A stretch of DNA of 64,000 nt from Lanius collurio (taxonomy: Eukaryota; Chordata; Aves; Passeriformes; Laniidae). Under the pieces are notes generated by a model that saw only the letters and a list, made by a program, of their open reading frames with translations, searched no databases and had not been told where the DNA came from. The stretch is from assembly GCA_020086605.1 (NCBI GenBank), contig JACBWW010000052.1:79994-143993 (forward strand), written 5' to 3'. Shown one piece after another: positions 1 to 64,000 of this stretch. Both the position numbers and the translations under genes were made by a program. Numbering within the stretch: the first letter of the stretch is position 1; each line of letters opens with the position of its first letter.

Positions 1-8
1 GGGGGAGA

Positions 9-279
9 TGCTGGGGCCCTAAGGGCCCTGTAACAGTACATAGGCCTTAGAGCAAGGGACACACAGCTTACACACCTGGGACCAATAGAGAAAGTACACG
101 TTCCACCTATAACCAATAGAAAGTAAGAAGTATACACTTGGGGCCAATAGGGGAATGACACGACCGCTTGTACGGGACCGAGAGAACTGTATAATTGCGT
201 GTAATGTACAACAATAATCGGAGTATGTTAGATGCATCATACTGGTGTCGATTGCTCCCCCCCGCTTCCGGCCGCGGCA
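9..279 (+). mobile_element. LTR of an avian class II-like ERV (family A)
   Basis: The element begins TGCTGGGGCC and ends GCGGCA, so it has TG...CA termini. It is the same family as the element at 47690-48023 on the other strand; both share the GGGACACACAGCTTAC block, several CCAAT boxes (here near 92, 112 and 144), a TGTATAATT TATA-like box near 189, and a region where the second copy has AATAAA and this one AATAAT. The bases just before it (1-8) are all purines, as in a polypurine tract, so it may be the 3' LTR of a provirus lying left of the window. No matching target duplication is visible, because the left flank is cut off. Confidence 0.7.
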
Positions 280-607
280 GTATTTGTCATGAATGTAATT
301 GGTAAAGACTTAATATCCTCATTTTTGTTTTTATGCCACTTAGAAATCTACTTTAAAAGAGACAATGGAGGTTTCTGGGAGAAGCTTGCACACAAAAGAA
401 AAACATCCCTGAAACATCCCTTGTTTTAATTTTGCTGTGGACACTTTTTCAGTACCATGTGAGATGATAAAGGGGAGAAATGTGGTCTTGAGCTGTTGTC
501 ACTTAAGAAGCAGGAATTGAAAAAAGCTGCATAAAGCGCCATGACTAACAGGTCAAGAGAGGTGATTTCCCCCCTCTACTACACCCTGTGAACCTCCATT
601 TACAGTA
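280..607. other. Unassigned intergenic stretch
   Basis: I recognise no gene or repeat between the first LTR and the start of the CR1 homology. The short open frames here carry no motif. Confidence 0.5.
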
Positions 608-968
608 ATGGAACTCTGAGGTCCTAAACACAAGAAAGACGTGGACCTGTTTAGGGCAAGTCTAGAGGAGGCCCATGAAGATGATTGGATGGCTCGAGCA
701 TCTCTTCTCGTAAGAAAAGCTGACAGGGTTGGAGTTGTTCAGCCTGGAAAAGAAAAAGCTGTGGGGAGACCATAGAGGCCCTTCCAGTGCCTAAAGAGAA
801 TTTATAAAAAAGACAAAGGGAGAGACTTTTTTACCAGATTCTGTAGTGACAGGGTAAGGGTTTTAAACTGAAAGAGGACTGCTTCAAATCAGATGGAAGG
901 GCTGTGGTTTTTTACACTGAGAGCGGTAAGAAACTGGAACATATTGCCCAGAGATAGTATGGATGCCC
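608..968 (+). mobile_element. CR1 LINE 3' end, left piece
   Basis: This is recognisable CR1 tail sequence, including GGACCTGTTTAGGGCAAGTC, GTTGTTCAGCCTGGAAAAG and GAAACTGGAACATATTGCCC. It stops at ATGCCC (963-968) and resumes at 3486 with ATGCCCCATCACTGG, so the LTR element at 969-3485 was inserted into an existing CR1. CR1 is the dominant bird non-LTR retrotransposon; this copy is 5'-truncated and non-coding. Confidence 0.9.
963..968. repeat. Target-site duplication ATGCCC (left copy)
   Basis: ATGCCC directly precedes the 5' LTR and is repeated directly after the 3' LTR at 3486-3491. A 6-bp duplication is typical of class II (alpha/beta-like) retroviral integrases. Confidence 0.9.
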
Positions 969-1259
969 TGTGGAGGTGCCTCTCCCTGGGGTCCCGAGGG
1001 GAGGGACCCTGCAGGGTATGGGTCTGCCTCTGTCCCTGCTCCCATGTCATGTGTGCCCCATACCTGTTCCTGATTGGTTGGTTTGGATGCCCAGGGTCCA
1101 GGAAGAGAGAGGAGGGTCCCATGACTGGGTCTGCCTGGGAACTCCAGCCACGTGGCTGGAGGAATAAAAACATCCTTGAACATCTAAAGAAATATCGCTT
1201 TATCTTTCCTTCCAAGTTCATCACTGTCTTATACTTGTAAGGATTCCCTCATTACAACA
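969..1259 (+). repeat. 5' LTR of the Y-box ERV
   Basis: The LTR is 291 bp, begins TGTGGAGGTGCC and ends CATTACAACA. It contains an inverted CCAAT box (GATTGG near 1072), a 20-bp palindrome with a central CACGTG E-box (1142-1161), and an AATAAAAA element (1163) that could act as poly(A) signal or TATA-like box. Its partner is at 3200-3485. Confidence 0.9.
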
Positions 1260-1261
1260 AA

Positions 1262-1279
1262 TGGTGGAGATATGCAGAC
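1262..1279 (+). other. Putative primer-binding site
   Basis: TGG, the usual first three bases of a tRNA primer site, lies two bases after the 5' LTR, the standard retroviral spacing. The following bases (TGGAGATATGC) do not match a tRNA 3' end that I can name, so the site is decayed or uses an unusual primer. Confidence 0.45.
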
Positions 1280-1376
1280 ATTCGATCCCTGAAAACTATT
1301 TCTAAAGGTCCAGAGTACACTGATGTGAATTGTGAACTTTCTTATTGTCCTGTTTTTGGCTCTACTTTCTGACCAG

Positions 1377-1872
1377 ATGGAGAAATCAGAGAAGTTGTGG
1401 CTATCTGAGCCACAGAGAAAAATGTACTTGGAAGTGAAAGAAATTCTAGTGAAACAAAATGCAAAACTGAACCCAGGAGATTTAGAACACTTTTTTAACT
1501 GGCTTTTCAAAAATTTCTTGTATAATTTTTGATGTTGGTTTTCCTGTGACTAGAGGGGACAATTTTTGGAAAGAAATCAATGAGTTGATAATGATCCAGT
1601 CAAGAAGTGGAATGGCAGTAGAATTGATACTAACATCTTTTGCAATTGAAGATGCGCTCATAAAGCATATACTCAGTCCCAGTAACACAGAGGTGCCTGC
1701 GGCTGAGGTGCCTTCAGTGGAGGTGCCCAGCCCCCTAAAAGCACAAGCTGTAGAGCAGACCCCACCCCTGTATCGGAGTGCACTCCCGAGCGACAGCGGG
1801 CGAGAGAGTGATGATGAAGACGCTGGATGGGAGAGTGCATTTCTAGGGGTCTCCGAGGTATTCTTACAGTGA
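1377..1872 (+). pseudogene. gag: Broken gag fragment: matrix region and PPxY late-domain motif
   Basis: Coding starts at the ATG at 1377 (purine at -3). The first 51 codons, with motifs WLSEPQRK and HFFNWLFKNF, look like the matrix domain of alpha/beta-type retroviral Gag. That frame ends at a TGA (1530-1532) after a T-rich stretch. The homologous reading continues in the +1 frame from 1546 (FWKEINELI) to a stop at 1870-1872, so there is at least one frameshift. In the second frame PPLY (1762-1773) fits the PPxY late-domain motif that recruits NEDD4-type ligases for budding, followed by an acidic Ser/Asp/Glu stretch. Gag normally continues into capsid and nucleocapsid; neither is visible. The fragment cannot encode a working Gag as it stands. 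Confidence 0.7.
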
Positions 1873-2480
1873 ATAAAGGACAGCTAGTAGAAAAAGCTGC
1901 TGATAAACACAAAAAGCAAGCCGCAAGAGCAGAGGCACAAGTGGCGAGGGCAGCAGCGGCAGAGGCGTGTCCCGGCGATGGCCACCCTGCGCGGCGTGGT
2001 GAACGACGATCTGAGCCCAAGCCTCACACTGAGAAAGCCAGCGGTGATAGCGGCAGTTGCTATGGCGACCGTGGTGCGCCACACCAAACAGAGCCTGAGC
2101 GGTGTGGGGGTAAGAAGGAAACCGCACTAACACCCAGCAGCGACGCAGCCGATAGCAGCAGCAGCGATGGCAGTGCTGGCGGTACAAAGCTGCGCACACG
2201 TGCTGGAACAGAACGCCTCACGGGGCGCGGCCGTGCAGCCGTGCAAACGCCCAGAAAGCATGGAGCAGCAATCACGCAGAGTTCCAGAGGAGAAGTGAGC
2301 ACAGCGCCAAGCAGCGGTGCACATGTGGCCAAAGGCGGAGCAGCCAGCAACGGTGGAGTGCAGCAGCATGGCCAGACTGGACCCACGCAGCCCCACACAC
2401 GATCCTGAGGAGTCAAGACCCTGCGGCATGAATGCGCTGGAGGCCCTGGTCCCGGCGGTCCTGGCTGTGGCAGCTCCAGC
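1860..2480 (+). other. GC-rich Ala/Arg/Ser/Gly-rich coding segment between gag and the cold-shock domain
   Basis: Frame 0 is open from about 1827 to a TGA at 2406-2408 and then open again into the cold-shock domain. The predicted protein starts with a Lys/Ala-rich helix-like stretch (AADKHKKQAARAEAQ), then becomes rich in Ser, Gly, Ala, Thr and Arg with many GC-rich codons, and ends after the TGA in a Gly/Pro-rich run (GGPGPGGPG). Vertebrate Y-box proteins carry an Ala/Pro/Gly-rich N-terminal region just before the cold-shock domain, so the last part may be captured host sequence. The origin of the rest is unknown. Whether this was once one continuous Gag/Y-box fusion is inferred from the shared frame. 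Confidence 0.5.
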
Positions 2481-2903
2481 GTGAGAGCAAGCAAAACTGA
2501 AAGTGAAAGCAAGAACAAAGGAACTTGGAAAAATGAAAAGTTTATCACAGCTAGGGTTTTCGGAACTGTAAAATGGTATAATATAAAGAAAAATTATGGT
2601 TTCTTATCGAGAATAGATACTGGAGAGAGTATTTTTGTCCATAAATCTGCTATTGTGAAAAATAACCCCAAAAGCTTAGAACAAGGAGAAAGAGTAGATT
2701 TTAAAATTGTGCAGGGAAGAAAGGGTCCACAAGCAGCATGTGTTACAGGGCCTGGGAGTGTCCCTGTGCAAAGCAGTAGATATGCTAGACAATATCTCCA
2801 TAATCCCTATCCTTTCCCCTATCCCACCTTTCCCTTTTATCCCATGCCCCTTTATCTCTCATATATGCCCAGCCCAAATTTCCCTTTCTGGTTCCCCTCA
2901 TAA
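2481..2903 (+). CDS. Cold-shock-domain (Y-box-like) protein inside the ERV
   Basis: The open frame of 140 codons shares its frame with the upstream GC-rich segment across one TGA (2406). The first codon given here is GTG and no upstream ATG in this frame clearly marks a start, so the true start is uncertain and the frame may once have been the end of a longer fusion. A full cold-shock domain spans about 2550-2760. It has GTVKWY (Trp at 2574), KNYGFLSR (RNP1, Phe at 2601) and IFVHKSAI (RNP2, Phe and His at 2634 and 2640). The nucleic-acid-contacting aromatic and His residues of the family are therefore kept. It ends with VTGPGSVPVQSSRYA, the Y-box version of the domain boundary, which separates it from bacterial Csp and LIN28. 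A tail of about 35 residues rich in Pro, Tyr and Phe follows and replaces the basic/acidic repeats of cellular Y-box proteins. Expected role, from the family: RNA or single-stranded DNA binding. Expression is unknown. Confidence 0.8.
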   Translation: MRASKTESESKNKGTWKNEKFITARVFGTVKWYNIKKNYGFLSRIDTGESIFVHKSAIVKNNPKSLEQGERVDFKIVQGRKGPQAACVTGPGSVPVQSSRYARQYLHNPYPFPYPTFPFYPMPLYLSYMPSPNFPFWFPS

Positions 2904-3199
2904 AACCAGGATTTTCCATTTGCCATGAATCCCTTTGCAATGCTGATGGGAGGATAAAAAGGAGGGAGGGAAGAAATTAACTGTTTTTTTCTAAGATTCC
3001 AACAGGCAGAGAAAAGAAAACCCTCTCCTGACTCAGTTTCCATCTGAAGCATGCTCAAGTCCTGTCTCCCTTCTGAATCTCCAAAGAAAATCTGTTTGGA
3101 CATTTGGGGACTCATGATAGTGGCTTCCTTTCCTTTGAAATTGTTTTGTTGTTTATCAAACTGTTTCCAATGTTCTTTATTTAAAAAGAAAGGGTGAAT
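2904..3199 (+). other. Non-coding 3' region and polypurine tract of the Y-box ERV
   Basis: This follows the TAA of the cold-shock frame. It ends in the purine-rich AAAAAGAAAGGGTGAA immediately before the 3' LTR, which fits the plus-strand primer (polypurine tract). No env or other retroviral coding is visible. Confidence 0.7.
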
Positions 3200-3485
3200 T
3201 GTGGAGGTGCCTCTCCCTGGGGTCCCGAGGGGAGGAACCCTGCAGGGTACAGGTCTGTCTCTGTCCCTGTCCCCATGTCACGTGCGCCCCGTACCTGTTC
3301 CTGATTGGGTGGTTTGGGCGCCTGGGACCCGAGGAGAGAGAGAGGGTCCCATGACTGGGTCTGCCTGGGAACTCCAGCCATGCGGCTGGAGGAATAAAAA
3401 CATCCCTGAACATCTAAAGAAATATTGCTTCATCTTTCCTTCCAAGTTCATCGCTGTCTTGTTGTAAGGATTCCCCATTACAACA
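3200..3485 (+). repeat. 3' LTR of the Y-box ERV
   Basis: The LTR is 286 bp, begins TGTGGAGGTGCC and ends CATTACAACA, homologous along its length to 969-1259. The palindrome of the 5' LTR is broken at its centre here (CCATGCGG instead of CCACGTGG). ATGCCC follows at 3486. Confidence 0.9.
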
Positions 3486-3634
3486 ATGCCCCATCACTGG
3501 ACGTGTTCAAGGACAGGTTGGATGGGACTTTGAGAAGCCTGATACAATGGAAGGTGTACCTGTCCACAGCAGGGGCTTGGAACTAGATAATTTTTAAGGT
3601 TTCTTCCAACCAAAAACATTTTATGATTCTATGA
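3486..3634 (+). mobile_element. CR1 LINE 3' end, right piece
   Basis: This continues the CR1 interrupted at 968 and ends in the typical CR1 tail (AAGGTTTCTTCCAACC... TTATGATTCTATGA). The first six bases are the second copy of the ATGCCC target duplication. Confidence 0.9.
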
Positions 3635-3662
3635 AGAGTAAATAAATTCCACTCTGCCTAGA

Positions 3663-3775
3663 TGTATTGGTTTTGCATGGCCTGGTTTTTGGTAGCAAGG
3701 GGAGCGACAGAGGTGGCTTCTGAGAGAAGCTGCTGGAAGCTTTCACCATGTCTGGAATCACTCAGTCGTTTATAT
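3663..3775 (+). mobile_element. ERVL-type LTR fragment (5' end)
   Basis: TGTATTGGTTTTGCATGGCC, followed by GGTAGCAAGGGGAGCGACAG and GTGGCTTCTGAGAGAAGCTG, is the start of a very common avian ERVL-type LTR. The homology is lost soon after. The antisense counterpart of the same LTR start occurs near 9040-9130. Confidence 0.6.
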
Positions 3776-4577
3776 AACACGCTGGTATATGAAACTAAGA
3801 AAAATGTGTGTGCCTTTTGTTCTTATGTACTTTTTAATTCTCTGCTAAGAAAAACCTTTTAAAAACTCTATGCTGGTTAGCATCTGCAAAATCTACTTTT
3901 CTGCTTAAAATTTTAATGCATTGAATTCTGCCTTTGCAATTTTGTAGCTGCTGCTTGGGCCTTGTGTGTAACTTTCTATTTACTGCCAGCTCCATGGAAG
4001 TTCAAAGCTGCTACTTTTAGCATAGCCACAGGGGGTTGGGGTTTCAGATTTGGTATGCTATACATTTTCTGTAAAAAATAACGGAAGATTGATTCTCTTG
4101 TCTAGAAACCTCAGGACATTTATTTCATAATCTTACTGGATAAAGCATTCTAGGCATGTAATCATTTGAGATGCCTCATAGACAAGAAGAAATTAGTGCT
4201 GTTAAACAGGGGTGTTGCTAATATTGATGGGCAGATACTTATCGCTTTGTGATTCCTACTAGAGTGATGTATCCTTAGAGATGCCCAAGAGTGCAGGAAG
4301 CAAGGAATGATGAATTTAGAAAGATACTTTTGATAATGTCTTTGTTGTTCTACTGAATTATTAAGGGCTACCTTGACTTGAGTGCTCTAGGTGTCTATCA
4401 GATACCCTCCAGCAAACACCCAGGTAAAACACCCTCAGGTCATAACCCTGTGGTAAGCATGACACGATGTGTCACAGCCCTGGGGTTCTTACAAGTGAAG
4501 GTGTTAAAGTCTGTCCCATCCTGCTGTAAAAGGGAGGCTGGGAAAGATTCTGATAGATTTCTTGGACAAAAATAAAG
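3776..4577. other. Intergenic, nothing recognised
   Basis: AT-rich sequence without a recognisable gene, RNA or repeat. Confidence 0.5.
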
Positions 4578-5636
4578 TGCAAGCGTGGCAATAGTAGATC
4601 TGAGAACTGTTTATTGATAAAGGAAGATGAGTGTTCCTACAGAAATGGAAGAGAAAAGGGAGCAAAGAGGGGAAAATAGAGACAGAGAGAAAAACAGAAA
4701 ACTGGAACAGATCGTTACCACTGTAACCCAGGCATCCTGTTGGCACCAGCTCGGCAGATGGAGCGTGTGAGCTGCAAGCTGCGATGAGTCTGTGTGGCTC
4801 CTGTGGTGGGCTAGGCGCAATTTCCATACAGCAGCAGGCAGCGTGTCTCTTCTGTCAGTAAAAATCCGGTTGCCGTGGCTACGGATGCACTGGTGGGGCA
4901 GCTGCACATTGTCAGGGTTAGGGTGGGGCGGCTGAGGGCAGCTGAGGCTGCCACTGGGAAACAGTGGAGTGCTGGGTTGCTGTGGCGTCGAGCTGCCTCG
5001 GGGAAGCGGCAAAGCAGGGCAGACAGACAGATGTGGAGGGAAGATAGCCAGGGAAGAAGCAGGACCTCAGGGAGGAAAAGGCGGGGGGGAGAGGGGAAAG
5101 GAAGGCGGAGGCCAAGCTGACCCTCCTGGCGTGCCCCTGATACCTCCAAGAAACCCAGAGGAAAATGGCTGAGGGTTGTGGTGCAGTTACTTGCTATTAT
5201 CTGCTAAGGCTTCTCCCATAGTCTGATTTCTGAGGCATTTTTTCCTGGGCATATGGGGATCTGCCTTGACAGCAAGCGGGGAAAGGGTTCATCAGGGGTC
5301 AAGTCGCTTGCAGCCCAATTGTGGAAGCTTTCTCTCCACTGATTGGATGCCAGGCAAAGGTTCACCAGGGACACGGCTCCCAGTACATGTACAGTAGTTT
5401 TTACTTGATGTATAACATATGTTCAGGCATGAATAAAAATCAAATTGGTCCCTCTCAAAGTCCCATATCCCATCCAAGCAGTATGGCCACCTCTGCCAGT
5501 GACACACTTGGGGGGGGGAGAAGAGGGAGGGGAGAGCCAGGGAGAAGCCTAGACCTGCCACATCTGTTCTGTGCTGGGACTGAATGGCAAGCAGGAGTGA
5601 GGTGGAGAGGTGATTTGGAAAGGGATGTTCATAAAT
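4578..5636 (-). mobile_element. Probable ERVL-type LTR, antisense
   Basis: Read on the minus strand, the stretch has an AATAAA (TTTATT on the + strand near 4611) some 35 bases before a CA terminus (TG at 4578 on the + strand). It also has a GC-rich central part and a region (CTGATTGGATGCCAGG, + strand, near 5340) resembling CTGATAGGCTGCCAGG in the better-defined LTR at 14604-15402. The right end is uncertain. A TAAAG/TAAAT pair near 4573 and 5636 could be a decayed duplication, but it is weak. Confidence 0.45.
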
Positions 5637-5639
5637 GTT

Positions 5640-6421
5640 GACAGTGGAGCTGCCCAACAGTCCAAAATCCTGTCTGAATCAGAGTCCCACAGCGAAAATG
5701 TTGAGAGCCTCCTTAAAAGTTTTCAATTCATGTGAAAGAGGATGACTTATGCTATACAAGTCCTTATGCCCACCCTGGGCAAGGGCTCACTATTTATTTC
5801 CCAATAAGAATCTCAGCCTGGATAAATTAGCCCATTTGCACTGGCTGCCACACAGCCACCATACCTGTTTCTTAGGTTTTTGTTTTTCATTCTTTTATTT
5901 TATCCAATACTGGGAACACAAACCAAGGCACAAGCTGGATCTGTCATCTCCTGATCCTTGAGCTGATCTGTAGCCACAAAACCAGGCCATTTAATATTTT
6001 TGGAGGCCCCTCTTGGATAGTCTCTTTAGGAGATGCTGAATATTTTCCAGTGTAGAATGTATTTAGTGAAACCCTGGTTTTTGTTACCCAAATGAGCTGT
6101 GCATTATGGTCAAATCAAAACAGTTTGCTCAGGGTGGATAGAAAGAGGGGAGGGTAGAAATGGAAAACTGAGATCTAAATTCACAGACCTATGGGAAACA
6201 GTAGTGTTGGCCTTTCCCTCCAGTGCCACAGATTTCCCTCTGAATGATCTGACCCCGTGCTTCTGGGTAATATAGAGACAGTGGTAACAAGCCTGGATGT
6301 CTAGGGATTCTGACAGTCAAGTGGCATGTTTTGAATGAAATTAAACATACTATGGAAGATTTTCATTCCTGTAAAGAAAATATTTAAAGTTCTTAAATTT
6401 TATCTTCTTTATGTGTGCATG
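5640..6421. other. Intergenic, nothing recognised
   Basis: No gene or clear repeat is recognisable. Confidence 0.5.
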
Positions 6422-6905
6422 TGTCGGGGTTTGACACTGACTAGAAGCCAGGCACCCATGAAAAACTATCCACATATTTTCCTCTGCTATAGATGAACAG
6501 AGGAGGAGAAAGTAAAAAGAAAACTTCATGAGTTAAGGCAAAATAGGTTCAAAACTTAAAACAGTATAAAGAAAATTTATTATTAACAGAATTAAAAGTA
6601 AAAAGGGTAATGAGAACTAAAATAAACCTTTAAAACACTTACTTTCTTCCCAGCCCCTCCCTCTTTCCTACCAACTGTGCAGAGACAAACATAGGGCTTT
6701 TGGTCAGTCTTTCACTTCCTAGTAATCTTTCTTCAGTATGCTCAGGGAAGTGTTTATTTCTCGTGCTGTGCCGTGGTATCCTTCCCATGGGAGGCTGTTC
6801 TCTTTGAATTTTCTAGTGTGGTCTTAATTTTCACGAATAGCAGCTCACCTGACCTGCTGTAACTTGAGTCCCTCCCACGACCAGTGCAGGCTTCCCAAAA
6901 CTGCA
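6422..6905 (-). mobile_element. ERVL-type LTR, antisense, first piece
   Basis: TGTCGGGGTTTGACACTGAC is the reverse complement of the GTCAAACC...GACA end of the avian ERVL-type LTR. The antisense poly(A) region (AATTTATTATTAACAG) follows near 6575. Homology is lost near 6905 and resumes near 8320, so the LTR appears split by later DNA that includes the complete LTR at 7168-7933. Confidence 0.65.
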
Positions 6906-7167
6906 TATCGTGTGCCATTTTAGTTCATGGGTGTTATAAATATATTGCTGTTGGCTTTGTCTCATATTAGAAAATTGTACCTAGGTTTTATAATGGTATA
7001 GAATGTCTAAAGTTTAAGTAGTCAATTTAGAAAAGGTAAGCAGAAAAAGTCCTCACATTCCTAGATTATCTTCTCAGAGAAGAAGAAAAACCAGAAACCG
7101 GAGAGAAGAATTTACGGAAGAAAAGCAGACACCAAGGAGCCGAAGAAGACTGTAAATCTCATAGAAT

Positions 7168-7933
7168 TGTTATATATAGGTCAAAATTCATAAGAAATTA
7201 AAATGCTATAAATGGAATAAGTTATTAATGTGGAATCCAAAATGTGAAATATATCTTGTAAATTGTATATATGTTTAAATTAGTTGTGTTCAGAGTACAC
7301 CTTGGCAAGTCTCATGACATCTTGCTCAAGGAAGGTACTAATTAACATAAGAAGTGCAGGCAAGCTCAGGGGAGATGACCTCAGACCCATCAACCTCCTA
7401 TGATTTCATCTTACCCAACAAGAATCTTTTCCATCTGAAAGAAGTAAGAGATAGGATCTGCGGCTCCTTGGACATTGCTGATGAGTGGACCTATTGCTCG
7501 AGACACTTCATTCTAATCATATAAGGATTTCTCGGAAAGATCATCATATGCTGAGATGAGTTACTGGAAACCATCAACCAGAGCACAAAGAGAATCCTTG
7601 GACAAATCAACATCTAAATGGACCACTGAGCACTGGGCCAGAGGATCATCAGAAGTGAAAAGGACAAAAGATTTCCTAGCCAGGAGCAAGAAAAACAGTA
7701 TAAAAACTGGACTCAAACACCTCAAAGGTGTGTGCTTACCTCTTTGAACTGCTGGTGGTCAGAGCTGTGTATGTGTCACCCAGAGTTAAGGACCTAGGCT
7801 TGGCCCTGTTTTCCTTTATAGTGGCTTATTAAGATTGTCAATTTGGTTAAAATAAATTTTATTTTATTTTTATATTAATAATTTGGCTTGCGCAAATTAT
7901 TAATTCCAGGAAATTGACATTTCATTTATAACA
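7168..7933 (+). mobile_element. Solo LTR, class I-like, family B (copy 1)
   Basis: This is a complete 766-bp solo LTR with inverted termini TGTTAT...ATAACA and a 4-bp duplication GAAT (7164-7167 and 7934-7937). It has a TATA box (AGTATAAAAACTGG near 7698) and AATAAA near 7851. A second copy lies in the opposite orientation at 61424-62166, with shared blocks such as GTCAAAATTCATAA near the start and AATTTGGC near the end. A 4-bp duplication fits class I (gamma-like) ERVs. Confidence 0.8.
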
Positions 7934-7937
7934 GAAT

Positions 7938-8319
7938 GATACACAGAAACATCAAGGAATTTATAAATAATGCATGACTGTGATGAATATGCAATCAGAC
8001 GTATTCTTAAAGGCTATCATTTGGATGTAGAGGGGTGCTTGTGTTTCTTCACCAAAAGCACCCGGCTGCATAATAACTTTTTGTGGTTGTCTCCCCATTT
8101 GTCCTATTTAATTTTATTATTTTCCTAAATTTTATAAGTGAACCTCGTTTTTCACATGGGGTTTAGTCTTTTAAGAATAAGTTTTTCTAGTTTGGAAGCA
8201 AGGGTACTCTATCTCTGGAAGGGTCTTCTCTCTCTGTTCAAGTGCCTCACTAGATTACAGCTTTTCAGCATCCACCCATGCACTTAATGAATTACAGGGA
8301 AACAATTTGTTGCATTATA
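7938..8319. other. Unassigned DNA inside the split ERVL-type LTR
   Basis: This lies between the family-B LTR and the resumed ERVL-type LTR. I recognise no gene or named repeat; 6906-7163 on the other side is likewise unassigned. Confidence 0.4.
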
Positions 8320-9135
8320 GTCCTCACCACGGCTTGCAGAAGAATCTCAGCTCCCATGCCCGAAGCACTTCCTCCCCCCTCCCTCCTTTGCACTGACCCT
8401 TAGTGTCACCATGTTGTTCTCCTCACGTGTTTTTACCTTTTCTTTTTCTCTGACTCGGGAGAGAGTTGGTGTTCGTAAGTCGATTTATTCTCAAGTTCTA
8501 GCAACTGAAAAGTTTTTATAGACTTCTACAACGCTGAAGGGTTGATCCAGTCCAGGCTCTGTATCAGGGAATTGCTAAGTACGCCCCTCACCGTTGGCCA
8601 CGTGCTCTCTGCTGGCACCGCACAGGCCGCCGGCTCCACTCAGCGCCCCCTCTTTGTGCGGGGCACTGAAAAGGAGAAGTTGCTGTCGCCCCTGCCTTTC
8701 TGTCCGCAGCACGGCTAGTTAAAAGCAGCTAAGCAAGTAAAGCTCATTGCGAGCAGCTAAGCAAGTAAAGCTCATTGCGAGCCGTGCTGTGGACAGAAAA
8801 GGCAGGGGCCCTGCTCGGTCCCGGCTGCGTGGGCGTTCCTGGTGCTGGTCCTGGGCGCATGGTCTCAGCCACGTGGCTGTTCGCGGCGCCACGATGATCC
8901 CCGCCGGCACAGCCCTGGCCCACGGCCCCTCACCAGCCCTCGGAGGGGAACAAGAAAAAGACATTGATGTGCTTTTATTCCTTCTTAAATATGTTATCAC
9001 AGAGGTGTTACCAACTTCTCTAATTGGGCTAGTAACCTGCCCATCATCAGAGCCTTATGCAATTGGCTCTCTAAAGGACACAGTAGAAGCTTCCAGCAGC
9101 TTTCTCCCACCCACCGAAAAACTAGACTGTTTTTA
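8320..9135 (-). mobile_element. ERVL-type LTR, antisense, second piece
   Basis: GTCCTCACCACGGCTTGCAG (8321), then TTCTTAAATATGTTATCACA (near 8981) and GCAATTGGCTCTCTAAAGGA (near 9059), are the antisense middle and promoter region of the same avian ERVL-type LTR whose other end is at 6422. The reverse of the TTAAATATG block is the TATA-like region. A local duplication and inverted repeat at 8689-8808 interrupts it. Confidence 0.6.
8689..8808. repeat. Inverted repeat enclosing a 28-bp tandem duplication
   Basis: The left arm (8689-8716, CCCCTGCCTTTCTGTCC...) and right arm (8780-8808, ...GGACAGAAAAGGCAGGGG) are nearly perfect reverse complements. Between them a 28-bp unit beginning AGCAGCTAAGCAAGTAAAGC is repeated exactly twice (8724-8751, 8752-8779). 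Confidence 0.9.
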
Positions 9136-12100
9136 AACTAACACAGCATGCAACTTTTTGTTGCTCCCACTGTCCAACTGAAAATAAAACTAGCTTTTGC
9201 ACAGCCTTACAGAAAAAGGAGATGTTGCTAGAAAGGTCTTAGATTCTTGGATGTTTTTTAGAGTAAGTTTTAAAATACCTGGCTCGTGATCTGTCTCTTC
9301 ATGCTATGAAATGCCTAATACATATCTCAAAGGGATAGAGAGAGGTAAGGTTCTTTAAATATGACCTTATTAGGGCTTCTTTAAGTGCCAGATTTCTAAG
9401 AAATCTTAATGAAAATGGTTGCCTTCAAGCAGCATCCTAGTTGCTTTTCTATATATAAAACAGGAAGACAAAAATAGAAAAAAGCAAAACCGATTCTATA
9501 GCAAATACAGAGCTGTTGAGAGCAGGATAATTTTTTATGCAGTAGTTTGTGAACCTTATGCTAGAGCTTTCAGAAAATACAGTCCCGTTCTTCCTAATTC
9601 AGTTCTGTCCAAAAGGAAATAGGATTTAGTCTGTTCTTTGCAAAACAAACTAAAAATGTCAGGTATTCCATAAATAAGGATGGACACAGGCCATGTACAC
9701 CAGGCACCAAAACCAAGTTTAGCCCTATTGTAGAAGCAAGATTAAGAGACTACTTCAGTGTTAGTCTTTCTCTGCGCACATGATGGTAAATGCCTTTCAT
9801 TTTCAAACTGCAAGTATAAAAACCTTATCTACCAAAATATCTTTTGAATATTACTGATATTTGAACAAAAGCCTAAGCCAAATTTAGGAGTAAAAATTCT
9901 GTCATCCCATTTAAACACAGTATAAAACATTTGTTTTCATTAAAGTGGCTGTGACCATTGCAGATCCTACCTGTCCTTAGGCATTTTGTATTACTACCTC
10001 TTGAACCTAAAACTGAAGCTCTTGAGGATAGGTGGCCTCTAGAAACTGAGTTTATTTCTAAATATACATACGCTGGGACTGAACTGGCTGAAAGTGTTGT
10101 TTCTCCATGTAAAACACTGAAGGATAAAAGACTTCTTCTCATATGGATTTCTCTTCTCCTTTGGAATCATTCTAACAATTAATTTTCTGTTTGGGTGGGA
10201 AAATCTATCTGCCCTTCATCCCAGCCAGTTTTAATTCCCACATTACCTAGGAAAGAGGTGGATTCGGAAGGCCTGGTGGGAAATGGCAGCAGAGGGCAAG
10301 AAAAACACTGATTTTATCCAGTCATACAATTGTTTCCCTGTGCATGGATGTGAAGGATTTGTTTAGTAAGTCACACCAGAGGGAAGGAAAATGAGTAACA
10401 GCTGTTCTGTCAGTTTGAAATTAAACATTTACAAAATATTAAAAGGAAGCAGGTTTTGTCACTAACTGAAATTCAGTGGAAATTTTAAGAAGACTTTTTT
10501 TTTTTTTTTGCGTTTTTTTTTTGTTGTTGTTGTTGTTGTTGTTCTAGACATGACTTTAAAAATTGGCCATTGATTTTATTTGGGAAAAAAACTTTATTTG
10601 CTTTTAAGGTACTGGTTAAGAAATTATGAATTCCTGTCTTGTAAAGATACAGATTTTTATTGCTGTCATATTGATGTCAGATAATTTGATGACTGATCCT
10701 TCTACAGGATAGAAAAATATAGCCTTGGAATGAGTTTCCTTTAATATCATTCAAATGTCAATTAAATGTATTCATTAATGCAGTAATGTCTCTCACCATA
10801 TAAACTGTATTGTTTAATTCTGATAAATGTAATTATACATGTTTATTAAGTAGAAGTCTGAGGGACTGCTGATGAGAAAAATATTTGATGAGCTGTCCTT
10901 CAAGTCAATCTGCATTATTCCATTGGCAAAAAACATCATAAACCAGTAATTTGGGCTAACTTGTTTACCTTAAATCTTCCCTCCCCCCAATATGATTTAT
11001 TGTAGTTTACTGTATTTATTTATTTAAATATTGGGGTTTTGAGAGAAATAGATGAAGAATGAGGATCTGGAAAGAGGACAGTCTAAGACTGCCTTATCCA
11101 AGAAAAGCAAAGTCTTGGAGAAAGAAAGTCTGGTTCTTGTTTTCAGGAAAAGTACTTTCAAGGTATGGTAGATGGGTAATTGTTCAGGTACTTGGAATAA
11201 TATCTTGGACAACTCAATTAATTAGTTTTATTCAAAACAACTGTAGCCATTTTAGTTTTCTTATTTTTTATCCCAGCTGAAGATCTAGTCTCTTGATCTT
11301 GTTAAATGGATACAAATATATGTTTGCAAAAGAGCAATGCTTTAGATTTTGACAACAGAAGCTGTAAGTCATATCAGCATCAGGATAAAAAGCACCCTAC
11401 TCCAGCTTTGTTGATTAAAAAAAAAATTCACTGGGTAGCAAGACAGAAGATGAATCCTTGAAACATCTAGTTACACATAGGAAAATAATGTCCTCTGGCT
11501 CAATTCCTTTGATTTTCAAATATCCGTCTACATAAAAAACATGTCAAAATTTACTTTCATTGGCTTCACTGCTCTTTATGTTCGGATTGTAACACTTTAT
11601 GTGCATTCTTTTAAATATTTTATCTCCCCTTTTTAAAATCTGGCCTTGGGTTTGGAGGCATACAGGTTGAAATTCACTTCCATTTATGATACACAAAACA
11701 GCTCTGGTAATAGATCTCTTAGAGTGTCTAAACATAAACTGTATAGACAAGTGAGGGAGAGCATAGAAGATGAAGGGTTAAGTGATGATGTGAGCAGAAA
11801 CTGAGCTCAAAATTGGAAGTGGTATAAATTGAGAAAACTACATAGCTCCAAGGTGTTTTTAGACTTGAAAGCTATTAATTCTTTACACAATGTTAACAAG
11901 TAGGTTGTATTAAAATAAAGCTGAAAGTTAACTGAAGCTTACATTTCATAGGTGCATGTTTAAGTAAATTGTATGTTTTATCTGTAGTAATAAAATATGA
12001 GACTCATCTGGGACAAAAGTGGTATAAATACTGCTATGGTGTGCATTTATATGAAAAAAAAAAATTGCCCTGTGGTAGACAAACAGTTTAGTATTTGCCT

Positions 12101-13020
12101 AGAGAAGAAAAACTTTCAGTGTGCAGGAGAGAGGTGGCAGGCAGCTTGTTTTTAATGGTTTAAGGTTTGGAAGTTATTAGTGGTAGTTTGTTTTTGATGT
12201 TTTTCGGGGGTTTATTGGGCACTTCTGTACCAAAATAGCTGTATTCTACCCTTAAAGCAATATATGATTTTGGGAAAGTAATATAAAAAAATCCTTTGGC
12301 ATTTTACCCATTGAATAGTTATTTCTAGACACCCATTCCCACTTGGTGTTTTGTAAACTACAGATTTAAAGCACTTCAAGTAGTCCACAAGACACTCATC
12401 CTCCTATTTTGCTGTTCCTATCTTCTGTCTTCAGTGTGCCTGACATGAGTCATTTGTCTCATTTCTACACTTCCTGACTACGAGTAGTTTGGGGGGAGAC
12501 TAGGTACATTTTTTTCCTCTCAGCTGCTGTTTTCTTTGGGAGTAAAGGGCAGGGAAAATGTTTTTAAGTAAATTTAGTGTTTAAAAATGTTGCCGGAGTA
12601 ATGCAGGAGCTTATTTTCTCAATGAAAAGGCACAAATTTCATTAATTTCCTGACAGGATTCGTCTACCATGAAAGGAAAGCCTTAAGAATTAAGAAGGCA
12701 TTTCATTTTATGTACCATCCAGGTTTCTCTACCCCACCTCTTCCTTGTCTTTTTCTTTCCCACTTTTTAATTCTGCTATTATTATTTTTTATTTCTCACT
12801 TATTTCTTTCTCCTGCCTCCCTCACATACCTTTCCTACAGCTGCATTTCAGGCTTCATCTCAATTTCTCAACTTCCTTCTGATTTTAACTCACTTCTAAA
12901 TATTTTCTCTTACTTGTATACCAAGGATCTAAATTATATGCAAAGAGACAGTAAACATCATATTGTAAAACCACATTGTCCTTGATCGCTACTGCCAAAA
13001 AACCACCAATATTTCTCATC
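9136..13020. other. Intergenic, mostly unannotated
   Basis: AT-rich sequence with a T-run and a (TTG)n microsatellite at about 10521-10542. No gene, RNA or clear mobile element was recognised; short open frames here lack motifs. Confidence 0.5.
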
Positions 13021-13186
13021 ACAGATCATGGAATCATAGAATGGTTTGGGTAGGAAGGGACCTTAAAAACCATTATGTCCTAACCCCTCTGCCATGGATA
13101 GGGACACCTTCCACTAGACCAGGTTGCTCCAAGCCTCATCCAATCTGGCCTGGAACAGTTCCAGGGACAGGACATCCACAGTTTAG
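13021..13186 (-). mobile_element. CR1 LINE 3' end, antisense
   Basis: Starts at the reverse of the CR1 tail (ATCATGGAATCATAGAATGG, then TTGGGTAGGAAGGGACC) and continues with CACCTTCCACTAGACCAGGT. It is a short, 5'-truncated copy. Confidence 0.92.
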
Positions 13187-13566
13187 CATTCATGTAAAGG
13201 AAATGCTGTATGCCATACCTGATAACATCTAAGTCCTCTACAAGCCAGTTAAGTTATGCATAGTGCTATTTCAGAGCAATCCTTCTTTCAGTAGACACTA
13301 CTTCCATGGCTTTTTCTTTCCCGTTTCCTATTTTAGCATATATACATTTTTTAAAGAAGCACAATGGGGGAATTTTTTTTCTCCTTAAGACATGATTTAT
13401 ATGCTCAGGTTGGGTTTTTGTTATTTGAATCATTTCTTGGGGATGCAGAAAGTTAATAATCACCTTCAAAAAGAATTCATGTCAGAACCTGATTGGAGTA
13501 AAATGCATCCCTACCATTCATAAGCCATGAATAGATTCCACAACTCTACTGCTGTTCCTTGTAACC

Positions 13567-13715
13567 TTAAAAAAAACCATCAAAACCCACAAAAAAACAA
13601 ACAAAACCAAAAAAAACCGCACCCAAAACACCCCCCCAAAAAACCAACCAACCCCACCCCCCCCCAAAAAAAAAAAAAACCAAAAAAACCAGACCCAAAT
13701 AACCAAGAGAGAGAA
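13567..13715. repeat. Low-complexity A/C-only tract
   Basis: Roughly 150 bases are almost purely A and C on the + strand (T and G nearly absent), mixing A-runs and C-runs. The long 'protein' frames read across it are artefacts of this composition. Confidence 0.9.
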
Positions 13716-14598
13716 AAATAGGAGAAAGACTGAACTCCAGATTCTCACTCTGAATACTGGACTTCTGATGACTTAGATTAACTAAGTCTGCCATTCTGGT
13801 TCTGGAACATAATCATTATAAAACATTAACATCCTCTAGAAATACTTATCGTCCACTGACAGGAACAATGCAATTTTACCCATTTCTAGAATATCCTAAA
13901 AGATAATTTTCCACTTCAACACTCAACTACAGTGAAGTTTACATTACAGGTGGTGCTGCCTCAAATAAGTATTTACCAAATAGACAAAGATCTATTACCA
14001 GACTGCATAAAGGAACTTCCACCCACAACTTCCATTTATCAGGACAGGAACTTAACAAGTTTTCAGCTGGATTTTGAATTGATGCTGAATGCTCTGCAGG
14101 ATCATTCCACTCATGCTGCTGATCTGAATACATTCAACAACTTGATAAGCTATGCAACTTAAGACATTCTAATCAAGAGAAAGTTCCTTATAAAAAAATT
14201 TAAAATGCTATGTCTGTTTTATTAGCTGTAGGAGCTTGGGGGTCGTTTATTAAAACAGTTGTATTTTTACAAGCTTGGGGAGGAGGAGCAAGGGGATTTA
14301 ACTGTTTCTCCTCCTGCATTTAGTCTTACTGAGCCTAGCACTGTTTTATTGCTCAGATACTGTCACGTTCTGCTGTTGGGCACTGTGAAGGATTCTTTTA
14401 AACGGATGCCTGGGGCGAAATTAGTGCAAATTAGGTCAGTATTATATCTGCGAATATTATATCTCCATTTTACTGATGGAGAAAAATAAGTGACCCTACT
14501 AGAGGAAGATAGAAAAAAAAAAGAAGGAAAGGAAGGAAAAGGAGAAAGGAGTCTGAGTAAGAGAAAGCCAGGGGGACGGGACATTACCACCAAGGTTC
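13716..14598. other. Intergenic, nothing recognised
   Basis: Only a short purine-rich tract (about 14508-14552) stands out. Confidence 0.5.
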
Positions 14599-14603
14599 CG
14601 CAG

Positions 14604-15402
14604 TGTGTCATCAGTGTTTGGTCAGCAGATGGCCCGTAAGGACCGCGAGCCGAGGGAGTCTCTAGACTCTAGAAAGGAGAGGTGCGAATTCAATGGTCAG
14701 CCGGCAGCGAGTCTCCTGCGTCGACGAGCGGCGGGACGCTCGAGGAGTCGGAGCTCCGGCAAGATACATGGCAGGGAAAGTAGTAGAGCAGCGGGCAGGA
14801 TGGTGGCAGGATCGTAGCAGGCTGCTGCGGGATCGCGGGACAGCGACAGCAGCATGAACAGGGGGATAGGCGACTAGACCGTGTCCAGGGACGGTGCAGC
14901 AGGAGCGAAGGCGGGGCGAGAAGAGTTGGCGAAAGCAGGCAAAAGAGAACTGATGCTCAGGTTCAAGGGGGGCACCACGGACGCCAAGCAGGCAGGGGAG
15001 CAGGGGCCAGCCAGCAAGGACACCAAGCAGGCAAGTAGAAAACCCCAGGAATAAGCAGCACCTTTGTGAAACGCTTCATATTGCTTTTATACCCATCACG
15101 CTTCCCATGGTCTGCTCGCCTGAGAAAGATTATTGGATAGTCTGGAGAGATTTTGCCCTAGTAGCAAGAGTTACCACGCCCCTACGGGGAGTAGTTTAGA
15201 GTCTATTTGTGAAGAAAATCTTCCCCCTGATAGGCTGCCAGGAAAATCACCCCAGAGGTAGAACCTTTCTCTACTTGCTACAGCGGTTACCTGGAAACAG
15301 GGCCTTTCCCTGTGCAGGTGCTGCCGTGTGCTGTTACTGCCGAGGCATGTGCAGCCCATCTGGTACTTTTCCATTCAAAAATCAAATACCAGATTCATAA
15401 CA
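14604..15402 (-). mobile_element. Solo LTR, ERVL-type, family C
   Basis: On the minus strand it starts TGTTATGAATCTGG and ends GATGACACA (799 bp). The flanks are CGCAG (14599-14603) and CACAG (15403-15407), a 5-bp duplication differing only by a CpG-decay change. It has an antisense TATA box (GGTATAAAAGC on the minus strand, near 15090), a GC-rich middle part and no coding. A 5-bp duplication fits ERVL/class III. Confidence 0.7.
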
Positions 15403-15407
15403 CACAG

Positions 15408-18400
15408 TTCAAGGAATAAAACTAAACGATGTTGAGGCATTATTATTTCAAAATTAAACTGGTTCCTCACAGATAGTGAGCAGATGCTGTTCTTTTCAGC
15501 GGATTTTTTCAAGTGCATGGAGTTGTGCACTTTCACTGGATCAAAACTCTGAGATTATATTCTTTTGGTTAACTTGGCGATCTCCTATTTGTCTTCCACT
15601 CTTTCACATGAAAATGATTGGTGATGATTTGCTCTGTGGTGTCTCAGCAAGCAGAAACATTTCAACATATCTTTGAATGCTGCTACAAAACAAAGGTATT
15701 CTGTAGTACTTTATATTGGCATTTTCACTTGTATTAACAAAACCTCATTGTTTTTGTCAACTGCGTTTGTTCATTTTGATTTAGTTTTATATAGACAGCT
15801 TTTAGCAACACAGCAAAATATTGTTTCCAAAGTTAGATACAACTGACTGAAGGTGGGAATATGTAGAAAGCACCAGCACTGTTCAAAGCACTGATTTCAA
15901 AAGATTCATTAGTTGTTAAATATATTCACTCTTTTTGGCTTGTTTCTGTTTCTCTGTTCATTTCTGTTATTTAGTTCAGCCCAGCACTTTCTTCACTGTG
16001 AACTCAGTCTGCCCTAAAGAAAAAAGTAGAATCATGCTAAATCATGATACCTCAATAACGGTGAGAGATAATATTTTCAGTTTGTTATGCCTGCAAAAAT
16101 ATCTGGGTCAACAGGACTGCCAGGACCCAAAAATCTCTTGTGTCACTACCAATTTATTGGCATGAATCTATCATATCTTCCTTTGATGTTAACTGGCTCA
16201 TGCCAACATTAGCTTCCTTTGATTTTAACTCTCTGTGTGCTCTTGGGCACCCTTTAGTACTGGATATTTTTGGTTTGTTGTGTTTATGTCTTTTTTTTTT
16301 TTTTTCCTTTTTAAAGGAATTTTAGTAACAAGATTTTCTTCAAATATGATGTTCTGGAAAAGAGAGGGTCTGATCAGATTGATAAGCTCCTTTTCTATTT
16401 GAATATTGAGATTCATGTAGACTTCAGCCTAAAACGATATGCCCCAATATTTTCTTACTTGATAAACTGTATTTAGATGCCAATACTTCAGACAGGATTG
16501 GTTTTTTTAAAATTTTTTTAAAATCTCTTGAATCTCCTGCTGTGATGACGCACAGCTCTTTATAGCACAAAACATAATCAGCCACTTTCCATTGTTTTTT
16601 TGTATGACAGTATGATTTCATTCCTAATGCAATTTACTTAACTTGTACTTTTTGGGGTGGTATGTGCAAGAGACTGAAAGAGCAGAACTTTTATTAAATT
16701 CCATCCTTAAACAATAATAGATTGTGTTGTAGCTCTAGCTATGCAGTGTGGAGGCTGGTGGGCCTGCTGGACAAGGAACAAAAGGAATCCTACAGTGGGA
16801 TAAGTCCTAGGTTCCTTTCCAGTTTATGGTGACTGAAAAGCTTCCCCAGAATGCTCTGTTCTGTTATTTTAATGTACCCCAGTTCTGCTCCTCTGGTTGT
16901 CTCCGTTGGCCGCTACAACCCTTGTTACCTGATATGCCCTCAGAGTTTCTGTCAGTTCCCTTACCCTGGACCCCCCATTGCGCTGTCCCAGGACTTCTCT
17001 GAAACCTTGACTGAGTGCAGACACATTAAATCTCTCCTGTATACCCCTATACAAAGACTCTTCCTGCTCATTCATTGTCAGACTGTTTTAGCCAGCTATC
17101 TGGTCTGTGTGTGCAAGTATGCTGGCTGCAGAGAGAGGCTTCCTTAAAGATGCTTTTGGGAAGGTTGTGGGATGTTACCATCTAACAGAATCGTGACAAT
17201 GCAGTAGTTTCCATCTCTGCTCATAACTTACTGCACTAATATTATAGGAGACATTAGGAAAGAACACCCAGAAAAAGACTGAAATGCCCTCCATGATATG
17301 TCCAGAAATGACAGGCATCAATAAACTATTTGATTTGTGATGGAGAGGTTTCCATAGCACTACTTCCTAATCATCAGAGGTCAGTAAACATATCCATTTC
17401 TGATTCCAGTGACACTTCTGAGAGGAAACAGACAATTATTTAGTGAAATATGTCTTTTTCTTCTCATCTACTGTGCTTTTAAACTATTTTGCCTTGGATA
17501 AGTGACAATCACAAAATATGATTGTTTCTTCAGGCTGCAAACTGTGCAAGCACTGTGGGGATTTTTGGAATGATTTGTGTGTGTGAATGAGCTACTGGTT
17601 GCTATACAGGAATGAAGACAGGTCAAAGAAATTCTCCTTACACTTGGAATAAAGTCTTATTCTTCGAAAAATCTCCATTAACAAATTTGGGCAGCCCCCG
17701 AGATCTGTGTCACCTGCCTGAACTCAAGGGTCCTCACACAGCAGAATGCTGTGAGAATGAAGCAGGACCATAGACTTCAATTCCAACCTTGAGGAGCACT
17801 GAGGTAACTTTTAAGATATATTGGATTCAATAACAAGTTCTTGAACTTGACAAAATATTCTGTGGGAAGTCAGCCTAAAATTGCATCAATATCTCACCCT
17901 CATACTTCCTTCTTATTGGAGCAAGTTGTCTGTTCTGGAGTTTTGACTAGGATAGTTTCAACGTGACTTAAGTCAACTTTAGACTGATCACAGGGCAAAA
18001 ATAGTCCACATGAAGAACTAGATGTGAGGATTTATGTACTTTGGTATTAGATATGAATTACTAGCAATAATCTAAAAGCATTAGTGTTTTTTTTTTTTTT
18101 AACATGTTGTTTACAACATGAAAAAAACAAAGCCAAAAAATCCCCATCCATGACAAAGCTAGCTCCATTCTGAAGACCTTGATTTTTGAATAAGCTTTAC
18201 TGATTTTCTGAGACTGTAAGTGCAGCCCAAGATGCTCAGAAGGTGGGGTAATTAAGTTCTGAGTGTCATGGAAAGATAAGTTTATCATGTCATCAGTACT
18301 ACTTCCTCTTTTCTTGACTTGCTGATTTTTGAAAAGACTTATTTAAAGAAAAGAACTAAGATCAATTAACACTGGAGGTGACATTTGGCAAATCAGTAAA

Positions 18401-19234
18401 GGACATACTTAATTCTGAATTGGATGATACAATAAAGTATATCAAAGATTTCAAACCTCTGATTAAAAAAATCTCTTAAAACATACTAGACTTTAATGAC
18501 TTGAATAAACTACTTCCATCTACTTACCAAGAGCAGTGTCACATAGGTCCTCCTTCCCATGCTGCACTGCTGCAGAAGTGAACCTTCAAGACTTCAAGAG
18601 CTAAATTTGCAGCTGATAAGGCTTCTGGCCATTTATATCAGCTTGTCTTCTAGCCCACTAGATCTCTTGTCCATAGAGGTGCACAACAGAGCAAAAATAC
18701 AAGATGACCCTTTCATCAGTGAAGTCCTCTGAAAGTGCAGAGAGGTCAGAAAGACTTAAAGGGATGAAAACTGAGCAGGCATAAAATACCAAAAAACAGC
18801 ATTTCTAGATCTTGCCATGAACTTTGCTAACTTCTGCAGTAGTCAGGCTGTGAGCGTACAAAGTACTAAAGTAACGCTGTTCGAGGCACACCAGCAGCCA
18901 CCCTGCAATCAGTAGGATTATTCATGTGTTAAATATTGATTACTGTAAATGTTGTGCTGATTCAGAGCCAACAGACATTTGCTTGTCACGAAGGTCTGTT
19001 CCTTCAAAGAAAGGACCACCTTTAATGAGAGAAGAAAAGGTCTGCTTGGGGAAAATGGGAAGTAGATTTCTACTTCTACTAAATTTTAAAAACTATGTTT
19101 TTGATGGTGTTGGCTGATACATTAATTTCTTTTAGCAGTAGTTGACTGCCTGGGATTAACTCAGAGATGGCTCAGTCCTCATCTGCCCACTAGAAGTGTG
19201 AAATGCCATTGATAAGGAGTTGGTAGTGTCTAGT
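15408..19234. other. Intergenic, mostly unannotated
   Basis: AT-rich with several T-runs. About 16740-17130 is richer in C and contains an inverted CCAAT box and an ATTAAA, so it might be another decayed LTR, but I cannot delimit it. No coding gene recognised. Confidence 0.4.
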
Positions 19235-19600
19235 TGTAGGGTCTGACAAGCCCCTGCCCTGGCAGGAAGGCCTGGAGATTGGGTTACCCAATCCCCCTGC
19301 AGGCCCCTCTTGGGGAAAGAGGGAATCTTTTTGGTTACGGCAAGAGAAGACAGACCCATGATCCTCTAGGAAACTATATGTAAAATACCTTAATACCCAT
19401 TGGTTTCTCATCCTTTCACACCCACCTCTGTACCCCCATAAAAGAGACCCCTCTACCCCGAGTCGGGAGAGGATCCGTCTCTGGTCACCCCTTCGCGGAA
19501 GATGGAAGAATAAAGCTACTTCTGCGTAACCACCAGAAGGATCTCTCCTCTCTCTATCTGGGCCTGGCCCTGGGGATTTGCCTTGCAGAGCAGAGCTGAA
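19235..19600 (+). mobile_element. Gammaretrovirus-like (class I) LTR
   Basis: It starts TGTAGGGTCTGACAAGCCCC, a start resembling gammaretroviral LTRs. It has an inverted CCAAT box (CCATTGG near 19398), a TATA box (CATAAAAG, 19437-19444) and AATAAA (19509-19514) about 70 bases later, the spacing of a short R region. The U5 end is uncertain (between about 19600 and 19750), and I found no target duplication or internal retroviral coding. Confidence 0.6.
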
Positions 19601-19749
19601 ATCACTCACTGAATCACTAAAGAGCTGATGGCCCGATGGCTGAGAGAATCCACGACCCCCTGGGAGACGGTTCCTCACGGGATCACCTCTCTGATCCGGC
19701 CATGGCTTCTTGGGTCTGAGCCTCAGGCCCCAGCCAGCACCGGCCGGCA

Positions 19750-22105
19750 ACCCCTAGCCTTACTACTTTATCTAATCACCTTAGAAAGCCTGGAGCTGTG
19801 TCACCTGAAGCAATGGAGCTGTTTTCTATCCATTCCTGCCACAAATAAAAGCAAAAACTATTAAAGCTTGTCTGTCGTGTTTTTATTTTCTAGTATAATA
19901 ACCTATTTTTAACCTCAGCTTTTAAATTAAAAGCCTGATCTTTTCTGTTCCTATTTCTACTAACAGTCCCTATCAATTTACATAAATATACAGATGGAAA
20001 GCTCTTTTCAGAAATGTTTATCTTTGGCTTATATTCTGTAGAAGTCAGCAGTAGAACTCCTATTATTTTTACTTGGGAGTAGAACTATGTCAACCCTGAC
20101 TAGTTTTGAAAAGCACAATTTAAACATCATTTTGACTGAATGCTGCTCAGATACAATCCTGAAGAAATGAAGTCAAAACATTTATTTTAAAATGTCACCA
20201 TATTTTCAGTTCATGTTTTCTGCTCAATGTCTGCACAAAGACAGAGAATAAGTCAAATACTTCCTGTGGATACCACAGCTTAATTCAAGCTGCTGCTGTG
20301 ATGTGTTTACTTGAAATGCCTTGGAAACATACCAGCTTTTTGCACCCTTGCTGCTAGACATAACTCCTTTCTTTTTTTTATTTTCCTTTTTTCCTTTTTT
20401 TGAGAGCAGAAATCTGAAAGAATTTAGATAATTTCAGTTTGAGCATGAGCAGGGTACTATTAACATCTGACTAAAACAGTATATGATGCAGTTCTTCAAG
20501 AACAGAAAAATCATCCTTATGATAATAGTAATTCTCATTTATACGTATATATCTATATATCTATATTCTTAGATATGTACATAGGTGTGTATTTTGGTAA
20601 TTCAAGCATACTAGTTTTTAACACCTCTTTCCTACCAGATTCAGGTGTGAAGAGTGAGTTCCAAAATATAAGCCTAGGTTCAGCCTAGAGTGAGCAATTT
20701 AAGCATAGTTTGAGATGACTGCACTAAGTTCACCAGAGTAGATGTTGGTTGGTTTAAATGGCTGTGGAATTGCAGCAGAATATCTTCGATATTTCTTGAT
20801 GTGAACCGGAGATTTGTTGCCTTCAAATCCTATGTGTTACCTGCTTTGTTGATCATGATGAGACATGGACCAGAATTTGTCCATGTAAAAAGAGCAATAA
20901 ATGACCTGCTTTCTTAAACATTTTTCATAAGGTCAGTGATGGTTCAGTCAGTTTTGAATCTCACCAGTGCTGCTGCAATGCTGATGGTCTGCTTCCAGCA
21001 TCTCACATGATTAATGGGAGTCTGGGCTGTTTTTCTCATCTAGACATATAGTGGCATCAGTAAATACCTTAACATAGAGATAGAGCTATAAAATACACCA
21101 CAATGAGTGTATCATGCTGTATATATTTGTATAAGTGTATATGATATATATATTTAATGTTTTTAGATATAGAAACAATTTCTGGGTATAGACATGGTAT
21201 TTAAGTGCCAGGAGGAGGGGGAAGGAATAGTTATTTTAACAGTGTGACAGTAACAGCTGTACTACATTTGGTGTGAAAAGCATGAGAAGTCAAATAGAAC
21301 AACTTTGATATTGCACCTACTAATGTTGGATTTATCTGCTTAATTTCCTTCAATGTTTTTTTTTCATTTGGCACTTCAGAATCTGAACACCATTACTTAT
21401 ATCTGTTTATTGTTTTTAATATATTTAGGTTTATAGCCATGGTTTAGTAGGCATAATGTACAGCTATTTGTAGAAATATTTGTGTATTATACTTTGAAAT
21501 GCTGCTAACTTTTCATTAATTTTCTCAGCCGTAAAAATTTCTGTTTCATTTTTCTCCAAAAACTGAATTTGTATGAATTTTCTTAAATGTACTATGTTCC
21601 AAACTCTGAGAAAATGACAGATATATTTGCCATCTCAGCTATGTTGTGTAATCTCAATGACAGCTTTCAAAAATGTGTTTTTTTTTTTTTTTAATTTGAA
21701 AAAAATTAAGAGTCTCAAGTTGAGTCTATGAATGCATAAGCAAAATATATCAGGTGATGTATTTTAAATAACCTTGATGATTTCAGAGTCTGTTGACTTT
21801 AAACGAAATGAAGTCAACAAATTGCTTTTCAAAATAGAACTTTAGTGAGATTTAACTGAATATTGGCTTTTACAGCTTGAGCTGGCTTGCTCTGTGATTC
21901 TGTAGTGCAGTAGCTCACAATAAACTGTACCTAGAGCTAGTTCCCAGGGAGGTCTATCTGTTCTGTGCAGCAATAGGTTTTCGTAAGCAGGTGTCAGAGT
22001 ATGTTCCCTCTACATCACCATGTCGATATTTTGAAAGAAGTGGATGGTTCTCCAAATGTCTGACATGACACTGATCCTCATTATCTCCGCATAATTCCAT
22101 GCTAA
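19750..22105. other. Intergenic, nothing recognised
   Basis: AT-rich with short TA-rich tracts (about 20541-20580, 21120-21150) and a T-run (21679). No gene or defined repeat. Confidence 0.5.
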
Positions 22106-22935
22106 TCACTTGTAGTGCTTCACTAGTAGCTTGTTAAAAATGCAAAGAATAATGTCATCATTTCTGTTACAATGAATATCTTGACATTCACACCACTGGA
22201 TGCCTGAAGGAGTATACCTTGAGCTGCAGAGGTGTTGGGTGCTGGTGTCCCAGCTTGCAGCTCTCCTGCCCCTTTGGCCACTGATGCTGAATGTGCAGTG
22301 TGTACAAGCCCTCTGCACTATAGTTTTTGTAGTAATTAGTAGATCATTTACATATTGTAGGAGTGTTCCCTCCCCAGGCAGAGACTGCCATTGTTCCAAT
22401 TCTTTGGCCAATTGATTCCCAGAAATTGTAGGGTTTTGAATCCCTGAGGTAACACCATCCAGGTAAGTTGATTCTTCTTGCCTGAGATAGGGTTCTCCCC
22501 ATTCAAAAGCAAGGATGTTTTGACTTTCTTCTGCAAGTGGCAGGCAGAATAAAGTGTCTTTGATATCTATCACCGAGAGCCAGATGAGATTACCTCGGAG
22601 TTTAGTTAGCAAAGTGCAGGGATTTGCAACCTCTGGGTGGATACTTTCAGCAATCCCATTGACTGCTCAGAAATCTTGCACTAATCTATAAGTTCCATTA
22701 GGTTTTTTTCACGGGTAGGATATTAAATTCAGATTCACATTCTTTCAACAGTCCTAGTGTCAAAAATTTGCTAATAATTTGTTCAATCCCTTTTCTGTTC
22801 TCTATTCTAAAGGGATATTGCCTCCTAACTACTGGCGTGGTTCCCGTCTGTAATTCAATCTTTATAGGGTCAGCCAATTTTGATCTCCCAGAAGCATTGG
22901 TATTGCATACTCCTGGATATACCTGATTCATTATT
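22106..22935 (-). pseudogene. pol: ERV reverse-transcriptase fragment
   Basis: Minus-strand frames carry the N-terminal RT region (RKGIEQIISKFLTLGLLKEC), the LVQDF...AVN block, LPQGFK in another frame, and YVNDLL where the YxDD active site is expected. One catalytic Asp is thus replaced by Asn. A stop sits inside the LVQDF-AVN block, and frameshifts separate LPQGFK from YVND. The motif set is gammaretrovirus-like (class I). RNase H, integrase and env are not seen downstream. The gene is dead. Confidence 0.8.
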
Positions 22936-23304
22936 TATTCCAAATAGTTACCTGTATCAATTGCCAATCCTAATGCTAAAATCAGTTTGCCTTCAGGTAT
23001 TTTAAATTTAATTTCTCCCTCTCTAAACTCAATTGTTGCCTCTAAATTTTCAAGGAGATCCTTGCCTAATAGGGATTTAGGTAAATTTGGCAGGTAAAGG
23101 AATTGATGTATCCCCATCCTTTTCCCAATTTTGTATTCTAATTGTTTTAAGAAAAAAGTCATTCTCTGGTTGGCCTGTGGCTCCTGTTACCTGGATATGC
23201 TTTTTACTTTTAGGCATTAAAGCTTGATTTAAAACTGAAAATGTATCTATTAAGAATCCAACTTCTTTATCATCCCCTAGCTGTATCTTAAACAGCAGGT
23301 CCAT
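22935..23304 (-). pseudogene. pro: ERV protease fragment
   Basis: This sits directly upstream of the RT region on the minus strand. It shows GFLIDTF, where the aspartic-protease DTG catalytic triplet is altered to DTF, and a C-terminal LLGKDLLENL block matching the conserved LLGRDLL of gammaretroviral proteases. It is split over two frames, so it is inactive. Confidence 0.78.
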
Positions 23305-23725
23305 CAGGGAAAGATCTTCCAGTTCCTGTCACTCACTGTTATTTACTGCTGTAACAACAATTTCCTGTGTAGTGTTTGGTAAACCTGGGCACTGACATCT
23401 TCAATGCTCTTCTTCCTTACAGTAAGCACACTGATTTGGCCCTAACTTCCCTTGGGATTGAGCCACCTCTACTATTTCAACCTCTACCTCTGCCTCTGCC
23501 TTGTCCCCGACCAACTCTTTGATGTTGCTCTAAAGCTGCCCCTGTGAGTTTTTAGTCTTGCTTCTAGAGTGAGCTGTTACTGGAGTCCCTGGGCTGTTCC
23601 CTCATCTGGGTCGTCTGAGTCATCTCCTTTCTCACTTTCTAATGTATTACCGCTAGGTGGTAATTGAGGAGACTCTCCTGAGGAGATTAGATTGTAATTC
23701 TAAAAAATCAACCTCACTATCTTCT
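23305..23725 (-). pseudogene. gag: ERV gag 3' end: Arg/Gly-rich stretch and broken zinc knuckle
   Basis: On the minus strand, an acidic region (GDDSDDPDEG) and an Arg/Gly-rich run precede CAYCKEEEH, the start of a CCHC zinc knuckle, and a stop codon follows His directly. The order and the single knuckle before protease fit a gammaretroviral nucleocapsid. Matrix and capsid coding is missing, evidently deleted, since only about 70 bases separate this from the LTR-like element at 23794. Confidence 0.65.
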
Positions 23726-23793
23726 TCTTCTCTGTCTCACAGCTAAGACATCTCTGACCTATACTACATGCAGAACAACATTGACATAAAAAC

Positions 23794-24299
23794 TGTCAAT
23801 TCCAAATAAATAAGAAAGAGGCAAAAAGGAGGTTCTTAAAGAAAAAAAAGTCAACTTTTATTAAAATAACAAAACGCAAGGTTCAGCCGCGATAAAAAGA
23901 CACTTGAGGCTGGCTAAGCCCACGACCCACAGCAGATATGGTTACGTGCTAGGCGCCTCGTGTGCACGAGGCTAGGCCACAAGTGACCTGACCTGTTCAC
24001 TAGCACGGAGCCACACTAGGCCATTCCCAAAAATGGGCAATTTCTCTGGGTGCAGTCAGCTTTTATGAAGTCCTGTCTCCACCCATGCCAGCCCCCGATC
24101 CGCCCATGGCCCGCCTTAGGTCTGCCCTTCTGTCTTCTGCCGATTGGAAAGTCCGGGATGATGACACCTCATAATTGTCCAATGGCTCGTCGTCCTCTGG
24201 GGTGTTACATAACGGTCCTTGTGGTGGGGAGCAGACCTCATTGATATGCACGGTTGCCATGGTACTAGGCGACAAGTCTGTTAACTGGGGCTAAAAACA
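23794..24299 (-). mobile_element. Probable 5' LTR of the minus-strand ERV
   Basis: On the minus strand it starts TGTTTTTAGCCCCAG and ends GGAATTGACA (about 506 bp). It has a TATA box (CATAAAAGC, near 24063) and AATAAAAG about 200 bases later (near 23860). It lies immediately upstream of the gag-pro-pol remnant on the same strand, which suits a 5' LTR with leader, matrix and capsid deleted. No matching target duplication is visible. Confidence 0.55.
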
Positions 24300-27200
24300 G
24301 TCTCTTGCTCTTTTGAAAAGGGCTTTTCTGTGGGGTTGGGGAGACTGGGTGATTTGATTTAAAATAATAAAAGGACACTTGGGTATACAAATGGGGTAAA
24401 AACATACATAACAGGGACCAAGCATGAACAGTGAACTTCTAACATGAACAATAAACTTTAAACTCCTTAACAACTTGGCAATCTAATTGCCTTTTTACCT
24501 TTTTAACAGTAATTAACTTCCACTTAACACCTTATTATTATGCTTAGGGTACTTATTAGTACCCTAAGCATAGGCCTGCGTGGATAAGGACAAAACCAGC
24601 ATAATGTGGAAGAGGTGATAGCATTTATAACAAACATCTTCTTATTTTTCTTTTGCATCCATCCTTTTCTAGGCCAAAACTAAGGGATCTTGTTGGGGTA
24701 AGTTAACCCCACATCCTTTCTGCCACTCTGGTTTCCCTGTCAAGGTGGATGGCATTGTCAGAAAGCCCCAGCTGTGTACAGAGTGAGCATATGGGGCTAC
24801 AGCAGCATCACCATTTATAGCTTCCATCATGCTCCACTGGAACCAGAGACTTTCAGGTAATGTCTGTAGTCTTTCAAATGGCTGTACGGGGAGTGAAGAG
24901 ACAGAAAATTGTGGCACCTACACATCCCACTGCTGCTGAAATAATTGAACCCATGGAACAATTTCTTGAGTTGGGTGTTTTTTGTCCACATTTGAAGTGC
25001 AGGCTTATGGTTTGAGAAACCTTCTTGTCATCTGCTGAATTTTGGTGGAGTTGTGTTCCAGATGAATTTGTCATTTCATAATGTAGAGGTCTCAGACTTC
25101 ACTTCCTCTAAACACTCTCTGTTAACCGCTTCAGATTTTAACAACCTTCAGAAAACTACTATGTTTTTTTCTTTCCTGGACATTTGGGGAAAGGCTTAAT
25201 CATGTGATGAGTTAAGTCAGTCTAGGGAGGTTGAAGAATAGGAAGGTTTTTCTTAAAGTTCCTTGACAAACAGATTCTCTATATTAAGTAGGTTCTGCTA
25301 TTGTTCTTGAATTTATTGAATTTAATGTCACTATTGCAATCGAGCTGGGTCTTTCAAAATTGAGTCAAGCATCGTATTTCTAGCAACAGGTAGGAGGATG
25401 GGTCTTTGAGCATCCCAACCTGCTGTGTTAGCAATTAAGCAGGTGTTTTAGGGTCTGAGACACTATGATGAAAAATCAAATTGACAGTGTATTCTCTCAT
25501 TCTGTACGAATGTCTTCAGTTAACTGAACTCAGAAACGAAGAAATATTTTGTGTTTATATACGGATACATACCTAATCATCTTCTAAATTTCCTGGTTTT
25601 TTATTTCTGTTCCAAGATAGTGGAAACAAAGCACGGTGTCTGACTTTGTACAGACAGCTTCCTTTGGCCAGCCACAGATCTCTTTTTAATCTTGAGGTCC
25701 ATCCAGGCATCCATGGAAGACTTGTGTGACCTGGAAAGGTAGAAGCTGATTCAAAAATAACGAGATGTTTGTTTAATAACTTCACAACTTTCGAGTTGCT
25801 TAATTTATCGGCAGCACTCCTCTCTCCTGTACAAAATCTGTAAGGGAAATCAGGTGTGTTATTAACAGGTTCTATCTCAGACTATGAAAGTGTCTAAAGA
25901 CAGGAGTCTAAAAGCTGAAGGGAATGAGTGTGGATTCCTGGTTTTGGAGGCTGGGCAGGGCAGATGACAGACAGCAGGATAGCTCTGAACAAAGATACAG
26001 AAGAGCTAGATACCCTGGACAGAACCTGGACAAAGCTTGAGAGCTGTGTCTGTGGAGAGTTGGGTGAAATATTGGGGAAACACAGGAATGAGATAAAATA
26101 ATGAAGTAAATCTTTGACACTAAAACAAAATTACTTAATGACTTTGAAACGGTGTTTTAAAAAGCTTACTAGTGCACTCAGATATTGAGAGAAATCAAAG
26201 ACATCCTGTTGGTTGCCTCTATTTTTGTAAAGTATTACTCATTTGGGATGTTTGCACCACAAACTGCAGTATTGTTTTATCTGGCAAGACAAATCACAGT
26301 AGAACAGGCTTCTGAAGAGATGCTGAGAGACACAAAACCATCTCATCTGGTGGCTTTCATAACTGCAAATGCAAAAAGCACATAATAACTTTCAGTTAGA
26401 GGGTTGCAAATCGTCAAGTGTCATTTGCTCTGGGGTTCCTGTGGAGTTAGATGATCTCAAGGATTGGCTTTAATCATTCAGAAAAGCTGATTGTTCTCTG
26501 AGCAATGCCAGATATGACTTGCTCGAAAAGACATTGGCTTGGTTTACTGTAGGGCGGGTTTTTTATTTGTTGGTAAAAGCATATTAGTATTGAGTAGTTC
26601 ACATATAGGATGGTGAGTTCAAACAACACAAGAAAGCCTGCACCTGCAATACTTTACTAGTAAATAAACTACACGAACATAAGGCCAAAAATATCTAGGA
26701 AGATTCAGTGCATGCAGTGTGGGGAAAAAAAGAAAAGGAATAAAGTCTGATTCTGCTAGGAATATTTGCATTATGTTGTAATTAGGTAAACCAAACCAGG
26801 AGAACTGAATCAAATGAAGAAGCAGATATCCTAAAGATTTCCCCTTTATTGACACCATCAGAGCACAACATCTTATGTCAACACAGGGAGAAGCTAGAAC
26901 AGCACCATATGTATTTGGTATGGAGTATATTCATGGAGTACGTCCATGTATATTCACATCCTAATCACTGGAGGAATTACTGTTGTTCCATTTAATTTCC
27001 TTGGCTGAACATGCCTGGAATTTTGGACTGAGATTTCATTCTTCACTTGGCTCTGCAATTTGTATTGTGTACCTGCTCCAGCAGATATCATCAATGCCTA
27101 ATACTCCTGTGCTATGCAGAACATATCATTTGCATTTGTGAAGGTAGCTATGGCTACTGGCTACTTAACTGGGTACTGCATCTATAAAAACTAACATGAA

Positions 27201-27537
27201 AGGTTCTTTGCAGAATTCAGACAATGACCAACTGTTCAGTATTTTAAATCATATCTGCACCCTTTGCTGTGACTAACAGCATGTATTTGCGTAGGGTTGA
27301 TTAGGTGCAATCTCGTCTTCCTATTTTGGATTAATAATTAGACAGCCTTTTTCTCAGGCTGCAGTCTGACTCCAAAGGAAAATAAAGTGTCTCTAGAAGA
27401 CACTTGCATATAGTGAATAGATTAGTTATACCTTCAGTGGTTCAAGTTGCAGCATAAACCGAAAAGGTTTTCCATTAGAATTCATGTTGTGCATTTAAAA
27501 CCACAAATTCCTCCTGGAGCAGTCTGAAATAAATTTG
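24300..27537. other. Intergenic, nothing recognised apart from one hairpin
   Basis: AT-rich sequence with no recognised gene or mobile element. A perfect hairpin lies at 24539-24572 and is listed separately. Confidence 0.5.
24539..24572. repeat. Perfect 15-bp inverted repeat with a 4-base loop
   Basis: TATGCTTAGGGTACT (24539-24553), loop TATT, then AGTACCCTAAGCATA (24558-24572). All 15 pairs match. I cannot tie it to a known element. Confidence 0.9.
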
Positions 27538-27542
27538 GTCAT

Positions 27543-28303
27543 TGTCCTGGGTTACAAAAGGAGAGTAACAATGTGGGGTGTAACCAAACTGTGTATTCTA
27601 CCCCACTCTATGCCATTTCTGACAAACTGTTAATGATGGGTGGTTTCTAGTAGCTGCCTAGAGCATACCTGACCCCTCAGGCTACAAGCTGGGTGTTAAA
27701 TAAGGGGAAAACCCTTCGAGGCAGAGAAGTGTTTCATTGTCTTCACAAATGACTCAGCCATGAAAGCTCCCTCCGGGGAAGCACCAGCATAGTTACACCC
27801 ATCCTGAGGGGGTCATCTCTGCTAATGGGCCATAATGGTTCAAGGGCACCAGCGTAATGGGAAGCAGTAATGACCTAGACCATCAGGGACTCACAAAAAT
27901 ATCCTACGAGTCACAGGATTACATAGTTCCATTGTGAAGTTCCCTGCCCTGGGGGAGGTCCTGAACATTCTCACCTGAGCCTGACCACATATAACTGGGG
28001 ACTTGACACCACCACCACCACTGGACAGATCCAGAGAAGGACCAGAACTTCCACAGAACTACTGCTTTCAACTGCAACCATCATTCCAACAGTACTGCAA
28101 CCACCACTTGATGGGACTTGATATGACCACCACCCTGACCAACAGGGTGCCAAATTGCACTCTGACTTTGTGGGTTAAAGCCAGTTTCTGTGTATCATTG
28201 CACTTATTGTAATCTTTCTATTAAACTTTAACTCCAACCTGAAATCTCTCTCAGGGTAGTGTGGGGTTCATTTCTCCCTCTGGTTTACTTTCAAACCAGC
28301 ACA
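27543..28303 (+). mobile_element. Solo LTR, ERVL-type, family E
   Basis: The 761-bp element starts TGTCCTGGGTTACAAAAGG and ends TTCAAACCAGCACA, flanked by a perfect 5-bp duplication GTCAT (27538-27542, 28304-28308). It has a TATA-like CATATAACTG near 27989 and ATTAAA near 28220. The (CCA)n near 28003-28020 lies inside it. The 5-bp duplication fits ERVL. Confidence 0.85.
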
Positions 28304-28308
28304 GTCAT

Positions 28309-28970
28309 GTATGCTGTACTAATTTTCAGAATACAGATAAACTCCTTAACTGGGACTAACACAGAAGGTGTCAGTTCAGTAGGATCTGAGTCTTTAGCTT
28401 GCAGATATTCATTCAGAAATACCAACTCTAGTGCTTTGATCTGTTCTGTACATGAATCAAAAAAGCAGGCAAACAGTATTATCCCCTGTGAAGAAAATGG
28501 GCAGCACTGAAGTGAAGCAACTTCAGAAGGAGACAGTGAGTCAGTATCTAAATCTGGACCAAAAATCAAGTTTGCCAATTTGGATCCCTCTTCTCAGAGA
28601 TGAGAACAAATGGAGAAATTGTCTCCATGAAAGCACTAGCTGCAGCATTGTTCTGAAAGAATCTGAGGAAGTAATTCTCATACAAATAAAATATAGCTGA
28701 CAAATGCAGTAATAACTTCTGTTTGGTGTGAATGAAATAAGCCTCTGGAATCAGAAATTCAGTAAACATGGATAAATGGCAGGTATTCTGTAAAACCACT
28801 TGCACATATTCAGAGATATCTGGCAATGTTGTAATTGTGTCTGTGCTACAGACTGCCTGTCCCTCTTCAGAAATCACAGAAACGTTCTGTTCTCTAATTC
28901 ATTAGGTTATGGAGCAGGCTGAGGTGGTTTATTACCTATTGTAGAGTAGTATCAGTATTTGTGTATTTTG
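28309..28970. other. Intergenic, nothing recognised
   Basis: No gene or repeat recognised before the assembly gap. Confidence 0.5.
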
Positions 28971-29008
28971 AACTCAGGTTCAACCAATTTGTGGGTTGAA
29001 CCTGAGTT
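28971..29008. repeat. Inverted repeat at the edge of the assembly gap
   Basis: AACTCAGGTTCAACC (28971-28985) and GGTTGAACCTGAGTT (28994-29008) are exact reverse complements separated by 8 bases and end four bases before the run of N. Confidence 0.9.
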
Positions 29009-29012
29009 GATG

Positions 29013-29369
29013 NNNNNNNNNNNNNNNNNNNNNNNNNNNNNNNNNNNNNNNNNNNNNNNNNNNNNNNNNNNNNNNNNNNNNNNNNNNNNNNNNNNNNNNN
29101 NNNNNNNNNNNNNNNNNNNNNNNNNNNNNNNNNNNNNNNNNNNNNNNNNNNNNNNNNNNNNNNNNNNNNNNNNNNNNNNNNNNNNNNNNNNNNNNNNNNN
29201 NNNNNNNNNNNNNNNNNNNNNNNNNNNNNNNNNNNNNNNNNNNNNNNNNNNNNNNNNNNNNNNNNNNNNNNNNNNNNNNNNNNNNNNNNNNNNNNNNNNN
29301 NNNNNNNNNNNNNNNNNNNNNNNNNNNNNNNNNNNNNNNNNNNNNNNNNNNNNNNNNNNNNNNNNNNNN
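29013..29369. other. Assembly gap (357 N)
   Basis: Unknown bases; the frame that appears to run through it is meaningless. Confidence 1.
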
Positions 29370-29384
29370 GCTCTGTTCTGTCTA

Positions 29385-29466
29385 TTCCTTCCTTCCTTCC
29401 TTCCTTCCGTCCTTCCGTCCTTCCTTCCTTCCTTCCTTCCTTCCTTCCTTCCTTCCTTCCTTCCTT
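29385..29466. repeat. (CTTC)n microsatellite
   Basis: About 80 bases of CTTC repeats with two CGTC variants, directly right of the gap. This and the inverted repeat on the other side probably explain the gap. Confidence 0.95.
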
Positions 29467-30084
29467 ATCAGACTCTTGCTCCCGATTTCCATCACCTGCC
29501 CCTCACATGGCCTGGCTGCAGGTCTCTCTTACATAGTAGGTCTATCAGCTGTCTCGGAAGCCTTAATGGGAGCAGAAAGCCTGCCACATAGTTCGCACAT
29601 CAGTGGCAGAATGGGTCAGCTCTGTCACACTGAATTTTGGCTGCAATAGCAGCTGTTTCAACATGAAGCTCCTAATACTCACTTTTAAGTTCTCCTTACA
29701 GGTTTACTATACCAATTATAACAGTGCTGTTGAGACAGTGCGACTGAGATTGCATTGGCCTCCTGATTTCATAGCATTTCACGAAGTCCTACATTTTAAT
29801 TTGATTTCTTCTGCCATAAGCCCGAGCTCTTCCAATGTTCCTGCATATCTTTATTATTGCTGGTGTGTGTGGTGTGTGTAATGTGTGAAACGGCTGTGCT
29901 GACTCATCACCTCGAACTCAACAGGAACGGGAGATCCTGGGTTGGTGTGCAGCCTTGCCAGGAAAGGCATAATGTGTTAAATAGCCTCTAAATCATACAA
30001 CACGTTTAGATTTGGGTGTTTTTGTGAGCATCTTGGAACGATGAGAGGTTGAGTTTCTGAACGCAGTGCCTCAGCGAGTGAGGT
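29467..30084. other. APP upstream flank
   Basis: Non-coding and AT-rich up to the CpG island. It contains a short GT-rich repeat (about 29860-29886) and a TGACTCA AP-1-type site at 29900-29906, about 470 bases before the presumed APP start. AP-1 sites are known in the human APP promoter region, but the relation here is not shown. Confidence 0.4.
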
Positions 30085-30263
30085 CAGTGCATGGAGGCGT
30101 CGCCGTCCCTGCGGACGCAGGCGGCGGACAGGCGGTGCGGTGTCTTCGAGGAAGGTTACCGGTGGTACCCGAGCGGCTGAGGAGAGAACGCTGCTGAGAA
30201 CCACCAAGGGCAGGGAAGGCCCAGCCCGCCTGCCGTGAGCCACGGCCGCACCACCCGGGCGCT

Positions 30264-30275
30264 GCCGCCAGGGGT
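30264..30275 (+). promoter_or_regulatory. APP: CTCF-type site (APP promoter APB-beta equivalent)
   Basis: GCCGCCAGGGGT lies about 95-105 bases before the presumed start. The human APP promoter has GCCGCTAGGGGT at about -82, the APB-beta element bound by CTCF and needed for much of its activity. Sequence, position and order relative to the E-box match. Binding here is inferred. Confidence 0.65.
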
Positions 30276-30288
30276 CCCCGTGGTCTGG

Positions 30289-30318
30289 GCGGGCGTACCG
30301 CCCGCTCGGGGGCGGGCC
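30289..30318. promoter_or_regulatory. APP: GC-boxes with a 7-bp GC palindrome
   Basis: GCGGGCG-TAC-CGCCCGC (30289-30305) is a perfect inverted repeat of GC-box-like sequence, followed by GGGGGCGGGCC (about 30308-30318), a strong Sp1-type box. Both lie between the CTCF-type and E-box elements. Confidence 0.6.
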
Positions 30319-30323
30319 GGGCC

Positions 30324-30333
30324 ATCAGCTGAC
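30324..30333 (+). promoter_or_regulatory. APP: E-box/USF site (APP promoter APB-alpha equivalent)
   Basis: ATCAGCTGAC in a GGGCCGGG context matches the human APP APB-alpha element (GGGCCGGATCAGCTGAC), known to bind USF. It sits about 40-47 bases before the presumed start, as in human. Confidence 0.7.
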
Positions 30334-30370
30334 CGGCCCCGCCGCGCCGCTCCCGGAGCCGCAGCAGAGC

Positions 30371-30540
30371 AGTCGTTTTCTTCGGCAGTGGTGCGGCCCC
30401 GAGGATTTACAGTCGGACTCCGGCGTGTCTCCCCGGCCGGCATCCCTCCTTCCCCCCCTCCTTCCCCGCTCCCGACCGCGGCGATGCTGCCCCACTTAGC
30501 CGTCCTGCTGCTGGCCGCCGGCGCCGCCCGGGCTCTCGAG
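30371..30540 (+). other. APP: APP exon 1 (5' UTR and signal-peptide codons)
   Basis: AGTCGTTTTCTTCGGCAGTG (30371-) resembles the human APP start TCAGTTTCCTCGGCAGCGG, so transcription probably starts near 30371. This gives a 5' UTR of about 113 bases with no upstream ATG, GC-rich and ending in a pyrimidine-rich stretch. The exon ends at GAG with the consensus donor GTAAGC (30541). Confidence 0.8.
30484..30540 (+). CDS. APP: Amyloid-beta precursor protein, exon 1 coding part (partial)
   Basis: Nineteen codons run from ATG at 30484 (context GCGGCGATGC, G at -3) to the splice donor GAG|GTAAGC, phase 0. The peptide is a clean signal sequence: Met-Leu-Pro-His, a Leu/Ala/Val core (LAVLLLAAGAA), then ARALE. 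Human APP exon 1 encodes exactly 19 residues with the same ends (MLP... ARALE). By comparison 15 of 19 residues agree; differences are at positions 4, 7, 13 and 14. APP is a type I membrane protein processed by secretases, with roles in neuronal adhesion, synapse function and signalling. The signal peptide directs it into the ER and is removed. Only this exon lies in the window; exon 2 is expected beyond 64000. The promoter elements support the call independently. Confidence 0.9.
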
Positions 30541-30964
30541 GTAAGCGGGGCAGGAAGCGGCAAGCAGGGGCTTCCCCGCCACATTATGCCGCTTCTCCGA
30601 GGCTTTGTCTGTCTGCAGCCGCTCCCGCGGCGTGGGCTCAGCCGCGGCGGGGCGGGCGAGGTTTGCTTTCCCAGGGATACTCTATCCCCAGCTGCCCCCG
30701 TTCTCCCTTCGCCGAACAATAGGAACGGCAAGCCGGGGGATGGCGGAGGCATGGGGGAGGGAGCAGGCTGGGAACTCCTGGGGCTGGCGCTCTTGGCCGT
30801 GCTGCGCGTGTCTGGCGCTGCCCCGATAACTTCGGCCACCGCCCGCCCACGGGCAATGCTGCGTAGGGACGGCAGAGGCGCCGGCTCTGCCTTGGGGTTG
30901 CCTCCGCCAGGGGCTGGAGAAGGGAACCTTCCCCCGCGAAGCAGACACGCCACGGGCAGGTGAC

Positions 30965-31100
30965 CCGGTGGCATCCCCCCATGGAACGGGGGCTAGGGGC
31001 GCGTAGCCAGACTGCGAGCGGGGAACGGGGGGGCGTCCCCCGGGGAGGGAAGCAAAGCTGGTCTGCGGAGCCGGTGGCATACCCCCATGGGGCGGGGGCC
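30965..31100. repeat. Repeated CCGGTGGCAT block in the intronic CpG island
   Basis: A stretch of about 30 bases (CCGGTGGCATCCCCCCATGG..CGGGGGC) at 30965 recurs at 31071 with few changes. The sequence between does not repeat well, so this is a short duplicated block rather than a proper minisatellite. Confidence 0.6.
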
Positions 31101-34100
31101 GGGCTGCGGGTGGGGGTAGCGCAGGTGTGCGGGCCGGCGGCCGGAGCTCTCCGCCTGCTGGCGCAGTGGCCCCGCGGGAAGGCGGTGCCCGGGGGGCGGT
31201 GGTCGAGGCCGGCCTGAGCCCCCCCGTGGGCCGGCGGCGCGGAGGCGCGGGAAGATGGCGCCTCTGCAGTGCAGCAGAGAGGAGGCGCCGACAGCCCGCG
31301 CCCCTCTGCCGCCGCCCCTGCCCGCCCTCTTTCCTTCCCTCCCCGGGGCGCCTCCACCAGCCCCGGCCGAGCGGCATCTTCGCCGGATCCCCAGTCTAAA
31401 TGGGGCGGAGGATGGGGGTCCCCCTGTGCCCTCCCTCCGCGTGGGAGTGTGCGCTCACCGCGGTCCCTGCAGGGTGGACTAAAGCAAGCTCCAACCCCAC
31501 AGGAGTTGGCACAGCTCGGTGTCGGTTCTCCCCCCCCCCCTCCAGATCTTAAAAAGAAGGTGTGGGAGGGGTGAGTCACCTCCTAGTCTCCTTTGCTCCC
31601 TGCTTGCCATACTTCGGCCTGAAGACCTCGGCCTCCCGTGTCGATCCCCGCTTTTCCCGGGGGATCAGGAACTGGGTGGGGGTGAGGTGGACGACGGTAT
31701 TCTGCCTGATAGCAGAGACGGCTGCTCGTGGTCCCTGCCAGGGCATGGGGATGCAGGTCTGTGGGTCAGGTGCCCTTCCCAGGAGGGACTTAAATACGCC
31801 ATGAATAAGACGAGGCAGCTTCATACCAGCGCTCCGTCCCTGCAGCCAAGGCTGCCAGCCACAGGCTCTTGCTTTGAGGCATGATCTTGACAACATCGAA
31901 CATGATGTATCAAGCTGAGCAGTTCTAGAGATGCTCAGACGCTTAAAGCTTCCAGTTACAGGACTCGTTGGGGTTTTAGCAGCTTCTTGCAACCATTTGT
32001 TGTCTGAATGCAATAGAAAGAAATGTCTGCCTAGGGTGTGTAGCTTAAGTAAAAAATGAAATTTTATGGTTGAGACCATGCTTCAGGATAGACTATAGAA
32101 GGATGGGCTTTTCTGTTGGGTCCTTATAGCCCTAGCCTTACAGATAAGTGTGTAGGTGTTTCCACTGCAAAGGTGCTGGAAGAAAGGAGGGGCTTGCATT
32201 TTGCACCAGAACTTTCAGGAGGACTGAACATCTGTGCTTAGAGACCTCTGCAATGGTGTCTGCCTTAGTGATAGCCAGAATTCTGAGAGACATTTTTTGC
32301 CTGGAAATGGGCACTGATGTTTCTACAGAAGCTTTCCTGTCTTCTGTCATTCCATGTGAATGTTTGAGGTTTGGCATTTATCTCTTTTCTTTATGTTTTA
32401 TGGTGGAGTAGGTTTAAACATCTGGTGGTCTTGTGATAAGCCATTTTTTGGTCTTGATTATCTAAGGTTGATGTTTTGAGCAAGCCACATGTTTTTATAA
32501 CACTAAGATATTTCATAATAGAAATAGTGTGTGTGCATGTTCTGCACTTGAACTATCATTTTATGCTAAAGGGTGGAATTTTAATGTTAGAATTCTATTT
32601 TCTGTAGATCTCTTTTCTGAAATGAGGTGTTTTTCCTGCCATTTTAACAGATACTTTCTGGAAAGCAGCAAAGAATCTGTACTTTTCTTTCCTTGGGAAA
32701 TGATATAAGGCAAAAAAAGCAGGAACAAAACAAATCCTATCTGTTTTACACATGAGGAATTCCTCTCTAAAATTACTGGTAGATTAATAGTGATTTAGCA
32801 TCTTTAAAGGAAATATTCTGTAGTGGTATCTCGGTGATTCCATGGTTGCTTAGCATTTTACTTCTGACACTCATGTGACTCATACTCACTGGCGTTAGGA
32901 AATATTGGCCAAGAGGTGTCATGGTTTGTGAAACTGCCATATTCTGCAGTAGCTATTTTTGCATTTAATGTTTTTCAGTAATTGTCTGGTCTTAGTAGAT
33001 AAATGCAACAGACATTAACTATCATTGTGAATTTGCATGGATGATCCTGGTTTATAAATCATTTCCTCTCATTAGCATACTGAGGTTTCTGCCATGTCTC
33101 CTCTGCTTGCTGGTCTAGCTCCCTGTTTCTAAACAAGACTCCTTTACCAGCTGACTAAAATGAAATTGTTAAGATATTGGTATCTCATAATCTGCCCCTC
33201 AGAAAAAAGACAAAAAGGATGTTGCTTGACAGTGTTTTTCTTTAAGCTGGGTAATGTAGTGCTCTTGTTTATGTTATTCTGGCATTGTTTGGTTATTTTT
33301 TTAGGAGAAGGCCCCAAATATTTGTTTCTTCATTCTTTAGTTTCCTAGTAAATCTTTCAAGAAATGACATTTAAATGTGGGAAGGGGAGCAAAGCCTTTA
33401 CTTCTATTACAGACTTTCAGTTCCTCTTTCTGTCGATTCTGTTCCCAAATTCCCCTGGCAAAGGTTTGCATTTGTTGCAGGATCCCTTTTGCACTTTAAT
33501 TTAAGATGCTGCCACGGGGTGGGTGGCTGAGTGGCTACATAGGGCAGGCTCTCTGGGATCATCAGAATCCTTGGCAGTCAGGTGGACAAATGAGTGAGTA
33601 AAGAAAAGCGTCTCCCTTTCTTTCTCATTTGTCTTTTGTTTGATTGATGAGCAACAGTCAATTTTGAGACTTGCATGATCTTCAGGTGCCTTTTCTGTGG
33701 AAAAAAACATGATCAACTGCTGTGCTTCTTCCCAAAACATGTATGAAAACCTGAGGAAGCTAACAAGATCTTCATGTTTTTAAATTTTATTTTCCTTCCC
33801 CATGGGCTCTTTGTGTGACAGATGTAAACCATTTCCCTTATCCACTTTTAATTGATCAGTGATGAATTGCAGGGCAAAACTACAAGAAGCATAGATCTCC
33901 TTTGGCTCTTCATGACTTGCTGTTTGCATGTGTTTAATAAACTGTGAAGGATAATAAACAGTTTGATTTATAAGTTGTATGAAGAAAAGGAATGACAATT
34001 TCTTGTAATTAGTAGCTTGTTTCCAATACAAAGCTTAGCAAAATACCTGAAGAGCGTAGTAACTTAATCTAATTGCTTGACGAAATGACAGATGTTACTC

Positions 34101-34214
34101 TGAGCAGAATAATTATTTTAGTGACTCAGTAAAATAATTAACACCAGCTGTTGGGTGTGGAGGCTTGGTCAAGAAATTGGTGGATACCGTCACCTGAAGG
34201 AGGTCTCTGGTCTG

Positions 34215-34345
34215 ACCCTGTGCCCAGAGCAGGGCCAGCTCTGGGATCAGACCAGGCTGCATGGGGCTTTCTGCAGCTGAGTCTTGAAAATGGAGCTCTG
34301 AGGTCAGAGCCTTTACCACCTCTCTGCCAAGCCTGCTCCGTCCAC
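34215..34345 (-). mobile_element. Possible old CR1 fragment, antisense
   Basis: GATCAGACCAGGCTGCATGG, followed by a TTTACCACCTCTCTGCCAAG block, resembles the antisense order of a CR1 tail (ACCAGGTTGC... ACCACCTCTCTGGGCAA). It is strongly diverged and its ends are uncertain. Confidence 0.4.
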
Positions 34346-35571
34346 CGTTTGGTTGGTTCACCTGTGTTGAAATTCTCTAGGCTTAATTGACATCCTTAGT
34401 CCTAAGTACTCTGAATGATGTCATTTTGATACCTTCCAAAAAAGGTATGCAATAACCAGAAGTTGAAAAAATTGTGTTTGGGTTAATTAAGCAAAAATTA
34501 CATTTGTCAAATGTCCATGTATGTGTATATACATGTGTGTATGCATATAATGCATTAAAACACCTTATGTATCAAGATAATATATACAAATATATTTAAC
34601 TTCTGAACATATTTGCATATATAATGTATTACATTTAACATTACTATATGTATATATCTGTGTCTTATTAGTTCATAGGATCTATTAAACCAGCAGACAC
34701 CTACTTCCTTACATCCAGACAATTAAGAGATGAAGACTGCTGCTGATAAAAATGTAATTGGGTTTGTGTATCATAATTGGTTTACTAAAGTTGTTAGGTG
34801 AGATGTCTGGTGGGGTTTTAACAAATAAGTCCAGACCTGTGTTTTACTTGATTTAAATTCTGAGGATTTTGTAAAAATTCCTGTGGTATAAGAAGATTAG
34901 AAGTAAAGCAAATTGAAAAAAATACTGAGGACTTTATGTAAGCTTGGCTAACTCTTAGAATGTGTTCTTGTGATGAGCGTTTACAATAGTTGCTGCCAGG
35001 CTGAAGAATGCCAGGAGCAATGTTGATAGCAAGCTTGAGCCTGGAATAATTTGGAGTCAAAGGGCTCTTGAGAGATGTTAAAATTTCACTCTGACCTGAT
35101 TTTTGTTTAAAACTGAATGCAGTCTGATGAGCCCTCAGTCTCACAACCTGATTTGGAGTCTGCCTGCTTTCCCTTCACCCTCTTTCAACCTATAGTTGAG
35201 GTTTTGAAAGCACATTTTCTGCCCTGTTTGGAGATACCAGCCAGCTGAGAGTGTCAGCCAGTAATGACTGTGTGAGGCTTTAAGTCTCAAGCCCTAAATA
35301 AGTCACTTTTCTGCCCTTGATTGTAATGTGATATTGGTTCTGAAACCTAAGTATTTGGCTTTTTTCCTTCATTTGGACTAAAAAACCATTGGAGAGCTAC
35401 CTGATTATTAAATCTTCATGTAGATTCCAAAAGCTCTCCAGATGCCTTCAATCACTGAAAATATTTATCTTTCTGTGTGAGAATTTATTCATGGAACAAA
35501 AGAAACAAAATAGGTGGGGTTAATGGCCTCTGTTCAAGGAGATCAATTTGAATAACAGTAAATTAGTATGT

Positions 35572-35643
35572 TTGCATGTATATATGTATATATATATACA
35601 TGCAATATAATATATATATATTCACATATATGTATATGTGAAT
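35572..35643. repeat. TA-rich tract with two adjacent hairpins
   Basis: TTGCATGTATATA (35572-35584) pairs with TATATACATGCAA (35593-35605). ATTCACATAT (35620-35629) pairs with ATATGTGAAT (35634-35643). A further AT-rich tract without clear pairing lies at about 34510-34660. Confidence 0.8.
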
Positions 35644-38600
35644 TCCACACACGATGGAAATTAGGGTAATGGGCAGTACACTCCACAGTTGTAATCAGTG
35701 AAGTGGCTGGCAAAACATGCTTTCCAGGTGACAAACACATTTTGTAGTGTGAAAGTAAAGATATTCAAGTACATGCTGTTTTTTAGATGGGTGGAAAAAC
35801 TTACACCAGCTACTGACAGTAAGGACACCACTGTTCTATGGCTATGTGCTGCAGGTTTCTTGCCCTGCATTGATTAACAGAAACAGGACTGAGCAGTAGG
35901 TGTGGATGTTGCTGGTTTCTTTACTGGAACTCCCAGTGTAATAGCTTTGTGAGTGCTCCAAGTTCTTCATTTGAGGAGTGGGACTTTGTTTTTTTGGTAG
36001 TCCTCCCAGCAAGTTCAGGAGAACTTCATCCTTTCTTGGGGATTGAATATTAAAGGGTAAGTAAATATAGATGGAGGCTTTCCAAAAGAAAGCTTCTGGC
36101 TAAGCAATGGCATTCCATGGACTATGGGACAGCCAAGCTTTAAACAGAGGAGCATATGAGCTGGTGTGCTTTGTGGTTTTGCAGTCCAGGTGCTCTTTCC
36201 AGGCAGAGTTAACCACAGGCTGGCAATTGAGCTTGCTCAGTAGCTGGCTTCAAAGAGCTGCTCTTTCAGTGGCCACCACTCTGTTAAGTGCTCTCTGACC
36301 ACCCTCTAGGCTGGTTTTACAATCATGTGCTGTGCTAAAAGGAATGAGCTGTACATTTTTTGTTAGGTGGTTATTTTCTGGCGAACATATCAGAGACTTG
36401 AGTTGGAAATAGGCCACAAGCAGTCAAGCTGCCCTAGCTAAAAAAGCAGGCAAGCTTCTCTGAGGAAGAACCACATTTACTGAAGTTTATGCAATAGCAT
36501 TAAATTAAAGTGTTGGCTCCTTCGCCTCCCTCTGGTGACTTGCATCAGGGCATGAGCAGTCTTTTCCCATATCACCCGTCTTGAGTGTCTGGTTGTTAAA
36601 ACTTAGTGTCAAGTCACTGTGAAAAGGCAGAAATCTCCAAGGAAGTGCATTCAGGGATGGATGACTCCATTCGGTTCCCACGGACCCATTTTGAGCTAAT
36701 CAGGATAGGAATTCCCTGTTCTCTGCTCTGGGGAAATATGAGACTAGATGAAGCTTATTTATTCAAGCACAGCAGATAACATATGACAGGAATGGCGCAA
36801 AACTAGTTGTATGTGTTAGTAAAAGCATTTAGAAGTGGTTCCTTTTCAGAGCACCAAAGTGATCCAGTATGACAATTTACATGATTAACAGAATCTGTTA
36901 GGATTTGCAATTTATCAAAGAAAGCACATTTTTAATAGGATTTGAAGATGGGGGGAGGTTGAGAGATTCCTGTATTTATGTGGAACTGTGTTAATACTGG
37001 ACTTTAAAGTTTTTGAAACCATGAAACAAGAGTTTACACGTATACAGCTTATATTGAGATAATACAGTTAATTAGTTCTAATAGATTTGAAGTATACCAT
37101 TAAGTTGTTGTGGTGAAGATGAAAATTGCTACCTCATCCACCTCCAACTGTTAGAATTAGTGTCCAATGGACACACACATTAAAAAAACAGATGGGGTAG
37201 GATTCTGGAGTTGTTTCTAATCTCCTTGTCATGCTATCACGCTGTCTTTGTGTCTGCAGCAAACCTTCTCTTACCTTATCAGCACAATTTTAGAGTAGAG
37301 ATTGCTCATTCTGAAGATTTAACCCTGTAAAATTGATTTTTCTCTAAATTATGGTCTCTGGAAAAGGGTGAGGTTTTTTCACATGGTCAAATACCATGAT
37401 ACAGTTTTGTGACAAATTACTAATGGCCAACTTGTTCTCTTGTCCATGCTTAGTTATGTAAATTTATTTGTAGCTGCAGTTTTGGATCTGGAATACGGAG
37501 TCCTCAACTGATAGAATTATTTCATTCTGCTTTCTCATCATTCAAATGGTAACTACAAACTATTTGATCCCTATGCCTTACCTGAAAACAAGAGGAGATA
37601 GATTTTTTTTTTTCCAAGTATTGTTGTTAAAGGTTTGATTTTGTTGCAATTGTTTTTTAAAGCTCTGCATGAAGTAAGTCATGACTTCTAATTGTTTTTT
37701 TTCCTTGGAAAAACCTCTCTTTAGTAGGCATCCTATGTAATGTGTATGTATTTGTAAATAGTGGAAAGTACATTATTATTAGGGGAAGGTAAACCAAGGA
37801 AGGGAAGAAAATGCAATGCAATAAAATGGTTGTGGCTTTAAAAGAACATTCATTAGTTTGGGAGTTTTCTTTTGTTTTCTTTATAGGTGTTGTAAATTTA
37901 AATGTACTAAATGGTGATTGATTGTTGTCTAACTGTTGAATGTTTCCAGTATGGAAATGTGAGGGGTTTGTGCATGCATAGCATTAGTGAGTCTAGTCCT
38001 GTCACATGCATTAAGCTTTTGGGTTGTTTTGAAGTTGGTTTGATATTCTTTTGCAGCCCTGCTTTGTGTACCTTGTCTGTTCTCTGCTCAGTTCTCTTAA
38101 TGATGAAGTGGAATAAAATTGCTTTTAATGACACATCTTGCAGCATCAAAATTTCATTGTTTTCTTTTGCCAATTCTGTCCTCAGTTCCGTTATGTCTTA
38201 AAAGGGTGATGATGCTGAAGTTGCTTAAGAACAAACTTTTTAGAACTCCAAATTCTTTCTTTCAGTGTTGGTGTTCTCCTAGTACTTGATTGCCAGCAAT
38301 TTGCAGATGACAACTTGTCTGTAATCCCAACACCCAGATTTATCATGAGGATGTCAGCTTTAGTTCATTTAAAAGAAACACCAACAAAATAAAACCAAAG
38401 ACTCCCAAATTAAAATTTAATATTTAGATTTAATGCAGAAGGGTAAGGAGAGGAATTAGAAAGCTTAAAGACAAAGTAAGAGGCCCAGAAACACAAACAT
38501 GTGAGTGAGAGAATTGTGAAGTCTTCTGAGGGAACCTGAGCACTGGCAGTTTCTTTCACTTTCATTTAGATTTGTTTCTACTTTGGCATAGTCTTCTTTT

Positions 38601-39297
38601 GATCTCATAGTGGTAATTTAAGTTGTCAGGTTTTTTTTTTTTTCCTTTTTCCTGCTAGCCGTAGCATCTAAAAAGCCAGTTTCTCCTTTTCCATGTGCAG
38701 AGTGTTCTTCATAGTTGTGGTCACATCTCTGAGCTGTGGAGGTGGAATGGATCAGCTTTCTCTGCCAGCCTCCAGCTGGAATCCAGGCTGAAGTGGTATT
38801 TCTGATAAAAGTTAGCACTTAACTGCATGGGTTTTATTTAGTGAATGACCAAGATGAGATGGGTGGGTGGGAGGGGAGCAGATGCCATTCCTGTTGTGCC
38901 ATGAGGGAAGGAGGATTGCTGGCTCACCCTGGCTATCTTCGTGACATCCCTGCTCTGGTTCAGGAGGTGTTCATTTGGTTGGAGGAACTGATGCTTTTCT
39001 GAAGGTATTTGCAAGAAAATCCAGTGGACAGCTGAGCTGGGAGAGAAAGTGTGATTGCTGATGAATAGCAGGATAAAATTAAATCAGAGCATTTTACTTT
39101 AAAATCAGTCTTAAACTATTTCTGAAAACATGGTCAAATAAGACTTAGGCTTTGTCAAATATCTTTAATTTATAGCTATAATCTGAATGGTAAACTTTTT
39201 ACAGAACTGCCGTGGGCAATGGCAAAAATACTGAAGGTCAAGGCTCAGGCTCTAAAAATTGGGACTGGCATAGGTTGCTTGTCTCATCTGAAGCATC

Positions 39298-39637
39298 TGT
39301 TGGCAATTGAATGATGGACACAGACCGGCAAGGAATCTGAATTGTTTATTCAAAGGAACGAGCTGGTTTTATACACTTGTCCAAGGCACAGTATTTCCTT
39401 ATATGGCGTGACCTATCCCATGTTGCTACATCAGCAACACACTTTCTCAATGTCCTTTTATGGGGTGGTCACTCACTATTCACCCATGTGCCAGCTCCTG
39501 GAAGGCTCATCTCCTAGGGGTCTGCTGTGTGTCACCTCCCCTCAGGGTCCAATGGAGACAAGCCTCTCTGTGCTGCTATGTGCCTCTGCAGGCAGGTTTT
39601 ACAGCTCACAACCCAATTCTACCTTAAAATTCCCCAT
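39298..39637 (-). mobile_element. Solo LTR, class II-like, family F
   Basis: The element of about 340 bp is flanked by AGCATC (39292-39297 and 39638-39643), a 6-bp duplication. On the + strand it starts TGTTGGCAATTG; the other terminus is one base off the ideal CA. Read on the minus strand it has a TATA box (GTATAAAACC near 39370) and AATAAAC about 20 bases later (near 39347). It lies antisense to APP. Confidence 0.7.
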
Positions 39638-42545
39638 AGCATCCACTTTGAGTTGAGTTGAGTGAGGCTGGACATACTTCAATATCTGTGCATGCATAAA
39701 TGTTTGTAATGTTTTTTAAGAAAATTGTATCTCTTAACTAATAAGAGGAAGAAAGCTTTAATTAATCTCTCACTTGAAAGAAAACAGCTTTTTGTTACTT
39801 CAAAGTTATGTACTCCTTTTATAAGCAAAAAGTGTGACTTACAAAGTGCTGTTGACTTGTGAGGCTGAGCAGTGGTGGATGGAAGACTTAAGTTTTCTGT
39901 TGTTGCTGTAAAACTGGTGTTTGACATTGAGACTGATAATCAGTGTCAAGTGACTGCCTCTTTTTCAAGAGGGATGTTGGGGCCTGGAGACTGTATTGAG
40001 AGTAGGGCCATCCTCTCTGGGAAGGACATAGGGAGGAGAGAGCTGGGACAGAAATTGGTGTCTCTGATAGATAGAAGTAATTAAAAAAAAAATTAAAAAT
40101 TCCAACTCTGGAGGTAAAAATCAGGTGAGAAGAACAATCTAATTTATCAAAATGAAGAATGAAAAGTGTCTTATTTGCCTGCTCAAAGAGTAAATACCAG
40201 GCAAGGAAAGACATGCCAAGTATCCTATCTGGAAGGCTTTGCAGGTAGGAAACTGGTAACATGTTTTTGGTGGTACAGGCTTGGGGCAAGCTGAGAAGAT
40301 AAATAGATTTTTTGCCTTCAGATGTGAAGACTGCAGAACTAATTTTCCAAGGAAGTGAGTTCAAGATGTTTGGCTTCATCATCCTAAACAGGAGAAATGT
40401 AATAATAACTTGTAATGTGGAAGAGGTCAGATCAAATATCTCTGTTCTAATGATGGGATTTGAATTCTATTCCCACCTGGTACTCTCAATGCCTTAACCA
40501 CACACCCTGAGAGGAATACAGTTGTGTCTTGTCATACCATATTTTGTAGACAATAAGACTGTTTGCAAATACAGCATAAATTATTTTGTTGTTTATTTTA
40601 GGATATGAAATTTGGTGCTATCAAAACATAACTAAGCCTTAAACTTGATGTATTTATTTTTTTAACCCTATTGTAAGCAAGTGTTTTCTTTGAAAAACTG
40701 GTTACTGTAGTTTGGGATTTTGCGGATAAAAATGCAATAATATTTGCAGAACTATTAAAGGAGACAGTTGGAAAATGTCTTCTTGGTGTGAGATTGTGAT
40801 AAAAAGTGAGTGATGAGTTTTTTGAACCCTTTGAAAGATTTTGTTTCAGCAGGACTGGTAAAAAACTAAAGACCCTGGATGCTGCTGGGTAGTGCTGAGC
40901 AAGTTTGCATTGTATCTGCTTATGGTTGTCTTTGCTCCATGCACTCAACCCTGCTCTGTGGCTCATCAAAACAGAAGTTTTCAAGAAGGAAAGAAATCAC
41001 TTTTAAGGAATTGGCTCAAGTCAACAGAGAAGGAGTATTTAATGCATTTTCATATCTTCTCATTTTTTAGATGACTGAGTCTGCAGAGAAAAAAAAAACC
41101 TTGTGAGGAAGATCACTAAATAATGTGGATAGGAGTGATAGCTCCTGTGTTCCTGTGACAGCTGAGGCTGGTGTACAAGGCCACAGTAGCCTTTGGGGAA
41201 TACTGAGTTTAAGCTGGAGCACAGGCTTTTTTTATGTCCATTACTTACTGCTTTTTAGTTCCAGAGAATAGTTCCAGAGAAATCTGCAAGTTAAACTTCT
41301 GTATGATACTGCTGCCCTGACTGCCATCAGCTTTCCCTGGAATTAGGCTTCTGGCAAGGTATGAGCTTGTCCAGCGTGATGAAAGAAAACTGAAGTAATT
41401 GTGGGTGTCTGCATCACTCCCTCAGAGTATCATTTATTTTGTTTGTATTGTGCTTGGCAACACTTGTCCAGAGTTTTAAGATTTGCTTTGAATTCTTGCC
41501 TTTACTTTGCCCTTTGCAGAAGTGTGGGTGGGGAGGCCTCCCAGGATCTCTGTCCCCATTCCAAGCTCTGCACTTCTGGTGCTGCTCCCCTGAGATTCTC
41601 CTGCCTGTCTGGGCTAATGGATTGCCAGGATCCATCACACCAGGTGCGGAGGGGCTTGTGTTTGTCTTCTACACCAATGAAAAATCCTGTTCTCTCTTAC
41701 TGTGCAATCAGTTAACGCTTATAATTCTTGTGAGATTTGTTTTCATGTCAGTGTTGTCTTTTTTGGTGTTCAGCTTCTTTTATCTTGCTCTGACAGTTTT
41801 AGTACTTATTTCAGGAGGAATGATGTAATACAAGGTTCATTTAAAAATATAAACCAAAACAACACCCATCAATGCCCCAGAGAAATGCCACCCCCACTTC
41901 TCACTCTAGCCTTTCTTTGGGAAACATTGTGTCACTGATTTGCTTGCACGAAGACTGCTTTTAATCATGTCAGCAGCCAAGTTGCTGTCTGAAGGTGATC
42001 TTCAAGGGTAGGAAAATAGAAGATTTTACTTGCTGCTCTGTGGCAGGTGTTGTAAGAACCAGATTTAAATGGTTTTCCTGAGTTGATGGGAAGAGGCAAT
42101 AAACAACTTACTGAGTGTTTTTAGAAAACTGGTGATTCTCTTGTAAGAATCAAAGGAAAGAATAGGCAGAAAGCCTTATAATTACAAATTAATCTTTAAG
42201 TAGTTTAACATTTCCTAATTGAAAAGCTTGTAGATTTGGGTAATGTGTACCTTGTAAGATTCATCCTTTGGCTTTATGTTGATGAGCAGTATATGTCATA
42301 GCATACCACGTTTTCTTCCTGAGTCAGGTAGTACAGAAGTCTAGAACTGATATGGGTTTTTTGAGTCAAAGTGTTCAGAAAAGAAAGGAGGGGAGCGTGT
42401 TGAGTCAGCTCTTCCCATGACTTCAATAAGATATCATAAAAAGCATATAAAAATTCCACTGGAAAGTGTCTCAACATTTTCAAACTCTGCAGCCAAATCA
42501 CTTAATGGCATCTAAATTGGTATGGTGTCAAAAACATAGAAGGCT

Positions 42546-42597
42546 AAATTTGAATTTAAATTTGAATAATAAATTTGAATTGCAAATTTGAATTTAA
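42546..42597. repeat. AAATTTGAAT repeats
   Basis: Four copies of AAATTTGAAT occur with spacings of 10-20 bases in a 52-base AT-rich stretch. Confidence 0.8.
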
Positions 42598-44036
42598 TGT
42601 ACCATGTCCCCCTTGTTGTTCTGATTGTGCTTTGAAAGAAGAAAATGGTCCTGGGGCAAGAAGGGTATACAGGTGGTAGTGGCTTGCCTGCCATGTTGGG
42701 ATGTGGCTCTTGAAATCTATAGGACGTGCTGTGCTATGCATGAATTTTAGCTTTTCCTTTATGAAAGTGGAGAAGTCACAGCTTTCTGGAGATCTTTCTT
42801 TAAAATAATGTTTATTGTTTCTGTGTTACTTTGGAGACTTTATTTAAATTGTAGATGGGTGTGACAAGCCATGTCAGGGGCTTGTCAGACCCCTGGAGAG
42901 GGGGTGGATGTCACTAACTGCGTATGGGGAATTCTTACAACACAGGTATGTCTTTCAGAGAGGGTTTCTCTCTACTCAGTAAGTAAGTATCGAGGCCAGA
43001 AGATTAAAAGAATGTAGAAGTGAAATAGGAGTTAAACTAAAGAGAGTTAAGCTAAAATTATGCATGCCTTTTAAAATATAGTTGTACAAATTTGTGCTGG
43101 TGGTTTGTTTTAGTCTGCTTAGAAACTTTCTCTTGCCTCTGTTATTTATTGTCTCAGACCTCAAATGATGCTTAGTCTCTTAATTAAAGAAACACCAACC
43201 GTGAAATTTTGGTGGGGTCTTTTTTTGCGTGGGAGTTTTTTTTGGAGTTGTTTTCTGTGTGTGTTTCTGTTTCTATTTTTACTTTTACAGAACCATTAGT
43301 AGCTCCCTCTTTAATATACTTTAAAAGTATTCTTGAAACTTTCCATACTAGTCTCCCATTAGTGACTGTTAGTCTTTTTGCTTTTGATATCAGCAGGTTT
43401 ATTTACAGTTTGGGGTGTAAGTTACATGCAATGCCTAGATTTGGTTTCAGGATACAAGATTAGATTCTCTTATAAGGAACTATAATGAGCAAGTGACTTG
43501 TAAAGCAACAGTTGATGAGTTAATTGCAAGAGTTTCATAAAGCTTAAAAAAAAACCCCACAAGCAGCCATGAAATGGAAAGGATGTAATGTTTTTGTTTT
43601 CAAAAGCAGCATACTGGTTATGAATTTGTGTTTGCAGAATGAAGTCAATAATGCAGTTCTACAGCTTGTATGGTTTTGATTAGGTACTCAGAAATGCTTA
43701 TCATAATTGCTGGATTGGTGGCACTCGCATCACACACTTGGGATTTTTTGGGAAAGTGCTCACTTGGAGCATACCACAGGAGTGTTGGAAAAATGAAATA
43801 TTCTTTGGACATAGCTAAAAATGCAGTGTTAACAAAAGAGAGATTGTCAGTTAGACTAAGAGTGCTTAATCTCAGTGGCCCCTCACTTTTCAGTAAACCT
43901 TTTAGTTTTGTAGTTGGCTTCCTTGCTTATGCAAGGCATATTATGACTTGTATGAAGAAACATTTGGTACACACAGAGGTTTATTTTTTTTAAAAAAATG
44001 TATGCTTTTATGTAATGGTGGTAGTTACTGGAGGTT

Positions 44037-44085
44037 GTTTTTTTTTTTTTTTTTCGTTTGTTTGTTTGTTTGTTTGTTTGTTTTT
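44037..44085. repeat. T-run and (GTTT)n microsatellite
   Basis: Eighteen Ts are followed by about seven GTTT units. Reading the minus strand gives A-rich (AAAC)n. Confidence 0.95.
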
Positions 44086-45399
44086 CTGCAGATGGGTTGT
44101 TAGATCCACGTACTACATAAATCCCTAACAGCTTCCTGCCACTGACACATTTAGCAGTTGGAGTTACCTGCAGAACTAATTCTGAGTTAGAAAATGGGTT
44201 TGGTTGCCTGAATCTGTTTGAAATATGTAGCCAGTTGTACTTGAAGGTACACATACAACAAATATTTTATTAATGCTGGCTTAGGAGACACACCTATGTC
44301 TCTGGGTGGATTTCTCTCTCTTCCCAGGTAATGATGGGAGGTGATGAGAAAGGTGAATTAAAATTACATGCTTTGCTTGCAATGATTATCCCTAGGTAAG
44401 GTGATGCTTCTAAGTGCCCCTGTTGGCTTTGATGGTGGAAAGTCTTACAGACTCATATTTGGTCTTGTGCTTATCGTGTCCCCTACACCATCAGTGCTGT
44501 GCCCCCCACCTCTGCTTGTTGGTCTCTGCCGCCCTTGTCATCCTTGAAGCTGCAGTGCCATACACGGGGTTCAGCTGCATATGATGGTTCTCTTCCAGAA
44601 GCACCTCTTCTGAGCCATCTGCTGGGATGGTGTTTGCCATCCTGCTTTAATTTTTGGTTTGTGATAGCATTGTGGGTATTTTTGACATGGGTTGTTGTTT
44701 TCCCTTCTCCATGTGCAAACACATACAGTTCCTACATAGATGATTTTTCTGAAGTGTCAGAAGGAAACAGTAGTCTCTGAATGAAGTTTAGTTCTTGAGA
44801 TGATCTTTTGGAATGAGGGGAGGGCAGGCAAGTGTCTGCTGATGCCCTTGTCTCCAGGGGAAATCACAGGAGACCAAAGAGTAGGCTCTTGGAAGGTGCT
44901 ACAGTTCACAGTTAGCCACATCTTTTTGTCAGCTTTGCCTATACCGTTATGAGGTGAGGCACTCATTTTGAACAATTATTATGGCTTTTAGAGATACATC
45001 CCTCTCTCCCTACACCTGATACCAGTTCTGAATGAGTTCATACTTCAAGTCAGTTGTGGTTGGTCTGCCAGCAGGTTTGATGGGTCTGTGGACTATTTCT
45101 GATAACTACCAAAGTAAGTGAGTGTGAGGAAAAAAGACCAGCTTCCATAAGCCTAGCCTTTCTGGGCTAGGATGTACATTTTGTACACCTATTTTTAGTG
45201 CCTCTTGGAATGTGAACTGGATACAGTTATGCTGAGCCTTGGTTGGCTGTGTGGCATGTTCTGCTATCAGCTGAAAAACCCCAGTGAAAAGGCCTGTTAA
45301 ATGTTGAAAGGAAAGATATCACAGTGAAGCCTTGAAGGGGAAGATAGTACAGTGAGTGTAGAGAGTAGAGAAGGTTGGTGTTAATGGTGTGGGGAGGAT

Positions 45400-45902
45400 T
45401 GGTACAGCACTTTGGTCCCAAGAAACTGTTGCAGCCTCACCTCAAGGCCTGTGTTCAGCTTTGGGCACCCCAATATAAGAAAGATCTAAATCTGTTTAAG
45501 AGAATCCAAAGGAAGGATGGAAAAATGGTGAAAGGCCTGGAGAGGAAGCCATATGGGGAACATCTGAGGACACTTGGTCTGTTCAGCCTGGAGGAGACTG
45601 AGCAGAGGCCTCACTGCAGTCAACAGCTTCCTCAAGAGGGGAAGATCACTTCTCTGTGGTGCCCAATGACAGGACGTGAGGGAACAGGTGGAGCTGTGTC
45701 AAGGGAGGTTTGGGTTGGATATTAAGAACAAGTTTTTCACCTAGAGGTGGTTTGGCATGGGAGCAGACTCCCTAAGGAAGTGGTCATAGCCCAAGGCTGC
45801 CAGAGTTCAAGAAGCATTTGGACAATGCTCTCAGGCATGTGGTGGGACTCTTGGGGCTATTCTGTGCAAGAACAGTAGCTGGACTTTGATGATTCTATGA
45901 TT
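45400..45902 (+). mobile_element. CR1 LINE 3' region, sense
   Basis: Old CR1 subfamily with TTCAGCTTTGGGCACCCCAA, CTGTTCAGCCTGGAGGAGAC, GGTTTGGGTTGGATATTAAG and AAGCATTTGGACAATGCTCT, ending GATGATTCTATGA. 5'-truncated and heavily mutated. Confidence 0.88.
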
Positions 45903-47689
45903 TGGTGTTTCCTTTCGATTAAAGTTGGTGGCTTTATGTAGTGCTTGTACTGGCATTTATGTTCGAATCACAAGTGTGTTTGAGGAGAAGGTGGTGGTGT
46001 GCTGGTGCACTGGGCTTGATGCTATACTGCAGAATGCTTGGGATGACATCTTCCACAGTGGAATTTAACTAGATAATGTTTTCTAGGAACACACCTGAAA
46101 CATGCTGCCCCCTTACAGGTGCCAACAGCATGTAACTGGAATAATTGTGATTGGAGATGAAGTTTAGTGAGGACTGGTGTAAATAGTTCTATTTTGCTTG
46201 TTGTCTCCATGTCTAATGCAGTTGTAGCTGCAGAGGTGGTGGGAGACCAGTGCCTTGTGTCTGTGACAGCTTGTAGCTGTTTGTCTAAGGTAGTGTATGT
46301 GCCACATTGTAGTCAGAAATGTATCAGTGCATGCTGAAAGAAAAAAAGTGAGTATCAAACTCCTTTGGAAATTTCCTTTTGGTGGGTTGGTTATTGTAAG
46401 GAGCTGCTGGCTCTCCTGTTTACCACTGTCACCTGTCTAACAAAGGCACTGGGTTCTCTGTCTCCATGGTGAGAACCTGTGGTTATACACCACTCTCCTT
46501 GTGCTAAGGCTGCAAATAAAGGGGATGGGGATATAAATAGTGTTTGCAAGGAGAGAAGTTCAGCTTGAAGAGAATGTTGTTTTTTGGTTATTTTCATCAC
46601 TCCCCTTTTGATGGGGGGGGAAATGGCATGCAGCCATTTGGAGGAGACCGATTGAAGCAATCTATATCTCTTACAAAGCACTTTGTGATTCCTTTATGTA
46701 TTTTATGAGCAAATTTCTATGAGGGCATGGTCACATCCACTGTTGTGAATGAAAGTGTGCTTAGCCGAGTGTCTGGGACCCAGGCTCCCCAAGCATCCCT
46801 TCTGAGCCTCAGGGGCTATTTGATTGTTGCTTAAAAGAGCAGTGCAATAGCAAGGAGTAATTTCCTGCTTTGGGGTAACTGTTGCATTCTCTTCTGGCTG
46901 CAAAATGGGTGTTTTAAGGATGTGGTTTGTGTGTTATGGTTGGATGTAGGCTATAGCTGGCCAAGTTCAATGCCTAACCTGCATCTGTGTTTATGGTTTT
47001 GGTTGGGTTTTTGGTTTTGTTTTTTTTTTTTTTTCCCTAGTTGATGGCTACTTAGAATCTAATGAAATTCAGAGAGATTATTACTCAAAACACATAGAGA
47101 AGGTAAAATTTCCTTGTGTGGTTTATTTTTGGTGAAGATACCAAACAGCTTCATAGATGTCAAAATGAAATGACCCCTGCTAAAAGGGGTAATGACTCCA
47201 GGGTGTAAATATGAAATGGGTGAAATCCAAGTCTGAAATGGCACTGCAGGCTCTTGAGGTAGGAGACTGTGTGCTTGTGTGTTGTGTATGCATATTAAAC
47301 ATAACTAATGCTAATTATGAATAGCTTATAGTGCCTGTCTGAGGAAAGAGTCAGATGGACAGGGCTCATTAATACCTCTGAATTTGTATTTGCTTGAGTA
47401 GAAAATGTGAGCTTGAGGTTGTCTTAGACTCCCTTCCATTTTAAGAAATAGTATATTAAATTATTCTGGCTAATATTATCCTAAAGTTTACCTCTAGAGT
47501 AACAGAATGAAAGGCGGAGTGTAGCTGCTTGGGCAATACTGAGACCTTACTTTATTTCCTTTGATTGTGTCTCTACAAGCAAATTTAGTATCAGCTCCCT
47601 GGCGTCAGGCGAAATCACAATAGTGACAGCGCAAGTGTAGGGTTGAACACTCCAGCTCTTGGTGGTAAACCCAACAAACAAAACCATCT

Positions 47690-48023
47690 TGCTGTGGCCC
47701 GAAGCAGGGGGAGAAATCACACCAATATGATGCATGTAACAAGCTCTGTTTATTGTTCTCCAGTATGGCCAATTATACAGTTTTTTGGTTCCGTGCACGC
47801 GATCACGCAACCCCCTATTGGTCTATCCCTAAAAGCACGCGCGCTGCATGCACCCTCAAGCTACTTTCTATTGGCTATATGTAAAAAGCGTAACTTCCCT
47901 GTTGGTCCCAGGTGTGTGTACTTCGTGTGCTATGTGACTTCCCTATTTCTCCTAGGTCCGTAAGCTGTGTGTCCCTTGGTCTAAAGCCTTTCATACTGTT
48001 TCAGGATCCCTAGGGCCCCAACA
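47690..48023 (-). mobile_element. Solo LTR, class II-like, family A (second copy)
   Basis: The 334-bp element is flanked by an exact 6-bp duplication CCATCT (47684-47689, 48024-48029). On the minus strand it starts TGTTGGGGCCCTAGG and ends GGCCACAGCA. It has several CCAAT boxes, a TGTATAATT TATA-like box and an AATAAA. It is homologous to 9-279 and antisense to APP. Confidence 0.9.
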
Positions 48024-48317
48024 CCATCTCTAGAAAATGATAATGTTACACAATTAGAAAAATAAATAGAACCCACCCTGATAGTTTTATATAGGTCAGT
48101 AAAGATTTCAAAGAACGTATCTGCGTTTTCGTGCTCTTTTGCTGAAAGTTGTGATGTTGATAAACTACTTCACTATCCAATACTATGCTGTTTAGTCTTC
48201 TTTATTAACACCTGAATTACTTTTCAGCTTTCATCTTTACTTCTTCATAAGAACAATACAATTAAGTTGAGCAGCAGAGTTCAGATGTTATGCTTGAGGT
48301 AATTCTTAATAATTTTT

Positions 48318-49086
48318 TGTAGTGGTTTTGTTCAGATCATCTCTTACTTACTTACTTTATCTCTGTGACATAAGAATTAGGAGAAAACAAAGCAGGCACA
48401 AACTTAAAAGACTCTAAGAAGTTTATTAGCAGACCTAAAAGAAGGAAACAAAAGTTAGAATCAGACTAATCCCTTAGAACACTTTTCCTCCTCTCACTTT
48501 TTCCACGCTGATAATGTAGAAACAACCCTTGAGATTTCAGTCAGTTTACCACCTTTATAATCTTTTCAGTTCACATAAAGAGATAGGAGTCTCTGAGTCT
48601 TTCTTGCTGACCTTATGGAGACATTCCCACTAGAGACAGCTCTCTTATGGGTTCAACATCACAGCAAAACAGCCGCCTGGGAGGTTTCTGCTTGCAGTGA
48701 AAAAGTCCCTAACCTCGAATCACCGCTTTTTCCCACAGCTGCTTTTCGAGGGTTTCTATTTGAGCTAACATGGGGTGTCAATTTAAGGTTGAGCCGTTCA
48801 GGAGCAAGGCCTTCTTTACTCATCTCTAGGAGCAATCTTCATCTCTAGGATCAGGGTTCATCTTCGCATTGACCCCTCTTGGTTCCTTGCTATGGTCGGT
48901 TCAATCAGTGGATCAGTCCAGAGAGCTTTCCCTGGCTCTGTCTATCTTAACATGTGATTCGCAGAGGCATGTCAAACTCCTAAGTGGCTTAAACCTTGCC
49001 AATAATCAAGCCAGACAATTGATTGGTTCTGATCAGAACTAGAAGGACTTTTGTGCAAAAAACCACTTCCGTGTCAAACCACGACA
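48318..49086 (-). mobile_element. Solo LTR, ERVL-like, family G
   Basis: On the minus strand it starts TGTCGTGGTTTGACACGG and ends AAAACCACTACA (769 bp). The flanks are TTTTT on both sides (48313-48317, 49087-49091), consistent with a 5-bp duplication but low-complexity. An antisense poly(A) signal (TTTATT at 48422) and TATA-like CTTTATAATC (near 48553) are present. Antisense to APP. Confidence 0.7.
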
Positions 49087-51894
49087 TTTTTTTATAAGAA
49101 ACACCCATTTATAATTAAATTAATATATGGTCGAATACTCAGATGATTTGCAGAAGGGCTAATGCTCTAGCAGAATGTATTTTAAAGAATTTTTACCAGG
49201 CTAATTTAAATGCTACTCATCTACTCCTATGTTTTTCTTAAACTAACAGTCTGTTAAGAATTTCCAGCTGTCTATTATTTATTCTTTCAGATTTTCTTAA
49301 TTAAAATAATAATTAAGAAATAAAACTATCATCGTATCTGTAATTTCAAAAAGTTTTAGTGAGTAGCTCATGGCCCTTTATTAGAAGTGTTTTTTAGTGT
49401 CACAGAAAACTGCTACAATCTTACAAAGAGGTTTGGACAGAACTACAATGTATCTTTCAGCCACTGCTGTAGGTATTTCCCAATGTGATTCTTGGAAGTG
49501 CAAAAATAATCAAGGTATGCAATGCAAGAACAGGAAACCATAGTCAGTTATTGTCATCTAGGTAATAGTCCCAGTTTGATGTTTCACTGGTATGCTCATT
49601 TTTTTCTTGATTACCTGGAGAGTGTCACTTTTTAGTCTGCTTGGAATAAGGAATAAATGTGTACTGGGTGGGATGCTGTTCTCTCAATGTAGAGTATTTC
49701 TGTGCTAATTATCTATTGAGTCAATCAATGGAATATATTTTAAAACAGTGAAATTAAATGAATGCCAGTTGCAGATGTAGTCCTGCAGGTGGAATAAATA
49801 ACCAGGTATAAATGAAGCAAATACTATGTTGACTATGCATTTTACATATCTTGAAGCTGAATGTACTTAAAGAAGCAGTCAGTGTGTACAGTACATGCGC
49901 ATTTCTAGCCACTGCAGCACTGATTGACAGCGTGTCTTCCCCAGTCATTGTTATTGCTGGAAGAGGTATTCTGTCTTACCTGTAATGGCAAGTAGATCAG
50001 GCTGACACAGATGTGACTAGACGGGGCTCTGCTGCCTGTCAGGGCCTTAGAAGCAAGAAGAGGTTGGAGCTGTAAGGGTATGAAGAGGAACAGCTGGATA
50101 AGGCAGCTCATGTGTGAACAGCAGGCGCTTTTCTTTTGCAGACAGCAAGCAGTGTTTTCAGAAGTGTAATAAGCTTTCATGGATAGCACTATTGTCACCA
50201 AAGCATTATGTGTGACTTTCAGATGTTTGCTGGCATTGGTGTTCCAGTGTTAGGTTGGCAGCAGAGAGGAAATGCATGGAGGTAGCTGACAAAAACCCTA
50301 AATTTTGAGTTGCTACTCTCAAATGAGAATGAAAGGAAAAGTAAAAGGTTCTGCCCATCTTGGAGGGAGATGTCTTAACTCTGACTCTGAAAGCTAGACA
50401 ACTGGCCTTGGTCTGAGGCTGGTTGTCTAGAGGGTGATCTTTGGTCTCCACAAGTTCATAGAAGCAGAAAATGTGTAAACCCAAGTTCATGTAGTCACTG
50501 TAGTATGAGTAGTGCAAAATTATTAAGGTTTACTATTGATAAGCAGTGATGCATTATTGCAGGGATGAAGAGAGTAAGGCATGGGCTTTACGCAGTAGTT
50601 GTGATAGGTTTATATGTGTGTCCTTCTGCTATCTGCCACAATTAGGTTTGAATAGCCTTGTGAAACCTAGGCTAAGGTTGCTTGTGAGCAGGATACAGAA
50701 AATAAAGATATGAAATTTGATGACAGAGAAAATGTTTGACTGTGACAGCAGGACTCCTAAAAACCTACATATACTGGAATCTCAGCACTCTGACATAAAA
50801 ACGCTTCCTATTTGTATTACATTTTAGACTTTACTGTGTCACTTGAGACTATTTGCTTGCAGCTTCAGAACTTGTGATTTATTGAGAATATCACTTTAAA
50901 GTAACATCAACTGAGGCAAATACCATCAATCATGTGCTCTGATGGACACAGGTCTGGAGGCAGGGCAGGGTGTGTGGTCCCAGTCTGGTGTGGTGCAGTT
51001 TCAGAGCTTCAGAGCTCTGCTGCTTGAGGAATGAAGACCATCATATGCAGGCCATCTGTGATGATAGAGACTACAGGTGGCTAGTTCTGGGGTGTGGGAT
51101 AAATAAGCATGGCAGCTTTTCAGTCAAAGGAGAATCCTGCCAGCCTGGGAGTCATCCTTTTTTCCTGCACTTCTACTGCCCCAAGTTCTTCTTGAAATAG
51201 AAGAAAACTGCCCTGAAAATACAGCATTGTTGTGTGTAAGATTGTATGCTGTGCTTAAGCTTAGGAGTATAGATGGTTTTAAGTTTTGAGGTTTTAACTA
51301 GCCAATACTTGAAGAGTGATCACTACTGATAATTCTGTTCTTCTGCCATAACTGAAGTTAAAATGAATATAAATGAGAAGTACTGGGAGCCATTTGAATT
51401 TTTCTGCCTAGAAGGCACTCAGAAGAATTGTTTTAGAGGTGGATGGTGTTTCATGTGGCTGCTTGGCCTTTATGGATTATCCTTCTCGAAAAAAAAAATC
51501 AGTTATTGTTACTGTATCCTTACAGTTTCTGCTGAATTAGGATAAAAATAAAGTGCTGGAATTGTGTTTATAGTCAGGAATAGTAATAAAAAGAGCGGCC
51601 CAAATCAGGCTTTTTTTGTCACTGACTTCACTTTCAGTGCTGTATTAAAAACCCACAGTGTACTTGTTTTCAGTTATTTTCATTCAGCGTTGCAAATGGA
51701 CAAGAAGGGAAAGAGGTTTCTTGTTTATTATATTATGCATTTTCATGTGTGCTTGCTAACGGTTCCCACAGAAATGCCTCACTTCCCAGGTGCCCTCACA
51801 TGACAGGGACGAGGTTCTGTGAGGGCAGCTGAACAATGGGGGTGATAGTTCATCTAGCATGGAGGTGTTGCTGAGGTGGAGTTAGCCCATGCTC

Positions 51895-52699
51895 TGTGTC
51901 AAAATTGGTTCCATAAAGGAAAAGAGATGGGTTGATCCTCGAAATGGAGGAACAGGCTGTCCCAATGTGCTGGAAGATGAGCAGGTGGGGAAGAAGATCG
52001 ACCAGGTTGAACAGAAAAGCTGTAACTCAGGGGGAAAGGATAAGAATTTAAGACCTTTGGAAAAAGGGGAGGATAACTCAGAAGGACTGCAAGGATATTA
52101 TGATGTTATGCAGGAAGAAAATTAGAAGGGACATAGCCCAACTAGAACTTAATCTGACTACTACCATAAAGACAATAAAAAATATTTTTATAAATACACT
52201 AACAAGAAAATCAGGGCTACAGAGAATCTCCGTCCTTTATTGGATGCACAGGGAAACATGATGACAAAGGATGAGAAAAGGCTGAGGTACTTAATGCCTT
52301 CTTTACCTCATTCTTTAATAGTAAGACTCATTGTTCCCTGAGTACCCAGCTCCCGGAGCTAGAAGATTGGGATGGGGAGCAGAAGGAAGCCTTGTAATCC
52401 AAGGGGAAATGGTCAGTGATCTGCTAAATGCCTTAGACATACACAACTATGGCACCAGATGGGATGCAGGGGAGGATCAAAGGAGACCTTAACACTCTGC
52501 CTGACAGGAGGTTGTAGCCAGGTGGAGTTGATCTCATGTCCCAGGTAACAAGCATGGGACAAGAGGAAATGGCGTCAAGGTGCACCAGGGGATGTTTAGA
52601 TTGGATGCAGGGAAAATTTTTTGGCTGAAAGGGCTGACAGGCACTGGAACAGACTGTCCAGGGCAGTGGGAGGCACCATCCCTGGAGGGATTTAAAAGA
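51895..52699 (+). mobile_element. CR1 LINE with degraded ORF2 and 3' part, left piece
   Basis: GAAAATTAGAAGGGACATAG, AGAGAATCTCCGTCCTTTAT and TGAGGTACTTAATGCCTTCT are the CR1 ORF2 region. The 3' UTR follows (GAGGAAATGGCGTCAAGG, CACTGGAACAGACTGTCC). A large internal deletion joins ORF2 to the tail near 52460-52475 (GATGGGATGCAGGGGAGG). The last part resumes at 53088. Confidence 0.85.
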
Positions 52700-53087
52700 T
52701 CTTTTATTGTGGTTAGGAATGATATTCCCCAATTTAGTGCTTCTGTCAAGACTCTCCCAAACTAGACACAGCTCACTGGCTTCTCACCTCCACCTTCCCC
52801 CCTCCTTCTTGTTCCGGGGTGGACCTGAGAATTAGAGGCACACAAAAGAGAAAATCATGGGTTGAGATAAGAGCAATTTACTGGAAAGAACAATGAGATG
52901 AGAAATATAAATAGTAACAGCAACAATATTTGTAACAAAAGGTATAAGATAAATTATTTACATGGAAAGTGAAACAGTACCATACTGCTGCCACAGTGTG
53001 AGATGATATCAAATAACAGTAGTCTGGCCGTGCCCTCTTCCTGGCTGCGGTAAAAAATAAACCCTGTTCTGACTGAAACTAGAGCAC
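52700..53087 (-). mobile_element. LTR-like insertion inside the CR1, probably antisense ERVL-type
   Basis: About 390 bases separate two halves of one CR1. The stretch (AAATCATGGGTTGAGATAAG, GAAAGTGAAACAGTACCATA, GGTAAAAAATAAACCCTGTT) resembles avian ERVL-type LTR sequence read antisense. Exact termini and duplication are not clear; AAACTAGA occurs near both ends (52759 and 53078). Confidence 0.5.
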
Positions 53088-53205
53088 GTGTGAAATGTGG
53101 CACTTAAGGGCCATCTTCAGTGGTAGATTTGGCAGTGCTGGAGGACTTGTTGGATCTGATGATTTTGAAGGACTTTTCCAACCTAAATGATTTTGAGATT
53201 CTCTG
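53088..53205 (+). mobile_element. CR1 LINE tail, right piece
   Basis: AAATGTGGCACTTAAGGGCC through TTTGGCAGTGCTGG to GGACTTTTCCAACCTAAATG is the CR1 3' end, continuing the copy that stops near 52699. Confidence 0.85.
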
Positions 53206-56200
53206 AGCACTTACATCTTATGCCAGTATGTTAAGGGATGATGCCACAGCCAGTTAGTTCTATTACTATCTGGAAACCTGTCCTTAGATTAATTGGGTGG
53301 ATTTAATTGATTTTCCACACATCCTCTCTTCCATAGCAAAATAAGCTTTGAGTCTGCATATAAACCAATGTATACTTTTTTTCTTCTATATATTGTCCTC
53401 ATTGCCCATTGATGACAATTAGACCATGGCTGTATGTCATTGTTGCTAACAAACAGGTTTTGCACAGACTCCTGTAATGTGTTGCTGTGCTGGGGCTGTT
53501 CAGTGTCATGTACTGCCAACTTGGGTGCTCATGGATTCCTCTTAATCAATTCGGCCTCAATGTGACCCAAATAAAGTGTTGCCCTCTATGATCTTGTTAC
53601 CTTCACACCCTGTAGTTTACACTGAGTATTTTGATGCTTGCCTGACCACACACAAGTTTATTTTCTGATTTTTGTAATTTGTGATAAACTGGATGGAGAA
53701 TTAGAAAAAGGTTTAACATTTCTGATAAAAAATAAAACCCTAGGTGATCCATATGCATATGTACTTCATCTATGTTTAATTTATATTTGTGTGGTAGTTC
53801 AGAATTGTTTGTCTTGGCCCTTATGCTGGTGGAAGGAAGGCCGGGCTCTCAGCCTGGATTGGTGGCCGAGTTTATCCCTGTATTGACATTTAGAAGCGGG
53901 CAGTCCTTGGGATGCTTTACTTATCTACATTGATTTTCAAAACAAGAAATCAACAGAACGTCCTCTTGGTGCTGGTCTTACAAGTTTCTTGGTTGATAAG
54001 TGGTATCTGTAGCTTTGGTGGTAACTGGTTTCACAGGGAAACATCATTCTGCTTGGGGGAAATGAGGGGTGCTCCTCACCAGTGCATTGATCTGGTTAGG
54101 TGAGGAGCATTTCATGTTTCACCTGTGGGTCTTTGTGGGACACTCTCCTGAATTTACTATTAGTTTTGTTTGTGAGGAAATAAATCTCCATTTTACTATT
54201 TAAATTGTGTCCTTGGAAAACTGGCTAGAGGTTTGTATTTCCCTGTGGATTTAATTGGTGTATGAGATAGAATTGTCATTGCTGTGCCATTGTATACACA
54301 ATATACAGTACTGCAGTCTTGTTTGTGCAGAAAAAGGTACAAGGTTCCTTTTTGTTTACTTCTTTTCAGTTGCTCAGAATTCAGAGCTATATTTTGTAGA
54401 CAGCCTAGGTACTGATTTTTATAAGGAGTCATACTGCTTTGCATTCTTTCATTTGGTTTTGTGTTCCTTGAAACTTGGTAGGCATTTACATTGCAGCTGT
54501 CTTTGCAAATGGTTTCCAAAACTGAATGCTATTTTGCATTGACAAGTAGCAAATGCTTTCTGTAATGCTTTAATCTTATATTTCCACCTTTCAAGTGTCA
54601 GCAGAACTGTCTGGGTAAGGCTTGCAGGAGGTGTGGGCTAAAAGGTGAAAAAAGTGGGAGTCCTTCCCCTCCTTTGGCATCCCCTCATTCTTGTCCCCCC
54701 TTCCTTACTGAATTTGTTCTCTGAGAAGAGCCAGAATTGGTTTCTTCTGAAGGGAGCTATTGTTGTCGGGTGTATTTCTGTTACAGCTTGTCCCATTTTA
54801 CTAATGTCAAGGAAAGAAATGTCCTGTTGTGGTAGAAGGCTCTGCTTTCCATTCCTTGTGAGCTGTCCTTGGCGAAGAAAGAGGAAGTGTTTGTTACCTT
54901 GCTTTTGCCCTTGCGCATTTTTTTACACAATAATGTGTAAAAAATGAGTTGCCTGTGCAGGCTCAGAATGAAAACATCAGGCATGTAACACTGAGCCCTT
55001 CCAAGAATAAATGCCTGAGTATTTTTGTATTGTGCTGGAGATCTAGGATTCATGAGACTGAATAGCAGCTGAGACAATGCAGGTTTTGTAGCCATGTGCT
55101 CTTTTCAGTAGGTTAAAGAATGAGGGAAGGAGTGCTTAAATGGTGGTCTGAAGAAGGTATTTGGTTATCAGAGTTGATTTGGGGTGATTGCTTTTCTAAT
55201 AATTTGCTATTTACTCTCAAGTGAGTTTCTCATCAACTTTTAGAAAAAATAAATTGCATCATAACATTGATTATTTTTTCTGAGAGACTTTGTAAGCAGT
55301 TTAATATACGGATAGCACAATAATAATATCTCCATATCCCCAAACAGAGATTTACAGAAGTTTTGGGTTTTTTTTCAGATTTTTCAGTCCTTAAAATATC
55401 TGCCTTGGTCAGTGATGTGTTTGGAGTGAAGTGACGCCAATGTTGGCTAAAGGCTCTGATTATTTTTAACAAACTTGCTACCTGACTGTAGAAAGCAAAG
55501 TAATGTACTTTGTCAAATGTTATTTCACAGTAGAGTGTTAATGCAGGGTGACTGCCTTGCTGCATGTCCCAGGGATGTCCCTCCTGGGAGGGAGAGTGGA
55601 GAGAGCATGGCAATGTTCCATGACTCTGCAGTGACCCTGACACTTTGTGCTATTAGGACGTCTAAAAATGACTACCTAATTTTTCTAGTAAAAGATAATA
55701 TTGTCTTGAGGGAGCAGAAAGGACATCCCTGTGGAGAATCTCACTGTAGCAGCGTTTTTAGGTCTGTCCACTTTACAGCTCTGACCCAGATTTTCAGCAT
55801 ACTTTGATAACACTCAAACATGATTTAAACTCTTGCAGCTCTTTAATTCAGTCTACTCTTCAGTGGCAGTGATGGCTTTTCAATGGAGTTGTTTGGACAT
55901 CTCTTTAAAAAGTCTCTTTTGTTTCTGTCAATGCAAAAGTACTTGGTCAGAGACCTGAATGGTCTTGCACCTAGAAAAGAAACTCCATGGTGGTTTTGAC
56001 AGTCTGTTGTAGCTGCATGTGAAACCGTCTTTGTATTGCTGTCCTGTACCTTGTAATAAGCCCTAGTGCAGGAGATAAACCAGTTTTTTAGTGCTTCAGG
56101 TGTTGCTGGTTGTATACTCACGTGTCTGTTGTGTGTGGATTTATAGGGTTTGTTTATTCAGGCTAATTCTGTTTGACAGATTTTAATAAAAAGTTTTGAA

Positions 56201-58559
56201 TCACAAGTGAATCATAGCTCATTTCTCAGAAAGTTCCCTGAGCTAGAGACAGAATGTAGTATCTGTGTGAGGAAGAGAGTTTTGCAAGTCCTGTGAGAAC
56301 AAGCAAAAAAGGTCTGATGACATGACCACCCTGAAACCTTGCAAGCACCAGAAAAAAATATTTTCAAATCTCTTACTTGGAAAGGCTAACTGATATCTTG
56401 ACATTAGAAATAAAAAAAAAAAAAAATTAAAATCTGCATTTAATTTATTTTTCTCTATGATGTGGGAAGAAATATATGTCGTAGACTCTAAACTTGTCAG
56501 GCAAACATATTCTGAAGATTTACTGAGATGGTGAAAAACACGGGTATTGAATCTAATTCACTGTGAATGTGGAAGAAAAACAGTAATTATGTTTTTCCTG
56601 TTAAAAACTGAGGAAACGTTGTAGAAGTACTAAAATTCTCTCAGTAGTTTGCATTTATAAATCAGTACGATGAACAGGTGTTTGCCAAAGTCATGAGATG
56701 GTTAGAGGAATAAAAATGCCTTTGTGACAATTTACCAGTACTATTTAGGAGCCTGGGATACGCTCATTGTTAGTATAGATTTGATACTTATTTTCTACTT
56801 TTATGTAGCAAAGGAAAATTAAAGTGTGTCTGAAACTAAGTATGTGTGCTTCTGATTGTACCCTTTGTTGTCTTGAAACAGCTTCAGCTGTCCTCATGTT
56901 TCTACAATGCAAGTAAAAACAGTGCTAGTGTTAATGGATGATATTCCCTATTATGATGATGAAAGGAAGAACCATATAATGTACACTGGCTTACTGCAGA
57001 GGGTGAGGATGAAAGAGCATATGACCCTGTCAGCAAAAGGGATGTTGCCAGCTGGAATGAATTGGAGAACTCTTTAAAGTACTCAGTTTTCAAAATGTGT
57101 TTGTGGTTGTAGGTGATTTGCTGATATGGAAGCATACCATTAGTAAAGTCCCCTTGGTATGTGTGTACATACTGTGAATGTAATACTAGGAATTGCTTTG
57201 TTTTGAGTAAATCCTCAGTTTGGGGTCATGCATTGGAGTGTGGGGTGCCTCACCACTGTGGACTGAGTGTGATAAGGAACACCTACCTTGGCTAAGCCTA
57301 GACTGGGCACCGGTAAGGGAAGTGCCATGTTTTCTGCTGAGGTTTTCCAGGGCCGCTGGAGCTGGACACTGTGCCACTGCTGCTGAGCTGTTTTAAGCTG
57401 AACCCTCTTGACATCTTGACAAATGCTGGGAACTGTGACCACGTTCCTGAGCTTGTGGACGGGAAGGGGGGAGCTGGGGGAAGACTGCTTATAGCTTGCT
57501 GAGAGGTCTGTCTCTTGCTGGAAGGTGGTGGTTGCCAGCTGGAAGGAGGACTGTAAGCTCCAGTGCAGATCTCTGACTTTTTCACCTATCTTGGTTTAAA
57601 AGCACTCTTTCTTGGTGTCATTCTGTATGAAGTTAGTGCTTGAGGTGGTCTCAAGGCTCATATGAAGATGGAGTCTTCCCTACTTGGACTTTTCAGCTCT
57701 GTGTTGTATGTTCAGGTCATCTTTTTACTATTTTATTACTTTTGCTGTGCCATGCTCAAGGAATCCTGCCAAAGGTATTGTGGCTGCTAAGCATGGCTGC
57801 TGCTGCTTTCAGCAGCAGAACAGGGTTGGAAATAGAAGGAGAACATGAAGGGCGTTTTCTGAAGGTGGGAATAGGAAGGCAGGTGTAGGTTGCCTTGGAT
57901 TACCTTAACTTGTACATGGAATAAGAGCAGGGTATTAAGGCAATTCCTGATGTCAGCTGTAGTTGGCACTATGTTTTCAGTGGTACCGTTTCTTTCAATC
58001 TCTCAGCACAACAAGTGAAGTGAAGCCATGTTGTGTAAGACATCTTGGGTTTTAAGGTTTTTTTGCCCTGAGTGGGAAAACGAATGTGTGCAACTTTCAG
58101 AGAGCATATTCTTTCAGAAGAGAAAGAAACCACCATAGAAGAGGCTTTGTGGCAACTTGGTGCAAGCTTTGCCAGTGTGGGTTGTAAGCACTTTTTAATA
58201 TCTGCAGATAAATCTGCATGGAGCTTTGGAGGAGAAATAAACTGTTGTGTTGCTGCTCTGTAGTGTTTGGATTGTGGGCAGCTTGTGTAGAGTTTGTGCT
58301 CTACATTTAGTACTCTGGTCAAATTCCCTGTCAGGGTTCAGCATCCTTGCTTGTAGTCCTTGGATGTTGCATCAAGTGAAATAAAATACATGTTATTTCT
58401 GCTTTCACTGCACACTGTTAATAGGAGAAGAGTTCACGAAGGATGTCTGGACTTCAGGCAGCTCTCCAAAAAGCTGAAAAATTAGAGCAGGGAGTGGGTA
58501 TTACAGAGCCTTCCCTATGGCTGTCAGCCACAGCTTGTAGACATACCTGAAGCCACTTT

Positions 58560-59210
58560 CTGTTCAAGTTACAAAACATTATATACTTTTCTTTGCTGAG
58601 TATCTTAGCACAAGACAACTTATAAGCACCATACATAATACCTTTACATTTGCCTATAGCCTATCATAGCTACTACCATTGCCATATTATAGTCATTATT
58701 ATCCAATCACAGGACTAAGTATGTTACAATACAAGCTTACAGTGGAACATTCTCATACTTTGCTTCTACCTGCTGCATCAACATTTCTTGTTTGCCTGTG
58801 ATAACTCTCTTTTTGGTAAAAACATGTTCTCTATTTACTTATGCTCTTCTTGAGACTTATTTACTTGGTGAAAAACATGTATTTTGTTTGTAGTCACATA
58901 CCTTTGCTCTAGTCCTTCCAACTCATCTCCAACCTTTGCCTTCTCAGTTATTCAGTGATTACTGGTTCAGCAAAACATCTTTTATTCTATAGCAAAACTG
59001 GCTTTCATTTCTATCTCATCCTCAGTTTCTACATTCAGCGATCTTTCTGCCAAGCCTACATACCTGTGAAACCTTCTTACCAAATTTTCACTCTCCCCAA
59101 CACACTGTGACCTAGCTAGTCTTAAATAAAAGTTGACACCCATTGTTTCTCTATTAGTGTATGGAAGTAAGATTTCCTTGTTCTCCCTGTGCAAGGTGTC
59201 ATTAGTGTTC
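58560..59210. other. Compositionally distinct block, possible unclassified repeat
   Basis: The + strand here is rich in C, A and T and poor in G, unlike the T/G-rich intron around it. It contains a CCAAT box (TATCCAATCACAGG near 58701) and AATAAAAG near 59126, so it might be an LTR. No termini or duplication could be found. Confidence 0.3.
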
Positions 59211-61423
59211 AGTGGGATTTCTGTAGTGGAGCACCAGGCTCAGTAGCTAAATGAAAGTTTTTCTTCCGTTCCATTGTTGCAGTGTATGTGACATCTTTCA
59301 TGTTATAACTTGTCCTTATTACATCTTGACAAAGCAACAAGCAGGAGGTGGGAAAGCATAGTATTTTCTGTTTTGTGATGATGGTTTATCAGGAAGCTAT
59401 AGCTGATGAGTGTCGAAAGCAAGATGATGTTTTAATCTTCCAGATCATTCATTTAAAGGACAAATGAAAAAATCCCCAAAAGTAAGTCACTGTTTGAAGG
59501 ATTTATATGTTCTAAACAGCAAAACTACAGTGGAGCTTTTTAAGACAAAAAAATGCTCACCTTTCAAGTATGTGGTTCCAACATGATTAAAAAACCTGGA
59601 GGGTTTCTTACCCTCCTTAGCAGAGGGCTAATGCTTTGGGGGGTTTTTATGCTTAATGATCTGTGGTGATTTTAGTCTGCTTATTGGTAAGGAAACAGCC
59701 TTCATCTTTATTATGTCATTTTATTTGGATCAGTTCTTTCAGATCTGGATATAATAGTTAACAATGGATAATCTCATTTTTCTTTATGATTTGGTGATCT
59801 GAAAGTTGCCTCCAAGTTCACCTTAATCTCTTTCATAGAAATCTGTTAAATTCAATTAATATGAAATGTAGTCTTCAAGGATGCTGTGTTTGAATGTAGT
59901 ACTTCTCATGAGCCTTCAAATCAAATGTGTGTGAGCATGTCTATTCTGCTATCACTGTTGTCAAGACGGAGAGCAGCTGCTGTTAGTGGGTGGACCTGGA
60001 AGAAGAGTCTGAGACCTTAGTATAGCTGAGCAAGCCAGAAACTCATATTCTGAATTTTTGGCTTCTGGTTCACCTCGTCAATCAATTGCTTTTTCTATCC
60101 TTGTCTGAATGAGAGATGTTTGTGTAAGATTCTGGCAACCACAATGACAGCATGTCTTCCCATAGAAGAGCAAGAGTTGTCAAGCACAGTTTTTCTTGTG
60201 TTTCAATGTTTTGCATAAGTAAACTTGCATGTGGTACCTACTTCTGTGTTTTTAGAAAATTACTGCAAGAATACCACACTGGAAGAAAGTTCTTGGATCG
60301 ACAGAATCTAGTTTCCCTGGCTCCCAGATCTAACCAACAGTTGGAGTATTCCATGGCACTCATTAAGATCAGAAATTCAGGACTCATGGTGGGAGTATAC
60401 CTTCTAGATAAGAAAGAATGAGAACATAAATAGGGTACTCTGCTGTCTATTTGGTTAACATTCTGAATATTGAAATCAGTGAAGCGTTTGCTAAAAACTG
60501 TCTATAGAAGAATTCAGATGAAGGCTGTGTCTTTAAAGAGAGCAGTTGCTCTAAGATACCAGAGGTAGGGTTTGAAAATTCAAATATATGTTGGAAAAAG
60601 AAGTGTACTTCTGTAGGGTGGCCTTCATGTATTAAGAAGAGTGGTTTGAACTTTTTTTTTGTCTTGTCCCATATTGCTTCCTGCATATTAGTTGTTTTTT
60701 TCCTCTTGTTTTCTTGAATCCCATAATGGATTTTGGAAAGTCATAAGCTTAACATAGCTATCTGATAATTGTGTCATTAGAGAATAATTTTATTTGAGGC
60801 TGACTGAATTCCTTCATGTCCAATTTTGAGTGGTTTTTCTTAGCTTTTTAAGATGAAGAGTTGCAGTCTATAGAATAACTGGTTTGTGTGGTCAAGCCTG
60901 TAACTCCTTTGGTTTGTTATTTCCAATAAAGTTGAGTTTTTGTTTGTCTGTCATGGTTGTGCAGAGGGGTAAGTATGTAATGTACCCGGTGCATGATCCC
61001 TGCCGAAGGCAGAAATGGTGCTGGGGCCCATCATGTATTACTGTTGCCCAGTCTGCTGAACAAAGCTGCTGGGTTGTTTCTGTGAGGGCTTCACTGTGTC
61101 TTCATTTGCTTGTTTTTTTCCCTTACTCTTGTTTCTTGTTCCTAGGTCCTGAAAAGGAAAAGATTCTTGATTTTAAACATTAGCACAATGGTATGAAGGT
61201 CATGTACAGTAGCATTTAATCAGAAAAACAACATGCAGAATGCAAACTGTAGAGGCAAAATCTGAAATGTGCCCAATTGAGAGAATGAAAGAATATTTTA
61301 ATTCTTCCCAAAACTGAGGAATCCTCTACCTTTTTCTGTGAAGCACTTATGAAGGTCTTTTTCTTTATTACTTAAACATGTATTCTTAATATTATATGTA
61401 TGCAGTAATAATGGTCTTGTCTT

Positions 61424-62166
61424 TGTTACGTATAAAGTGCCAATTAAATCGAATTAATAATTTGCATGAGCCAAATTATTAATATAAAAATGAACAGAAT
61501 TTATTTCACGATCAATTAACAATTTCGGATAGCCACTTTCAAACGGCAGGGTCAAGCCTAGGTTCTTGACCCTGAGTGCCACATACACAGCTCTGAACAC
61601 CAGCAGTTCCAGAGTGGCAGTGCACACCCTCCAGGTTTCTGAGTCTAGTTTTTATACTGTTTTTTTTGCCGCAGGCTAGAGAATCCTTTGTCTCTTTCAT
61701 ATTCAGCTTGTTCTCCATGGTTCCTCTGGTATAAAGAATAGAGGTCCGTCCAGGTGTTGATATCCCAGGAACTCCCTTTGTGTAGTTGAAACAAAGGGTC
61801 TTGGGCAAGAAGTCTGTTCTCCGTCACTTATAGTCTAGGGAGGAACAAAAAACCCAGATGGTCATATCTGTTGCTCTTTTCAGATGGAGAAAGGATTCTC
61901 CAGGGGCAGAGTGGGTTTGATTAGATTAGTGTGCCAGATGGATATCTGGCTTCCCAAGGTGGGTCCTCCAGGTTCTGCCTGTACTTCAGATGCAAATGTT
62001 ATCACCGGGTGGGGTAGCCCTTGGCTCTGGGTGGGCTGCCAGGGAACATACCAAAGCACATTCCAAACATACTAATCTTTAAAATATGTACACTCTAATA
62101 TCCCTTATACTTAAATTGACCTTGATACCATTTAATTTTATTATGAATTTTGACTTATTTTTAACA
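61424..62166 (-). mobile_element. Solo LTR, class I-like, family B (copy 2)
   Basis: On the minus strand it starts TGTTAAAAATAAGTC and ends ACGTAACA (743 bp), flanked by a 4-bp duplication TCTT (61420-61423, 62167-62170). It has a TATA box (AGTATAAAAAC on the minus strand, near 61655) and AATAAATTC downstream. Homologous along its length to 7168-7933, antisense to APP. Confidence 0.85.
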
Positions 62167-64000
62167 TCTTTGATCTGGTCAATGAGATGAAATAAGCTGT
62201 CTCTGTCTGCTAGAGCCAGAAAGCAGAGAGGTGGAGAAACGGCTTCACCTTGGGGACCATGGGAGTGGGGCATAGTGTCAGAGGTTGAAGGCCAGACTCT
62301 CTTTTGAATATGCAGCATGATTATTATGAAAAAACCTCATGAACATGGAGTAGCTGCTCAAAAACCAGCAGCTGGGTGCACAGTGATATAAGAATAGCTT
62401 GTATCTAGTGGGACAGTGAAGTATAGGTGGGATTTTTTTTTTGGTAACAAGTGATTCAAATACCCTAAAACCAGATCCAGGGCAGGATCTGTTTCAGCAA
62501 GGGATGTCTAGTAATGCTGTATTAATTCCCTCATCACAGTTCTGTTGTGGAGAGATAAAATTTCATAGATTTTTATAGAGGAGGGATTGAAGAACTGTAC
62601 TTCCAACTCAAAATTAATGGAGTCTGTCAACTATCCATTTGACTGTGTCATGCTTTTCTATATGCATTGAAGGTCATCCAGGTAATGTGTTACGTTGTTT
62701 AATCCTGCTGTTGACAGATTAGTTCCTTCTGGCTTGCTTATAGGGTGTTTTTGTGTGCTAAAAAATTGTTTGTCTCACTGGAGATGTGTTGGCATCTTGG
62801 GTAGCATAAATATTTCAGGAAGGATCTTCTGGGCATGTTCTTCCTTGTAGCAGTCAGTGAGTTATCATCATGCCAAACACTTCATGGTTGAAGTCAGCAA
62901 ATGCCAGAAATATGTTGTTAATTCATCTTCACATTGTTTGTGGAATGAAATTGGGAAATGGTTATTTTTATTAATATAATTATAATAATTCTAGTAATCC
63001 AACTAGTCAGATAGCTTGCAGAGAAGACCAAGTCACAGACTCGCCACTTGAGCAAAGAATAGTTCTGCATCAAAAGATGAGAGGGACCTTTGGCATACAT
63101 GTGGAGTGCTGTCATAGTGCAAAATAGCTGAAACGCCTCATGTTAAAACTGGTGAATTGCATCAGACTTCTCACATGGCTCTGTTCAGATGTTTGTGGCT
63201 CAGCCCAACGACAGCAGAGGATGATTCTATTCTGTATCTTTTGGAGAATGACAAATAATGCAGTCCGTGGAAGAGTGCTTTTGCAGTGTAGATGGTACCT
63301 CTGTATCAAGGGCAGATAAAGAACTGTATGCAGAATAGGTAATAATGAGAATAAAATACCAGTCTCAGAGCTTCCTTTGAAATCCAGTTGATGCAGGGTG
63401 GAGTTCCTGTTTCACAAGGAAAATTACAGCTCTTTTGACTGTGGTGAATTTTGCTCAGGTAGAAAAAGCTTTGTTCAGATTGGAACATAGAAAAAATCCT
63501 CTGAGCAGGTTGTTTTCAGCTTCCATTTTTTCTTGGAGAAGCTTACAAATGCATCATATTATTGCTGCACTGCAGTAACAATTCTGTAGATTTAGAGTAA
63601 TTAGTTCAGTCATCTAGTGTTGTCTTTCTACAATAGGAAAATGATGTAAGCCCACAGGATTTTCCAAATTGAAAAATCTGGTATCTCTTTTTCAAGGAAG
63701 TTTGTTTTGGGAAAACTCATGTGCCTTGTATACTTTCTCACTTTGTCTAATTCCTGTATTGTCAAAAATACAGGATGTTAGCACTGTGTAATAAAGCAGT
63801 CATGCGAGAGTCATGCTTAGAAGTGTAACTCCACTGTTGTGGCTTTTGTACTGTTTTTTTAAGCTGTTATTATTAGTATTAATTATTTATTTAGAAAGTT
63901 TCAAGTCCAATTACTTAAACAGAGGCCTTTGAAATCATATTGTCATCTGTACTGTAAGCAAAGCTTGATGGTTTGCCCGTAGGGATCTAAAAAGGTAAAA

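What the first reader, a model, noticed from the sequence alone, without database searches (positions are those of the whole stretch)
969..3485. A retroviral element that swapped capsid, nucleocapsid and enzymes for a host-like cold-shock domain
Seen: paired LTRs with an exact 6-bp duplication, a broken gag start, no pol or env, and an intact Y-box-type cold-shock domain in the place of the rest of the genome. Known: Y-box proteins (YBX1-3) bind mRNA and single-stranded nucleic acid through this domain; retroviral Gag binds RNA through nucleocapsid. Inference: a non-autonomous ERV captured a spliced Y-box mRNA, and the cold-shock domain might substitute for nucleocapsid in RNA binding or packaging, or alter host mRNA handling. 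I know of no described avian ERV with this layout.
Basis: partly seen in the sequence, partly recalled or inferred. Interest (0 to 1): 0.88.

Follow-up and report, generated by a model that had tools for sequence, protein, structure and literature searches.

The report
Endogenous retrovirus carrying a cold-shock domain
A small, broken, ancient retrovirus-like element has, in place of most of its own genes, a piece of a host-type RNA-binding (Y-box) gene that seems to have evolved inside the element for a long time; whether other copies exist could not be checked here.

Summary
The observation largely holds. A 2,517-bp LTR element lies at 969-3485: LTRs 969-1259 and 3200-3485 (90.9% identical), ATGCCC duplicated on both sides. 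The frame 2409-2903 encodes a Y-box-type cold-shock domain (Pfam E 1.4e-21; YB-1 48 of 85 identical). I saw no pol or env. 'Gag' is unconfirmed: no convincing match in Pfam, PDB, the protein database or viral contigs, though open frames tile 1377-2903 (apart from two frame changes and one TGA) as if one ancestral frame ended in the domain.

A later processed pseudogene is unlikely: no poly(A), no flanking 9-mer repeat, and divergence from YB-1 too large for the LTR divergence. With 7 of 8 RNA-contact residues kept, this suggests replication with the domain before insertion. The 5' LTR has an exact Y-box, the only one in 64 kb, perhaps chance.

Whether a multi-copy family exists was not tested: the genome search did not complete (14 tries). 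Best reading: a non-autonomous ERV that captured a spliced Y-box mRNA, a new variant of host-gene capture; replacement of nucleocapsid is plausible but unproven.

The parts
963..968 (+). 5' copy of target-site duplication ATGCCC
969..1259 (+). 5' LTR, TGTGG...ACAACA, 291 bp
   Evidence: 90.9% identical to the 3' LTR
1070..1081 (+). exact Y-box motif CTGATTGGTTGG in the 5' LTR (consensus CTGATTGGYYRR is recalled)
   Evidence: only full match on either strand of the 64-kb window; 20 of 20000 first-order Markov LTRs contain one
1163..1168 (+). AATAAA, candidate poly(A) signal in the 5' LTR (also at 3393 in the 3' LTR)
1262..1279 (+). position where a primer-binding site is expected, starts TGG; matches no tRNA end that I recall
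   Evidence: sequence; tRNA comparison from memory only
1377..1529 (+). first gag-like frame (frame 0), ends in a TGA at 1530-1532; gag identity not confirmed
   Evidence: no family match
1516..1869 (+). second gag-like piece (frame 1), 0 stops in 113 codons over 1530-1870, with PPLY (late-domain-like by recall) at 1762-1773
   Evidence: no family match
1873..2405 (+). GC-rich (60-65%) S/G/R-rich stretch, open in frame 0 up to a TGA at 2406-2408; origin unknown
2409..2903 (+). open frame with the Y-box cold-shock domain; TAA at 2901-2903
2535..2789 (+). stretch aligned to YB-1, 48 of 85 residues identical, 4-residue in-frame deletion
2790..2900 (+). Tyr/Pro/Phe-rich tail in place of the Y-box proteins' charged C-terminal domain
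3183..3194 (+). purine run before the 3' LTR, candidate polypurine tract
   Evidence: sequence
3200..3485 (+). 3' LTR, 286 bp; Y-box core CTGATTGG at 3301-3308
3486..3491 (+). 3' copy of target-site duplication

Best explanation
It is an old, non-autonomous LTR retroelement whose retroviral ancestor captured a spliced Y-box mRNA (class not assigned; a 6-bp duplication would fit alpha/beta-like ERVs by recall). Shown: LTR pair, duplication, uninterrupted Y-box cold-shock domain on the same strand; no pol or env seen. Suggested: the domain was the 3' end of one long frame that began just after the leader, so the product was a fusion of a short Gag-like start, a PPLY motif, a probably disordered linker, the cold-shock domain and a Tyr/Pro/Phe tail. 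Inferred: enzymes and particles came from a helper retrovirus, and the fusion protein bound the element's own RNA (and perhaps host mRNA), stabilising it or helping it into helper particles, in the way that host YB-1 assists MMTV assembly. My confidence in capture and replication with the domain is about 0.65; in the RNA-binding aid to replication about 0.35.
For: LTRs, duplication. Cold-shock domain E 1.4e-21, YB-1 best. Frame openness, 0 of 1000 shuffles. No poly(A), no flanking repeat. Protein identity to YB-1 48 of 85, while zebrafish YB-1 and another YB-1 entry (6lms; species not given in the call, human by recall) are identical over the aligned stretch; neutral change of 0.05 and of 0.10 per site gave identity this low in 0 of 1000 runs each, and the two LTRs differ by K2P 0.10 in total. 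7 of 8 RNA-contact residues kept; only 46 of 4000 neutral runs ended stop-free with at least 7 kept. Frame tiling. Host YB-1 co-localises with MMTV Gag and RNA, and its knockdown lowers particle output (PMC4486188, passages read).
Against: No second copy was seen: protein database, viral contigs, bacterial/archaeal contigs; none of these is a collection of vertebrate genomes. Gag identity not confirmed. One of 8 contact residues (E121) is changed. Codon-position signals agree with the tiling only in part (see full report). The single-sequence structure model is poor (pLDDT 45.9) and says nothing. If the source was a fast-evolving Y-box paralogue rather than YB-1, the argument for long evolution in the element weakens.
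Confidence: 0.6

Rival explanations
1. The captured Y-box protein acted on transcription: it bound the Y-box in the element's own LTR and tuned expression (autoregulation).
For: Exact Y-box CTGATTGGTTGG in the 5' LTR, the only full match in the window; of 4 core matches in 64 kb, 2 are the LTR pair. In 20000 first-order Markov LTRs the full motif appeared in 20 and the core in 503. Reports that YB-1 binds RSV and other viral promoters (PMC6040738, passage).
Against: The motif is also a CCAAT box, bound by NF-Y and common in LTRs (recalled); the same paper's passage says later studies opposed the Y-box binding claim. The 3' LTR has the core only. The motif was looked for after the domain was known.
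Confidence: 0.15
2. A one-off capture: the domain is a passenger that was never of use and this is a dead single copy.
For: No other copy seen in the collections that answered.
Against: Divergence from YB-1 is far above what fits since insertion, with frame and contact residues kept; those collections are not of vertebrate genomes.
Confidence: 0.15
3. The source was not YB-1 itself but a fast-evolving host Y-box paralogue, captured rather recently; the divergence is the host gene's.
For: No vertebrate gene set could be searched, so it is not excluded; the Tyr/Pro/Phe tail is unlike YB-1's C-terminal domain.
Against: The two Y-box proteins seen in the PDB alignments are conserved (YB-1 vs YBX2 80 of 87). 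A-rich composition of 2481-2760 (40% A) is rather retrovirus-like (recalled).
Confidence: 0.2
4. A processed Y-box pseudogene that landed inside an ERV already in place.
For: Uninterrupted Y-box sequence.
Against: No A-run of 6 or more starting in 2402-3200, no exact repeat of 9 or more between 2301-2560 and 2891-3200; 0 of 1000 neutral runs at 0.05 and at 0.10 per site reach the observed divergence; same strand, and in frame with the open stretch upstream.
Confidence: 0.04
5. The 5' part is not gag at all: the whole long frame is a captured host transcript and only LTRs and leader are retroviral.
For: No convincing gag match in any search.
Against: Position after the leader, and only a recalled likeness to matrix proteins and to a PPxY late motif; single-sequence searches can miss degraded gag pieces.
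Confidence: 0.15

Closest known systems
Crocodilian ERVs with captured KIT-ligand (CrocERV29) and nectin3 (CrocERV31), PMC4299795 (passages, including parts of the abstract)
   Same: ERV carrying a host mRNA between its LTRs; nectin3 in six insertions of one species; purifying selection reported; nectin3 protein of one consensus about 76% identical to the host protein
   Different: Those lost only env (nectin3) or no domain (KIT-ligand); the captured proteins are a ligand and a surface adhesion molecule, not an RNA-binding domain; here no pol or env was seen and only one copy is known
Acute transforming retroviruses with gag-onc fusions (recalled)
   Same: 5' gag piece fused to a captured cellular coding sequence, helper-dependent
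   Different: Here the gene is a Y-box RNA-binding domain that has diverged greatly, and gag itself is unconfirmed
YB-1 / Y-box proteins (PDB 6a6j, 6lms, 7f3i)
   Same: Cold-shock domain, 48 of 85 identical to YB-1, 7 of 8 RNA-contact residues
   Different: 4-residue in-frame deletion in the domain; Tyr/Pro/Phe tail instead of the charged C-terminal domain; inside an LTR element
MMTV, a betaretrovirus that uses host YB-1 in assembly (PMC4486188, passages)
   Same: Retroviral RNA and Gag work with a Y-box protein
   Different: MMTV borrows the host protein in trans; here the domain would be encoded by the element

Membership tests
LTR retroelement / ERV insertion | paired LTRs with TG...CA ends | tested here: met
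LTR retroelement / ERV insertion | target-site duplication | tested here: met
   ATGCCC on both sides
LTR retroelement / ERV insertion | primer-binding site complementary to a tRNA | tested here: inconclusive
   TGG at 1262, no tRNA recognised, comparison from memory only
Class II (alpha/beta-like) ERV | recognisable class II gag or pol | tested here: not met
   only the 6-bp duplication (recalled criterion) points there, so not filed as class II
Y-box protein family | Y-box-type cold-shock domain | tested here: met
Y-box protein family | basic/acidic repeat C-terminal domain | tested here: not met
   tail is Tyr/Pro/Phe-rich; so a Y-box-type domain, not a whole Y-box protein
Host-gene-capturing ERV family | several copies with same layout and own duplications | not tested
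   The genome search did not complete (14 calls)
Host-gene-capturing ERV family | captured sequence intron-free and on the element's strand | tested here: met
   uninterrupted domain on + strand; that Y-box genes have introns there is recalled
Processed pseudogene inside an ERV | poly(A) tail and own target duplication | tested here: not met

The most novel reading that the evidence does not exclude
A spreading family of minimal retroelements whose single protein joins a matrix-like start, a late-domain motif and a Y-box cold-shock domain, the last replacing nucleocapsid in binding the element's RNA for packaging by a helper, perhaps with self-regulation through the Y-box in its LTR.
Probability: 0.22. 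Interest if true: 0.82.

Novelty: new variant of a known kind. Interest (0 to 1): 0.6.

Why it matters
Retroviruses that carry host genes are known mostly with growth-control or surface-protein genes (recalled; two cases read). A captured RNA-binding domain that has evolved inside the element would be a natural experiment on whether a cellular RNA-binding fold can stand in for nucleocapsid, and would tie to the reported roles of host YB-1 in MMTV and HIV replication. I saw no description of it in the paper listings, two of which were cut (15 of 37 and 10 of 81 papers listed).

Tried and rejected
Other copies: the protein database gave 12 candidates, none at E 0.001; viral contigs gave none for the domain (4 pattern hits, none confirmed), for a 34-bp LTR word, for the gag-like piece (11 pattern hits, none confirmed) or for the GC-rich middle (9, none confirmed); genome contigs gave none for a 22-bp LTR word or the domain (47 pattern hits, none confirmed). 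These are mainly bacterial, archaeal and viral collections, so the misses say little. In the rest of the window (501-4100 masked) the element had one match, 42 bp at 6721-6762, E 0.001, which I take for chance.

Gag: pieces searched apart, no convincing hit. One search listed 146 sequences (60 shown, mostly designed ankyrin-repeat proteins, scores summed over repeats); no stretch of the 60 passed by itself; rejected as chance.

Structure: one single-sequence model, mean pLDDT 45.9, not used further. Rfam on the window: no match. Pfam on six other window frames: no match at E 0.1.

Empty site: I joined the flanks and misread the hit's coordinates by 3,900 (also in note 1); corrected (13178-13026, minus strand, 115 of 153 identical). 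The joined flank adds only 3 bases beyond the duplication to what the 3' flank gives alone, and the 5' flank alone matched nothing in the window, so this shows a repeat (CR1-like by recall) at the target, not a strong empty-site proof. One search's attempt at this alignment used the wrong coordinates and is void.

Source gene: YB-1 48 of 85, YBX2 44 of 83; of the 7 sites where the two differ the element has the YB-1 letter at 4, the YBX2 letter at 1, neither at 1 and a gap at 1. YBX3 was not compared by any search. No firm assignment.

Papers: 'cold shock' and 'Y-box' occur 0 times in the main texts of PMC4299795, PMC11905727, PMC11009239 and PMC4272516 (find searches).

Full report
What is there. 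The element runs from 969 to 3485, flanked by ATGCCC at 963-968 and 3486-3491. The LTRs are 291 and 286 bp, start TGTGG and end ACAACA; over 286 aligned positions they differ at 26 (25 transitions, 1 transversion; 9 in CpG context), K2P 0.10. With assumed rates of 1.5 to 3.3e-9 per site and year (my assumption, put into the script) that is about 15 to 33 million years. The 3' flank belongs to a repeat that recurs at 13178-13026 on the minus strand (115 of 153 identical); I take it for a CR1 tail from memory. CR1 occurs in birds and reptiles (recalled), and no tool named the host.

The cold-shock domain. The frame 2409-2903 (164 codons) has Pfam CSD with E 1.4e-21; its best solved relatives are YB-1 and YBX2. 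Identity to YB-1 is 48 of 85, with a clean 4-residue deletion. Of the eight residues named as key to RNA binding in YB-1 (K64, W65, Y72, F74, F85, H87, K118, E121; PMC9928419, passages read), seven are kept and E121 is Q. None of 1000 dinucleotide shuffles gave so long an open run. After the domain comes a Tyr/Pro/Phe-rich tail, not the highly charged C-terminal domain described for YB-1 (PMC6040738, passage).

Upstream of the domain. Stop-free stretches follow each other: frame 0 over 1377-1520 (0 stops in 48 codons), frame 1 over 1530-1870 (0 in 113), frame 0 over 1873-2405 (0 in 82 and in 95 for its two parts), then after a TGA frame 0 to 2900 (over 2409-2480 and 2761-2900 frame 1 is stop-free too). 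The purine bias at codon position 1 agrees with frame 0 in 2121-2405 (0.73 against 0.57 and 0.49) and in the domain (0.77 against 0.60 and 0.57) and with frame 1 in 1530-1870 (0.66 against 0.56 and 0.46). It does not agree in 1377-1520 (0.54 against 0.55 and 0.70), 2409-2480 (0.62 against 0.65 and 0.26) or the tail (0.26 against 0.39 and 0.22), and hardly separates frames 0 and 1 in 1873-2120 (0.68, 0.67). The RNY share favours the proposed frame in 2121-2405, 2409-2480 and the domain, but not in 1377-1520, 1530-1870 or the tail, and is equal in 1873-2120. The open run in 1873-2408 alone is only mildly unusual: a run of 177 or more came up in 20 of 1000 shuffles. So the tiling suggests, without proving, one ancestral frame from the leader to the tail, since broken by two frame changes and stops. 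The 5' part looks like a matrix start with a PPLY motif at 1762-1773 only by recalled likeness; the family searches of its pieces gave nothing convincing.

Not a later pseudogene. There is no A-run of six or more starting in 2402-3200, and no exact repeat of nine or more between 2301-2560 and 2891-3200. If the domain had come from YB-1 after the ERV inserted, it should have kept on average about 90% (0.05 changes per site) or 81% (0.10) of its residues; identity of 56% or less came up in 0 of 1000 neutral runs at each of these levels, in 3 of 1000 at 0.15, 9 at 0.20, 196 at 0.25 and 660 at 0.30. The LTRs' total of 0.10 means about 0.05 on each. So most of the change happened before insertion, or the source was not YB-1-like in conservation. 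Neutral change to the observed identity left the domain stop-free in 977 of 4000 runs and with at least seven contacts kept in 175, both in 46. This supports, without proving, that the domain was in use while the element replicated. The simulations use random synonymous codons and a guessed 70% transition share.

How it might work. Without pol and env the element needed a helper. The simplest role for an RNA-binding domain at the end of a Gag-like protein is to hold the element's RNA. [quoted passage not shown] YB-1 depletion lowered HIV-1 replication ten-fold (PMC6040738, abstract start and passages). A second possibility is suggested by the LTR: an exact Y-box at 1070-1081, the only one in the window, and its core in the 3' LTR; a full motif appeared in 20 and the core in 503 of 20000 random LTRs made by a first-order Markov model of the 5' LTR. 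It was noticed after the fact and contains a CCAAT box, so I rate it low.

What is known. Host-gene capture by ERVs is established, for example KIT-ligand and nectin3 in crocodilians (PMC4299795, passages). A Y-box capture did not show in my searches (listings only, two of them cut; four papers checked by find searches). Repeat libraries such as Repbase and most subscription papers were not searchable, so a described repeat of this kind may exist.

Limits. The one decisive test, other copies in the host genome, could not be run: 14 identical requests to the genome search did not complete. The collections that did answer are not of vertebrate genomes.

Noticed in passing
window 22109-22666 (-): Possible remnant of another retroelement: a frame with a weak reverse-transcriptase match (RVT_1, E 0.0061, 16.7 bits, below Pfam's cut-off of 29.6).
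   Followed up: partly
window 969-1259 and 3200-3485: LTR differences are 25 transitions to 1 transversion, of which 9 of 26 lie in CpG context; the strong bias is not explained.
   Followed up: no
window 1881-2480: GC-rich, CpG-rich (observed/expected 0.81 and 0.69) middle of an otherwise CpG-poor element (0 to 0.5 elsewhere); origin unknown, perhaps the first exon of the captured gene.
   Followed up: partly
window 2904-2957: After the TAA the same frame reads on for 17 codons in a Phe/Pro/Met-rich style to the next stop, so the first stop may be a late change.
   Followed up: no
window 30001-32000: CpG-island-like stretch (68% GC) with a signal-peptide-like start in a + frame (by eye), perhaps the first exon of a host gene.
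   Followed up: no
window about 29010-29370: A run of unknown bases (357 N in the window) beside a GGAAG-type short repeat (read from the translations): assembly gap.
   Followed up: no
window 7656-7933 and 61424-61699: Two pairs of inverted repeats 80% complementary (153 and 71 nt), probably two copies of one dispersed repeat.
   Followed up: no
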